Positions 1-38,170 of a stretch of DNA of 38,170 bases are shown piece after piece. The notes beneath the pieces were generated by a model. The model saw only the letters and a program-made list of their open reading frames with translations, was not told the DNA's origin and did no database searches. Every line of letters starts with the position of its first letter. Within the stretch, counting starts at the first letter, position 1. The stretch lies in the IMG/VR virus record IMGVR_UViG_3300021197_000871, positions 1 to 38,170 of that record. One strand, 5' to 3'. Source of the DNA: a virus. A program made the position numbers and the translations under genes.

Positions 1-173
1 ACACCAACGACGACCACCCCCACCAAGCCCTGCACAACATGGCGCAGATGGGTGAGTTCATCTCCTCTGTGTACTACCGCAACGAGGCCTTCATCGACAT
101 CGACGACTACACCATGCACGCTTTCCGAATCCCCAAGAAACTCCAGACCAATGACGAAGAAACAACTGCTTGA
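1..173 (+). CDS. Partial hypothetical protein (C-terminal end)
   Basis: This is an open frame entering from the left edge (first full codon at position 3) and ending in TGA at 171-173. It gives the last 56 residues of a protein whose start lies outside the window. The visible part is rich in Asp, His and aromatic residues (for example IDIDDY), and I do not recognise it. Its end overlaps the ATG of the next gene at 151 by 23 bases, in keeping with the tightly overlapping layout of this early cluster. The frame is supported by that coupling and by the absence of a better frame here. The function is unknown. Confidence 0.5.
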   Translation, partial: TNDDHPHQALHNMAQMGEFISSVYYRNEAFIDIDDYTMHAFRIPKKLQTNDEETTA

Positions 174-351
174 CCTCATCGCAGAATACCCTGACGACGC
201 AGAGGTTGTAATCGAGGTGCATGACACCACGCTTTACGAAGATTTGTACGACTTCACGTTAGACCCTATCTCGTTGCATTTTACAGACGGCACATCAACG
301 GGACTACAAATGCACGAGCTACGGCTCTGCCCAATCAAGAACAACCAATGA
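151..351 (+). CDS. Small hypothetical acidic protein, 66 aa
   Basis: The start is the ATG at 151 (MTKKQLLDLI). A longer in-frame extension upstream is Ser/Thr-rich low-complexity and lies in the coding frame of the previous gene, so I reject it. The beginning, MTKKQLLDLIAEYPDDAEVV, resembles a short phage family whose members open with a helix and an 'L-x-x-x-P-D-D-A-x-V' strand and are of unknown function. The remainder is predicted alpha/beta and acidic, with no membrane segment. The stop overlaps the next start as ATGA (348-351), which indicates translational coupling. No specific role can be assigned. Confidence 0.7.
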   Translation: MTKKQLLDLIAEYPDDAEVVIEVHDTTLYEDLYDFTLDPISLHFTDGTSTGLQMHELRLCPIKNNQ

Positions 352-533
352 CTGATACCGCAACCACGATTGAAATGGCCGCTTGCGGCAATGAGTTCAT
401 GCGAATCATGCAGGACTACCAAGAGCGTCAGAACGACGACCAAAACTTTGACCCGCGTACAGAAATCTATGACCTGTACGACAACATGGTACACCTGTAC
501 GAATCAAAACTATTCAAACTATTCAACGCATGA
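348..533 (+). CDS. Small hypothetical protein, 61 aa
   Basis: The gene starts in an ATGA overlap with the preceding stop and ends in an ATGA overlap with the next gene at 530, so it sits firmly within the early run. The product is mostly charged and helical, with acidic stretches such as RQNDDQNFD in the middle and an aromatic/hydrophobic C-terminus (LFKLFNA). It has no signal peptide, membrane segment or recognisable motif. I do not recognise the family. Small acidic early proteins in phages often act on host enzymes, but nothing here shows that. Confidence 0.65.
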   Translation: MTDTATTIEMAACGNEFMRIMQDYQERQNDDQNFDPRTEIYDLYDNMVHLYESKLFKLFNA

Positions 534-733
534 AAAAGCACATCTACATCTTCAACTGGAAGCAGGGTGGTTGGAACCACGAGTGGGCCACGAACATCCG
601 ATCTGCTCGCAAGCAAGCGAGGGAGCGATGGGCCGAACAAGCAGAACCTGTCCTCACCATCGACAACGAGTCGTTCAAGCGGATAACCTACGGGGAGTTT
701 GAGCGCATCCTTGCAACAGACGGATTTAATTAA
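530..733 (+). CDS. Small hypothetical protein, 67 aa
   Basis: The start is coupled to the previous stop by ATGA. The product begins MKKHIYIFNWKQGGW, then has an Arg/Ala-rich helix (SARKQARERW) and ends in a short acidic strand/helix. The basic helix suggests nucleic-acid or protein binding only weakly. There is no membrane segment and no family that I recognise. A 6-base gap separates it from the 59-residue gene starting at 740. Confidence 0.65.
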   Translation: MKKHIYIFNWKQGGWNHEWATNIRSARKQARERWAEQAEPVLTIDNESFKRITYGEFERILATDGFN

Positions 734-739
734 CACGAC

Positions 740-919
740 ATGAATGTAAACCTCGACACCCTCGTTGACCAATATCTCGATGACTTCATGGAGAACATGA
801 CTGATGAACTATTGCTTGAGTATGCAAGAGAGCAGTTGCGGGAGAACATCTTCGAGTTCACAGAAGAAGAAATCATTGCATCAATCGACGAATTTTACCA
901 CGACATCAAAAGAAAATGA
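740..919 (+). CDS. Small acidic helical protein, 59 aa
   Basis: An ATG at 740 opens a 59-codon frame ending TGA at 917-919. It fills the gap between two confident neighbours and overlaps the next ATG as ATGA (916-919). The product (beginning MNVNLDTLVDQYLDDF) is very acidic and almost entirely helical, with a short basic end (DIKRK). The composition would suit a protein-protein interaction partner or a DNA mimic, but that is a guess. I found no known motif. Position and coupling are the main support. Confidence 0.6.
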   Translation: MNVNLDTLVDQYLDDFMENMTDELLLEYAREQLRENIFEFTEEEIIASIDEFYHDIKRK

Positions 920-1239
920 ACTCAGTACAAGAAAACAAGAACGAACTCGAAGCCGCTGTGCGGTACTGCGAGTCAGCCATCAGCCGCGCCAACGCCACCA
1001 TCGAGTCGATGGAGTTCCGTCAGCAGGCGGCAAGCAAGGCATGGCACGAACATACAGGGCGTGAAGCGGCACTCGAACGTGAGGTTGCGGAACTCAAGCT
1101 TAAATACGAAGAACTCAAGACCAACATGGCCCTAATGACCGACGAGAACGTCAAGCTCCGCGAGACCTGCAACTTGCAGAAGGACCAAGTCGCCATGTTC
1201 CAACGCAAGATGACTCGCCTTAGCGAAGTAAACCGATGA
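916..1239 (+). CDS. Coiled-coil protein, 107 aa
   Basis: The product is a continuous predicted helix with heptad-like spacing of Leu, Ala and Met. The clearest part runs from about residue 50 to 105 (EREVAELKLKYEELK and after), so it is probably an elongated dimeric coiled coil. There is no membrane segment or signal peptide, so it should be cytoplasmic. Both ends are coupled to neighbours by ATGA overlaps (916-919 and 1236-1239). Coiled-coil early proteins may act as adaptors or oligomerisation factors. The sequence does not say which partner it binds, and I cannot place it in a family. Confidence 0.7.
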   Translation: MNSVQENKNELEAAVRYCESAISRANATIESMEFRQQAASKAWHEHTGREAALEREVAELKLKYEELKTNMALMTDENVKLRETCNLQKDQVAMFQRKMTRLSEVNR

Positions 1240-1391
1240 CTGACGATTACATGGACGAACAGTGGGCAAAGATTGAAGCCCGCGTGAAGAAATACGAAGA
1301 AACAGCCTCACCCCATGACAAGATGATGCTCGACTGCATGATTAGGGACTGGGAATCCAAAATGAAACTTAAAATTCAAACTTATGAGTAA
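1236..1391 (+). CDS. Small hypothetical protein, 51 aa
   Basis: The frame runs from the ATG at 1236, overlapping the previous stop as ATGA, to the TAA at 1389-1391. The product begins MTDDYMDEQWAKIEARVKKY and is a charged, predominantly helical 51-residue chain with Met-rich patches (KMMLDCM). Its last eight bases overlap the next gene's start at 1384. There is no recognisable domain. Support comes from dense head-to-tail packing on both sides. Confidence 0.55.
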   Translation: MTDDYMDEQWAKIEARVKKYEETASPHDKMMLDCMIRDWESKMKLKIQTYE

Positions 1392-1776
1392 GTTAAACAT
1401 CACCGTTGACAAGAGTCAACTCACCGCCTCTCTGAACGAGAACACCAAGTTCAACCTTATTAAACTGAACAGGGAGATGACTCGACGTTGCGTCAAAGCA
1501 ACTCCTTCAACCCAAGGACAGACACCTAAGTACCGAAAGGTCACAGCGCCTGAAATCATTGATTGGACCCGCATGTATCTCAGCGGTGTGACAGTCCCAG
1601 AGATTCAGGAAATCACAGGTCGAGACAACACAGTCGTTAACAGGTACTTGATTTTCGTGTTCGGTGCTCGACGAGCAGGGACATGGGTGCGAGAGATGCA
1701 CGAAGCAAATAGGATTTCAAATCTGATGGACGTAGACCTTGAACCCGTAGAAAACTACATGACGGATGCTGATTGA
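1384..1776 (+). CDS. Helix-turn-helix DNA-binding protein, 130 aa
   Basis: Residues about 56-90 read as a helix-turn-helix of the resolvase/transposase type: APEIIDWTRMYLSGVTVPEI, then QEITGRDNTVVNRYL. These give a first helix, the turn 'SGVTVPEI' and a recognition helix with 'NTVVNRYL'. The N-terminal 50 residues are basic and may add DNA contacts. The acidic C-terminus (LEPVENYMTDAD) could bind a partner. Its place in the early cluster suits a transcriptional regulator or a replication accessory factor. The fold class is inferred from the pattern, and the target site is unknown. Confidence 0.7.
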   Translation: MSKLNITVDKSQLTASLNENTKFNLIKLNREMTRRCVKATPSTQGQTPKYRKVTAPEIIDWTRMYLSGVTVPEIQEITGRDNTVVNRYLIFVFGARRAGTWVREMHEANRISNLMDVDLEPVENYMTDAD

Positions 1777-1951
1777 AGACAACACATACACAACAGAGGA
1801 TGTATCAGAGGCTGTCCTCCGCCAATTCGTGAGGGAGTACGAATTGTGGGAGAACCGACAAGAGCGACGCAACCTAGGACCACCCGACTACAAAGACCTC
1901 GCCTACCGAATGTTCCGATCATATAAAACCGCGAAGTGCTATGGCTTCTAA
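1766..1951 (+). CDS. Small hypothetical protein, 61 aa
   Basis: The gene starts at the ATG at 1766, overlapping the previous gene by 11 bases. The product has an acidic N-terminal third (IEDNTYTTEDVSEA) and a basic, aromatic C-terminal half (RMFRSYKTAKCYGF). This looks like a small folded helical domain rather than a membrane protein. I do not recognise it. The next small gene begins inside it at 1941. Confidence 0.6.
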   Translation: MLIEDNTYTTEDVSEAVLRQFVREYELWENRQERRNLGPPDYKDLAYRMFRSYKTAKCYGF

Positions 1952-2075
1952 CAAGGAGAAAAAGTTCTACGAGAACTTGGCAAGCACCAAGAACAACCAC
2001 ACTTCCCGTGCCCGCCGCAGAAAGATGGAGCGTGAACTGAATAAACTACACAAACTCGACAAGAAAGATGAGTGA
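1941..2075 (+). CDS. Very small basic protein, 44 aa
   Basis: An ATG at 1941 opens a 44-codon frame ending TGA at 2073-2075. It exactly bridges two neighbours, overlapping the previous gene by 11 bases and the next by 8. The product is strongly basic, with an Arg cluster (TSRARRRKMERE) and Lys-rich ends, and no hydrophobic segment, so nucleic-acid binding is likely on composition alone. It is too short for a family assignment. The call depends on gap filling and on the biased composition. Confidence 0.55.
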   Translation: MASNKEKKFYENLASTKNNHTSRARRRKMERELNKLHKLDKKDE

Positions 2076-2199
2076 TGAAACAACTACGATGTATGGGTAC
2101 TTCCGCAACGGAGGTATCTACACCACTCCTAACCTGGAGCTTGCATGGAAGCGCCACACACATGACGAACCCTTTATCATCCGAGACAATGACGAATGA
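2068..2199 (+). CDS. Very small hypothetical protein, 43 aa
   Basis: The frame from the ATG at 2068 to the TGA at 2197-2199 encodes MSDETTTMYGYFRNGGIYTT and a further 23 residues. It looks like a small beta-hairpin domain (YGYFRNGGIYTTP, then ELAWKRH). It overlaps the previous gene by 8 bases and the next by 11. This is the same overlap style as its neighbours, which supports it as real. The function is unknown. Confidence 0.5.
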   Translation: MSDETTTMYGYFRNGGIYTTPNLELAWKRHTHDEPFIIRDNDE

Positions 2200-2530
2200 A
2201 GAAGCCATCAAGTTCATCATCAACGAGTATGACTTTGACGCCAAGTCAGTGGTTCTTGCTCGCATGTTTGCCATGGAAGACATCATTGAGTACGACGTAG
2301 AGGAATGGGTCAAAATGCCTGTCAGCGCAGGCTTGGCAGAGTTTGTGGAACACTGCCGCCACGCCAACGAGATGGTAATACCAAAGTACACCAATCGTGT
2401 GTCGTACAACTCGATCGAAATGGAAGCATCACTTCAGGATATCACAAGTAAGATGGAAGAGGTTATGCTTGCGATGCAGGTATATGCTGACATCCAAGAA
2501 AAAATCAGGGAAAAATTTGCAGAAACCTAA
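2189..2530 (+). CDS. Hypothetical helical protein, 113 aa
   Basis: I place the start at the ATG at 2189 (MTNEEAIKFIINEYDFDAKS) rather than at the upstream in-frame ATG at 2072. The upstream extension lies wholly within the 43-residue gene's frame and reads as low-quality sequence. The product is acidic and helical, with a probable coiled coil near the C-terminus (SKMEEVMLAMQVYADIQEKI). There are no motifs of known function. It is followed by a 14-base gap before the DnaA-like gene, so it may belong to the replication transcript. Confidence 0.65.
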   Translation: MTNEEAIKFIINEYDFDAKSVVLARMFAMEDIIEYDVEEWVKMPVSAGLAEFVEHCRHANEMVIPKYTNRVSYNSIEMEASLQDITSKMEEVMLAMQVYADIQEKIREKFAET

Positions 2531-2544
2531 AACACTTCGTAATT

Positions 2545-2937
2545 TTGCTGAAGCACTACAATCTAATAGACCAGTCCAAGCACGCTGTAGACATGTACTA
2601 CGAAACGCTCGGACTACCCAACGAACCTGAGAAGCGACACGCCAAGTACCTCCTGCCACGTCAGGCCATGGGTGTTGCGCTATCCAAATACGTCGGCGAC
2701 TCGATAGCCGCTCACGCATTGGAGAAAGAACGTACAACCATCATCCATTACCGTCGCAAGCATGAAATCAACATGGCTTGGGCAGAAGGGTATGATACGC
2801 TCTTCGAAAACGCCACATACATTGTGAATACCTACATGAACGATGCCGCTAAGGTTGACCGCATTAGATATATCGACAATACAATCAAGTTGTTACTTAC
2901 TGAGAAAGAAAAAATTCAATCCAATATTCATGTCTAA
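2545..2937 (+). CDS. DnaA domain IV-like protein (putative replication initiator accessory), about 130 aa
   Basis: The middle of the product (residues about 34-74) matches the pattern of the DnaA C-terminal DNA-binding domain. It has 'YLLPRQAMGVALSKYV', equivalent to 'RQIAMYLLR...', then a turn, then 'ERTTIIHYRRKH', equivalent to the DnaA signature 'DHTTVLHAVRK'. It lacks the AAA+ ATPase part, so it could bind DnaA-box-like sites or the origin without melting DNA. The only start giving the full domain is TTG at 2545; the first ATG (2593) would still retain the domain but lose 16 residues. It directly precedes recombination genes. Assignment is by pattern only. Confidence 0.55.
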   Translation: MLKHYNLIDQSKHAVDMYYETLGLPNEPEKRHAKYLLPRQAMGVALSKYVGDSIAAHALEKERTTIIHYRRKHEINMAWAEGYDTLFENATYIVNTYMNDAAKVDRIRYIDNTIKLLLTEKEKIQSNIHV

Positions 2938-3460
2938 TTACAAATTCAAGACCACGAACATCCGTGGCAAGAAGTACGTCGAAGTAAACGAGCGTATCAA
3001 GTACCTCCGCCAGGAGGCTGCCCTCAAGAACTACAGCATCATGACTGAGTTCCCTGCCCTTGACAGTGACATGTGTGTATGCAAATGCACCATCGCTACA
3101 GAGCAGGGCAAGATTGTAGCCACAGGCCACGCTCACGAGGAGCGCGGGTCATCCAACATCAACAAGACAAGCTATGTCGAAAACTGTGAAACATCAGCCG
3201 TCGGACGTGCGTTGGCATTCCTCGGAATCGGAATCGACACGTCTATTGCGTCAGCTAATGAAGTCCAAGAAGCTATTGCAAAGCAAAACTCCCCTGCTTC
3301 AACAGAAGCGGATGCCCCTGTGGAGAACATCATGGACAAAGCGGTAACGTACATCAAGTCACAGACAGACAAGCAGAAGGCGTTTGACTCCATCTACAGC
3401 AAGTACAAGGATCAACTGACCGAGAAGCAAGTTGCTGGTCTCAAGAAGTTTGTGCGATGA
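2930..3460 (+). CDS. Putative single-strand annealing / ssDNA-binding recombination protein, 176 aa
   Basis: The start is the ATG at 2930 (MSNYKFKTTN), 8 bases inside the previous gene. An upstream in-frame extension from 2843 is a shadow of that gene. The hallmark is TSYVENCETSAVGRALAFLG at about residues 80-99. A similar 'ETSA(V/I)GRALA' block is common in phage recombination proteins often annotated as ERF/Rad52-like. The N-terminal 75 residues look like a beta-rich core, and the C-terminus is a helical Lys-rich tail. The RecE-like exonuclease and SSB-like protein encoded shortly downstream support a role as the annealase of a two-component recombination system. The exact superfamily is uncertain. 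Confidence 0.55.
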   Translation: MSNYKFKTTNIRGKKYVEVNERIKYLRQEAALKNYSIMTEFPALDSDMCVCKCTIATEQGKIVATGHAHEERGSSNINKTSYVENCETSAVGRALAFLGIGIDTSIASANEVQEAIAKQNSPASTEADAPVENIMDKAVTYIKSQTDKQKAFDSIYSKYKDQLTEKQVAGLKKFVR

Positions 3461-3612
3461 AAAATACACTCCTAATCGCAGCATTCGTCTCAATGACAAT
3501 GTCTCTGACTCTTTGGTTCACAGGGCAACAACAGGCTGGTCTTTACGTCGGTATCTGGTGCCCAACTATTCTTTCACTTAATGGCTTCTTGCCTAAAAAA
3601 TCATCTAAATGA
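3457..3612 (+). CDS. Small membrane protein, 51 aa
   Basis: The frame from the ATG at 3457 (ATGA overlap with the annealase stop) to the TGA at 3610-3612 encodes a protein of 51 residues. It has an N-terminal hydrophobic helix (LLIAAFVSMTMSLTLWF) and a second hydrophobic stretch (GLYVGIWCPTILSLNGFL), followed by a basic tail KKSSK. It may have two membrane segments in a hairpin, or be a signal-anchor protein. Its stop overlaps the start of the next gene, which is also membrane-anchored, by ATGA. This suggests the two work together. The role is unknown. Confidence 0.6.
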   Translation: MKNTLLIAAFVSMTMSLTLWFTGQQQAGLYVGIWCPTILSLNGFLPKKSSK

Positions 3613-3842
3613 CATTTTTCTTAGGAGTAATCGTAGGTGCTCTAGGCTCTATCGCCATCTCAAGTATTGTGCTTGAGATGCGTGATAGGCGCCTATCCAG
3701 ATCGGGTAAGTACAAGTATTCTGAGAGCATCACCAAGGTCCGCAACATGCGGATGACTGGCATGACTGTTCGTGAAATCTCAAAGCAAACGGGCATCCCA
3801 AAGTCCACTGTACACAGATACTTGTATGTTGAACATTCCTGA
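3609..3842 (+). CDS. Membrane-anchored helix-turn-helix protein, 77 aa
   Basis: The product joins an N-terminal membrane segment (residues about 3-21, FLGVIVGALGSIAISSIVL) to a basic linker and a C-terminal helix-turn-helix (residues about 44-71). The HTH reads 'RNMRMTGMTVREISKQTGIP' then 'KSTVHRYL', which matches the Hin/transposase-type pattern very well. With the Arg-rich linker after the helix, the HTH should face the cytoplasm. It could tether phage or host DNA to the inner membrane, or act as a membrane-bound regulator. It overlaps the exonuclease gene by 17 bases. The topology is inferred. Confidence 0.7.
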   Translation: MTFFLGVIVGALGSIAISSIVLEMRDRRLSRSGKYKYSESITKVRNMRMTGMTVREISKQTGIPKSTVHRYLYVEHS

Positions 3843-4614
3843 GGCTCTACAAGAGCGATACAACAAACCTCACTTGTCGTACTCATCCCTGAAGGTGGCA
3901 CTCACCGACATGGCCAAGTTCGACCAGTACATGAAGGGAGAGCTGAAGTTTCAGTCACCTGCACTGACCTTCGGCACCCTTTACGATATGCTTCTGTTTG
4001 AACGCGACAAAGCGTTCGAGACCTACTCGGTAGTATCGGATGAAGCTGTGCTTGACAACTGCTCTGAGAAGACCCGTGCCTCCAAGAGGCCTAAGCTTAC
4101 TAAGGAGTACAAGGAGATGCAGAAGCAACTGATCGACGAGGCTGCAGAGCACGGTAAAACACTATGCTCTCCTGCCGATTGGAAGATGGCCAACCAGATG
4201 ATTGACCGCCTCGAACGCTGTGGCCTTGTAGACAAGTACCTGTCATCTGGCAAGTATCAAGTCGAGTTCAATGAACAGCTTGGACCAATCAGAGTAAAAG
4301 GCTTTCTTGACTGCCTCGGCGATGGGTTCATCGTAGACAGCAAGTCCACCAAAGCTGTAGATAAATTCCGCTACAGCGTTCGTGACTTCAGCTACGACAT
4401 CCAAGCCTACATCTACTGCAAGGTGTTTGGTGTCAAGAAGTTCTACTGGCTCGTCCAAGAAAAGACTTATCCATATCTGCCTGCAGTGGTAGATTGTTCA
4501 GACGAAACCCTGTTCACTGGAGAGATGAAGTTCAACGATGCCATCGAGCGCATCACAGGCTTCCTCGAAGGTGGCAAACAACCTGATCAAGACTATGTTG
4601 AGTTCAAAGTTTAA
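3826..4614 (+). CDS. RecE/Cas4-like PD-(D/E)XK exonuclease, 262 aa
   Basis: The start is the ATG at 3826 (MLNIPEALQE), because an upstream in-frame extension lies inside the HTH gene. The nuclease core is visible as VKGFLDCLGDGFIVDSKST, giving D162, D171 and K173. It is followed by FSYDIQAYIY (Q193, Y195), the usual RecB-family Q-x-Y region. N-terminal LTFGTLYDMLLF corresponds to the 'fGtalH' motif, with Asp54 where His is usual. The length suits RecE C-terminal/exodeoxyribonuclease VIII-like phage nucleases that resect double-stranded DNA for annealing. Its neighbours, an annealase-like and an SSB-like protein, support this role. The family is fairly sure, and the polarity of digestion is unknown. 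Confidence 0.8.
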   Translation: MLNIPEALQERYNKPHLSYSSLKVALTDMAKFDQYMKGELKFQSPALTFGTLYDMLLFERDKAFETYSVVSDEAVLDNCSEKTRASKRPKLTKEYKEMQKQLIDEAAEHGKTLCSPADWKMANQMIDRLERCGLVDKYLSSGKYQVEFNEQLGPIRVKGFLDCLGDGFIVDSKSTKAVDKFRYSVRDFSYDIQAYIYCKVFGVKKFYWLVQEKTYPYLPAVVDCSDETLFTGEMKFNDAIERITGFLEGGKQPDQDYVEFKV

Positions 4615-4639
4615 CGGGCTTATCAAAGCCGCCATCCCA

Positions 4640-4670
4640 GGAACAGTGTTGTTCCTTATCTATTGTTTTT
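4640..4670 (+). terminator. Terminator-like hairpin after the exonuclease gene
   Basis: GGAACA (4640-4645) and TGTTCC (4650-4655) form a perfect 6-bp stem with a GTGT loop. This is followed by a T-rich stretch containing TTTTT at about 4666-4670. It lies in the 96-base gap between the exonuclease and SSB-like genes, the largest gap in the plus-strand half. It may end or attenuate the upstream transcript. The stem is short, so efficiency is doubtful. Confidence 0.45.
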
Positions 4671-4710
4671 CAGTAACCATTTTTTCTTATATCCTAAATT
4701 TTATTACATC

Positions 4711-5019
4711 ATGAGCGATCAGAAGTATGATTCCGTTCTCGTTGGCTGGGCCGACGAACCCAAGTTGAATGACAACGGCGAAGTCCAAGCATGGACCCTG
4801 CGTCTCAAAGACCACGAGCTCAAAGACATGCTCGACCAGTATGTCACATCTCGTAACGAACAAGGCCATGGCGGCAACGTCTATGTGACTTTGTTCATGT
4901 CCAAGAACGGCAAGGCATGTGCTCGCGTCTTCAACCCTAACAGCGAAGCTGCCAAGGAGAAGCGTGCGGCTAAAGCAAGTAGCAGTGCAGAGCAAGAGTC
5001 TGCAGACCTGCCCTTCTAA
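4711..5019 (+). CDS. SSB-like single-stranded DNA-binding protein with DLPF tail, 102 aa
   Basis: The start is the ATG at 4711 (MSDQKYDSVL), because the upstream in-frame extension covers AT-rich non-coding sequence. The first 80 residues read as alternating strands consistent with an OB-like fold (SVLVGWADEP, then WTLRLKDHE, then NVYVTLFMSKNG, then CARVFNP). They are followed by a low-complexity Ala/Lys/Ser/Glu linker and the C-terminal end ESADLPF. An acidic tail ending in 'D-x-P-F' is the protein-docking tip of bacterial SSB and of many phage ssDNA-binding proteins. It probably coats ssDNA and recruits the exonuclease and primase-helicase encoded around it. The fold itself is inferred. Confidence 0.6.
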   Translation: MSDQKYDSVLVGWADEPKLNDNGEVQAWTLRLKDHELKDMLDQYVTSRNEQGHGGNVYVTLFMSKNGKACARVFNPNSEAAKEKRAAKASSSAEQESADLPF

Positions 5020-5041
5020 AATAGCGGGGCTGTACGCAGCG

Positions 5042-5347
5042 ATGGAGTGGGGGCTGAGGAACATCACGTTCCTTGGTCCCTATTCTTTCTGCGGAACCAA
5101 AGACAATGTAAACCTCACATTTCACTGCAACATGCAAGAATACGACGAAGACTTCAATGTCTACATCCCAGAGTTTACAGAGAAGTACATCATGCTCATC
5201 ATTCCCAACAAGGAAGGAGACAACAGCGTTCTCTTGACTAAGGACGACTGCGCTGATGTGATGGGGAGCAAGGTGTCTCTCAAGTGGATCTCCAATAAAC
5301 TCAAAAGAAAATGGGAAATGAAGGTCTCCCGAACATCTACTACATGA
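5042..5347 (+). CDS. Hypothetical protein, 101 aa
   Basis: The start is the ATG at 5042 (MEWGLRNITFLGPYSFCGTK), 22 bases after the SSB-like stop. The longer frame upstream only shadows that gene. The product appears alpha/beta, with an aromatic N-terminus and hydrophobic strands (KYIMLIIPN), and it ends in a basic segment (LKRKWEMK). It has no membrane helix. Its TGA overlaps the next start as ATGA at 5344-5347. I do not recognise the family; a replication accessory role is only implied by its position. Confidence 0.6.
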   Translation: MEWGLRNITFLGPYSFCGTKDNVNLTFHCNMQEYDEDFNVYIPEFTEKYIMLIIPNKEGDNSVLLTKDDCADVMGSKVSLKWISNKLKRKWEMKVSRTSTT

Positions 5348-5571
5348 GCGCAGAGGTCGCCTATAAAAAGGGTAAGATCATACATAGGCGAACTGTTTGG
5401 GTGGTCAGCAGGTACACAACACCTGCTGACATCATGGCTCATGACATAAAGACGATGAGCAGGCTCGATCGAGATCTGTACGGTAAAGCATACAAAGGCA
5501 AACGTCAAGTAATTTTGCGCGAGGTGAGCCATGTAAAAGCAGTAGGAAAAGTAAACCGAATAGCAGTATGA
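5344..5571 (+). CDS. Small basic hypothetical protein, 75 aa
   Basis: I choose the ATG at 5344 (MSAEVAYKKG) because it overlaps the previous stop as ATGA. The alternative ATG at 5311 would overlap by 37 bases. The product is basic (KKGKIIHRRTVWVVSRY, later YKGKRQVILREV), with strand-like segments compatible with a small nucleic-acid-binding fold. Its stop overlaps the DUF3310 start by ATGA. No specific family is recognised. Confidence 0.6.
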   Translation: MSAEVAYKKGKIIHRRTVWVVSRYTTPADIMAHDIKTMSRLDRDLYGKAYKGKRQVILREVSHVKAVGKVNRIAV

Positions 5572-5876
5572 AACCATCAGACAGACAAGAGGGCGGAGAG
5601 CATTACAACATGCCCATCCAACCCACCGAGTTCATCTTCAAGAACGGCATCCCGTTTATTGAGGGCAACATCATCAAGTACGTTACACGACACCGCGAAA
5701 AGAATGGAGCGGAGGATATCCTAAAAGCCATTCACTATCTAGAACTCATCCTTGAATACGACTACAATGAAAGTGACATTCTTCCAAACCGTCTTCGACA
5801 AGAACGCACCGCACCATGTCAGCGTGTCGACTGCCCTCGACAGAATCAAGAAGGGCCAATCGAAAACCACGATTGA
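5568..5876 (+). CDS. DUF3310 family protein (SaV-like), up to 102 aa
   Basis: The first 65 residues match the DUF3310 pattern well: 'DRQEGGEHYN', 'PIQPTEFIFKNGIPFIEGNI', 'IKYVTRHREKNGAEDILKAI' and 'HYLELIL'. This small helical family is common in phages of many hosts. It is sometimes labelled a nucleotide kinase because of fusions, but it has no proven activity. The family usually ends soon after 'HYLELIL'. Here the frame continues about 35 more residues, overlapping the primase-helicase gene by 110 bases (5767-5876), and that tail looks unstructured. Its placement beside replication and RNR genes fits a nucleotide-metabolism link. Confidence 0.8.
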   Translation: MKPSDRQEGGEHYNMPIQPTEFIFKNGIPFIEGNIIKYVTRHREKNGAEDILKAIHYLELILEYDYNESDILPNRLRQERTAPCQRVDCPRQNQEGPIENHD

Positions 5877-7620
5877 TGCGGTACGGTCTGGAAACAAAGA
5901 CGCCAAGAAGAAACTTCCTGTCGTATGCTTTAGCGGTGAGTTTGCAACACGTGCAGACGATGCTCTATTCGAGCACAGCAGTCTCCTTGTTCTGGACTTC
6001 GATCACATTGACGTTGCTCAGGCCAAAGGCGCGTTGGCTACGGATGATTACGTCTACAGCTGCTGGGTTTCACCGAGCGGTGATGGGCTCAAGGCTCTGG
6101 TAAAAGTCACCAACCCTGAGCGACACCGCGATCACTTCCGTGCCCTTCGAACCTACTTCCACAAGCAGTACGACCTGGAGGTTGACGAGTCAGGTGTCAA
6201 TGAGTCACGGGCTTGCTTTGAATCCTACGACCCAGACCTGATCCTGAACCCCGACTCTAAGAGCTTTGGTGCCTTCGCCTCTGAGAAGAGCGAGAAGCCA
6301 CAGGAAGCCAAGGTTGGAGAGTTCACGGACTACATGAAGCTAAACCTCGCTTGCCGTATGGTGCGGCAAGCTGAGGAGGGAGAGAAGCACGCTGCCCTGT
6401 TGAAAGCGTCTAAGCTGGTTGGTGGTTACATATCTGCAGGCCGTCTCGAAGAAGAGGAGGCTGTCCGCATTCTCTTCCGTGAGATCTGCAAACGTGACAT
6501 CGACAGCGAGGACGCAGCCATGACTACGATCCGTCAGGCTATTGAGGTGGGCAAGCGACTACCAATCCGTGCGATCATCGACAACGAGCAGGAAGCACAG
6601 CGCGAGCTGCTCATCAACGACGGTGACATGTCCTTCATCTCTTCAGATGACGAGGACTTCCGATGGATTGACGACTACGCCAACGGTAAGATCCCTGTGG
6701 GATTGGACACTGGCGACGACAAGCTGGACGAATACTTTCGCTACAAGAAAGAGTTCTTGATTATGAACGGCCACTCCAATGTAGGTAAGACTACGTTTGC
6801 ACTATACATGATGGTGAACTCAGCCGTGCGGCATGGATGGAAGTGGGTTGTGTACTCCTCGGAGAACCGTACCGCATCCCTGAAGATGTCGCTCATGCAG
6901 TTCGCTGTCAATCGCAGGATCGCAGACATGAACTACGATCAACGGAAGGCCGCTTACAAGTGGGTCAACGATCACTTTACCGTGATTAGCAACAACCAGG
7001 TGTACTCTTACTCTGATATCATTGTCTTCCTTGAGAAGATCGTTCGTCAGCAGGAATGTGACGCTGTGTTTGTGGACCCGTACAACAGCTTAAAGATTGA
7101 GCTTACAGGTAATGGGAGTTCTCATGACTACCATTACCAAGCAGCTTCAGAGTTCTTGACGTTCTCTACCACTAACGACATCGCTGTGTGGCTTAACATG
7201 CACGCTGTGACGGAAGCGCAGAGACGGAAGGGTGACGATGGTCTGCCTGTAGCACCATTCGCAGAAGACACAGAGGGAGGCGGTAAGTTCGTGAACCGAG
7301 CTGACTGCTTTGTTACGGTCCACCGAAAGGTACAAGCACCAGATCACAACATCAAAAAGACAACTGAGTTGCACATTCGTAAGGTCCGTGAAACCGAGAC
7401 AGGAGGACAGCCTACCTCGTTTGACGACCCAATCACCTTTACAATGAACACAGCGCACACAGCCTTTCGCATCAACACGACAGGCAAGGAGCTGTTTCAA
7501 AGCATTGACAAGGAGTTTGATAAGTACGAGAAGTTCAACATGCCCACTAACGAGTTCTTTTTCGGAAAAGAAGCTGTAACTTCACATAGTGAAGCGACAA
7601 ACGAAGAAATCTTCTCGTAA
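5767..7620 (+). CDS. Primase-helicase: VirE_N/AEP-like N-terminus fused to DnaB-type helicase, 617 aa
   Basis: I take the ATG at 5767 (MKVTFFQTVF) as start; a TTG at 5752 adds only five residues. Residues 1-165 fit the VirE_N/BT4734-like domain, a branch of archaeo-eukaryotic primases. It has VLDFDHID with D77 and D79, the SPSGDGLKAL block at 102-111, and SRACFESYD at 147-155. A helical linker leads to a RecA-fold helicase with Walker A GHSNVGKTT (335-343, K341) and Walker B AVFVDPYNSL (D437). A later ADCFVTVHRKV strand is typical of DnaB-like ATPases. It should unwind the replication fork and lay primers in one polypeptide. Catalysis by the N-terminal part is inferred, not shown. Confidence 0.85.
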   Translation: MKVTFFQTVFDKNAPHHVSVSTALDRIKKGQSKTTIDAVRSGNKDAKKKLPVVCFSGEFATRADDALFEHSSLLVLDFDHIDVAQAKGALATDDYVYSCWVSPSGDGLKALVKVTNPERHRDHFRALRTYFHKQYDLEVDESGVNESRACFESYDPDLILNPDSKSFGAFASEKSEKPQEAKVGEFTDYMKLNLACRMVRQAEEGEKHAALLKASKLVGGYISAGRLEEEEAVRILFREICKRDIDSEDAAMTTIRQAIEVGKRLPIRAIIDNEQEAQRELLINDGDMSFISSDDEDFRWIDDYANGKIPVGLDTGDDKLDEYFRYKKEFLIMNGHSNVGKTTFALYMMVNSAVRHGWKWVVYSSENRTASLKMSLMQFAVNRRIADMNYDQRKAAYKWVNDHFTVISNNQVYSYSDIIVFLEKIVRQQECDAVFVDPYNSLKIELTGNGSSHDYHYQAASEFLTFSTTNDIAVWLNMHAVTEAQRRKGDDGLPVAPFAEDTEGGGKFVNRADCFVTVHRKVQAPDHNIKKTTELHIRKVRETETGGQPTSFDDPITFTMNTAHTAFRINTTGKELFQSIDKEFDKYEKFNMPTNEFFFGKEAVTSHSEATNEEIFS

Positions 7621-8128
7621 GGGGAGTTCGAAGAAGAAGGACTTAGGAAAGTACAAGAGTGGCTTAGAGAAGACTTGCGGTAACTTACTCGCTGAATTGG
7701 GCCTAGATTTTGCCTATGAGGAACACGAGTACGAGATCATGCCCAAGTTCTGGTACCCACAGACGTATTGGAAGATGACCCCTAAATCAAAGGGGCTCAT
7801 CGACAAGACAAACAAAGTGGTGCTGCCAATCAAATACACTCCTGACTTCGTAGCCAAAGACGGAAGCTGGATCATCGAAACGAAAGGGTACATCCATTCA
7901 CATCATGATTTTCCCATGAGGTGGAAGCTGTTCATGGATTACCTGATCAAGAAAGGTGAGCCACTTCCAATGCTCTTCATCTGCCGAAACAAGCGACAGA
8001 TCGAGCAAGCAATTTACATTATCAAACAAACTAAAAAGGATGAAGAAGCCAATCCCTATCGAAGAGCTAGGCAGGCTGTACGGCGTCGCGCAAGAGAGGA
8101 TGCAGGAGACCATCACGAATTACTGTGA
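7589..8128 (+). CDS. PD-(D/E)XK endonuclease, T7 endonuclease I/DUF1064-like, 179 aa
   Basis: The start is GTG at 7589, 32 bases inside the primase-helicase gene. It is the only usual start that keeps the N-terminal catalytic Glu (KSGLEK, E27). The core then reads IKYTPDFVAKDGSWIIETKG, giving D86, E97 and K99. This is the arrangement seen in T7 endonuclease I and phage DUF1064 proteins, which cut branched DNA or Holliday junctions. The Lys/Arg-rich first 20 residues should bind DNA. It probably resolves recombination or replication junctions before packaging. The last 30 residues are Arg-rich and overlap the next gene by 89 bases, so that tail may be poorly constrained. Confidence 0.7.
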   Translation: MKRQTKKSSRKGSSKKKDLGKYKSGLEKTCGNLLAELGLDFAYEEHEYEIMPKFWYPQTYWKMTPKSKGLIDKTNKVVLPIKYTPDFVAKDGSWIIETKGYIHSHHDFPMRWKLFMDYLIKKGEPLPMLFICRNKRQIEQAIYIIKQTKKDEEANPYRRARQAVRRRAREDAGDHHELL

Positions 8129-8294
8129 AGATCTCTACACATCTGAGGGCGCACCACGTACAGACCCAGGTCAAATTTCACGCGCAGTAGACTCGTTGAT
8201 CTCTAAGCTCCGACATGAGGCCAGCTTGATTAAAGACGCATCCTACGAATACTTCGAATCAAATGCAGACAAAAGCCAGGAGGAGCTATTCTAA
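8040..8294 (+). CDS. Small helical hypothetical protein, 84 aa
   Basis: The start is the ATG at 8040 (MKKPIPIEELGRLYGVAQER), inside the end of the endonuclease gene. An in-frame ATG upstream would merely extend the overlap. The product is acidic, helical and regular, with a charged C-terminus (ESNADKSQEELF). It has no membrane segment or known motif. It lies between two nuclease genes and overlaps both, so it may modulate or accompany one of them; this is only positional inference. Confidence 0.6.
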   Translation: MKKPIPIEELGRLYGVAQERMQETITNYCEDLYTSEGAPRTDPGQISRAVDSLISKLRHEASLIKDASYEYFESNADKSQEELF

Positions 8295-8757
8295 CTCAAC
8301 TGGTAGAATGGCAGAGGTGAGGTTCAAGAGAGCCGCTGAGAAGTTAGGATTCAAGGTCATGAAGGCCAACCCAAAGGAGGATATGCACCATCACATCGAC
8401 TACTGGCTCCTGTATTCAGACAGGAAGCACGCAGTGGATGTGAAAGGGAACAACCTACCAGACGAAATCTGGTGTGAGTTCAAGAACGTTAGGGGAAACC
8501 CAGGATGGATGTATGGCAACGCGCACATCATCGCATTCGATATGCCCGAAGAGGGTGGGTTTGTCATTGTCGATAGACAAGAGCTTGCCTTCTGGTGCGA
8601 GAAGCACGTGAAGGACGAAGTCGTCACCGATAAACGCGATGCGTACCTCAAAAAGTACACACGCAAAGATCGGCAGGACGTCATCACCAAGCTCAACTTG
8701 ATGGATCTCAATCTATTAGAATCGTATCGCGTCTGGCCCTACGAAACAGATTATTGA
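8263..8757 (+). CDS. Second PD-(D/E)XK nuclease-like protein, 164 aa
   Basis: The product opens SNSTGRMAEVRFKRAAEKLG. This is a Glu-containing first helix typical of restriction-like nucleases (E18). It is followed by MHHHIDYWLLYSDRKHAVDV and KGNN, giving D46, D59 and K61, a D...D-x-K core. Further strands (WCEFKNV, AHIIAFDM, FVIVDRQELAFW) complete the fold. It could be a branch-specific or homing-type nuclease, or a Hjc-like resolvase distinct from the one encoded upstream. The ATG at 8263 keeps the conserved N-terminal segment; the ATG at 8308 is an alternative. A 40-base gap separates it from nrdB. The class is supported by motif order only. Confidence 0.6.
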   Translation: MQTKARRSYSNSTGRMAEVRFKRAAEKLGFKVMKANPKEDMHHHIDYWLLYSDRKHAVDVKGNNLPDEIWCEFKNVRGNPGWMYGNAHIIAFDMPEEGGFVIVDRQELAFWCEKHVKDEVVTDKRDAYLKKYTRKDRQDVITKLNLMDLNLLESYRVWPYETDY

Positions 8758-8797
8758 GTATCTTACTCGTCCTTTCACCATTCATTTACAGCAACCC

Positions 8798-9781
8798 ATG
8801 ACTACCTCAATCTTTGAGAAGAGGCTGAGCTACAAGCCCTTTGACTATTCTGAAATTACTGACCCACTCATCAATGCGATGTGGGCAAGCCACTGGACTC
8901 ACAACGAATTTAACTTCAAAGCTGATGTCCAAGATTACCACACCTCTCTCTCCGATCAAGAGAGAGCAGTAATCAAGCGAGCCATACTTCTCATTTCCCA
9001 AGTTGAAGTGGCAGTAAAATCATACTGGTCAAACATTGGAAAGCATCTGCCTAAGCCAGAGATTGCGGACATGGGGGCTGTATTTGGTGGCGTTGAAGTG
9101 ATCCACTCCCGCGCTTACTCTGAGATCTTGAGTAAGCTTGGACTGGAAGGAGAGTTCACTACCCTCCTAGAGAATGAGCCTGTACTGAACCGCGTTACTT
9201 ACCTGAACAAATACGTTGATCGCGTATTTGAAGACGACAAGAAGCAGTTCCTCTACAGTCTCATCCTCTTCACGCTATTCACCGAGAACGTCTCTCTGTT
9301 CAGCCAGTTCTACACTGTGCTTGGATTCAACCGCTTCAAGGCTGTGCTAAAGGACACCGCAAACGTGGTGCAGTACACCTCGAAGGAAGAGAACCTGCAC
9401 GCTGAGGGTGGGATGGCACTGATCAACCAGATCCGTGCTGAGCATCCCGAGCTGTTTGACGCTGAGCTGGAGTCACGCATATGGGAAGAAGCCCAGGTTG
9501 CGCTGGACGCAGAGAGCAACTTGATTAAGTGGATCCTGCAAGGATTTGAGAATGAGTTCCTTAGCGAGCCTATCTTAAACAATTACCTCAAGAACAGAGT
9601 GAACGAGAGCATGCGCCGCATCGGGTTTGCATTCGAGTTTCCTGTCAACGAGGAGAGGTTGGAAGTCACCGCGTGGATGGACGAGGAGGTATATGCCTCA
9701 GCCCTATCTGACTTCTTCCACAAGAAGCCTATCGACTACGCAAAAAGCACAAAGAGTTTCACAGCAGACGATTTATTTTAA
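8798..9781 (+). CDS. nrdB: Class I ribonucleotide reductase, small (radical) subunit, 327 aa
   Basis: This is the beta subunit of aerobic ribonucleotide reductase, which houses the dimetal site and the radical that is passed to NrdA to make dNTPs. Visible ligands are E100 and H103 in 'GGVEVIHSRAYSE', E163 in 'FTENVSLF', and E198 and H201 in 'KEENLHAEGG'. Y107 sits four residues after H103, where the radical tyrosine of classic R2 lies. The first ligand, usually Asp, appears to be E70 (ISQVEVAV). The start is the ATG at 8798, and the length matches phage NrdB. The stop overlaps nrdA's ATG as TAATG, so the subunits are translationally coupled. Confidence 0.95.
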   Translation: MTTSIFEKRLSYKPFDYSEITDPLINAMWASHWTHNEFNFKADVQDYHTSLSDQERAVIKRAILLISQVEVAVKSYWSNIGKHLPKPEIADMGAVFGGVEVIHSRAYSEILSKLGLEGEFTTLLENEPVLNRVTYLNKYVDRVFEDDKKQFLYSLILFTLFTENVSLFSQFYTVLGFNRFKAVLKDTANVVQYTSKEENLHAEGGMALINQIRAEHPELFDAELESRIWEEAQVALDAESNLIKWILQGFENEFLSEPILNNYLKNRVNESMRRIGFAFEFPVNEERLEVTAWMDEEVYASALSDFFHKKPIDYAKSTKSFTADDLF

Positions 9782-11427
9782 TGAAAGATTTTTACTGGGT
9801 CACAGAAGAGACCCGTCAATTTATGGAAAAGGGCTACCTAGACCCTGGACAAACCGTCGAAGAGAGGGCGCGAGAGATCGCAGACCACGCAGGTATGATC
9901 CTCGGGGACAAGCAGTTTGCAGACAAGTTCTACGAGAACCTGGCTCTTGGATGGTACAGCCTGAGCACTCCAGTGTGGGTGAACTTCGGCAAGAACAAAG
10001 GCTTACCTATCTCATGCTTCGGAACCACAGTGCAGGACGACACGTTCGACATCCTTCGTGGAGCCGCAGAGGTGGGAGCTATGAGCAAGGTGGGTGGAGG
10101 TACGGCCACGTACTTCGGGAACCTGCGTCCTCGTGGCGCCAAGATCAGCAGCGGTGGTGAGACTAACGGGGCCGTCTCTATGATGGAGCTGTACAACACC
10201 ACAACCAACGTCATCTCGCAGGGAAAGGTGCGACGTGGTAGCTGGGCTGCGTACTTGGACGTCGAGCACCCAGACATCGAGGAGTTCCTCCGAATTCGTA
10301 GCGAGGGCCACCCGATCCAGGATGTGTCGTTTGCCGTGTGTATCGGCAACGACTGGATGCAGTCAATGATCGACGGCGACCAGGATAAGCGTGCTATCAT
10401 GGCCAAGATCCACAAGAAGCGTAGCGAGACAGGCTACCCATACATCTTCTTCACGGACAACGTGAACGATCAGGCGCCTCAGTGGTACAAGGACAAGGGC
10501 ATGAAGATCAAGCACTCCCAGTTGTGCGCTGAGATCATGGAGTACACCGACGAGGACAAGTCGTTTGTGTGCTGCCTGTCGTCCATGAATGCGTTGCACT
10601 ACGAGGAGTGGCAGAACACTGATGGCGTTCAGCTTCTGGCTTCGTTCTTGGATGCGGTCTACTCTGAGTTCATCGAGAAGGCCAAGGACATTCCATTCAT
10701 GGAGAAGGCTGTTCGCTTTGCTCGTGAGCATAGATCCATCGGCGTCGGCGTGCTTGGCTACCACTCATACTTGCAGAGTCAAGGCATCCCATTCGAAAGC
10801 ATGCAGGCTCGGTTCATGAACAAGGCTATCTTCGGAGAGATCCAGCGGCAGTGTGAGGTGGCGAGCATGTATCTGGCAGGAGAGAAGGGAAGCCCAGCCG
10901 TTTTGGAGGGATATAACCGACGATTCAGCACGACCATGGCAGTGGCACCAACCACTTCGTCATCGTTCATCCTGGGGCAGGTGTCGCCGTCTATCGAGCC
11001 GTTGCAGTCTAACTACTTCACCAAGGACTTGGCTAAGGGTAAGTTCACCTACAAGAACCCCTACCTCAAGGATCTCTTGGCTGAGAAGGGTAAAGATGAC
11101 GCAGCCACCTGGAAGGACATTATGATGAAGGGGGGGTCAGTACAGCATCTGGAATTCCTGTCAAAGGAGGAGAGGGATGTGTTCAAGACGTTTGCTGAGA
11201 TCTCACAGATGGAGGTGATCCAGCAGGCAGCTGACCGTCAGAAGTTTATTGATCAGGGACAGTCGCTGAATGTAATGATCAGCGACGAAGTCCCCTTAAA
11301 GGACGTCAACCAGCTTGTCATCAAGGCTTGGGAGTTGGGAATCAAGACGCTGTACTACCAGCGCGGGGTCAACCAAGCACAGGCAGTGGGTAGGGACATC
11401 CTGAACTGCGCTGTGTGTGAAGGTTAA
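9781..11427 (+). CDS. nrdA: Class I ribonucleotide reductase, large (catalytic) subunit without ATP cone, 548 aa
   Basis: This is the alpha subunit that reduces ribonucleotides using the radical from NrdB. Seen are C79 (PISCFGTT) and C264 (FVCCLSSMN) as the reducing pair, the radical cysteine C249 with E251 in 'SQLCAEI', the Y525-Y526 relay (TLYYQRG), and a C-terminal CxxC (C543, C546 in NCAVCEG) for thioredoxin or glutaredoxin. The usual active-site Asn two residues before the radical Cys is Gln247 here. At 548 residues it lacks the N-terminal ATP-cone, so dATP feedback inhibition through that domain should be absent, as in many phages. It is the last plus-strand gene and meets the minus-strand genes tail to tail. 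Confidence 0.95.
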   Translation: MKDFYWVTEETRQFMEKGYLDPGQTVEERAREIADHAGMILGDKQFADKFYENLALGWYSLSTPVWVNFGKNKGLPISCFGTTVQDDTFDILRGAAEVGAMSKVGGGTATYFGNLRPRGAKISSGGETNGAVSMMELYNTTTNVISQGKVRRGSWAAYLDVEHPDIEEFLRIRSEGHPIQDVSFAVCIGNDWMQSMIDGDQDKRAIMAKIHKKRSETGYPYIFFTDNVNDQAPQWYKDKGMKIKHSQLCAEIMEYTDEDKSFVCCLSSMNALHYEEWQNTDGVQLLASFLDAVYSEFIEKAKDIPFMEKAVRFAREHRSIGVGVLGYHSYLQSQGIPFESMQARFMNKAIFGEIQRQCEVASMYLAGEKGSPAVLEGYNRRFSTTMAVAPTTSSSFILGQVSPSIEPLQSNYFTKDLAKGKFTYKNPYLKDLLAEKGKDDAATWKDIMMKGGSVQHLEFLSKEERDVFKTFAEISQMEVIQQAADRQKFIDQGQSLNVMISDEVPLKDVNQLVIKAWELGIKTLYYQRGVNQAQAVGRDILNCAVCEG

Positions 11428-11789
11428 AAGTCGCTCATCAAGATCTCGTCGATGGCTTCTTGGACATCGTCCTCGGTAGCCTCAAGAGTCATCATGATAT
11501 TGGCTTGAAATCTCTTAACCTCTTCACCTTCGTTGAAGACAACGACTGTAGGTACCACAACAATCTTGTGGTCGGACTGCATGGCAGGGTTTGACGCAAT
11601 GTCAACCCTTGCCGTGTTGCAGTCGCTAAGCTTTTCGATCCAGGGCACACTGTTTCCTGAGTTAAACGAGGCGTTAAACTCAATTACGCAGATACCCGAG
11701 TTGCAAACTTCTTCAGATTCCGCAACGCCCACAGAAGTGGCCGCCAACCAGAACGCAGAGAGCGCAAACAGGGTTAGTGTTGCTTTCAT
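11424..11789 (-). CDS. Secreted thioredoxin-fold protein lacking the CxxC active site, 121 aa
   Basis: A signal peptide (residues 1-23, TLTLFALSAFWLAATSVGVA) directs export. Then VIEFNASFNSGNSVPWIEKL aligns with the thioredoxin segment 'V-D-F-W-A-x-W-C-G-P-C'. Both catalytic cysteines are Asn (N43 and N46). The cis-Pro strand VVVPTVVVFNEGEEVKRFQA (P80) is intact, so the fold is kept while disulfide chemistry is lost. Two other cysteines (C29, C34) lie just after the cleavage site and could pair. It is the last gene of the late minus-strand run, 3 bases after the 94-residue membrane protein. A chaperone or binding role in the periplasm or virion is plausible but unproven. Confidence 0.75.
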   Translation of the reverse strand: MKATLTLFALSAFWLAATSVGVAESEEVCNSGICVIEFNASFNSGNSVPWIEKLSDCNTARVDIASNPAMQSDHKIVVVPTVVVFNEGEEVKRFQANIMMTLEATEDDVQEAIDEILMSDF

Positions 11790-11792
11790 TTT

Positions 11793-12077
11793 TCATTTCA
11801 GTTGATCTATTTTTTCTTCGATACGCTTGATGTCTTCTTTTATCTCGGTGATATCTTCTTGTGTGCTCATGATTGTCTGACGGACTAGCTGGTCCTTCAT
11901 GTCAAACTCCATGCGCGTGATATCTGGCGCTAATGGAGCGGGAAGTTCCTTGGCTTCTGCAATGTCTGCCTGCAAGGCAAACCACATGGCCACGATTGTA
12001 CCAATCCCCGCTGACGCCATGCCTATTGTCTTTAGGTCTAGCGTGATCTTAGTGTCCTCCCCTATCTGTTGAGCCAT
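11793..12077 (-). CDS. Single-membrane-span protein with C-terminal coiled coil, 94 aa
   Basis: The product has a short polar N-terminus, one hydrophobic segment (about residues 18-36, IGMASAGIGTIVAMWFALQA) and a long charged helix to the end (TQEDITEIKEDIKRIEEKI) with heptad character. With no cleavable signal it is probably an inner-membrane protein with a periplasmic or cytoplasmic coiled coil. Because it follows an outer-membrane barrel gene and lies a few kb after the holin-like gene, it could be an inner-membrane spanin or a holin accessory protein. No lipoprotein partner was seen. It sits one base from the barrel gene's stop. The family is not recognised. Confidence 0.65.
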   Translation of the reverse strand: MAQQIGEDTKITLDLKTIGMASAGIGTIVAMWFALQADIAEAKELPAPLAPDITRMEFDMKDQLVRQTIMSTQEDITEIKEDIKRIEEKIDQLK

Positions 12078-12078
12078 A

Positions 12079-13113
12079 TCAAATGATTACATAGTTGATT
12101 CCAACAGAGAAGTCGTGCCAAGATCTATCCCAGTACTTGTGAAATTTGCCCTCTGCAAACACACCAAAACTCTTGTTGAATCTTTTTCCAAAGATAAGGC
12201 CTCCAGAGTAATCGATCCACTGACCGCTGTTCACGAACCTGTGGTACGAATACTCACCATCTGTGTCTAGGTGATACGGAATTACATTGCCCCAGGTGTG
12301 AACCCAGAAGTCTTTTGTGAAGTGATAGTAGTCAAACCCAACTACCAGTGAATGAACCCATTGGTTCGGAAGCTGTCCTCTTTTATCTGCTACATAGTCC
12401 TCAAGAAAGTCAGGGACAACGATCTCCTCCCACACCTCGTAACTATTTGCCACGAGCGTACCGTCTGGAGAAAAAAACTCTCCTGTGTTGACGTCGATGT
12501 CATACCCCTCCTGGATAGCAAGTGAAGTGAAGTGAAGCTGGTTGTTCTCAAGGAGCCACTCATTAAGAGGATCGTACCCGTATGGCTCTGACAGCCTCTG
12601 CATGATTCCAGCGTTAAGCGACAGCTTACCAAGCTTAGCCCTGATTCTTTGGGAAGCCTCAAAGTATCTGACATCTGCAAATCCATCCTGCAAGAACTCA
12701 ACCTTGGTGATCCATTTGTCAGCCACGTATCTCAGGAAGTAGTCCTGGTCCAGGTAGTTAACGCCCTGCTGCCTTCTGTAGTCCCCCTCGAATAGAAACT
12801 CGAAGCCGCTCACCTTTCCGATGGTGGCGGCGTCTCCGTAGGACTTCTCTGTTCCGTTGTAAAACGTATTGGCTCTATTCTCGTACCCAAAGCGAGCGAT
12901 CTTACGAACCCCTGCAGTAAGGGAATAGTCGAACGGAGTCTCAACAACATCTGTCTCCAGTCCGTTTGAAACAGAGAACACCTCTCGATCCGACAGAGAG
13001 TTACCTCCGCTAAATGCTGTGTAGAAGGTTGCGAATTTGAACGCTTTCTTCAGTGCTTGACCTGAGACACTGAAGCTCAGCATCATCAGGATTATGGCTG
13101 TAATATATCTCAT
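12079..13113 (-). CDS. Putative outer-membrane beta-barrel protein with signal peptide, 344 aa
   Basis: An N-terminal signal peptide (residues 1-19, RYITAIILMMLSFSVSGQA) precedes a chain of alternating, aromatic-rich amphipathic segments. Examples are FLLRYV-like and WVHSLVVGFDYYHFTKDFWV, near the end GQWIDYSGGLIFGKRF, and finally DFSVGINYVII. The recurring aromatic girdle residues, Gly/Asn turns and terminal strand are what a Bacteroidota outer-membrane barrel looks like. It overlaps the T9SS cargo gene by ATGA (13110-13113), so the two are co-translated. It might anchor or export the cargo, alter the host surface against superinfection, or be a virion component. It is not assignable to a named family by eye. 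Confidence 0.65.
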   Translation of the reverse strand: MRYITAIILMMLSFSVSGQALKKAFKFATFYTAFSGGNSLSDREVFSVSNGLETDVVETPFDYSLTAGVRKIARFGYENRANTFYNGTEKSYGDAATIGKVSGFEFLFEGDYRRQQGVNYLDQDYFLRYVADKWITKVEFLQDGFADVRYFEASQRIRAKLGKLSLNAGIMQRLSEPYGYDPLNEWLLENNQLHFTSLAIQEGYDIDVNTGEFFSPDGTLVANSYEVWEEIVVPDFLEDYVADKRGQLPNQWVHSLVVGFDYYHFTKDFWVHTWGNVIPYHLDTDGEYSYHRFVNSGQWIDYSGGLIFGKRFNKSFGVFAEGKFHKYWDRSWHDFSVGINYVII

Positions 13114-15251
13114 TGCTTGACGATTCTTTCTACGACAATCCTTCCCTTGTAATTTACGACAACCTCGTAGACGCCTTTAGGGAGCGATCTAAGATCGATC
13201 TGCCCCGATGTAGTGCCAGATACTACGATTTGACCAGAGGCGCTATAAACGTCTGCAAATGCTCCGACAGGCGCCTGGAAGTTAATGACATCTCTAGTTG
13301 GGTTGGGCCATAACTGAACGCGGATATAACCCATGTCCATCACGTTGGTCACGCCCTGACTACAGTATTCGTACATCTCAATGCACACCGCATCCCACCC
13401 CACCTCGCAACAGTAAGGGTCAACCTCGATCACCCATGAGTAACAGTAATCATTGGCCCAGTATGGTTCCCCTGGGCCAGTGATGCAACCAGCATCATAA
13501 AGGCACTCTTCGTTAGCGGGAACGTTGGCGTACACGTTGTAATTAGCTGCGTCTAGGTCCATACACCCAGGCATCGGAGAGATGCAGCTACCGTTTTCTG
13601 TATTGGCCATCGGGTCGTAGTTGATGGCGGTAGGGATGGTGCAGCCGTACACGAACTCAATGCAGCTGTTGTTCTCTGTATTCGCCTCTTCGTTGTAGTT
13701 AAACATGGTTGGGTCGGTGCAGCCGAACACAACCTCTTCGCAATCTGCTTCATCGGTAGCTGCCTCGTTGTAGTTGAAGGCTGTCGGGTCTTGACATCCC
13801 GCGACTTCCAGCTCGTCACAAATGCCGTCGCCATCCATGTCGTTGATGCACTCGTTGTCGCACCCATAGTACTCGATCGGGAAGGTGCAGTCACCATCTA
13901 CGTTTGCCTCTGGGTTGTAGTCACAGGCGAAACTGAGCGTACATCCCACGACACCCTCCACGCAGAAGTCTCCACACACGGGGATACCATCGTATTTGAA
14001 TGGGAACTTCTTGATGGCGTCGGACCAAGGGTTGGTTCCGCCCTCCATGAACACCCCGCTGGGTCCGTCGAAGTAGAACCCGCACTGAGAGGCTGTGGTC
14101 TCTGCGTTGCCCTGCGTAAAGAACATGACCCTGACTGCTTCTCCAGAGTACAGAGGGATCTGAATCTCTTTCTCAAACTCATCGGCAGGATACATGGTAA
14201 ATGGTCCCCAGATCTCGTCTCCCTGCTGAACCCCAATCCAGCTACCGAACCAGCCATCACCTGCCCCGTCTGTAAGTGTCAGAGTAAAGTCACAGCTGGC
14301 CTCTGTCTCTAGCGTGTTGGCATCCTCATTGAAGTTAATTGCCTGAGGATCAGTGCATCCCAGAATCACTTCTGTCTGACAGCTGCCGTCGTCGATAACA
14401 GCACCAGGGTCATATTCTGTAAACCATGAGTCGGTGCAGCCCTGAGGGATAGGAGGAAAGCATGGGTCAATCACGATAGTATCACTTGATACTACTTCGT
14501 ACTGAGTGGTATCACCAACGTAGTACAGTGTCTCTCCACAAAGGCTAGATACAAGCAAGTTGCCGTCAACACCCCCGTAGCAGCTACCACACATACCATC
14601 ACCGAAGCTGTCGTACACGTCCACCCTAAACTCCGAACCAACAGGTAGGCACACAGCCTCCACAATGGGAGCTCCTACAATAGAATAGCCTGACCCCTCA
14701 GCAACCACTTCACCGTCTGGGATTGTGATTAGATCCCAGCTGATCTCAGCTGCATAAGTGTCAGGCGTAACTGTGACAAGGATGTTGTTGTATCCTTCTT
14801 CGCATTGCACAGGCGGGAAGTCGCAGGGTGCAGGGGCGTTGGCCCATGGGTGATAGTTGATTGCACCCGCCTGCATACAACCGAAGATTGGTGGCGGACA
14901 GGCAAGCACTTCGAAGGGAATGGTTTGCTCTGAGGTATTGAAGTCATACACCGTGGTGTCTAACTCACAGGTGTTGATCGAGAACCACCCCTCACCAAAT
15001 CCACAGCAGATGCCATCGCCAAAAGAGTCGTAGATGGTAAAGGTGTACTCACCAAGAGGCAGTGGAAGAAACGCCTCGACATACGGGAACTCACCCTGAA
15101 GAGGAGCAGACCCCGCAACTATCGCGTTGCTTGAGTCTCGAACTAGCCATGTGGTTTCTTGCCCATAGCCATCTCCTTGGATAGAAATGGAGACCCAGCC
15201 TGTCTGCGCTGTTGCAAACAGAGGCAAAAACATAAGCAATAAACCTCTCAT
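13110..15251 (-). CDS. Secreted multidomain protein with type IX secretion sorting domain, 713 aa
   Basis: A signal peptide (1-16, LLLMFLPLFATAQ) starts the protein. Three related 'GDG' modules follow: YDSFGDGICC near 74-83, YDSFGDGMCG near 213-222, and DGAGDGWFGS near 328-337. Eight Cys-bracketed repeats of the form 'GCTDPxAxNYNxxAN...C' follow or are interspersed, the last four in tandem (485-583). There is also a Ca-binding-like NDMDGDGICDE loop at 470-480 and a Cys-rich module near 589-632. Residues 645-713 form a T9SS type A sorting domain (VQLWPNPTRDVINF, then SGQIVVSG, then LPKGVYEVVV). Such proteins are exported by host T9SS and attached to, or released from, the cell surface. Finding one in a phage late operon is unusual. 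Confidence 0.85.
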   Translation of the reverse strand: MRGLLLMFLPLFATAQTGWVSISIQGDGYGQETTWLVRDSSNAIVAGSAPLQGEFPYVEAFLPLPLGEYTFTIYDSFGDGICCGFGEGWFSINTCELDTTVYDFNTSEQTIPFEVLACPPPIFGCMQAGAINYHPWANAPAPCDFPPVQCEEGYNNILVTVTPDTYAAEISWDLITIPDGEVVAEGSGYSIVGAPIVEAVCLPVGSEFRVDVYDSFGDGMCGSCYGGVDGNLLVSSLCGETLYYVGDTTQYEVVSSDTIVIDPCFPPIPQGCTDSWFTEYDPGAVIDDGSCQTEVILGCTDPQAINFNEDANTLETEASCDFTLTLTDGAGDGWFGSWIGVQQGDEIWGPFTMYPADEFEKEIQIPLYSGEAVRVMFFTQGNAETTASQCGFYFDGPSGVFMEGGTNPWSDAIKKFPFKYDGIPVCGDFCVEGVVGCTLSFACDYNPEANVDGDCTFPIEYYGCDNECINDMDGDGICDELEVAGCQDPTAFNYNEAATDEADCEEVVFGCTDPTMFNYNEEANTENNSCIEFVYGCTIPTAINYDPMANTENGSCISPMPGCMDLDAANYNVYANVPANEECLYDAGCITGPGEPYWANDYCYSWVIEVDPYCCEVGWDAVCIEMYEYCSQGVTNVMDMGYIRVQLWPNPTRDVINFQAPVGAFADVYSASGQIVVSGTTSGQIDLRSLPKGVYEVVVNYKGRIVVERIVKQ
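13113..13319 (-). other. T9SS type A C-terminal sorting domain (coding segment)
   Basis: This segment encodes residues 645-713 of the secreted protein. The order of motifs is that of the Por/T9SS sorting domain of Bacteroidota: 'LWPNPTRD' at the start, the central 'VYSASGQIV' strand, 'IDLRSLPKGVYEVVV', and a basic tail 'RIVVERIVKQ'. In hosts the domain targets cargo to the T9SS translocon and is cleaved by PorU or another sortase. Confidence 0.88.
13503..13799 (-). repeat. Four tandem GCTD/NYN protein repeats, 25-26 residues apart
   Basis: Residues 485-583 of the secreted protein hold four consecutive units (GCQDPTAFNYNEAATDEADC and three close relatives), spaced 25 or 26 residues apart, about 75-78 bases. 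Each has a Cys at both ends and an acidic Asn/Asp-rich middle. Four further, more diverged units lie upstream in the same protein (near 124, 271, 298 and 436). Repeats of this type are common in surface proteins of marine Bacteroidota and are thought to bind calcium and form disulfides. Confidence 0.8.
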
Positions 15252-15682
15252 TTCTTGGCTTTCTCGATGGTTCTTCCTGCGAAGTATGCACCAAACGCAG
15301 TCAACATCAAAATCTGTAACAAATCCACATAAGAGTCCTTTACATTAAAGGCTACATTATCCATGCTGTCTATAAACATAGTCACCATAAACATGCTCAT
15401 CAGGGCGATAAGAGTGACAGGTCTGATCAGCTTTGCAAGCTTCACATCGCTACCCATATCTGCCTTCCATCTCTCGGTGACGTTGTTTTGAAACTGGATC
15501 TCTGCGTCGACGGCAGCCACCCCTTCGTCTGTGTTGACGTCGGGGTCTTTGTCGATAAGATTCTTTACGATTCCAAGTCCACCGCTATCGGGCAACAAGT
15601 CCCCAACAACATCAAGCACATTAGGTGCTTTTGACTTGAGCCACTTACCGAGGCCCGTGTCTTTAATCTTCTGATCTTTCAT
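15248..15682 (-). CDS. Holin-like protein (GTA-holin/3TM type), 144 aa
   Basis: The C-terminal half carries the 'ERWKADMGSDVKLAKLIRPV' signature, close to the RW-x-A-D-M-x-S-D pattern of the phage/GTA holin family. Two membrane helices follow (about 88-104, PVTLIALMSMFMVTMF, and 119-136, VDLLQILMLTAFGAYFAG), with a basic end KAKK. The N-terminal 70 residues are soluble and include a Gly-rich amphipathic stretch (VLDVVGDLLPDSGGLGIV) that might be a third membrane-active segment. It would form inner-membrane lesions to time lysis. No endolysin gene is recognisable next to it. It overlaps the 3094-residue gene by 20 bases and the T9SS gene by ATGA. Confidence 0.7.
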   Translation of the reverse strand: MKDQKIKDTGLGKWLKSKAPNVLDVVGDLLPDSGGLGIVKNLIDKDPDVNTDEGVAAVDAEIQFQNNVTERWKADMGSDVKLAKLIRPVTLIALMSMFMVTMFIDSMDNVAFNVKDSYVDLLQILMLTAFGAYFAGRTIEKAKK

Positions 15683-18600
15683 TTTCGTATTGTTCTTGCA
15701 TGATTTGGAAGAGCATCAGGGTGTGATTGCGGAATCTGTTGCCCTGGTACTCGATTGCTCCGTTGTAGTGATCGTTAACCTTGTTCATAGCCATGACGCG
15801 CTCTTCGTCGCCCATCTTGGCGTATTCCTCTGTTGCAATCAAAGCTTCGAGCTCTTGATATCGCTCCTTACCTGAAGCCTCCATGAGCTTGTTGAGCTGC
15901 GTGGTGTTCAAGTAGAACGCCTGATCTTGGAACTCTTCGTCCTGCATCCATGGGTAATTGATGCCTGCTTTCTGGAGCTTGCTCCTGTATCTGGAAGTAA
16001 TGTTTGGTACATTGATCTTTCTCTTTGCGGCATAACCAGGAGTTCCGCAGGCCTTAGTCAAGTCTTCTGTTTGCTCGTAAAGCCTGTAGATCTCGTTAGA
16101 CACAGCATCCGCCTCACCTTGTCTAGACTTGGTTATGTCGAAGATCTGATACGCAATACCAGTGGTGCCTCTGGGCGTTTGCTTGATAGGATTACCTTTC
16201 CAGTCCACACGAACTGGCAGCTCTGACAAACCAAACGTTCTGTCCTTGATGGTGTATGCCATCTGAGTCAGCATTCTTTCTGTCGTAGACATATCTTTGG
16301 TGACTCTCGTGTCTGGCAAGAACTCTCTGTTGCCCCTGTACACAGCAGAAAGCGTGTTTGGAAGCACAGTTGCAGACACAGCCTGGAACGTAGTTCTGGT
16401 CCACTTCTCAAAGCTCTTCTCCAGGTCTTTCACATCGGCAGATCCCACTACATCCAGGAGGGTAGACATTCCCTGCATGAAGCTTTGATCCATCATATAT
16501 GTAATTCCTGAGAACGCACCCACACCAAACACATCCTGAAGGGCGTGCAAAGCGAACTCTTCGTCGTCTCTCTGCCTGAGTTCCTCTTTGTTCACAGACT
16601 TAGCTGTTGCGCCAATCACAGCTCCCAAGATACCGAGCTTATTGTACCCCACGAACACGTCGTCAGGCTGGTGAGATGAATCTTCACCTCTCACCCAACG
16701 CTGAACACCTGTTACGTTGATGCTACTTGGCGGGAACTGGTCGTAAGAAATGTTTCTCTTCTCGTCATCGCTCCAGTCGAGGGCTTCTGAGATCAAGCCC
16801 TCTCTGATCAGAGCGACTGCAGTCTGAGAAACCATAGTCCCAACAACGATCTTACCAAAGTCTTGTGATGCTCCACGAGCATCTCCCTCGGATAGTTTCT
16901 TTACGATTGATGGTCCAGCTACGTATGGAGACACGTAAGTCAATGTCTCAATAAGCATGTTTGCTGGAGTTCTAACATAAGGCATATTAGACCTAATCAC
17001 GAACTTAGCAAACGCATTTGAATCAAGACCTGGAACCCAAGACATGCCCTTAGAAATGACTCTTTCGAAGAACTTCACTGAGTCTTCCGCCACATCTGAC
17101 ATGGCTGTTCTCTCTTGGAACGTAAGCTTTCTTCCTTCTCTCTCAGCTGCTTCTCTTGCCTTCTTTGTAGGGTGCTTGATGAAGTTAGTCAAAGCGTCGC
17201 CTTCCAATCCCATGTTCTTACCAGCCTGATACAGCTCGATACCCTCAACATATCTTCTGAATGGAGTATCACCCAGGGTCAAGAATCTGAACATGGTTTC
17301 AGCTGGGATTCCAAATGTCCCTTGAACAGCGAGCTTGACTCTTTGTCTGTTTGAAACTGCTCCATCTGGCCCGAGTGGCAGGTCTCCCTTACCCATGGCT
17401 GACATCAATGATCGGAACGGAGCAAAACCTCTATGCACTCTCCACTCCGTCACGTCAGCCTCTTGACCTGTAGCGATGGTGTCCAATGCCTCGACAAAGC
17501 CTTGCCCGAACTTACGCAATCCGTACATGTATGCGTTGATTGCATAGTTTCTCTTCATCGGGGACTCAATCCCAAATGCATTGATCAGTCTCTCCACTGG
17601 CAAGGCGACGGCATCTACAGCCACCTTGCCTAGTGCGTTTACCATGTTGGCTCCTACGTTTGTGATCTGAGACATAGGGGTAAGCAAGTTACCCTGGATA
17701 AGCATGGTCCCAATCTCACCCCATCCTCTTTCGATCACGCCGTTAGAGAATGTGTCCAGCTCTCTTTCAGCAAGCTTCACTCTTCTAGTGGCTGCTTCGA
17801 GCTCAATCTCCACATCCTGACCAGCGATCGCCTGCTTCATGAGCTCTTCGTGCTCAGCTTGTCTTTGGAAAAGATCAGCTGCAATCCTCTCAAGCCTTTG
17901 TTTCTGTGCAGGAGAGAGGCTGTTACCTCGCTTTTGTACCGCGCTCTCAATGACACCGACAATGCCAGCTGGTGTACCAGACTTGAGTTCTCTGAGGTGC
18001 CTCAATAGGCGACCAGCTGTGGTTCCTGCAGCGGCAGCCTGCTCGACCAAAAACGGAACAGCATCCATGTCTCCTCTACCCACGGCTCTATTGATGAGCT
18101 CGGATGTAGCAAGAACTCCGAGATCATCATTCCTGCTCTGTAAATTCCCAAGACCCTGCCCACTCATCATTGCGATGAGGTCAGCGTCACTCTTGTCACT
18201 GAGTTCTCCCTTGAGTTCTTTTAGGCTCTGTGGTGTGAAGTAGTTCTTAGGGTTGCTAAGGATCTCGCCTCGCACTCCTGGGTACTTCCGAGCCATTCGG
18301 CCAGCAGTCTTACGAGTCTTCAGCAGACTAGACGCCCTGCTCTGCGCTTCCTCCATGTTGGCTGCAACCTCGCTTTCGTTAAGTGCGACCTTGGATTCAA
18401 CAGGCATGTTGTCGTAAGCCAACTCAACGTCCAATGCGTCTGCAAACTGAACTCCATTTTTCTCGGCCATTGCCTGGAATCTCTTGACTGCCTTAGTGTA
18501 CTTAGGTCCACGCTTAACTCTCTTTGCTCTTTCAGATGCAGTCTCAGATCTACCTTGCTTCAGGGTAGGATCGTTGAAACCGTAGTATTCAATATCACCT

Positions 18601-21600
18601 CTCAGGTAAACTGTGTTACCCACGATGGTCGCCTCTTCGGCAGACTTGATGGGTCTGCCTGCAGCGTCCACAAATACGTTGTGCTTGAATGGGTTGAAGA
18701 ATGCCTTCACCCCGTCGAAGTTCATGAGATCAATGTTGTCGGTCATGAACTCACCATCCACGCTGGCCATAGGGAACTTGTTCTCTTGGAACGTAACGAT
18801 CTTCTTGCGTGCGTTCTGATTGACATTCAGGTTTGGATTCTTGACCATGACAGCACCAGCGTACTTCAAGGCCTCGCCTGTAGCGGTCTTGTCGTGCATA
18901 GTCTGAACTGGGACTCCTGTGTTCTTCATGACGTTGAGGTTGAGTCTAACCCCAACCTTTCTGCCAGACTCCACCTGAACTCCCTTAGCAATAATCCTTC
19001 TTGACGTAGCATCTGTATTCAAGGCTTCTTGCACAGCTCTGTTGCTGATCGATTCTCCATTCCTCAGGACGGCAAGAGCCTCCTTTGGACCTCTCGTTCT
19101 GTACAGATTAGATTGCGTCGCGTCCTTCTTGCCTGCCTCTGTAGGGAACAGCAGCAGCTGAGATGCTCTTGCATCAGACTTGCTCTTCATTGGAGGCAAG
19201 TTCCTAAGAGCCCCAGCGTATGTTTTATAGTCGAGAGATTCTTGGAGATTGCCGTCTGCATCGAATATGGCGTTGTCTTTGTGACCGACGAAGATTTGTC
19301 TGTCAGCAAAAACCAACTGTCCAACTGTTGATGGAGTGACTCTTTGGTCTGGGAATGTGTCAGCCAAAACACTAGCCATCTGAGCAACAAACTCCCCCGA
19401 CTTTCTCTTCTTGGAGTTGCTTTCTGGTAGGCTTGGATTTTCGATTTGCTCCAAGATGCGATTAAGAGCAGAAATATCTGACTCTGACTTGCCCTCTACC
19501 TCCAAGAAGTCAATGTGTTGTTTAGCAGCCCTGTAGATGTCTGCCATTATCCCCAACGCTTCGCTTACCTCTCGTCTATTCTTAGCGTCTCTGCCCATAA
19601 CCCCTCCGAAAAGAGAAGCGCCCTGAGCATTTCCAGATGCCGTTTCCACGCTTTTACCCAACTTATTTAAGGGAAGCGGCTTGCCCTTAGAATCCTTCAT
19701 TTCGACTCCCATAGACTCAAGCCTCCTTGTGAGCCTTAGCCAGTTTCTAAGAACAACACCTTCTGCCCCTTCATACGTCCCCAGCACAAGCTGCGTTGTG
19801 TTGTACACATGAGTGTCTACGGTGACGATGTCTGAGAGCTTGCCTGACTTTTCGTTCGAAAGGTTTGGCATAAGCTCTTGGTTCATATTGAGCAACCAAG
19901 CGCCGACCTTGTTACCAAACAAAGCTTGAGACATAGTTCTTTCAATCACATTCGCTCCCGAGTATGGCGACAACAAGAATCCCGTGAGTCTCTTCCAATC
20001 AACCTCTCCGTCAGGTCTCACAAAAGGACCGTTATCAGAAATCTCTTTTGCGTAGATCTTCTTAAATGTTGGGCTGATACCCTTGAGATCAAGATCTCCG
20101 TTGATGATTGAGTTGAGCTTTCTGATTGCCTTGGCATACGATCTAACACCAATCCCAGATGCTCCTTTGATCTTCTTAGCACCAACCTTCTTAGCGAGGT
20201 TCTCTGTAATGCCACTAGCTCCGTCAAACTTGAGCGCCTCTGACTCGACCATGAGTTGCAGAACAGCCTCCATGTTTGGCTTAGACTGGTTCTTTGCTGA
20301 CACGAGGGCCGCAAAGAAGTTCATCTTAGCCAAGTTGTTGAACCTGCTGCCAGTAAGTGCGCCCTCATCAAGGGCTTGATCCACCTTGGCCTCAGCCTCG
20401 GCTTGATAGTTTACAAAGTATTCTAGCGGATTTTCATCGCCAAACTTTGCTGCTCTAAGTTCTGGACTAGCCATGTACTGACCCATAAGCCCCTGGAACA
20501 CCTCTTGCATTGCTGCTGGGTTATCCTCAAACTTAACCATAAGGAACTGCCTCATGGCATCATAAGCGGCTGCACGTGAGTTTACCGATTTCCCTTTAGG
20601 TATTTCAACACCCATGTTACGCAAAGCCTTCTCAAGCATCTTTACGTGTTGAGGGCTAAAGGCATCTCTTTCGAGGTTGATCATGAACTCAAACAGAGAG
20701 TCAGAAGCTCTGGTCTCCGAGTCGCCTTTGAAGTTAAACTCCTTACCCTTAGCCTTAGCCTCTCTTTCAATGATTCCCTCTACGTGAGTATACAGACCGT
20801 CAAGTCGTTCTTGGAACTGCGGTGCTTTGCCAAACGCTTGTGGGTTTGTCTCGCCCCTGCTTTCGGCCTGACTAATCATTCTCAAGATCGGAGCTGTCTT
20901 CCTTCTCACAGCAGCGGCCACGGGCTTGGAAATAAGCCCTTGCGCCTCTGCTGAAGACACCATTCTGTTGAGGTCTTTGCCCTTCTGCTTGATCGGATTT
21001 GAATCGAGTCTGTTGCTTTTTCTAGCGCCATACCCTTTGATTCGGTCAACATCAACGACCTTACCCTCAGAGTCAGTAAAGCCAGTAAGCTCTTGCTTCT
21101 TGCCCATGTCAGTGGTCTTTTTCCACCAGTTGATGAAGTGCCACTGATCTCTAAACGACTTGGTTTCTTTGACAGACCCAATATCCTTTCTTTCCCCAAA
21201 CCCGAAGTACTTGTAGATAGGCTTGTTGTAGGTGACGGTCACGGTGCCATCTTCATTCTTAGCAAGTCTCGCAGGTGACACTCTCTCAGAAGCTCTTGTC
21301 TCACCTGCAAAAGCCTGAGAGTCAACGGTCAAGTCCGAACCAAACACGATACCCTTCTCTTGAGCCATTGCAAACTTGGCAATGATAGCCCTCATGGAGT
21401 CCGAGTTGGTGATAGCCAGATCCTTCCCTGCTGCTCCATGGATTGCAATCATCATTTTGTTGATGGCAATTCTCACTCTCTCGATAATACCAAGATCTAC
21501 ATCCCCAGCGGCCAAGGCTGACAGCAACTCGATTGTAGTTTCTTCGAAGACCTCAGCCTTAGGCTTGCTCCCGTAAGCTCTTTCCTTTTCTTCCATCCTC

Positions 21601-24600
21601 TCAATGAGGTCTGGATTTCTTCTAGCCACGATGGCGGCAATGTTGTCTCTGAAGCTCTGAGCAACATCAGGATTCTTAGAGTACATATTGTACAGTGTCT
21701 TCCCGATCACTGCGTGCATAACCTCCTCCTGCACTGTTTCTGCGAAACTCTTTGTTCTCTTTAAGCCTCCTTCTCCTCGGTCAAACTCAAGTCTTTGGTT
21801 TTCTCTAATCTGAGACGGATTGATGTGGATTGCTCCTCCAGAGTACAGCCCACCCCATGTCGTTCCGTGCTCACCCCCGTCCAGGTTGCCAGCTGTTTCG
21901 GCGTCTGGATATACCACAAGATCCAGACCTAAGAAATCAGCAAAGGCTTGGAATCTGTTAAGGATCTTAGCTTCTTTTGCTGTGAGACCACCCATGCCCT
22001 CAAGCCAAGTCCCTTTACCGTTTTTTCTGTTTGCTTGAACAGATCTGTCTGGGTATTTCGACTTAGGCGCAGCCTCTGATTCCTTTGACTCAGATCTTGT
22101 CTCCTCTACCAGCTGATCAATCTCACTTAGGTCGTCAGTGGCTGAAGTTTCTTTCTCTTCAGCCTTAGACTCTGTCAGTGCTCTAATATCTGCTACTCTG
22201 TCGATCTCTGGCTTCAGCCCCTCTACAACCTTCCCGTCGCCGCCAGTGGCAATCTCCTCCATTGTATCAAGAGCAAATACAGAAACCTGGTTGTATTGCT
22301 CGCCGAGTGAGACTGCTGCCTTCTTATCGACCACGGCTGACACGTCGATGAATGTCTGATCTGACTGGGCATCGTAGTACGTTCCGATTGATAGGACGTC
22401 TTCGTTGCCTTCAAAAATATCTTTGTTGGCTTCTTTGAACTCGTTAAGAATCTGAACCATCTCTTGCTGGCTCATCTTGCCTTTCACGATCTTGCTTCTT
22501 TCATTGAAGATGCTTACCGAAGCCTTCGGTTGGCCCACTTGGTTTTGACCATCAAGCGTGTATGTGCTGCCCAGTACGCCTCCAGTAGCCTCATCTGCGA
22601 AGTGGTTCTCCGATTGAGATTCAGCACTCCACGATGTTGCTGGCTCTTCAAGTACAGCAGCTTCTGACTCTATGCCGAGCACAGAGGACAAACCGTTTGC
22701 AGCCTCCAAGACACCAGCCTCTGATTGGTCTGACGGCGTTGAGTCGTACTCAGATCTAGCGCCGTTGTAATTAGACAGAGCCTCCACAAGGGACTGACTC
22801 TCCTGCTCAACAGCCTGGATCTCTGATTCAATGTCAGCTACGTCGCTCTCACTTCTAGTGCCTTCAGCGACCTCCTCTATAGCGGTTTGAAGTCTCTCAT
22901 TGAGTGACAATCTTTCTTGCTCAAGAGAAGCTATCTGATCCTGAACCTGCTCTTTGACTTCCGTGGTGGCCTCTACATTATTCAAAGACACCTCGTTAGG
23001 GTTGAAGCTGTCCTCTAGGGTCTTTCTCTGGGTGGCCTTTCTTTCTAGCTCTGCCTCAAGCTCTGCCCTTGACTCTGATGTCAGGTTTTTGCTCTTGAGT
23101 TCAAGCTGGATGTTGTGGATGTCTGTGTCGATTGACTGCAAGGCACGGGCCTTTCTGGGCTCAGCTTGCGCCATCTTCTTGTATCTGTCCAAAAGACTGC
23201 TTCTTCTAGACTTAGCCTCTTTCTCTTGGCTTTCTGCAAGAGATGCGAGTCTAGATCTCTCTGCTCTGCCGACAGTGCTCTTTGCTTTCTTTCTGTTTGA
23301 CGCAGCCTTTGACTCCAAGTCTGATGCAACCTTGCCTTCGGCGGAGTTGTTTGACTTAGTCAAAACTTTTGCGGCAGAAGAGGTGCTTTGTGCGTCAAGG
23401 TCAATCTGAGATACTCCCTTAGGCTGCATCTTTGTAGCGTGAGCAATACCCTTTCTAGCAATCTCAGCAGCAAGCTCGGTGTCTCCGTTCGCCAGAGCTC
23501 TCTGTGTATTTGCAAGAGAGTAGTCTGTTGCTGAGCTTAGAGCAGCCTCATCTAGATCTACACCAGCCTTCTGAGCTTCTTCCTTGATTACCTCTTTTGT
23601 CTCGTTGATGGTTCTTTTCTGACCTTTTCTAACGCCAGAAACTCTGGAGCTCATCTCATCATCGTTCTTGATGTCGAGTCTAGACACATCATTACCCCCT
23701 TCAATAAACTGTTGAGCCTCAATAGCCGTTACAGACTGACCGTCAATTTTGTAGCTAGGTGTGAACACGAGGTTCGATCCTACAGTGAGACCAGACATAG
23801 GTACTTCAGCAATACCCTCTAAAACAGCTTCAAAGGCATCAATCTCTCCAACAGAGGCCAACTGAGCAGCAGCTTCACCCACCATAGCCATAGGTGTTTC
23901 TACAGCCATACCAACAGCGCTCTTGCCTGCTGTCGACGTCAGAGCTTTTGTACCGCTTTTAGCGGCAAGACCCATGGCCTTCCCAGAGCCCACAGCAGCG
24001 AGAGAATCAAAAACAGCAATAGTTACGCCTCGGGCAATAGCCTGAGAGCGCATGTGACTTACAATCTTTTCGTCGTTAAAGACCTTCTCCAGGTTTTGGC
24101 CAGTGATGTCCATTCCCTTGGTTTGAAGCTCTTCTTTGAGAATCTCCATGATTGTGGCGTGGGCATCAACCATGCCTGACACGCCACCCATAAATCCCTT
24201 CACAAAGCCACCTGCGCCTCCAACAAGACCACCAGCCGCAGTTCCAGCTCCAGGAACAACACTTCCCGCACCAGCACCAACAGCAGCGTATGCACCAGCA
24301 GTGACACCTCCCATTCCTACACCTCCAGCAACCCCGCTAAGCTCAGTTCCAGAACCAAGCATACGGCCAAATGAGTTGGCCAAAACCTCAGACCCACCCT
24401 CGATGTTGTCTGCAAAGACTCCAACCTTATCCCAAAACCCTAGGTCTGGAGCCTGCATGGCCTGGTTAAAGTTAGCAGCAGCTTCTGACTGACCAACGCT
24501 ATCAATGTTTCTCATGGCCTGGGCAAGCGCCTCAAAGTCGGCGTCGCCATCCATGGCCCCGATAAGCTCGTCACCCAAACCCCCCTCAAGTCTACCCTGC

Positions 24601-24947
24601 TTGAAAACTCTAGCCTGATTAACGAGGTAATCCGTCATGCCTTCAGCCCAAGTGTCATTTGTGGCGCTGTCTAGCCAATCCCAGGTCTGTGCAATCGCTG
24701 ATTCAAAAAGATTGTCATCCTCTGCCTCCAACACTGGCGCATCATCAGTGTCTGCAGGATTTGTAAGCGTATTCAAAGACTGAGACACGTCAGTCTCATT
24801 CTTCTTCAGTGTTTGAGCAACAAGGCTTACTGCTTCGTCCTTCTTCAGACGAATGTTAGGGGTGTAGATGAGTTGTTTAAGGATAAAGTCATCTGTTTTC
24901 CCCTCTTCAGAAAGGGCAAGAATTAGTTCTACGGCCTTATCGTTCAT
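15663..24947 (-). CDS. Giant internal virion/ejection protein with large-polyvalent-protein features, 3094 aa
   Basis: This single 9.3-kb frame is probably packaged in the virion and ejected with the DNA. In order it has: a helical N-terminus; a Gly/Ala-rich, membrane-active stretch (about 196-256, with GGVGMGGVTAGAYAAVGAGA); a long coiled coil (about 430-725); and a degenerate zincin-like region (about 1000-1200). That region has GGAIHINPSQI and then EEVMH (1074-1078) with Glu where the first His of HExxH belongs. A mixed domain follows near 1970-2140. The C-terminal third resembles large polyvalent protein domain LPD38 (GNLLTPMSQITNVGANMVNA near 2415, MPYVRTPANMLIETL near 2655). No RNA polymerase motif was seen. 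A TATATTTG promoter precedes it. Its exact role is inferred from size, position and composition. Confidence 0.75.
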   Translation of the reverse strand: MNDKAVELILALSEEGKTDDFILKQLIYTPNIRLKKDEAVSLVAQTLKKNETDVSQSLNTLTNPADTDDAPVLEAEDDNLFESAIAQTWDWLDSATNDTWAEGMTDYLVNQARVFKQGRLEGGLGDELIGAMDGDADFEALAQAMRNIDSVGQSEAAANFNQAMQAPDLGFWDKVGVFADNIEGGSEVLANSFGRMLGSGTELSGVAGGVGMGGVTAGAYAAVGAGAGSVVPGAGTAAGGLVGGAGGFVKGFMGGVSGMVDAHATIMEILKEELQTKGMDITGQNLEKVFNDEKIVSHMRSQAIARGVTIAVFDSLAAVGSGKAMGLAAKSGTKALTSTAGKSAVGMAVETPMAMVGEAAAQLASVGEIDAFEAVLEGIAEVPMSGLTVGSNLVFTPSYKIDGQSVTAIEAQQFIEGGNDVSRLDIKNDDEMSSRVSGVRKGQKRTINETKEVIKEEAQKAGVDLDEAALSSATDYSLANTQRALANGDTELAAEIARKGIAHATKMQPKGVSQIDLDAQSTSSAAKVLTKSNNSAEGKVASDLESKAASNRKKAKSTVGRAERSRLASLAESQEKEAKSRRSSLLDRYKKMAQAEPRKARALQSIDTDIHNIQLELKSKNLTSESRAELEAELERKATQRKTLEDSFNPNEVSLNNVEATTEVKEQVQDQIASLEQERLSLNERLQTAIEEVAEGTRSESDVADIESEIQAVEQESQSLVEALSNYNGARSEYDSTPSDQSEAGVLEAANGLSSVLGIESEAAVLEEPATSWSAESQSENHFADEATGGVLGSTYTLDGQNQVGQPKASVSIFNERSKIVKGKMSQQEMVQILNEFKEANKDIFEGNEDVLSIGTYYDAQSDQTFIDVSAVVDKKAAVSLGEQYNQVSVFALDTMEEIATGGDGKVVEGLKPEIDRVADIRALTESKAEEKETSATDDLSEIDQLVEETRSESKESEAAPKSKYPDRSVQANRKNGKGTWLEGMGGLTAKEAKILNRFQAFADFLGLDLVVYPDAETAGNLDGGEHGTTWGGLYSGGAIHINPSQIRENQRLEFDRGEGGLKRTKSFAETVQEEVMHAVIGKTLYNMYSKNPDVAQSFRDNIAAIVARRNPDLIERMEEKERAYGSKPKAEVFEETTIELLSALAAGDVDLGIIERVRIAINKMMIAIHGAAGKDLAITNSDSMRAIIAKFAMAQEKGIVFGSDLTVDSQAFAGETRASERVSPARLAKNEDGTVTVTYNKPIYKYFGFGERKDIGSVKETKSFRDQWHFINWWKKTTDMGKKQELTGFTDSEGKVVDVDRIKGYGARKSNRLDSNPIKQKGKDLNRMVSSAEAQGLISKPVAAAVRRKTAPILRMISQAESRGETNPQAFGKAPQFQERLDGLYTHVEGIIEREAKAKGKEFNFKGDSETRASDSLFEFMINLERDAFSPQHVKMLEKALRNMGVEIPKGKSVNSRAAAYDAMRQFLMVKFEDNPAAMQEVFQGLMGQYMASPELRAAKFGDENPLEYFVNYQAEAEAKVDQALDEGALTGSRFNNLAKMNFFAALVSAKNQSKPNMEAVLQLMVESEALKFDGASGITENLAKKVGAKKIKGASGIGVRSYAKAIRKLNSIINGDLDLKGISPTFKKIYAKEISDNGPFVRPDGEVDWKRLTGFLLSPYSGANVIERTMSQALFGNKVGAWLLNMNQELMPNLSNEKSGKLSDIVTVDTHVYNTTQLVLGTYEGAEGVVLRNWLRLTRRLESMGVEMKDSKGKPLPLNKLGKSVETASGNAQGASLFGGVMGRDAKNRREVSEALGIMADIYRAAKQHIDFLEVEGKSESDISALNRILEQIENPSLPESNSKKRKSGEFVAQMASVLADTFPDQRVTPSTVGQLVFADRQIFVGHKDNAIFDADGNLQESLDYKTYAGALRNLPPMKSKSDARASQLLLFPTEAGKKDATQSNLYRTRGPKEALAVLRNGESISNRAVQEALNTDATSRRIIAKGVQVESGRKVGVRLNLNVMKNTGVPVQTMHDKTATGEALKYAGAVMVKNPNLNVNQNARKKIVTFQENKFPMASVDGEFMTDNIDLMNFDGVKAFFNPFKHNVFVDAAGRPIKSAEEATIVGNTVYLRGDIEYYGFNDPTLKQGRSETASERAKRVKRGPKYTKAVKRFQAMAEKNGVQFADALDVELAYDNMPVESKVALNESEVAANMEEAQSRASSLLKTRKTAGRMARKYPGVRGEILSNPKNYFTPQSLKELKGELSDKSDADLIAMMSGQGLGNLQSRNDDLGVLATSELINRAVGRGDMDAVPFLVEQAAAAGTTAGRLLRHLRELKSGTPAGIVGVIESAVQKRGNSLSPAQKQRLERIAADLFQRQAEHEELMKQAIAGQDVEIELEAATRRVKLAERELDTFSNGVIERGWGEIGTMLIQGNLLTPMSQITNVGANMVNALGKVAVDAVALPVERLINAFGIESPMKRNYAINAYMYGLRKFGQGFVEALDTIATGQEADVTEWRVHRGFAPFRSLMSAMGKGDLPLGPDGAVSNRQRVKLAVQGTFGIPAETMFRFLTLGDTPFRRYVEGIELYQAGKNMGLEGDALTNFIKHPTKKAREAAEREGRKLTFQERTAMSDVAEDSVKFFERVISKGMSWVPGLDSNAFAKFVIRSNMPYVRTPANMLIETLTYVSPYVAGPSIVKKLSEGDARGASQDFGKIVVGTMVSQTAVALIREGLISEALDWSDDEKRNISYDQFPPSSINVTGVQRWVRGEDSSHQPDDVFVGYNKLGILGAVIGATAKSVNKEELRQRDDEEFALHALQDVFGVGAFSGITYMMDQSFMQGMSTLLDVVGSADVKDLEKSFEKWTRTTFQAVSATVLPNTLSAVYRGNREFLPDTRVTKDMSTTERMLTQMAYTIKDRTFGLSELPVRVDWKGNPIKQTPRGTTGIAYQIFDITKSRQGEADAVSNEIYRLYEQTEDLTKACGTPGYAAKRKINVPNITSRYRSKLQKAGINYPWMQDEEFQDQAFYLNTTQLNKLMEASGKERYQELEALIATEEYAKMGDEERVMAMNKVNDHYNGAIEYQGNRFRNHTLMLFQIMQEQYENERSED

Positions 24948-24965
24948 ATCTGCAGCTGTTTACTG

Positions 24966-24973
24966 CAAATATA
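24966..24973 (-). promoter_or_regulatory. Bacteroidota-type -7 promoter box (TATATTTG)
   Basis: TATATTTG on the minus strand matches TAnnTTTG and ends 18 bases before the ATG of the 3094-residue gene, in the 30-base gap between it and the 362-residue gene. Transcription would start within about 4-7 bases of its 3' end, leaving a leader of about 11-14 bases. No clear -33 element is seen, so the call rests on the box and its position. Confidence 0.6.
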
Positions 24974-24977
24974 CTCA

Positions 24978-26066
24978 TTATGGGGCTACGCCCTCATAGA
25001 TGTCGTCGAACGCCCCCTGCCCAAGCTGTGCATCCATCTGCTCTTCAAAGGCATCGAGGTCTTCAATAGGCACTGCTCCGTTCTCTGTGATCAGTTGAGG
25101 GCCGACCGCAGGAATCCAAACAATACTCGTTGGGGCGAAGACGCCGTCTCCAAAGTCAAAGTTCAATGCGGATGGGAATAAGTACTGCTTGCCGTCTGAT
25201 CCTGTAGGCTGTACGTCGTCAATGTTGAAGGTAAACTCTTGCGGCTCTTGCTCTTCGTCATCACTTGACTTTTCTTGCCACTTATTGGATGCCTCCTCTG
25301 CGTACTTGCGTACAGCGATACGACGCTCTTCTTCGTCCATCTGGTCTACAGTCGTCTCAAGCCCCTGGCTTTCAATCCACCATCGATGAGCATTTGCAGC
25401 TTCTGTTGGATCCTTAATGATCCTACCCTCAATATTATCTGCAGCCTGCTCTTTATTATCCATGCCAGCCACAGAGTGTCCAGCCCACCAAGAATCAGGA
25501 TTGCGGACATCAGTGTTCTGGAGATCAGGCATGAAGTTATGCTCATCAAAAACCTTGAAAGCGTCACCGCCGTCGATAACATACATCCCATTCTCATCTG
25601 TAGAAACTTGGAAGAGGTCTCTCCCGTTCATCCGAGCAAACTCATACTGATAGTCGTCTACAGTCTTGCCGTCTTTTACGCCTCTAGACTCATACTCCTG
25701 AGGGTTAGATCCAGCAGCAATCTCTGAGTTTTTCTGAAACTGCGCGTACTCTGATGTGAAATATCCTTTCGACTTCTCCGCAAACTCATTTGCCTGCTTG
25801 AGCTTTGTCTCCCACTTGGCAATATCTGCATCGCTTGACAAGGCGCTTGGAAGAGAGTCCCTAAGGTCTTGAGCCATAGTCTGATACGCAGAGTAGTGAG
25901 AGTCAAACATCTCATCTACATCAGGCTCTGCAAGCGTGCTTGCTTTCTCCCTAATGCCTGCTCCCTTTTCCTTGACCTCAGACAGCTTCTCATCAAACTT
26001 GGCAAAGTAATTCTTACCTGCACCTGTATTGAGATCAAGACTCCCTACTGAACCAAATACGCTCAT
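24978..26066 (-). CDS. Putative internal virion protein, 362 aa
   Basis: The product is acidic and soluble. The N-terminal 130 residues are strongly helical (FAKFDEKLSEVKEKGAGIRE and after), the middle is mixed, and a long acidic helical segment (MDEEERRIAVRKYAEEASNK, then DDEEQEPQE) precedes a beta-rich end. There is no signal peptide or membrane segment. The MSVFGSVGSLDL start resembles the short Gly/Ser openings of phage virion proteins. It lies between the 283-residue and 3094-residue genes, sharing ATGA with the former (26063-26066). This suits one of the set of internal or ejection proteins usual in short-tailed phages. The family is not recognised. Confidence 0.65.
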   Translation of the reverse strand: MSVFGSVGSLDLNTGAGKNYFAKFDEKLSEVKEKGAGIREKASTLAEPDVDEMFDSHYSAYQTMAQDLRDSLPSALSSDADIAKWETKLKQANEFAEKSKGYFTSEYAQFQKNSEIAAGSNPQEYESRGVKDGKTVDDYQYEFARMNGRDLFQVSTDENGMYVIDGGDAFKVFDEHNFMPDLQNTDVRNPDSWWAGHSVAGMDNKEQAADNIEGRIIKDPTEAANAHRWWIESQGLETTVDQMDEEERRIAVRKYAEEASNKWQEKSSDDEEQEPQEFTFNIDDVQPTGSDGKQYLFPSALNFDFGDGVFAPTSIVWIPAVGPQLITENGAVPIEDLDAFEEQMDAQLGQGAFDDIYEGVAP

Positions 26067-26914
26067 GATCTAGCACGCTTTTCAAACTTCTTAAACAGTT
26101 GTCGCGCAAACTTACTTTCTTTTGAAATCTTTCTGGCCTGTTCTGGGCTAACAATGTACTCATCTCCAGTGGCCTCCCCAACCTTTTCGCCAGACTGCAT
26201 CAAGTCGATCGGGTTTGTCTCATGGCTAAACTCACCAGGCAGCTTCATGCCTTTCTCAGCCTTAAATATTCCGCCCAAGAAGTTTTCATTCTCGTCATTC
26301 AAAGTAGTTAGACCGTCAAACAAAGAGCTAGTCAGTCCTTGTCTAAACGCCTGCTGAGATTGCATATCCATGAGCTCAGCCTGGCGCTCACCAAGAGTGG
26401 CGTCACCATACTGAGTTCTAGCCAACCCCAAGTCCCCTCTAGCGTCTCTAAGCATCTCTCTGATACGCATGTTCTCTTGCTGCTGCTCAATGCCTCCAAA
26501 CGTCTTGAGAGCCCCCAGCTTTCTGCTTTGCTCCCCAGCTGCAATCTTCTCCATCTGATTGGCTGTGCGTGCTTGCGTGGCCCCAAGACCACCAAGCAAA
26601 GCGCGTGCCCCTCCAGATCTAAGGGCACCCAGGCTCTCTGCCTGGTTCCTCATGGCTTCCTTTCTTTGGAAGTCAGACATCGGATCCTGCATAGCCATGT
26701 CCAAGTACTTCTTGTACGTGTCCCCTACGCCGATATCCTTCTTGGCAGCCTCTCTTGAGGCCATGGATTGGTCCATTTGGGCACGTGCATCGGTTCTTAG
26801 CCCACCGTAGAAATCTTCTACATTTTCAGCAAGCTTCCTGTCACCCACACGCTGCTGAACAGCGTTGATGATAGAAGGTCCAAATTGTAAAGCGAGAGCA
26901 CCTAATACTGACAT
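26063..26914 (-). CDS. Putative internal virion / tail-associated protein, 283 aa
   Basis: The N-terminus is hydrophobic (LGALALQFGPSIINAVQQRV). A long Gln/Ala/Arg-rich helical region follows, interrupted by a Gly-rich hinge (LRSGGARALLGGLGATQART). Near residues 214-260 is 'KGMKLPGEFSHETNPIDLMQ' followed by 'GEKVGEATGDEYIVSPEQA', and a basic tail KKFEKRARS ends the chain. A similar 'PGxFSHxxNPIDx..GxKxGExTGxEYIxxPxQA' block recurs in phages of Bacteroidota within virion gene clusters, from memory and without a search. A TATATTTG box lies 5 bases before the ATG, so this gene may start its own nearly leaderless transcript. It is probably a virion protein that is injected or lies inside the tail. 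Confidence 0.65.
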   Translation of the reverse strand: MSVLGALALQFGPSIINAVQQRVGDRKLAENVEDFYGGLRTDARAQMDQSMASREAAKKDIGVGDTYKKYLDMAMQDPMSDFQRKEAMRNQAESLGALRSGGARALLGGLGATQARTANQMEKIAAGEQSRKLGALKTFGGIEQQQENMRIREMLRDARGDLGLARTQYGDATLGERQAELMDMQSQQAFRQGLTSSLFDGLTTLNDENENFLGGIFKAEKGMKLPGEFSHETNPIDLMQSGEKVGEATGDEYIVSPEQARKISKESKFARQLFKKFEKRARS

Positions 26915-26919
26915 GATTG

Positions 26920-26927
26920 CAAATATA
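26920..26927 (-). promoter_or_regulatory. Bacteroidota-type -7 promoter box (TATATTTG)
   Basis: This TATATTTG is on the minus strand, in the 26-base gap after the 1429-residue gene, and ends only 5 bases before the ATG of the 283-residue gene. If used, the mRNA would be leaderless or nearly so. The surroundings are AT-rich, and no -33 element is evident. Confidence 0.6.
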
Positions 26928-26940
26928 GTTATTATTGGTC

Positions 26941-29900
26941 TTACCCGTGATTATGCTTAGATTCGCTGACTTTAGCGTTGATCGCGTAAAGCTCAGACAG
27001 AGAAGTATTCGTTGGGGTCTTTACGCATTTGATCTTGCAGTAGTGACCCCTGATTTGATCACCATTAACGGCATTGCTACCAGCGACATACAGTACGTCA
27101 GCATTGCCCAAGCCATGGCCAGACCCGCTTGCCGTGATTGTCTTTGCTGACCTGTTTACAGCTGAGACCGTAACCCCTGTTGTAGCTGGCACAGCACCTG
27201 GCGACGCCTTGAAGATAGTATATCCGCTAGGAATGTGTACACCTCGAAGGCTGTTCTGCATTGTGATAGTGCCACCGTCTGTTGACGCTACTTTACCCAC
27301 GGGTATGAAGTGCCTGAAGCTGTTCGCGCTGGTATCTCCAGTTACGTTGGCGTAGTGAGTCCCCTCTTTCTTTGAGAATACGAGGTTGCCTGTTGTCTGC
27401 CCAAGGCTAGACTCAAGCGTTGTTGTCCACTCGTCCTGACCCTCGATGGAGATGGCCTCGTAAGCCTTCACTTTGGATGGATTTGAGTTCGAGATCACCG
27501 TGACCTTTGAGGTAGCTGGAGACGCAGACGTATAGAACAGGTTTGATGACGTGTTGGTGCCGTGTAAATGGATGAACTTTCTTGTACCCGACAAGCTGAC
27601 ATAGTCCAGCAACATCATCTTGTTCTTCAATGTCCCGTAGTGCTCAGGTACAAAGGTGTATTCTCCCTGCCACCCCTTGATCCTCGTGTTGTAAGCGAGT
27701 GTGCGACCGTTAGGCAAGTGGGTATCTACTGGATGGAAGGTGATGTAGTAAATGTCGTCTACTGGATCGTATCCAGACACAACCTTTGGGTTTGTTCCTT
27801 TGAGGAAGCTCTCTGATGTGGCTTCAAAAGAACTCTTAATGCCGATGTCTGAGATTGCTTGTATAGCCCCTGGATTAAACTGGACAGCCTTGTACCTAAT
27901 CTTGTCGAAGAAGTACCCAACACCGTCGTAAATCAATACGGACTCAGGGTTTGACGTACCCAAAGTTTCGTCAAACCTGTTAAGTAGGTTGAGCACATTT
28001 GTGTTCAATCCAACAAACCCACCACCCTCTGCGCTAGAGAGGATTGACTTATTCACAGAGAGTCTGCTGACTTTGTTCTCTTGAATAGCCATCAGCATGT
28101 CAGACATGTTGCACAGGTAGCTGCACTTCCCGTCCTCAGAAGGGAGGTCGAGGAAGTTTGCAAGAGACGGAGTGAACTGAGAAAAAGTAAGCCTTGCACT
28201 ATCTTCTGCATAGGCGTCGCTGTACGTAATGCTGTTCAGTCTCCGCACAGTGGCTGCATCTTCAAACACCGTGTGTGCTCTACCCTGGTCCCACGATGTG
28301 GATTCGTATAGATCCGTTATAGCTGGATCTTCTAAAAAGACAGTTCTGTAAATCCACGTTGCTGGGTTGATGTCTGCAGCAAATACCCAAGCATTGTTGA
28401 TTTCTGTTGGCATCTTGGTCGAAACTGGCCTAAACCTAACATCTCCAGAGCTTACAGTAAATGCTGGGCCGTGAGACCCAATAGCAGCATCAAGCCTTCC
28501 ACTAACAAGCAAAGGCTTTCTCTCTCCGATTTCATAGTAAACCTTCTCTGCGGTTGGAACTTTAGGTGTAAAAATCTCTACAATTACGCCCTGACCCCAA
28601 CGGTTATCTATGGCGCCAGGCGAAACAGATCCATTGTAATCAGTTCCAGTAATATGATACCAATCAAATCCATCATAGATATTGATATCACTCTCGCTTG
28701 TATTTGCTGCTGTGCCCTCAACGGCTGGTGCCGTCAAGACTAAGAACTTGCCCTTGAATGGGTTGTTGTCATCCTCTGCGATGGTAGCCGTCTTAATCTT
28801 AATTGGAGTTTCGTCGAGTGTTTCATAACCCACGACATCAAACTCCATTAACTTGCTTTGACTAGATTTTGGATAAGCGTACCCATCGTCATTAGTATCT
28901 CTTTTTGAAATGATTCTAAGTTTATCACCCTTTGTAAAAGAGTAATCCCTAAGAGACTTCTTGTCTCTCTGGTATTGACTAAGAGTTTCTAGCGAAACAT
29001 AGATGTTGTGAACGCTTGTGTCTACATCAAAAGTATCTACACCATTTACAACAGAAGATGTCTTGAGTCTCCTCGCAAAGCCTCCTCCAACAGCGTATTG
29101 GAATGAATCGGCAATAGAAGACCCTCCGTACACGATCTGATAGCCCGTAGCCCATGATGGCGCGTTTACATTTGTGCTAGACAGGTTGAATTGGATAGCG
29201 GCATTGCCTCTCTCATTATTCCCTCTTTCTGGCAGAGCCTTTACATAGATGCTGCCCAGCTCATTGACATTGCCAGTCCTCCCGTACTTGTCGTGGTACA
29301 CAATCCCGAACTCGTGATTCGCCCCAGACTTGAATGTAGGTGTAGACCCGACGCTCTCAATGAATAAGAACTCATTAGATGAGGGGTCTGTAATGCTGGT
29401 GTAGTTGATCTCTGATTGAGAAGCACCTGTTTGAGCAAAGATGCTATCCGTATATTGAGGGAAAATCTCCACTGATCCGTAAGCAGCCCAGACAACATCT
29501 ACAAACTTTAAGTTTGTAATCCTAGGCTTAAATCGAATAATGTGGTCTCCCCCAGTCGTGGCCGTTGAAGCTACAGTCTCTTCACCAAATGTGAAAAACA
29601 CATCTAGCTTAGCAGCAGATATTGCGGCTGGAATACCCCCACCTACTCTTGGTATGCTAAGTCCATTGACAATAAATGTAGCCTTAAACTCCCCAAGATT
29701 CTCGATTTTAGATTGAACAAAATCCGCTAATTCGTTAGTGTTCATATCAGTTGGCAGCAGAAGAGAAATTTCTACTGTCGGGGAAGAGATCGCAGTGCCA
29801 GTCAAATCTAGAGACGACGCGGCGAAAGAAGCGGGAACTGGAACATCTCCTCCATAAGACACTCCGTCAAATGCAATTATATTGCCGCTTGCAGCTGCTG

Positions 29901-31230
29901 CGCTAAACTTGGGTGTGTAAGTGAAAGACGCACGGAACTGCGTTCCTGCATCAAACGTCGTTGAATTACTGATCAAAGAGCCATCTTCCAGGTCTAGATC
30001 AATATTCATGTTAGCGTTTGTGTTGCCACCTACAGACTCAAAGATTGCGGCTATGTCACCAGATGCTAGATGTTGCGTGCTGCCTCCTGGAGTGTTGCCA
30101 TACACCACGGACATGGTGGCATCAGTGTGGATGCTATGATTAGGATACCCTTCTTCATAGTCTCCATACATCAACCTACTCGCGGTAATAGACTGAGCAC
30201 CTGCCTTCTGAGGCACGTTGTCGTACAGCTTCTGGGACTCAGAGTCAGGAACCAGTCTACCCACACCGTCGTTAAAGAATTTGTACTCTCTGGTGCTGGC
30301 GCTGTACACCAAGGTATTTGAAGCATTGATATTTCTTCTCAGATCAACCTTAGGATCAAACTCATCGACCACAAAGAAAGAACCAGTGTTGCCGCTTCTG
30401 GCCAAGATCCTGACCTTCTCCATATCTGGGAAGTCATTGTCGATCTGGTGATTGATGAGGCAAACGTTCTGCGTGCTTCTAGCGACTCCAAAGTTGGCGT
30501 CCTCGATGCCTCCATACACAGCGGCTTGAGAGATAGCAAGCTTTGAGTACGGGGAGAGTGTTGAGACCTCCCCGTCCTTATAGACAACTTGAGTGGCAAA
30601 CTGCATGGCATTTTGCTCGAAATTGTTGTCTGTTGTATTCGTGTCTGTATCAAACGCAAAGGTGGGTGGCTTCACAGAGGCGCACCTCATAGCGCCCAAA
30701 GCTGTGTCGAAGTCGTCAGCAGTAAACAGATTGTTGTCGTATTCACCGCTAAGGGCTCTGTCTACGTTGATTTTTCTAGGCGGGTTGATGTTGTCCGTGA
30801 AGTACAGAACAGTCTGAATGTTGCCGTCTCTCTGAAACGATTTGTTCAACACATCTGCCTTGACAAAAGACACAGACCCGCTTCTGAAGTTGAACCTAGA
30901 GGTCTTCAACACCTCTTTGTAGGTTGTGTCCGACTCGTTGTACTGGTAGATGGCGTCTAAGTTAGAGTCCGATGTCCCCTTAACAAATACATACAAGAAA
31001 CCTCTCTGGTCATCAGCCACCTGGCCAATAACTTCTACAGACCCCTGGATGCCATCAGCTGTAGTCTTTGGAGTGGCTGACGTGTTGCCAGCCATGGTTT
31101 TGATCACAAAGTCACTGCCCTCACCCCGCTCGACAATCGTGACGTTCTGCGCCTCGACCATCTCGCCAGGCTTGATGAGCCTCTCGTCTTTGTCAGTAAC
31201 GAATGTTTTGGGTAGAATTTTATCAATCAT
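26941..31230 (-). CDS. Tail stabilisation / tubular protein (T7 gp12-, P22 gp10- or crAss-stabilisation-like), 1429 aa
   Basis: The N-terminus (KDERLIKPGEMVEAQNVTIV, then SDFVIKTMAGN) is the opening seen in many short-tail nozzle or stabilisation proteins, which pass quickly into beta-propeller-like repeats. Here these include YFTDNINPPRKINVD, VYKDGEVSTLSPYSKL, VYHDKYGRTGNVNELGSIYV and LAYNTRIKGWQGEYTFVPEH. The protein is beta-rich throughout, with no long coiled coil, so it is not a tape measure. The C-terminal 200 residues are Ser/Thr/Gly-rich, probably an extra outward-facing domain. It follows two adaptor genes, and its start overlaps the previous stop by ATGA. It probably forms the tail nozzle, and with 1429 residues may also carry host-contact domains. 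Confidence 0.72.
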   Translation of the reverse strand: MIDKILPKTFVTDKDERLIKPGEMVEAQNVTIVERGEGSDFVIKTMAGNTSATPKTTADGIQGSVEVIGQVADDQRGFLYVFVKGTSDSNLDAIYQYNESDTTYKEVLKTSRFNFRSGSVSFVKADVLNKSFQRDGNIQTVLYFTDNINPPRKINVDRALSGEYDNNLFTADDFDTALGAMRCASVKPPTFAFDTDTNTTDNNFEQNAMQFATQVVYKDGEVSTLSPYSKLAISQAAVYGGIEDANFGVARSTQNVCLINHQIDNDFPDMEKVRILARSGNTGSFFVVDEFDPKVDLRRNINASNTLVYSASTREYKFFNDGVGRLVPDSESQKLYDNVPQKAGAQSITASRLMYGDYEEGYPNHSIHTDATMSVVYGNTPGGSTQHLASGDIAAIFESVGGNTNANMNIDLDLEDGSLISNSTTFDAGTQFRASFTYTPKFSAAAASGNIIAFDGVSYGGDVPVPASFAASSLDLTGTAISSPTVEISLLLPTDMNTNELADFVQSKIENLGEFKATFIVNGLSIPRVGGGIPAAISAAKLDVFFTFGEETVASTATTGGDHIIRFKPRITNLKFVDVVWAAYGSVEIFPQYTDSIFAQTGASQSEINYTSITDPSSNEFLFIESVGSTPTFKSGANHEFGIVYHDKYGRTGNVNELGSIYVKALPERGNNERGNAAIQFNLSSTNVNAPSWATGYQIVYGGSSIADSFQYAVGGGFARRLKTSSVVNGVDTFDVDTSVHNIYVSLETLSQYQRDKKSLRDYSFTKGDKLRIISKRDTNDDGYAYPKSSQSKLMEFDVVGYETLDETPIKIKTATIAEDDNNPFKGKFLVLTAPAVEGTAANTSESDINIYDGFDWYHITGTDYNGSVSPGAIDNRWGQGVIVEIFTPKVPTAEKVYYEIGERKPLLVSGRLDAAIGSHGPAFTVSSGDVRFRPVSTKMPTEINNAWVFAADINPATWIYRTVFLEDPAITDLYESTSWDQGRAHTVFEDAATVRRLNSITYSDAYAEDSARLTFSQFTPSLANFLDLPSEDGKCSYLCNMSDMLMAIQENKVSRLSVNKSILSSAEGGGFVGLNTNVLNLLNRFDETLGTSNPESVLIYDGVGYFFDKIRYKAVQFNPGAIQAISDIGIKSSFEATSESFLKGTNPKVVSGYDPVDDIYYITFHPVDTHLPNGRTLAYNTRIKGWQGEYTFVPEHYGTLKNKMMLLDYVSLSGTRKFIHLHGTNTSSNLFYTSASPATSKVTVISNSNPSKVKAYEAISIEGQDEWTTTLESSLGQTTGNLVFSKKEGTHYANVTGDTSANSFRHFIPVGKVASTDGGTITMQNSLRGVHIPSGYTIFKASPGAVPATTGVTVSAVNRSAKTITASGSGHGLGNADVLYVAGSNAVNGDQIRGHYCKIKCVKTPTNTSLSELYAINAKVSESKHNHG

Positions 31231-32042
31231 CCCTTAGGCGCTTGCTTGTAATTCTTTCTGATTGTCTTCAGAGCTTCCTCCTTGGTGAAGGACTTCATAC
31301 GAGCATTGGCCTTTCTTCTTTCGTTGTAGTACTCAGCTCTAGCTCTCTGCTTCTCTCCTGCTGGTACAGAGGCCTTTCTCTCGATCAGCTTGTAATACAT
31401 GTAGGCAATCAAAGCCTCTTCAGCGTACACATGAACCTGAGGGTTAGAAGAGCGAGCCTCATCAGCCACATACTCCACCACGACCTGAGAGACGTCAGAG
31501 TTTGACTTGAGCTCCAGTCTGTTTTGATCCAGGTTTACTCTGAACTCGCCTTGGTACCTGCCTCCACCGTGGCCGTAAAGCTGTCCATGGTTGTTACCGT
31601 ACACGTAGTTGCGGAAGATGTAGCTTCCAAAGCCATCTCCGCTTGAGCTAGACACAGCGCCAGTGGTGCCACTCTTGTCGTCCTCTCTATCTAGCAGTCC
31701 GTCGCCGTCAGCGTCGTATGTTGTATTGGAAGAGGTAGAGTACTTCTGAGAGTAGTTGATGTTCTTATTCTCACCAAGCACATAAACCAACCCATCACCT
31801 CCAACCACGCCGACTTTGCTCCAATCCACGTAATCGTCTGGCAGGGTGACTGTATTGTTGCTAGACACGGACAGCTTCAAAGATCTAATGACCTTGAGCA
31901 TGTCGAACCCAAGCTCTCTCAGCCCGCGCAGGGCAAAGTTTCTGATGGCAGCATCGCTTGCATGAGACGCATAATCAGCCCCATCGAGGCTGATCATGAA
32001 GTCATTGACAATTTGCTTTAGTGGTACGTAATTCCTAGCCAT
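31227..32042 (-). CDS. Head-tail adaptor-like virion protein with calcium-loop insertion, 271 aa
   Basis: The N-terminal helices (MARNYVPLKQIVNDFMISLD, then ALRGLRELGFDMLKVIRSLK) and the strand LPDDYVDWSKVGVV resemble adaptor or tubular-protein-A-like components of short-tailed phages of Bacteroidota. A Ser/Thr-rich insertion near residue 110 contains DADGDGLLDRED, which reads as an EF-hand-like Ca-binding loop. A Tyr/Gly-rich stretch follows (YGNNHGQLYGHGGGRYQG). The C-terminus is basic and helical (KSFTKEEALKTIRKNYKQAP). It is tightly linked to the neighbours on both sides (TAATG at 32042 and ATGA at 31227-31230). It is probably a ring protein between portal and nozzle. Confidence 0.65.
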   Translation of the reverse strand: MARNYVPLKQIVNDFMISLDGADYASHASDAAIRNFALRGLRELGFDMLKVIRSLKLSVSSNNTVTLPDDYVDWSKVGVVGGDGLVYVLGENKNINYSQKYSTSSNTTYDADGDGLLDREDDKSGTTGAVSSSSGDGFGSYIFRNYVYGNNHGQLYGHGGGRYQGEFRVNLDQNRLELKSNSDVSQVVVEYVADEARSSNPQVHVYAEEALIAYMYYKLIERKASVPAGEKQRARAEYYNERRKANARMKSFTKEEALKTIRKNYKQAPKG

Positions 32043-32794
32043 TAGAAGGAGTGTTCAGATTGTCTTTCTGCTTGCTCCGTAGCAGCAAAGGATGTTACTT
32101 GCTGATCCCTGAGGTTCACGCCAATCAAGCTGGCGATCTCAGCAACAAGCTCCATGGTGTAGTGTTCTGGCAACTCAAAGTCTCTGCTGGTAGACGAGTT
32201 GTATGTGTCTACGACTCCCGAAGCCACACCAAACGTAGGTGGATCATCAGATCGAGTGGTGCCGTTTGTCTGCACACTCTGTGGGATCTTGTAGTACCTG
32301 AGCTTGATCTTCTTGATCGTCTCTGGGAACACTTCAATATCCTGAGTTACCAAGGCTACAGGAAACGATTCTGTCGGCGCATTGAGAGTGCTCGACAGAA
32401 TGCGTTCAATCTTCTCTTCATCGTAGCAGATCTCAGCCACCGTGCGGGTGGTCTGCCCAAACAGCAGACTACCAGCAGTAGAGATGCTAATAAACCTAGC
32501 AAAGTCATCTGGCCTGAGGAATACCCCCTCTGCAGTTTGATCTCTGTCTAGCGACTTAGCGAACACAGCGAGATCCTCATGGATCTGCTTGAACTTAGAC
32601 TTGTCTCTGCCTTGCCCGAAGCCTGCTCTATCAAGACGGCTCCCATGCTTCAGACTATCAAAGAGCCTGTTGAAGATCCTCAGTTGAGCTACTTGAGCAA
32701 AGCGGTTAAATTCGTCCACAGTGACGAAGCCCTGCTGGTCCTTGTTTACCAAGTCCTTTAGGGTGTTGTAGACTACGTTTACACTTGCTGGCAT
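32042..32794 (-). CDS. Head-tail adaptor-like virion protein, 250 aa
   Basis: The start is the ATG at 32794 (MPASVNVVYNTLKDLVNKDQ). A longer frame could begin at a TTG at 32809, but that TTG lies inside the promoter/terminator sequence. The N-terminal 'NVVYNTLKDLVNKDQQGFVT' and 'VDEFNRFAQVAQLRIFNRLF' pattern recurs in adaptor genes of crAss-like and other Bacteroidota phages, from memory. The rest is mixed alpha/beta with a flexible middle (NGTTRSDDPPTFGVASG) and a helical end. It lies directly upstream of the second adaptor and the nozzle protein, which supports a connector role. A strong terminator plus a TATATTTG box precedes it, so it opens a new transcription unit. Confidence 0.65.
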   Translation of the reverse strand: MPASVNVVYNTLKDLVNKDQQGFVTVDEFNRFAQVAQLRIFNRLFDSLKHGSRLDRAGFGQGRDKSKFKQIHEDLAVFAKSLDRDQTAEGVFLRPDDFARFISISTAGSLLFGQTTRTVAEICYDEEKIERILSSTLNAPTESFPVALVTQDIEVFPETIKKIKLRYYKIPQSVQTNGTTRSDDPPTFGVASGVVDTYNSSTSRDFELPEHYTMELVAEIASLIGVNLRDQQVTSFAATEQAERQSEHSF

Positions 32795-32798
32795 ACCG

Positions 32799-32806
32799 CA
32801 AATATA
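32799..32806 (-). promoter_or_regulatory. Bacteroidota-type -7 promoter box (TATATTTG) abutting a terminator
   Basis: TATATTTG on the minus strand ends 4 bases before the ATG at 32794. Its 5' end overlaps the T-tract of the preceding terminator. Transcription would begin at or next to the start codon, giving a leaderless message for the adaptor-nozzle unit. Confidence 0.65.
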
Positions 32807-32839
32807 CAAAAAGAAAAAGCCCCCTTAAATGGAGGCTTT
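32805..32839 (-). terminator. Rho-independent terminator before the adaptor-nozzle unit
   Basis: On the minus strand AAAGCCTCC (32839-32831) pairs with GGGGGCTTT (32824-32816) as a 9-bp stem including one G-U pair, with loop ATTTAA. It is followed at once by TTCTTTTTGT. This is a textbook intrinsic terminator for the 276-residue gene upstream, which ends at 32862. Confidence 0.85.
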
Positions 32840-32861
32840 CTCAGTGTATAGTGTACGTCTA

Positions 32862-33692
32862 TTAGAGCTGACGTTTGATTTCGTTAAGAACGACTGAACC
32901 AGTTTCTGTCATGCACCAGCGGCCAAAGACCTCCATTGGGTCTTGCCCCACAGGAATGGCCAAGATGTGGCCTTTGTTGTCCACCCACTTCATGTGACCT
33001 TTATCGTGCATAATGACACCTGATGACATAGCCTTCTTAACAATCGCTTTTGTCTCAATGACTGGGTTGTCAAACGCCTCAATAAACCCTCCAGGGCTTT
33101 GCTTGGCATATTGGATCAAGTCGTGCTTGATTTCGTCTACTGGTCGATCTGTATCGATTGCATAGGCTGTAGCTACGGTCAAGATTTCTGTCAAAGGCTT
33201 TTGGCGAATCAAAGCCAAAGCGTCGATCACCTGATACTCTTTCTTCAAATCCACAGCAGCATCTCTCGACAAGTCTACTTTTCTAAAGATCTGACCTCCA
33301 TTTGCCTGATTCAAAGGGTGCATATCCATGAACCTCTTCAAGTTAGGTTGATTACGACGAACCCACAAACGACCATTCTCAAAGATGATGGGTTGTTTCA
33401 TGGGTTTGGAGGTTTGCTCCTCCACGTAGATGCTGTCTTCTTTTGGGATGTATCGAATTGCACGAATAGAGTCTGTCTCTTCGTCGTACACTGAGACTGG
33501 TCCCGCCTTCATGAGGAAGAACATGCCATTATTGCTGGTCAACTCGTACTCGTGGTGAGTTGGGCCTGATGGCTGGTATTCCTTAAAGATCTCTTTCTTC
33601 TGCTGCTTTGGTGCAGCGGGTGCTGCTTGTACGGGCGCAGCTGCCTCTACGGTTTTTTTGGCGGGCCGTCCGCGCTTTGCTGTAGTAGCCAT
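32862..33692 (-). CDS. Head-region hypothetical protein with AT-hook-like N-terminus, 276 aa
   Basis: The start is the ATG at 33692 (MATTAKRGRPAKKTVEAAAP). The upstream in-frame extension reads through AT-rich leader sequence. KRGRPAKK is an AT-hook-like core followed by an Ala/Pro-rich linker, so the N-terminus may bind DNA. The folded part (about 45-276) has strands such as GMFFLMKAGPVSVYDEE and IIFENGRLWVRRNQPN, then helices. It lies between capsid and connector genes and has its own candidate promoter (33715-33722) and terminator, which may let it be expressed separately. It could be a capsid-internal or DNA-organising protein; that is inference. The family is unknown to me. Confidence 0.65.
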   Translation of the reverse strand: MATTAKRGRPAKKTVEAAAPVQAAPAAPKQQKKEIFKEYQPSGPTHHEYELTSNNGMFFLMKAGPVSVYDEETDSIRAIRYIPKEDSIYVEEQTSKPMKQPIIFENGRLWVRRNQPNLKRFMDMHPLNQANGGQIFRKVDLSRDAAVDLKKEYQVIDALALIRQKPLTEILTVATAYAIDTDRPVDEIKHDLIQYAKQSPGGFIEAFDNPVIETKAIVKKAMSSGVIMHDKGHMKWVDNKGHILAIPVGQDPMEVFGRWCMTETGSVVLNEIKRQL

Positions 33693-33714
33693 TAAAGTAA
33701 AATTAGAATTGAAA

Positions 33715-33722
33715 CAAAAGTA
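33715..33722 (-). promoter_or_regulatory. Candidate -7 promoter box (TACTTTTG)
   Basis: TACTTTTG on the minus strand fits TAnnTTTG. It lies 22 bases before the ATG at 33692, just after the hairpin at 33731-33754, repeating the terminator-then-promoter arrangement seen at 32799-32839. The match is looser than the TATATTTG boxes. Confidence 0.5.
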
Positions 33723-33754
33723 GTAAAAGAGAGGGGAGGTCATTCTCCCCCCTC
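33723..33754 (-). terminator. Terminator-like hairpin after the 116-residue gene
   Basis: GAGGGG (33754-33749) and CCCCTC (33736-33731) on the minus strand form a GC-rich 6-bp stem with a 12-base loop, followed by TCTTTTAC. It lies 16 bases after the stop of the 116-residue gene and before the candidate promoter of the next gene, which fits an intrinsic terminator with a modest T-tract. Confidence 0.65.
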
Positions 33755-33769
33755 AGTTACCGATACAGA

Positions 33770-34120
33770 TTATGCAGTAGTCAGTGTAGCTCCGTCAAAA
33801 GACAAAACTACCCAGCCATCTGGGGTCCACATCAGCTCCACTCTTTCAGCAGCAGCGTCCAACAGAATTGTGTTGAACTCCCCAGCCCTTGGAGTAGTGA
33901 TGGTGATTGTGCTTTTGTTTGAACCACTACCAGCAACCATGTAAAGCTTCATGATTTGACCAGGGATTGTGCCATCCGCCAACGTTGGAGTAACGGCGCC
34001 GCCACTACCCTGGTTAAAGTTGTTAATGCTTGTGGTAATGTCGATGTTGGATGCGTCAGCGTTAGATCTTGTAACAGCAGCCTTATCGAGAAAAACAGGG
34101 AATACTCTTTCTTGTGCCAT
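33770..34120 (-). CDS. Small head-region protein, possible capsid decoration, 116 aa
   Basis: The start is the ATG at 34120 (MAQERVFPVFLDKAAVTRSN); an in-frame ATG further upstream lies in the intergenic hairpin region. The product is beta-rich and Ser/Thr/Gly-rich (TITITTPRAGEFNTILLDAA, then ELMWTPDGWVVLSFDG), with no membrane segment. It is encoded directly downstream of the major capsid gene and bounded by hairpins on both sides. That position and composition suit a capsid decoration or fibre-tip protein. It resembles, in style only, the 104-residue protein at 36742-37056. The family is not recognised. Confidence 0.6.
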   Translation of the reverse strand: MAQERVFPVFLDKAAVTRSNADASNIDITTSINNFNQGSGGAVTPTLADGTIPGQIMKLYMVAGSGSNKSTITITTPRAGEFNTILLDAAAERVELMWTPDGWVVLSFDGATLTTA

Positions 34121-34143
34121 AATTAAAAAGATTATGAAGTTTA

Positions 34144-34169
34144 GGAGGGAGCACCGAAGCACCCCCTCC
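34144..34169 (-). terminator. Stable UUCG-capped hairpin after the capsid gene
   Basis: On the minus strand an 11-bp stem (three G-U pairs included) closes a TTCG tetraloop: GGAGGGGGTGC, TTCG, GTGCTCCCTCC. It lies 15 bases after the capsid stop. The nearest T-run (CTTTTT) is about 15 bases further on. It may be a partial terminator or a 3'-end stabiliser that sets a high capsid-to-downstream ratio. Confidence 0.7.
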
Positions 34170-34184
34170 GTCTCTTCAGGTTAA

Positions 34185-35600
34185 TTAGGCAGTCAAGTTG
34201 TTACCCTTCAACACAACGTGCTGGTTTGCAGCACGCACGCAGAGGTTGCACTCTGAACGGTAGTGGAACTTAGCCAAGTCCTCACCGTTGGTAGCGTATC
34301 CGAGGACACCACCGCCTTCAACCCAGTGCTCCATCTCTCTGCTGTAGTTGCCTGCAGCCTTGTAGTTCATCTCCAATGATGGGTTAGAACCGCCAGACTT
34401 AGGATCAACCACAGATCCGAGAGGAATCAAAGCACCCTGGTAGCTAGTGTGACCAGCAGCGTAGTCAGAGTTCAACAGCTTCCAGTCGTGCTTGTGGAAG
34501 GTGTAACCACCACGAGTGAATGACTTAAAGCCGAGGTTAACAGCCATGTCAGAGTCGTTGTTGAATGCACCGAACTGACCTGGCAAACCAGCAGTCACCT
34601 GAGTGGCGATACCAGAAGCGAGCAAGTCGTCCACAGCCAAAGAAGTACCTCTGTCAGTGTACATAGCGTACTCTGCAGGAGCTCCCTCCTTATCCAACAA
34701 GATCAAGATGCTGTCGAGGTCATCCATGGTGTCGAAGTTCTGGTCAGCTGGAGTGGTAGAGACGATGCCTCTGTTCTCCACAGCCTGGAAGTAACCTTCG
34801 GAACCAGTGACTGATCCTCCTGTGCCAGTGTTGATGGCAGTAGCGCCAGCCTCAGGGGCACCAGAAGCAGACTTGATCTGACCGAACACGAGCATGGCCT
34901 CACGAGAGTTCATGAACTTTCTACGAGCGTCCATCTCACCCTTGAGGTACCACATGTTTTGACCGTTCACGTTCAACCAACCGATGTTGGTGGCCTGTGA
35001 TCCGTTCACATGGAAGGTTTCCTTGCTGATGATATATGGGTTCTTGCGAAGCACCAAGTCCATCTCGAACGGCTTGGCTGGCTGACCAGTTCCCTGACCA
35101 TAAGCGTTACCGATTACGACAACATCAACACCAGATTCGGCCACAACAGCGACTTGATCCATTCTAGTAGTTGTGAACGTATCAGTGTCGCCAGCACCGA
35201 CAGAAGAAGACACGATCAATCGCTGGTTTCCAGGAGTCAAGATGACGTCATTCAACTGAACGACATCCTCAGCGGCAGTTCCAGTAACACTGACGTCGAG
35301 TCCGTGACCGTCAATGATGGTGACAACACCAGTATCAGCAATGTTGCAAGTGAACTTTCTGTTCATGCGACCTTCTTCGTACCAGTGGATTTCGTCTGCT
35401 TGACCCGCAGACTTCTTCGCGCCAGTCACGTCGAGGAGACCAGTGATACCCTGGTCGCCGAAAGTTTGGATGTACAAGTCGCGTACATCAGGTTTTGTTG
35501 GGTCAATCAATGTACCCAACGAAGTGTAGTTGCTTGGAGTCGCATCGAATCTTTTTGGTCCGATGTTGGTTGCTCCAGCATTTGGTTTGCTAAAAGCCAT
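34185..35600 (-). CDS. Major capsid protein, 471 aa
   Basis: The length, position after a scaffold-like gene and composition fit an HK97-fold major capsid protein. An N-terminal arm (MAFSKPNAGATNIGPKRFDA) leads to TFGDQGITGLLDV and DEIHWYEEGRMNRKF, then a long beta-rich body. The body includes an insertion-like segment near 80-160 that is Val/Thr/Asp-rich, and an axial-domain-like region (DDLDSILILLDKEGAPAEYA, then GQFGAFNNDSDMAVNLGFKS). The end is well ordered (RSECNLCVRAANQHVVLKGN). A stable hairpin follows the gene. No other protein in the window is as good a capsid candidate. The fold itself is inferred, and similarity to crAss-like capsids should be tested. Confidence 0.75.
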   Translation of the reverse strand: MAFSKPNAGATNIGPKRFDATPSNYTSLGTLIDPTKPDVRDLYIQTFGDQGITGLLDVTGAKKSAGQADEIHWYEEGRMNRKFTCNIADTGVVTIIDGHGLDVSVTGTAAEDVVQLNDVILTPGNQRLIVSSSVGAGDTDTFTTTRMDQVAVVAESGVDVVVIGNAYGQGTGQPAKPFEMDLVLRKNPYIISKETFHVNGSQATNIGWLNVNGQNMWYLKGEMDARRKFMNSREAMLVFGQIKSASGAPEAGATAINTGTGGSVTGSEGYFQAVENRGIVSTTPADQNFDTMDDLDSILILLDKEGAPAEYAMYTDRGTSLAVDDLLASGIATQVTAGLPGQFGAFNNDSDMAVNLGFKSFTRGGYTFHKHDWKLLNSDYAAGHTSYQGALIPLGSVVDPKSGGSNPSLEMNYKAAGNYSREMEHWVEGGGVLGYATNGEDLAKFHYRSECNLCVRAANQHVVLKGNNLTA

Positions 35601-35626
35601 AATAGTTTCTTTTTAAGAGTTATTTG

Positions 35627-36718
35627 TTAAGAAGTTGAACCAAACCCTCTGTTGAGGCCCAGGGCGTTCCTGAGCTGATCAGCAAGAGGACTTGCTTCGG
35701 CTTGTCCAGATCCTTGATTCGGGCTACTGGCATTTACGTTAGCCGCCTGATTCACAATGCCTCTTTGACCGTCAGCCATGCCCTGCTTATATACAGATTG
35801 CACGATGCTTTCCATGTTGTCAATGACAGCTCTGTGAGTATTTAGCTTATCGTAGTCCCAGTTCCCATCCTCCTGAACGTAAGGATCGAAGAACTCGTCA
35901 AGGCGAGAGTTCTTCTCCACCAACTCTCCGCGATACCTGTCATTCAATCCGAAAGTGAATGAACGCCCGTTTCCAAGGTCAAATTCGACCCCGTCGAGGT
36001 TCTCAGTTTCTGACTGCATGGCACTGTACCACTGATCGTCAAATGGAGACTCAATCTCTTCGCTCTGCTGCACTTCTGGAGCCTGATACTTCTGACGAAG
36101 CTCGTTGATTCCATTACGCGCCTGCGTAGCGTCCATCTTGAGTTGCAACTGCGAGAGTTTCACCTCATCCTCTGTGTGCAGATTCGGGTCGAGCTTGTAC
36201 TTGCTGCCAAGCAGCATTTGGATCTCCTCTACATTCAGGTCTGGGTAATCACGAGCCATTTGAAATTTGATGGCTGTAGTGTCATCCATGTTTTCTGGAT
36301 TCAACTGCTGATACACAAACCAGTCTTGAGGAGATCGTCCTGTCTCTTCGACAAACTCAGCAATCACTGAAAGTCGTTCGTCAAGCTCTCTCTCTTGTTG
36401 CTCCTGCGGAGTAAGCGCGTCGAAAGAAGTAAGCTCTCTACCCAGCCTATCACTTAGGTAATTTAGTACTTCTGCCTCCAGCTCGTCCGTAGGATTATCT
36501 TGTAAGTCTACTCTGTAGTTTTCTTCGTAACCTGACGTTTCAGGCTCGGTTTGTTCTTGAGGCTGTTCTGTAGTGGGTTGCTCAATAGTTTGCGGTTCAG
36601 GTGTTTGTTCCTGAACCTGCTCTTGTTGCGCTTGCTCTACAGTAGCGTCGTCGATAAAAGAAATTCCAGAGGTCTCTTCTACTTGAGCCTCTGGAGTCAT
36701 TGGTTCTTGATTCTCCAT
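35627..36718 (-). CDS. Putative scaffolding protein, 363 aa
   Basis: The N-terminal 75 residues are a Glu/Gln/Pro/Thr low-complexity segment (QAQQEQVQEQTPEPQTIEQP), followed by acidic helices (DELEAEVLNYLSDRLGREL, then QQERELDERLSVIAEFVEE). The C-terminus is Ala/Asn/Ser/Gln-rich and ends in a basic-aromatic patch (LGLNRGFGSTS). Acidic, helical and disordered-ended proteins encoded immediately before the capsid gene are usually scaffolds that guide procapsid assembly. It starts 26 bases from the capsid gene on the same strand and has no membrane segment. I saw no protease motif. The role comes from position and composition, not from a family match. Confidence 0.65.
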   Translation of the reverse strand: MENQEPMTPEAQVEETSGISFIDDATVEQAQQEQVQEQTPEPQTIEQPTTEQPQEQTEPETSGYEENYRVDLQDNPTDELEAEVLNYLSDRLGRELTSFDALTPQEQQERELDERLSVIAEFVEETGRSPQDWFVYQQLNPENMDDTTAIKFQMARDYPDLNVEEIQMLLGSKYKLDPNLHTEDEVKLSQLQLKMDATQARNGINELRQKYQAPEVQQSEEIESPFDDQWYSAMQSETENLDGVEFDLGNGRSFTFGLNDRYRGELVEKNSRLDEFFDPYVQEDGNWDYDKLNTHRAVIDNMESIVQSVYKQGMADGQRGIVNQAANVNASSPNQGSGQAEASPLADQLRNALGLNRGFGSTS

Positions 36719-36741
36719 AAATTAAATTTTGATTTCTATTC

Positions 36742-37056
36742 TTAGACTCCCACGTAAGCGATCACTGAGCCGCTTGTCAGGCTGAGTGATGTCCACTTAC
36801 CGTAGATGGTGACTCCACGTGGAAAGACCTGAGCGTTTCCGAGCGTCTCACCATTGGTGCCAGCTCCTCCAGCAACCGTGTTGAAAGATTGAGCTGAGTC
36901 CTTCGCAACCAATGCGGTGAACTGAGTCTCTTCCAGCATGGTGATTGCCGTGATGAGCTTGTTTGTTGGCGGCGTGATGGTGGTCGCGGCAGTCTTGAGG
37001 TAGATAGACCCAAACTGGCCGAACGTCATCGCGTCGATTGATCCTGGATATGGCAT
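36742..37056 (-). CDS. Small structural protein, 104 aa
   Basis: The product is beta-rich: FGQFGSIYLKTAATTITPPT, then LITAITMLEETQFTALV, and a characteristic end FPRGVTIYGKWTSLSLTSGS, VIAYVG. Small proteins with a 'P-x-G-x-T-I-Y-G-x-W-T-S-x-x-x-x-x-G' ending are frequent in marine phage head gene clusters, from memory and without a search. They may be decoration or head-tail proteins. It precedes the scaffold gene by 23 bases. A TATATTTG box lies 14 bases before its ATG, so this gene may begin a capsid-module transcript. Confidence 0.65.
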   Translation of the reverse strand: MPYPGSIDAMTFGQFGSIYLKTAATTITPPTNKLITAITMLEETQFTALVAKDSAQSFNTVAGGAGTNGETLGNAQVFPRGVTIYGKWTSLSLTSGSVIAYVGV

Positions 37057-37070
37057 TACTTTGTTTTTTG

Positions 37071-37078
37071 CAAATATA
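37071..37078 (-). promoter_or_regulatory. Bacteroidota-type -7 promoter box (TATATTTG)
   Basis: TATATTTG on the minus strand ends 14 bases before the ATG at 37056, in the 30-base gap after the DUF5872-like gene. It would drive the 104-residue, scaffold and capsid genes with a leader of about 7-10 bases. No clear -33 element is visible. Confidence 0.6.
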
Positions 37079-37086
37079 GAACTTAT

Positions 37087-37347
37087 TTACTTCCTGTACT
37101 TTGCGACCTTTTTCTTCTTTCGGTACCTAGATACACGCCCTTTCTCTTTCTTTTCCTTCCTGGCTCTAGCTTTCTCCGAAGCAGTAAGCTCTGAGGCTGT
37201 TACTGGAGTCTTGCTTGAGATTCTCTTTGTAGGACGAAATGTTCTATCACCTTTGGAGTAGTCCTTGTCTCCTGACAAAGTGCGCCAGTCCTCTTTGAAC
37301 CAGCGCTTCAGGTTTAGACCCGCTTGTGTCTTCCTGACCTTAGGCAT
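37087..37347 (-). CDS. Small basic DUF5872-like protein, 86 aa
   Basis: The product is very basic, with a Lys/Arg-rich second half (SEKARARKEKKEKGRVSRYR, then KKKKVAKYRK). Its N-terminal core, 'LNLKRWFKEDWRTL', carries the 'LKRWF-x-E-x-W' signature of the DUF5872 family, which from memory occurs in phages and also in large algal viruses. It should bind nucleic acid, and packaging or genome condensation is plausible. Its ATG overlaps the stop of the 57-residue gene upstream (TAATG at 37345-37349). The family assignment is from memory of the motif and should be searched. Confidence 0.65.
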   Translation of the reverse strand: MPKVRKTQAGLNLKRWFKEDWRTLSGDKDYSKGDRTFRPTKRISSKTPVTASELTASEKARARKEKKEKGRVSRYRKKKKVAKYRK

Positions 37348-37520
37348 TACTTCTTGCTTTTATTGCCCCAGTTCTTCGCACCCACCTTGCGGCACTTGGC
37401 CAGCGCTCCAGAAGCGTAGGCGGAAGGCCAGACACTGTACCTGCTTTTTACTTTAGAGTAACAAGCATCCTTTACAGCACCTCCTTTCTTATACTTTTTT
37501 ACCGCTTTCATCTTAGCCAT
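37347..37520 (-). CDS. Small basic Cys-containing protein, 57 aa
   Basis: The frame runs from the ATG at 37520 (MAKMKAVKKYKKGGAVKDAC) to the TAA at 37347-37349. Further on it reads SRYSVWPSAYASGALAKCRK and ends VGAKNWGNKSKK. I recall this 'CYSKVKxRYxVWPSAYASGALxKCRxVGAxxWGNKSK' pattern in small proteins of both marine phages and large eukaryotic algal viruses. It has two cysteines and is Lys-rich, so it may bind DNA or metal. It overlaps the upstream gene by 8 bases and the DUF5872-like gene by 3. The function is unknown. Confidence 0.7.
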   Translation of the reverse strand: MAKMKAVKKYKKGGAVKDACYSKVKSRYSVWPSAYASGALAKCRKVGAKNWGNKSKK

Positions 37521-37698
37521 GCTTAGCGAGTTTGAATGAGGCCTTCGCTACGGCACCAGGATGTGGTTTGTAGTCTCCTTCCATGAGGTAGTAACGACCA
37601 GACTCTTCCATCCAGTGGTAGCCCTTGGGAGGGGCTACCCCTACACTTTTCTTTGATACTGTGAGCTTACCGCCCTTCTTGTATTTGATAGGCTTCAT
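37513..37698 (-). CDS. Small basic protein with GYHWM motif, 61 aa
   Basis: I start this at the ATG at 37698 (MKPIKYKKGGKLTVSKKSVG), which overlaps the previous stop as TAATG. A longer frame from 37710 adds only four residues from inside the upstream gene. The middle reads PPKGYHWMEESGRYYLMEGD and then YKPHPGAVAKASFKLAKHG. It shares the 'YKKGGK/A' opening with the 57-residue neighbour, which hints that both belong to a co-evolving set of small basic proteins. It has no membrane segment. The role is unknown; genome condensation or virion assembly is possible. Confidence 0.65.
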   Translation of the reverse strand: MKPIKYKKGGKLTVSKKSVGVAPPKGYHWMEESGRYYLMEGDYKPHPGAVAKASFKLAKHG

Positions 37699-37994
37699 TA
37701 GCAGTTCCACTTTCTCAGGGCAAGGGCCTTACGTGTAGGCTTGCCGTTTGGTTTCTTCATTGGGCCTTTTACGCCTTTCATTCTGGCGCAGAAGGACTTA
37801 CGTCGCTTAGCGGCCTTGCTACCAGATTTGAGCTTAGATGGCGGAGTGGTGACTGCGGTCTTGAGCTTACTGCCTGGGTTGGCTGCTCTGTACCTTTTCA
37901 CACCCTTCTCGGTAAGACCTCCAGATGCAGACTTATCCCCGCTCTTGACGGAGAACTTCTTGGGCATCTTTTGAGATCTTTTCTTGGCCTTCAT
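37698..37994 (-). CDS. Small basic DUF6321-like protein, 98 aa
   Basis: The product is highly basic with two cysteines. The conserved features are SASGGLTEKGVKRYRAANPG, 'RKSFCARMKGVKGPM' and the end GKPTRKALALRKWNC. Together these match my memory of DUF6321, found in phages and large algal viruses. It is probably a nucleic-acid-binding protein packaged with or acting on the genome. The ATG at 37994 lies 4 bases after a TATATTTG box. If that promoter is used, the ATG at 37967 (MPKKFSVKSG) would leave a normal short leader and may be the true start. Confidence 0.7.
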   Translation of the reverse strand: MKAKKRSQKMPKKFSVKSGDKSASGGLTEKGVKRYRAANPGSKLKTAVTTPPSKLKSGSKAAKRRKSFCARMKGVKGPMKKPNGKPTRKALALRKWNC

Positions 37995-37998
37995 AATG

Positions 37999-38006
37999 CA
38001 AATATA
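37999..38006 (-). promoter_or_regulatory. Bacteroidota-type -7 promoter box (TATATTTG)
   Basis: TATATTTG on the minus strand abuts the stop codon of the right-edge gene and ends 4 bases before the ATG at 37994. A second ATATTTG lies just upstream, overlapping that stop. It would drive the cluster of small basic protein genes. Confidence 0.6.
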
Positions 38007-38170
38007 TCAAATATTAGAAGAGTGCTCCATGAGGTTTCCGTAGCGCAGATCGTCAAGCTTGTCTTCGTCTGAAATGGAGGCGTCTCTATAGAAAGAAACT
38101 GGAGGCATGTTACCAGCTTTGGCCCACGTCAATGCACCCGATTCGGTTTCAAAGTATTCTTCAAAACCAA
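38007..38170 (-). CDS. Partial hypothetical protein (C-terminal 53 residues)
   Basis: A minus-strand frame enters from the right edge and ends in TGA at 38009-38007. The visible residues (EEYFETESGALTWAKAGNMP, then PVSFYRDASISDEDKLDDLR, then YGNLMEHSSNI) are acidic, with no membrane segment. In related layouts this slot can hold a portal or a small head protein, but the fragment is too short to decide. The promoter of the next gene begins directly at its stop. Confidence 0.6.
   Translation of the reverse strand, partial: GFEEYFETESGALTWAKAGNMPPVSFYRDASISDEDKLDDLRYGNLMEHSSNI

Follow-up and report, generated by a model that had tools for sequence, protein, structure and literature searches.

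A conserved four-gene envelope block of apparently lytic phages encodes a T9SS type A cargo and a phage-specific outer-membrane barrel

The type A cargoes of the Bacteroidota T9SS, which include RemA, AmyB, NucA and the gingipains, have a Sec signal peptide and a seven-stranded, Ig-like C-terminal sorting domain (CTD) that matches TIGR04183/PF18962 and ends in a basic tail. The type A CTD is reported to be both necessary and sufficient for export through the T9SS (PMC10202324; PMC12618676), and its motifs include the basic C-terminal tail and a conserved glycine in the strand 3–4 loop (PMC11285876). Type B cargoes such as SprB are paired with barrels of the PorP/SprF type, and in such pairs the barrel encoded by the neighboring gene holds the cargo. 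Phages, for their part, are known to place products in the host envelope. The superinfection-exclusion lipoproteins Llp of T5 and the related Cor act at the host outer membrane and alter the receptivity of the cell surface (PMC9586334). Prophage-encoded type III effectors (e.g. SopE) make use of a host secretion system, the Lom protein of phage λ is a phage-encoded outer-membrane protein, and two-component and unimolecular spanins, the products of late genes near the holin, link the inner and outer membranes.

Here we describe a locus that shares features with each of these systems, found in a 38,170-bp IMG/VR viral record that we refer to as the window. Its central gene encodes a protein with the hallmarks of RemA, AmyB, NucA and the gingipains but, unlike the genes for these proteins, belongs to the conserved genes of phages that appear to be lytic and is paired with a phage-specific barrel. 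As with SprB and SprF, the barrel gene directly follows the cargo gene; however, the phage CTD is of type A rather than type B, and the phage barrel, modeled with ~12 strands, lacks profile similarity to PorP/SprF. Like T5, these phages would put a protein of their own at the host outer membrane, but they would do so with a set of four proteins and through a secretion machine of the host, not with one small periplasmic lipoprotein. The use of a host secretion system and the presence of a phage-encoded outer-membrane protein recall SopE and Lom, which are lysogenic-conversion genes, whereas a search of 29 viral records detected no tyrosine integrase. Finally, although the locus resembles spanins in potentially linking the two membranes and in its place close to a holin-like gene, it lacks an o-spanin lipobox and has instead a barrel and a T9SS cargo. 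In the open-access full-text literature that we searched, we found no description of a phage protein with a T9SS sorting domain.

Table 1 Features of the block and of its flanking holin-like gene in the window
Feature	Position	Strand	Support
T9SS type A cargo, 713 aa	13110..15251	minus	TIGR04183 and PF18962 matches; homologues at 34 viral loci
Cargo Sec-type signal peptide, aa 1-16	15204..15251	minus	Sequence and hydrophobicity rule
β-sandwich domain 1, aa 17-115	14907..15203	minus	AlphaFold; domain also in proteins of Bacteroidota genomes
β-sandwich domain 2, aa 154-255	14487..14792	minus	AlphaFold
β-sandwich domain 3, aa 319-422	13986..14297	minus	AlphaFold
Stretch with eight GCxD/NYN repeats, aa 124-583, domains 2 and 3 interspersed	13503..14882	minus	Repeat count
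T9SS type A C-terminal sorting domain, aa 646-713	13110..13316	minus	Profiles, AlphaFold, Foldseek, alignment of 55 phage CTDs
Outer-membrane β-barrel (OMP), 344 aa, signal peptide, ~12 strands	12079..13113	minus	Alignment, AlphaFold, Foldseek
Inner-membrane protein (s94), 94 aa, one TM segment and C-terminal coiled coil	11793..12077	minus	Sequence
Thioredoxin-like protein (Trx), 121 aa, signal peptide, no CXXC active site	11424..11789	minus	Weak profiles, alignment of 49
Holin-like gene	15248..15682	minus	phrog_3427, E=6.5e-22

The cargo ORF starts with ATG, and its product begins with MRGLLLMFLPLFATAQ, a clear Sec-type signal peptide with predicted cleavage between MRGLLLMFLPLFATA and Q. All signal peptides reported here were called by sequence and a simple hydrophobicity rule only; this rule was positive for 72 of 76 cargo homologues, compared with 53 of 216 other ORFs. 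At the other end of the protein (...PKGVYEVVVNYKGRIVVERIVKQ), residues 648-713 matched the NCBIfam model TIGR04183 (E=1.1e-9; 38.2 bits against a cut-off of 23), and the Pfam model PF18962 matched with 28.9 bits (cut-off 27). TIGR04183 also matched 58 of 60 cargo homologues from other phages, which, with the low dN/dS of the gene (see below), shows that the match is not accidental. The protein has both of the published type A motifs: it ends in the basic tail ERIVKQ, the penultimate residue being K or R in nearly all homologues, and the glycine of the strand 3–4 loop, G673, is invariant across 60 cargo sequences. In an AlphaFold model built from a 60-sequence alignment (mean pLDDT 77.6), aa 646-712 form seven strands, a prediction rather than a solved structure. 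Foldseek aligned this domain with the NucA substrate CTD in a T9SS complex (8glk_D; TM 0.76 over the target, 2.3 Å) and also with the mirolase CTD (8qb1); with the whole cargo as query, Foldseek was informative chiefly for the CTD. Judged by sequence, the scores above cut-off, the signal peptide and the predicted CTD fold are those of a T9SS type A cargo; its T9SS-dependent export is inferred.

Between these two signals the model places three β-sandwich domains, the repeats and a short helical segment rich in Cys and Trp. The eight GC[TMQ]x repeats begin at aa 124, 271, 298, 436, 485, 510, 536 and 562, and similar GCxD/NYN repeats are present in Bacteroidota genomes. The cargo contains 39 cysteines (5.5%), whereas every other tabulated gene of the window has at most 2.5% Cys. 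GCTD-type repeats with 53% identity to those of the cargo occur at 63113-63283 of MH319765.1 (marine virus AG-345-P14). An earlier note, which had proposed a Sec signal peptide, eight GCTD repeats and a complete type A sorting domain at 13110-15251, was therefore correct in all but the name of the repeats, three of which begin GCMx or GCQD rather than GCTx; the search with both sorting-domain models that it had proposed was positive. It had also allowed that the protein might prove to be an ordinary tail fibre. This was not borne out: the cargo matched no PHROG, structural or other, and has no tail-fibre features, in addition to its signal peptide and high Cys content.

The cargo gene is the first of a four-gene block that also encodes an outer-membrane β-barrel, an inner-membrane coiled-coil protein and a periplasmic thioredoxin-like protein, their localizations being inferred from sequence. 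The start of the OMP gene, downstream, overlaps the end of the cargo gene by ATGA. We found no match for the OMP in Pfam (E≤0.1), NCBIfam (E≤1) or PHROG and no sequence relative in the PDB; Foldseek returned only generic outer-membrane barrels, the best being the NalP translocator, and with a model pLDDT of 62 the strand count is approximate. We considered whether the OMP is a PorP/SprF shuttle and rejected this identity (hhalign probability 0.6% against six PorP/SprF proteins). A long and very conserved turn of the barrel at aa 73-102 (RFGYENRAN.FY.GTE..Y.DAA) is perhaps a plug or a periplasmic contact site. The Trx-like protein matched PF00085 and TIGR01068 only weakly, below cut-off, and PADLOC returned nothing for the locus except one weak match to s94 (E=0.006). 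All four proteins appear to be envelope-targeted, and together, if the inference from sequence alone is right, they would span the inner membrane, the periplasm, the outer membrane and the cell surface. Upstream, the holin-like gene and the cargo gene share a 4-base ATGA overlap. The earlier note had recognized this holin-like neighbor; the partners of the cargo, however, are the three downstream envelope genes, which it missed. A holin homologue lies within reach of the block at 30 of 56 testable loci and so is a frequent, not a constant, neighbor. In L003/L010 a gene lies between holin and cargo; checked as an endolysin, it had no family match. Convergent with the block, on the plus strand at 8798-11427, are genes for the small and large subunits of a class I ribonucleotide reductase.

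A viral scan with the cargo identified 34 loci, and the order cargo, OMP, s94, Trx was retained in every locus of sufficient length. At the same distant loci, OMP identity was 61-70% and cargo identity 32-43%. A viral scan with the OMP yielded at least 577 confirmed stretches encoding the barrel, a count of stretches rather than of distinct contigs. By contrast, among 84,980 bacterial and archaeal species genomes we detected the OMP at only 3 loci, all on MAG contigs and one of them (L116) bearing phage-type genes; the single occurrence in a sample of 396 Bacteroidota genomes was already among these 3. Many of the viral records are fragments. Within the main clade, the ORF that directly precedes the OMP is complete in 76 cases; every one of these ORFs ends in a type A CTD tail, and 46 of the 76 show the 4-base cargo/OMP overlap. 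Wherever a contig extends far enough downstream, OMP, s94 and Trx occur together (72 of 72). Exactly one CTD gene, located in this slot, was present in 28 of 29 other viral records and two in tandem in the remaining one. Relative to three close relatives, dN/dS was 0.07-0.08 for the cargo, 0.04-0.05 for the OMP, 0.03-0.08 for s94 and ~0.07, where computable, for Trx. The block is therefore under strong purifying selection, with the caveat that synonymous sites are partly saturated. In 50,697 phage records we found no homologue of the OMP or s94, only weak Streptomyces-phage thioredoxin matches to the Trx-like protein (E ~0.03) and, for the cargo, only a GCTD-repeat match.

Several loci depart from the common arrangement. 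L030 (9968-13287) has a tandem pair of T9SS cargoes ahead of a single OMP, and short cargoes of 411-521 aa that resemble the second of these are also found in L069, L083 and L100. At L118 (2-9985), a truncated locus on a MAG contig filed as Maricaulis, a 3,327-aa ORF with a lysozyme-like N-terminus lies directly upstream of a truncated OMP. Two different cassettes (L037 and L040) lie near opposite ends of IMGVR_UViG_3300030330_003594, reflecting either two copies or a chimeric assembly.

The phages that carry the block, a large set of uncultured marine viruses, do not share a single virion backbone. A g471-type virion gene related to Callevirus phi38:1 and Elemovirus is present in 25 viral records and a MAG contig, whereas G005, G008, G017 and G459 are without it and encode crAss tail ring protein 2; in L019 the cassette sits between the crAss tail-ring genes Ring_2 and Ring_1. 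In the OMP phylogeny, phages with either backbone are intermingled within a strongly supported clade, the crAss-type L019 being sister to five phi38:1-type phages (98/96), which indicates that the block has crossed between unrelated Callevirus/Elemovirus-like and crAss-like backbones. With profile HMMs, we found none of the four cassette genes in cultured phi38:1 and an Elemovirus. No tyrosine integrase turned up in the 29 records, although several may be incomplete and serine recombinases were outside the search; lysogenic conversion is therefore unlikely. The carrier phages are probably lytic, subject to the same possible incompleteness, and the block would then not be a moron in the sense of a temperate-phage gene. 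No host has been identified; we assume a member of the Bacteroidota with a T9SS, because the CTD is restricted to Bacteroidota and relatives of these phages infect Flavobacteriia.

Deep-branching relatives separate the cargo from its partners. Among 36 long records with the g471 gene, 10 have the OMP and 6 of those 10 a CTD cargo. L238, L239 and L240 keep OMP and Trx without a CTD (s94 was detected in L238 and L240); the Trx and OMP genes of the first two lie between a holin-like gene and the gene for a u-spanin-like lipoprotein. The lipoprotein genes (L238:5991-6407 and L239:6399-6815), whose products have a C-terminal TM segment, come right after the divergent OMP. In L241, OMP, s94 and Trx are followed by a gene (6603-7130) for a protein of 175 aa that has a signal peptide and a cargo-like N-domain and may end in a shortened CTD. 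Because four deep-branching phages have the trio without a type A CTD, the trio has a role for which the T9SS is dispensable; it is therefore the core of the system, and the T9SS cargo is a partner that has been gained or lost.

The explanation that we favor, by a modest margin, is that the block serves lytic Bacteroidota phages as a trans-envelope module for surface display, working through Sec and the host T9SS. Late in infection, a timing inferred from gene position, a single transcription unit would yield four envelope proteins. The cargo would pass the inner membrane by Sec, acquire disulfides in the periplasm and, by virtue of its type A CTD, cross the outer membrane with the help of the host T9SS, an export that is inferred for the infected cell. 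The phage barrel would reside in the outer membrane and the Trx-like protein in the periplasm, into which the coiled-coil protein would point from the inner membrane; the barrel and its two helpers would most likely anchor or position the cargo on the infected cell, through a barrel-cargo contact that is likewise inferred. The β-sandwich and repeat domains would then remodel the cell surface, most likely by masking a glycan or protein receptor so that neither rival virions nor the phage's own progeny re-adsorb. What suggests remodeling of the surface is that, in the virion/lysis region of phages that appear to be lytic, a surface protein that diversifies is combined with an anchor that is conserved; the masking step taken alone is an inference that we would lean slightly against. 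Masking of a receptor, as with T5 Llp, nonetheless ranks first among the possible uses, ahead of help with lysis and then adhesion, none of them demonstrated. Against the display model, there is no experiment, the host T9SS is an assumption, the trio persists in four deep-branching phages that have no type A CTD, the barrel is unrelated to the PorP/SprF shuttles, nothing shows direct contact between barrel and cargo, type A CTDs normally rely on PorV of the host without a barrel of their own (PMC12618676), and the gene position of the block is equally suited to lysis.

The rival that survives best, and that remains possible, is an accessory lysis module in which s94, the Trx-like protein and the OMP link both membranes and help to breach the outer membrane or surface layer, the cargo weakening that layer from outside. 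In its favor are the nearby holin homologue at 30 of 56 loci, the holin-like and u-spanin-like neighbors in L238 and L239, the single TM and coiled coil of s94, and a screen of six cassette-bearing phages that found no u-spanin. However, this screen was equally negative for cassette-free phages; it thus reveals no pattern of replacement and is uninformative (one cassette-negative genome was only partly read). Moreover, the u-spanin-like gene and the trio coexist in L238/L239, the barrel has no lipobox, and a large T9SS cargo is unnecessary for breaching the outer membrane. A spanin identity as such was rejected, as on reading the sequences we found no lipobox in the OMP, s94 or the Trx-like protein. 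Less likely, though also still possible, is an adhesin or aggregation factor, in which the exported cargo would make infected cells adhere to polysaccharide, particles or further cells and bring the burst near new hosts. The cargo has domains that also occur in host proteins, Foldseek relates its β-sandwich domains weakly to surface proteins that bind glycans and to calcium-dependent carbohydrate-binding modules, and a few cargoes match CARDB or CBM_48; but the domain matches are weak, no ligand is known, and adhesion alone leaves the conserved barrel, Trx and inner-membrane coil unexplained. Very unlikely is virion or vesicle decoration, in which T9SS-released cargo would bind progeny virions or vesicles after lysis as an extra fibre: the block does lie among virion genes in some phages (L026, and L019 with its tail-ring neighbors), but signal peptides and a sorting domain direct proteins away from cytoplasmic assembly, and neither cargo nor OMP matches a structural PHROG. 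A captured host gene without phage function is all but excluded, for although single cargo domains are present in host genomes, purifying selection is strong, the gene occupies the same slot in dozens of phages and the barrel is essentially absent from bacterial genomes.

The earlier note had argued against random pickup of a host gene, and this claim is strongly supported by the operon-type overlap, the conserved order, the purifying selection and the single CTD gene per phage; the same gene was, as it had asked, found in the same slot in many related phage contigs. Its further proposal of export by the host T9SS for exclusion, aggregation or decoration is supported as a reading, with the particular use undecided. 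Returning to the display model, a bolder version, for which we find the evidence close to balanced but tilting slightly against, holds that a mobile trans-envelope apparatus of four genes is common to lytic phages from at least two unrelated virion lineages. This apparatus would be a new surface-takeover system in which a T9SS-displayed protein is held by a phage-specific barrel and whose core trio works without a T9SS cargo.

The block adds a virus-specific family of outer-membrane barrels. If the display model is correct, uncultured phages of Bacteroidota turn one of the major secretion machines of their hosts to their own use in the course of lytic infection, and do so with a conserved and exchanged module that is invisible to Pfam and PHROG annotation. 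What such phages display on the infected cell, and why, would then become a testable question.
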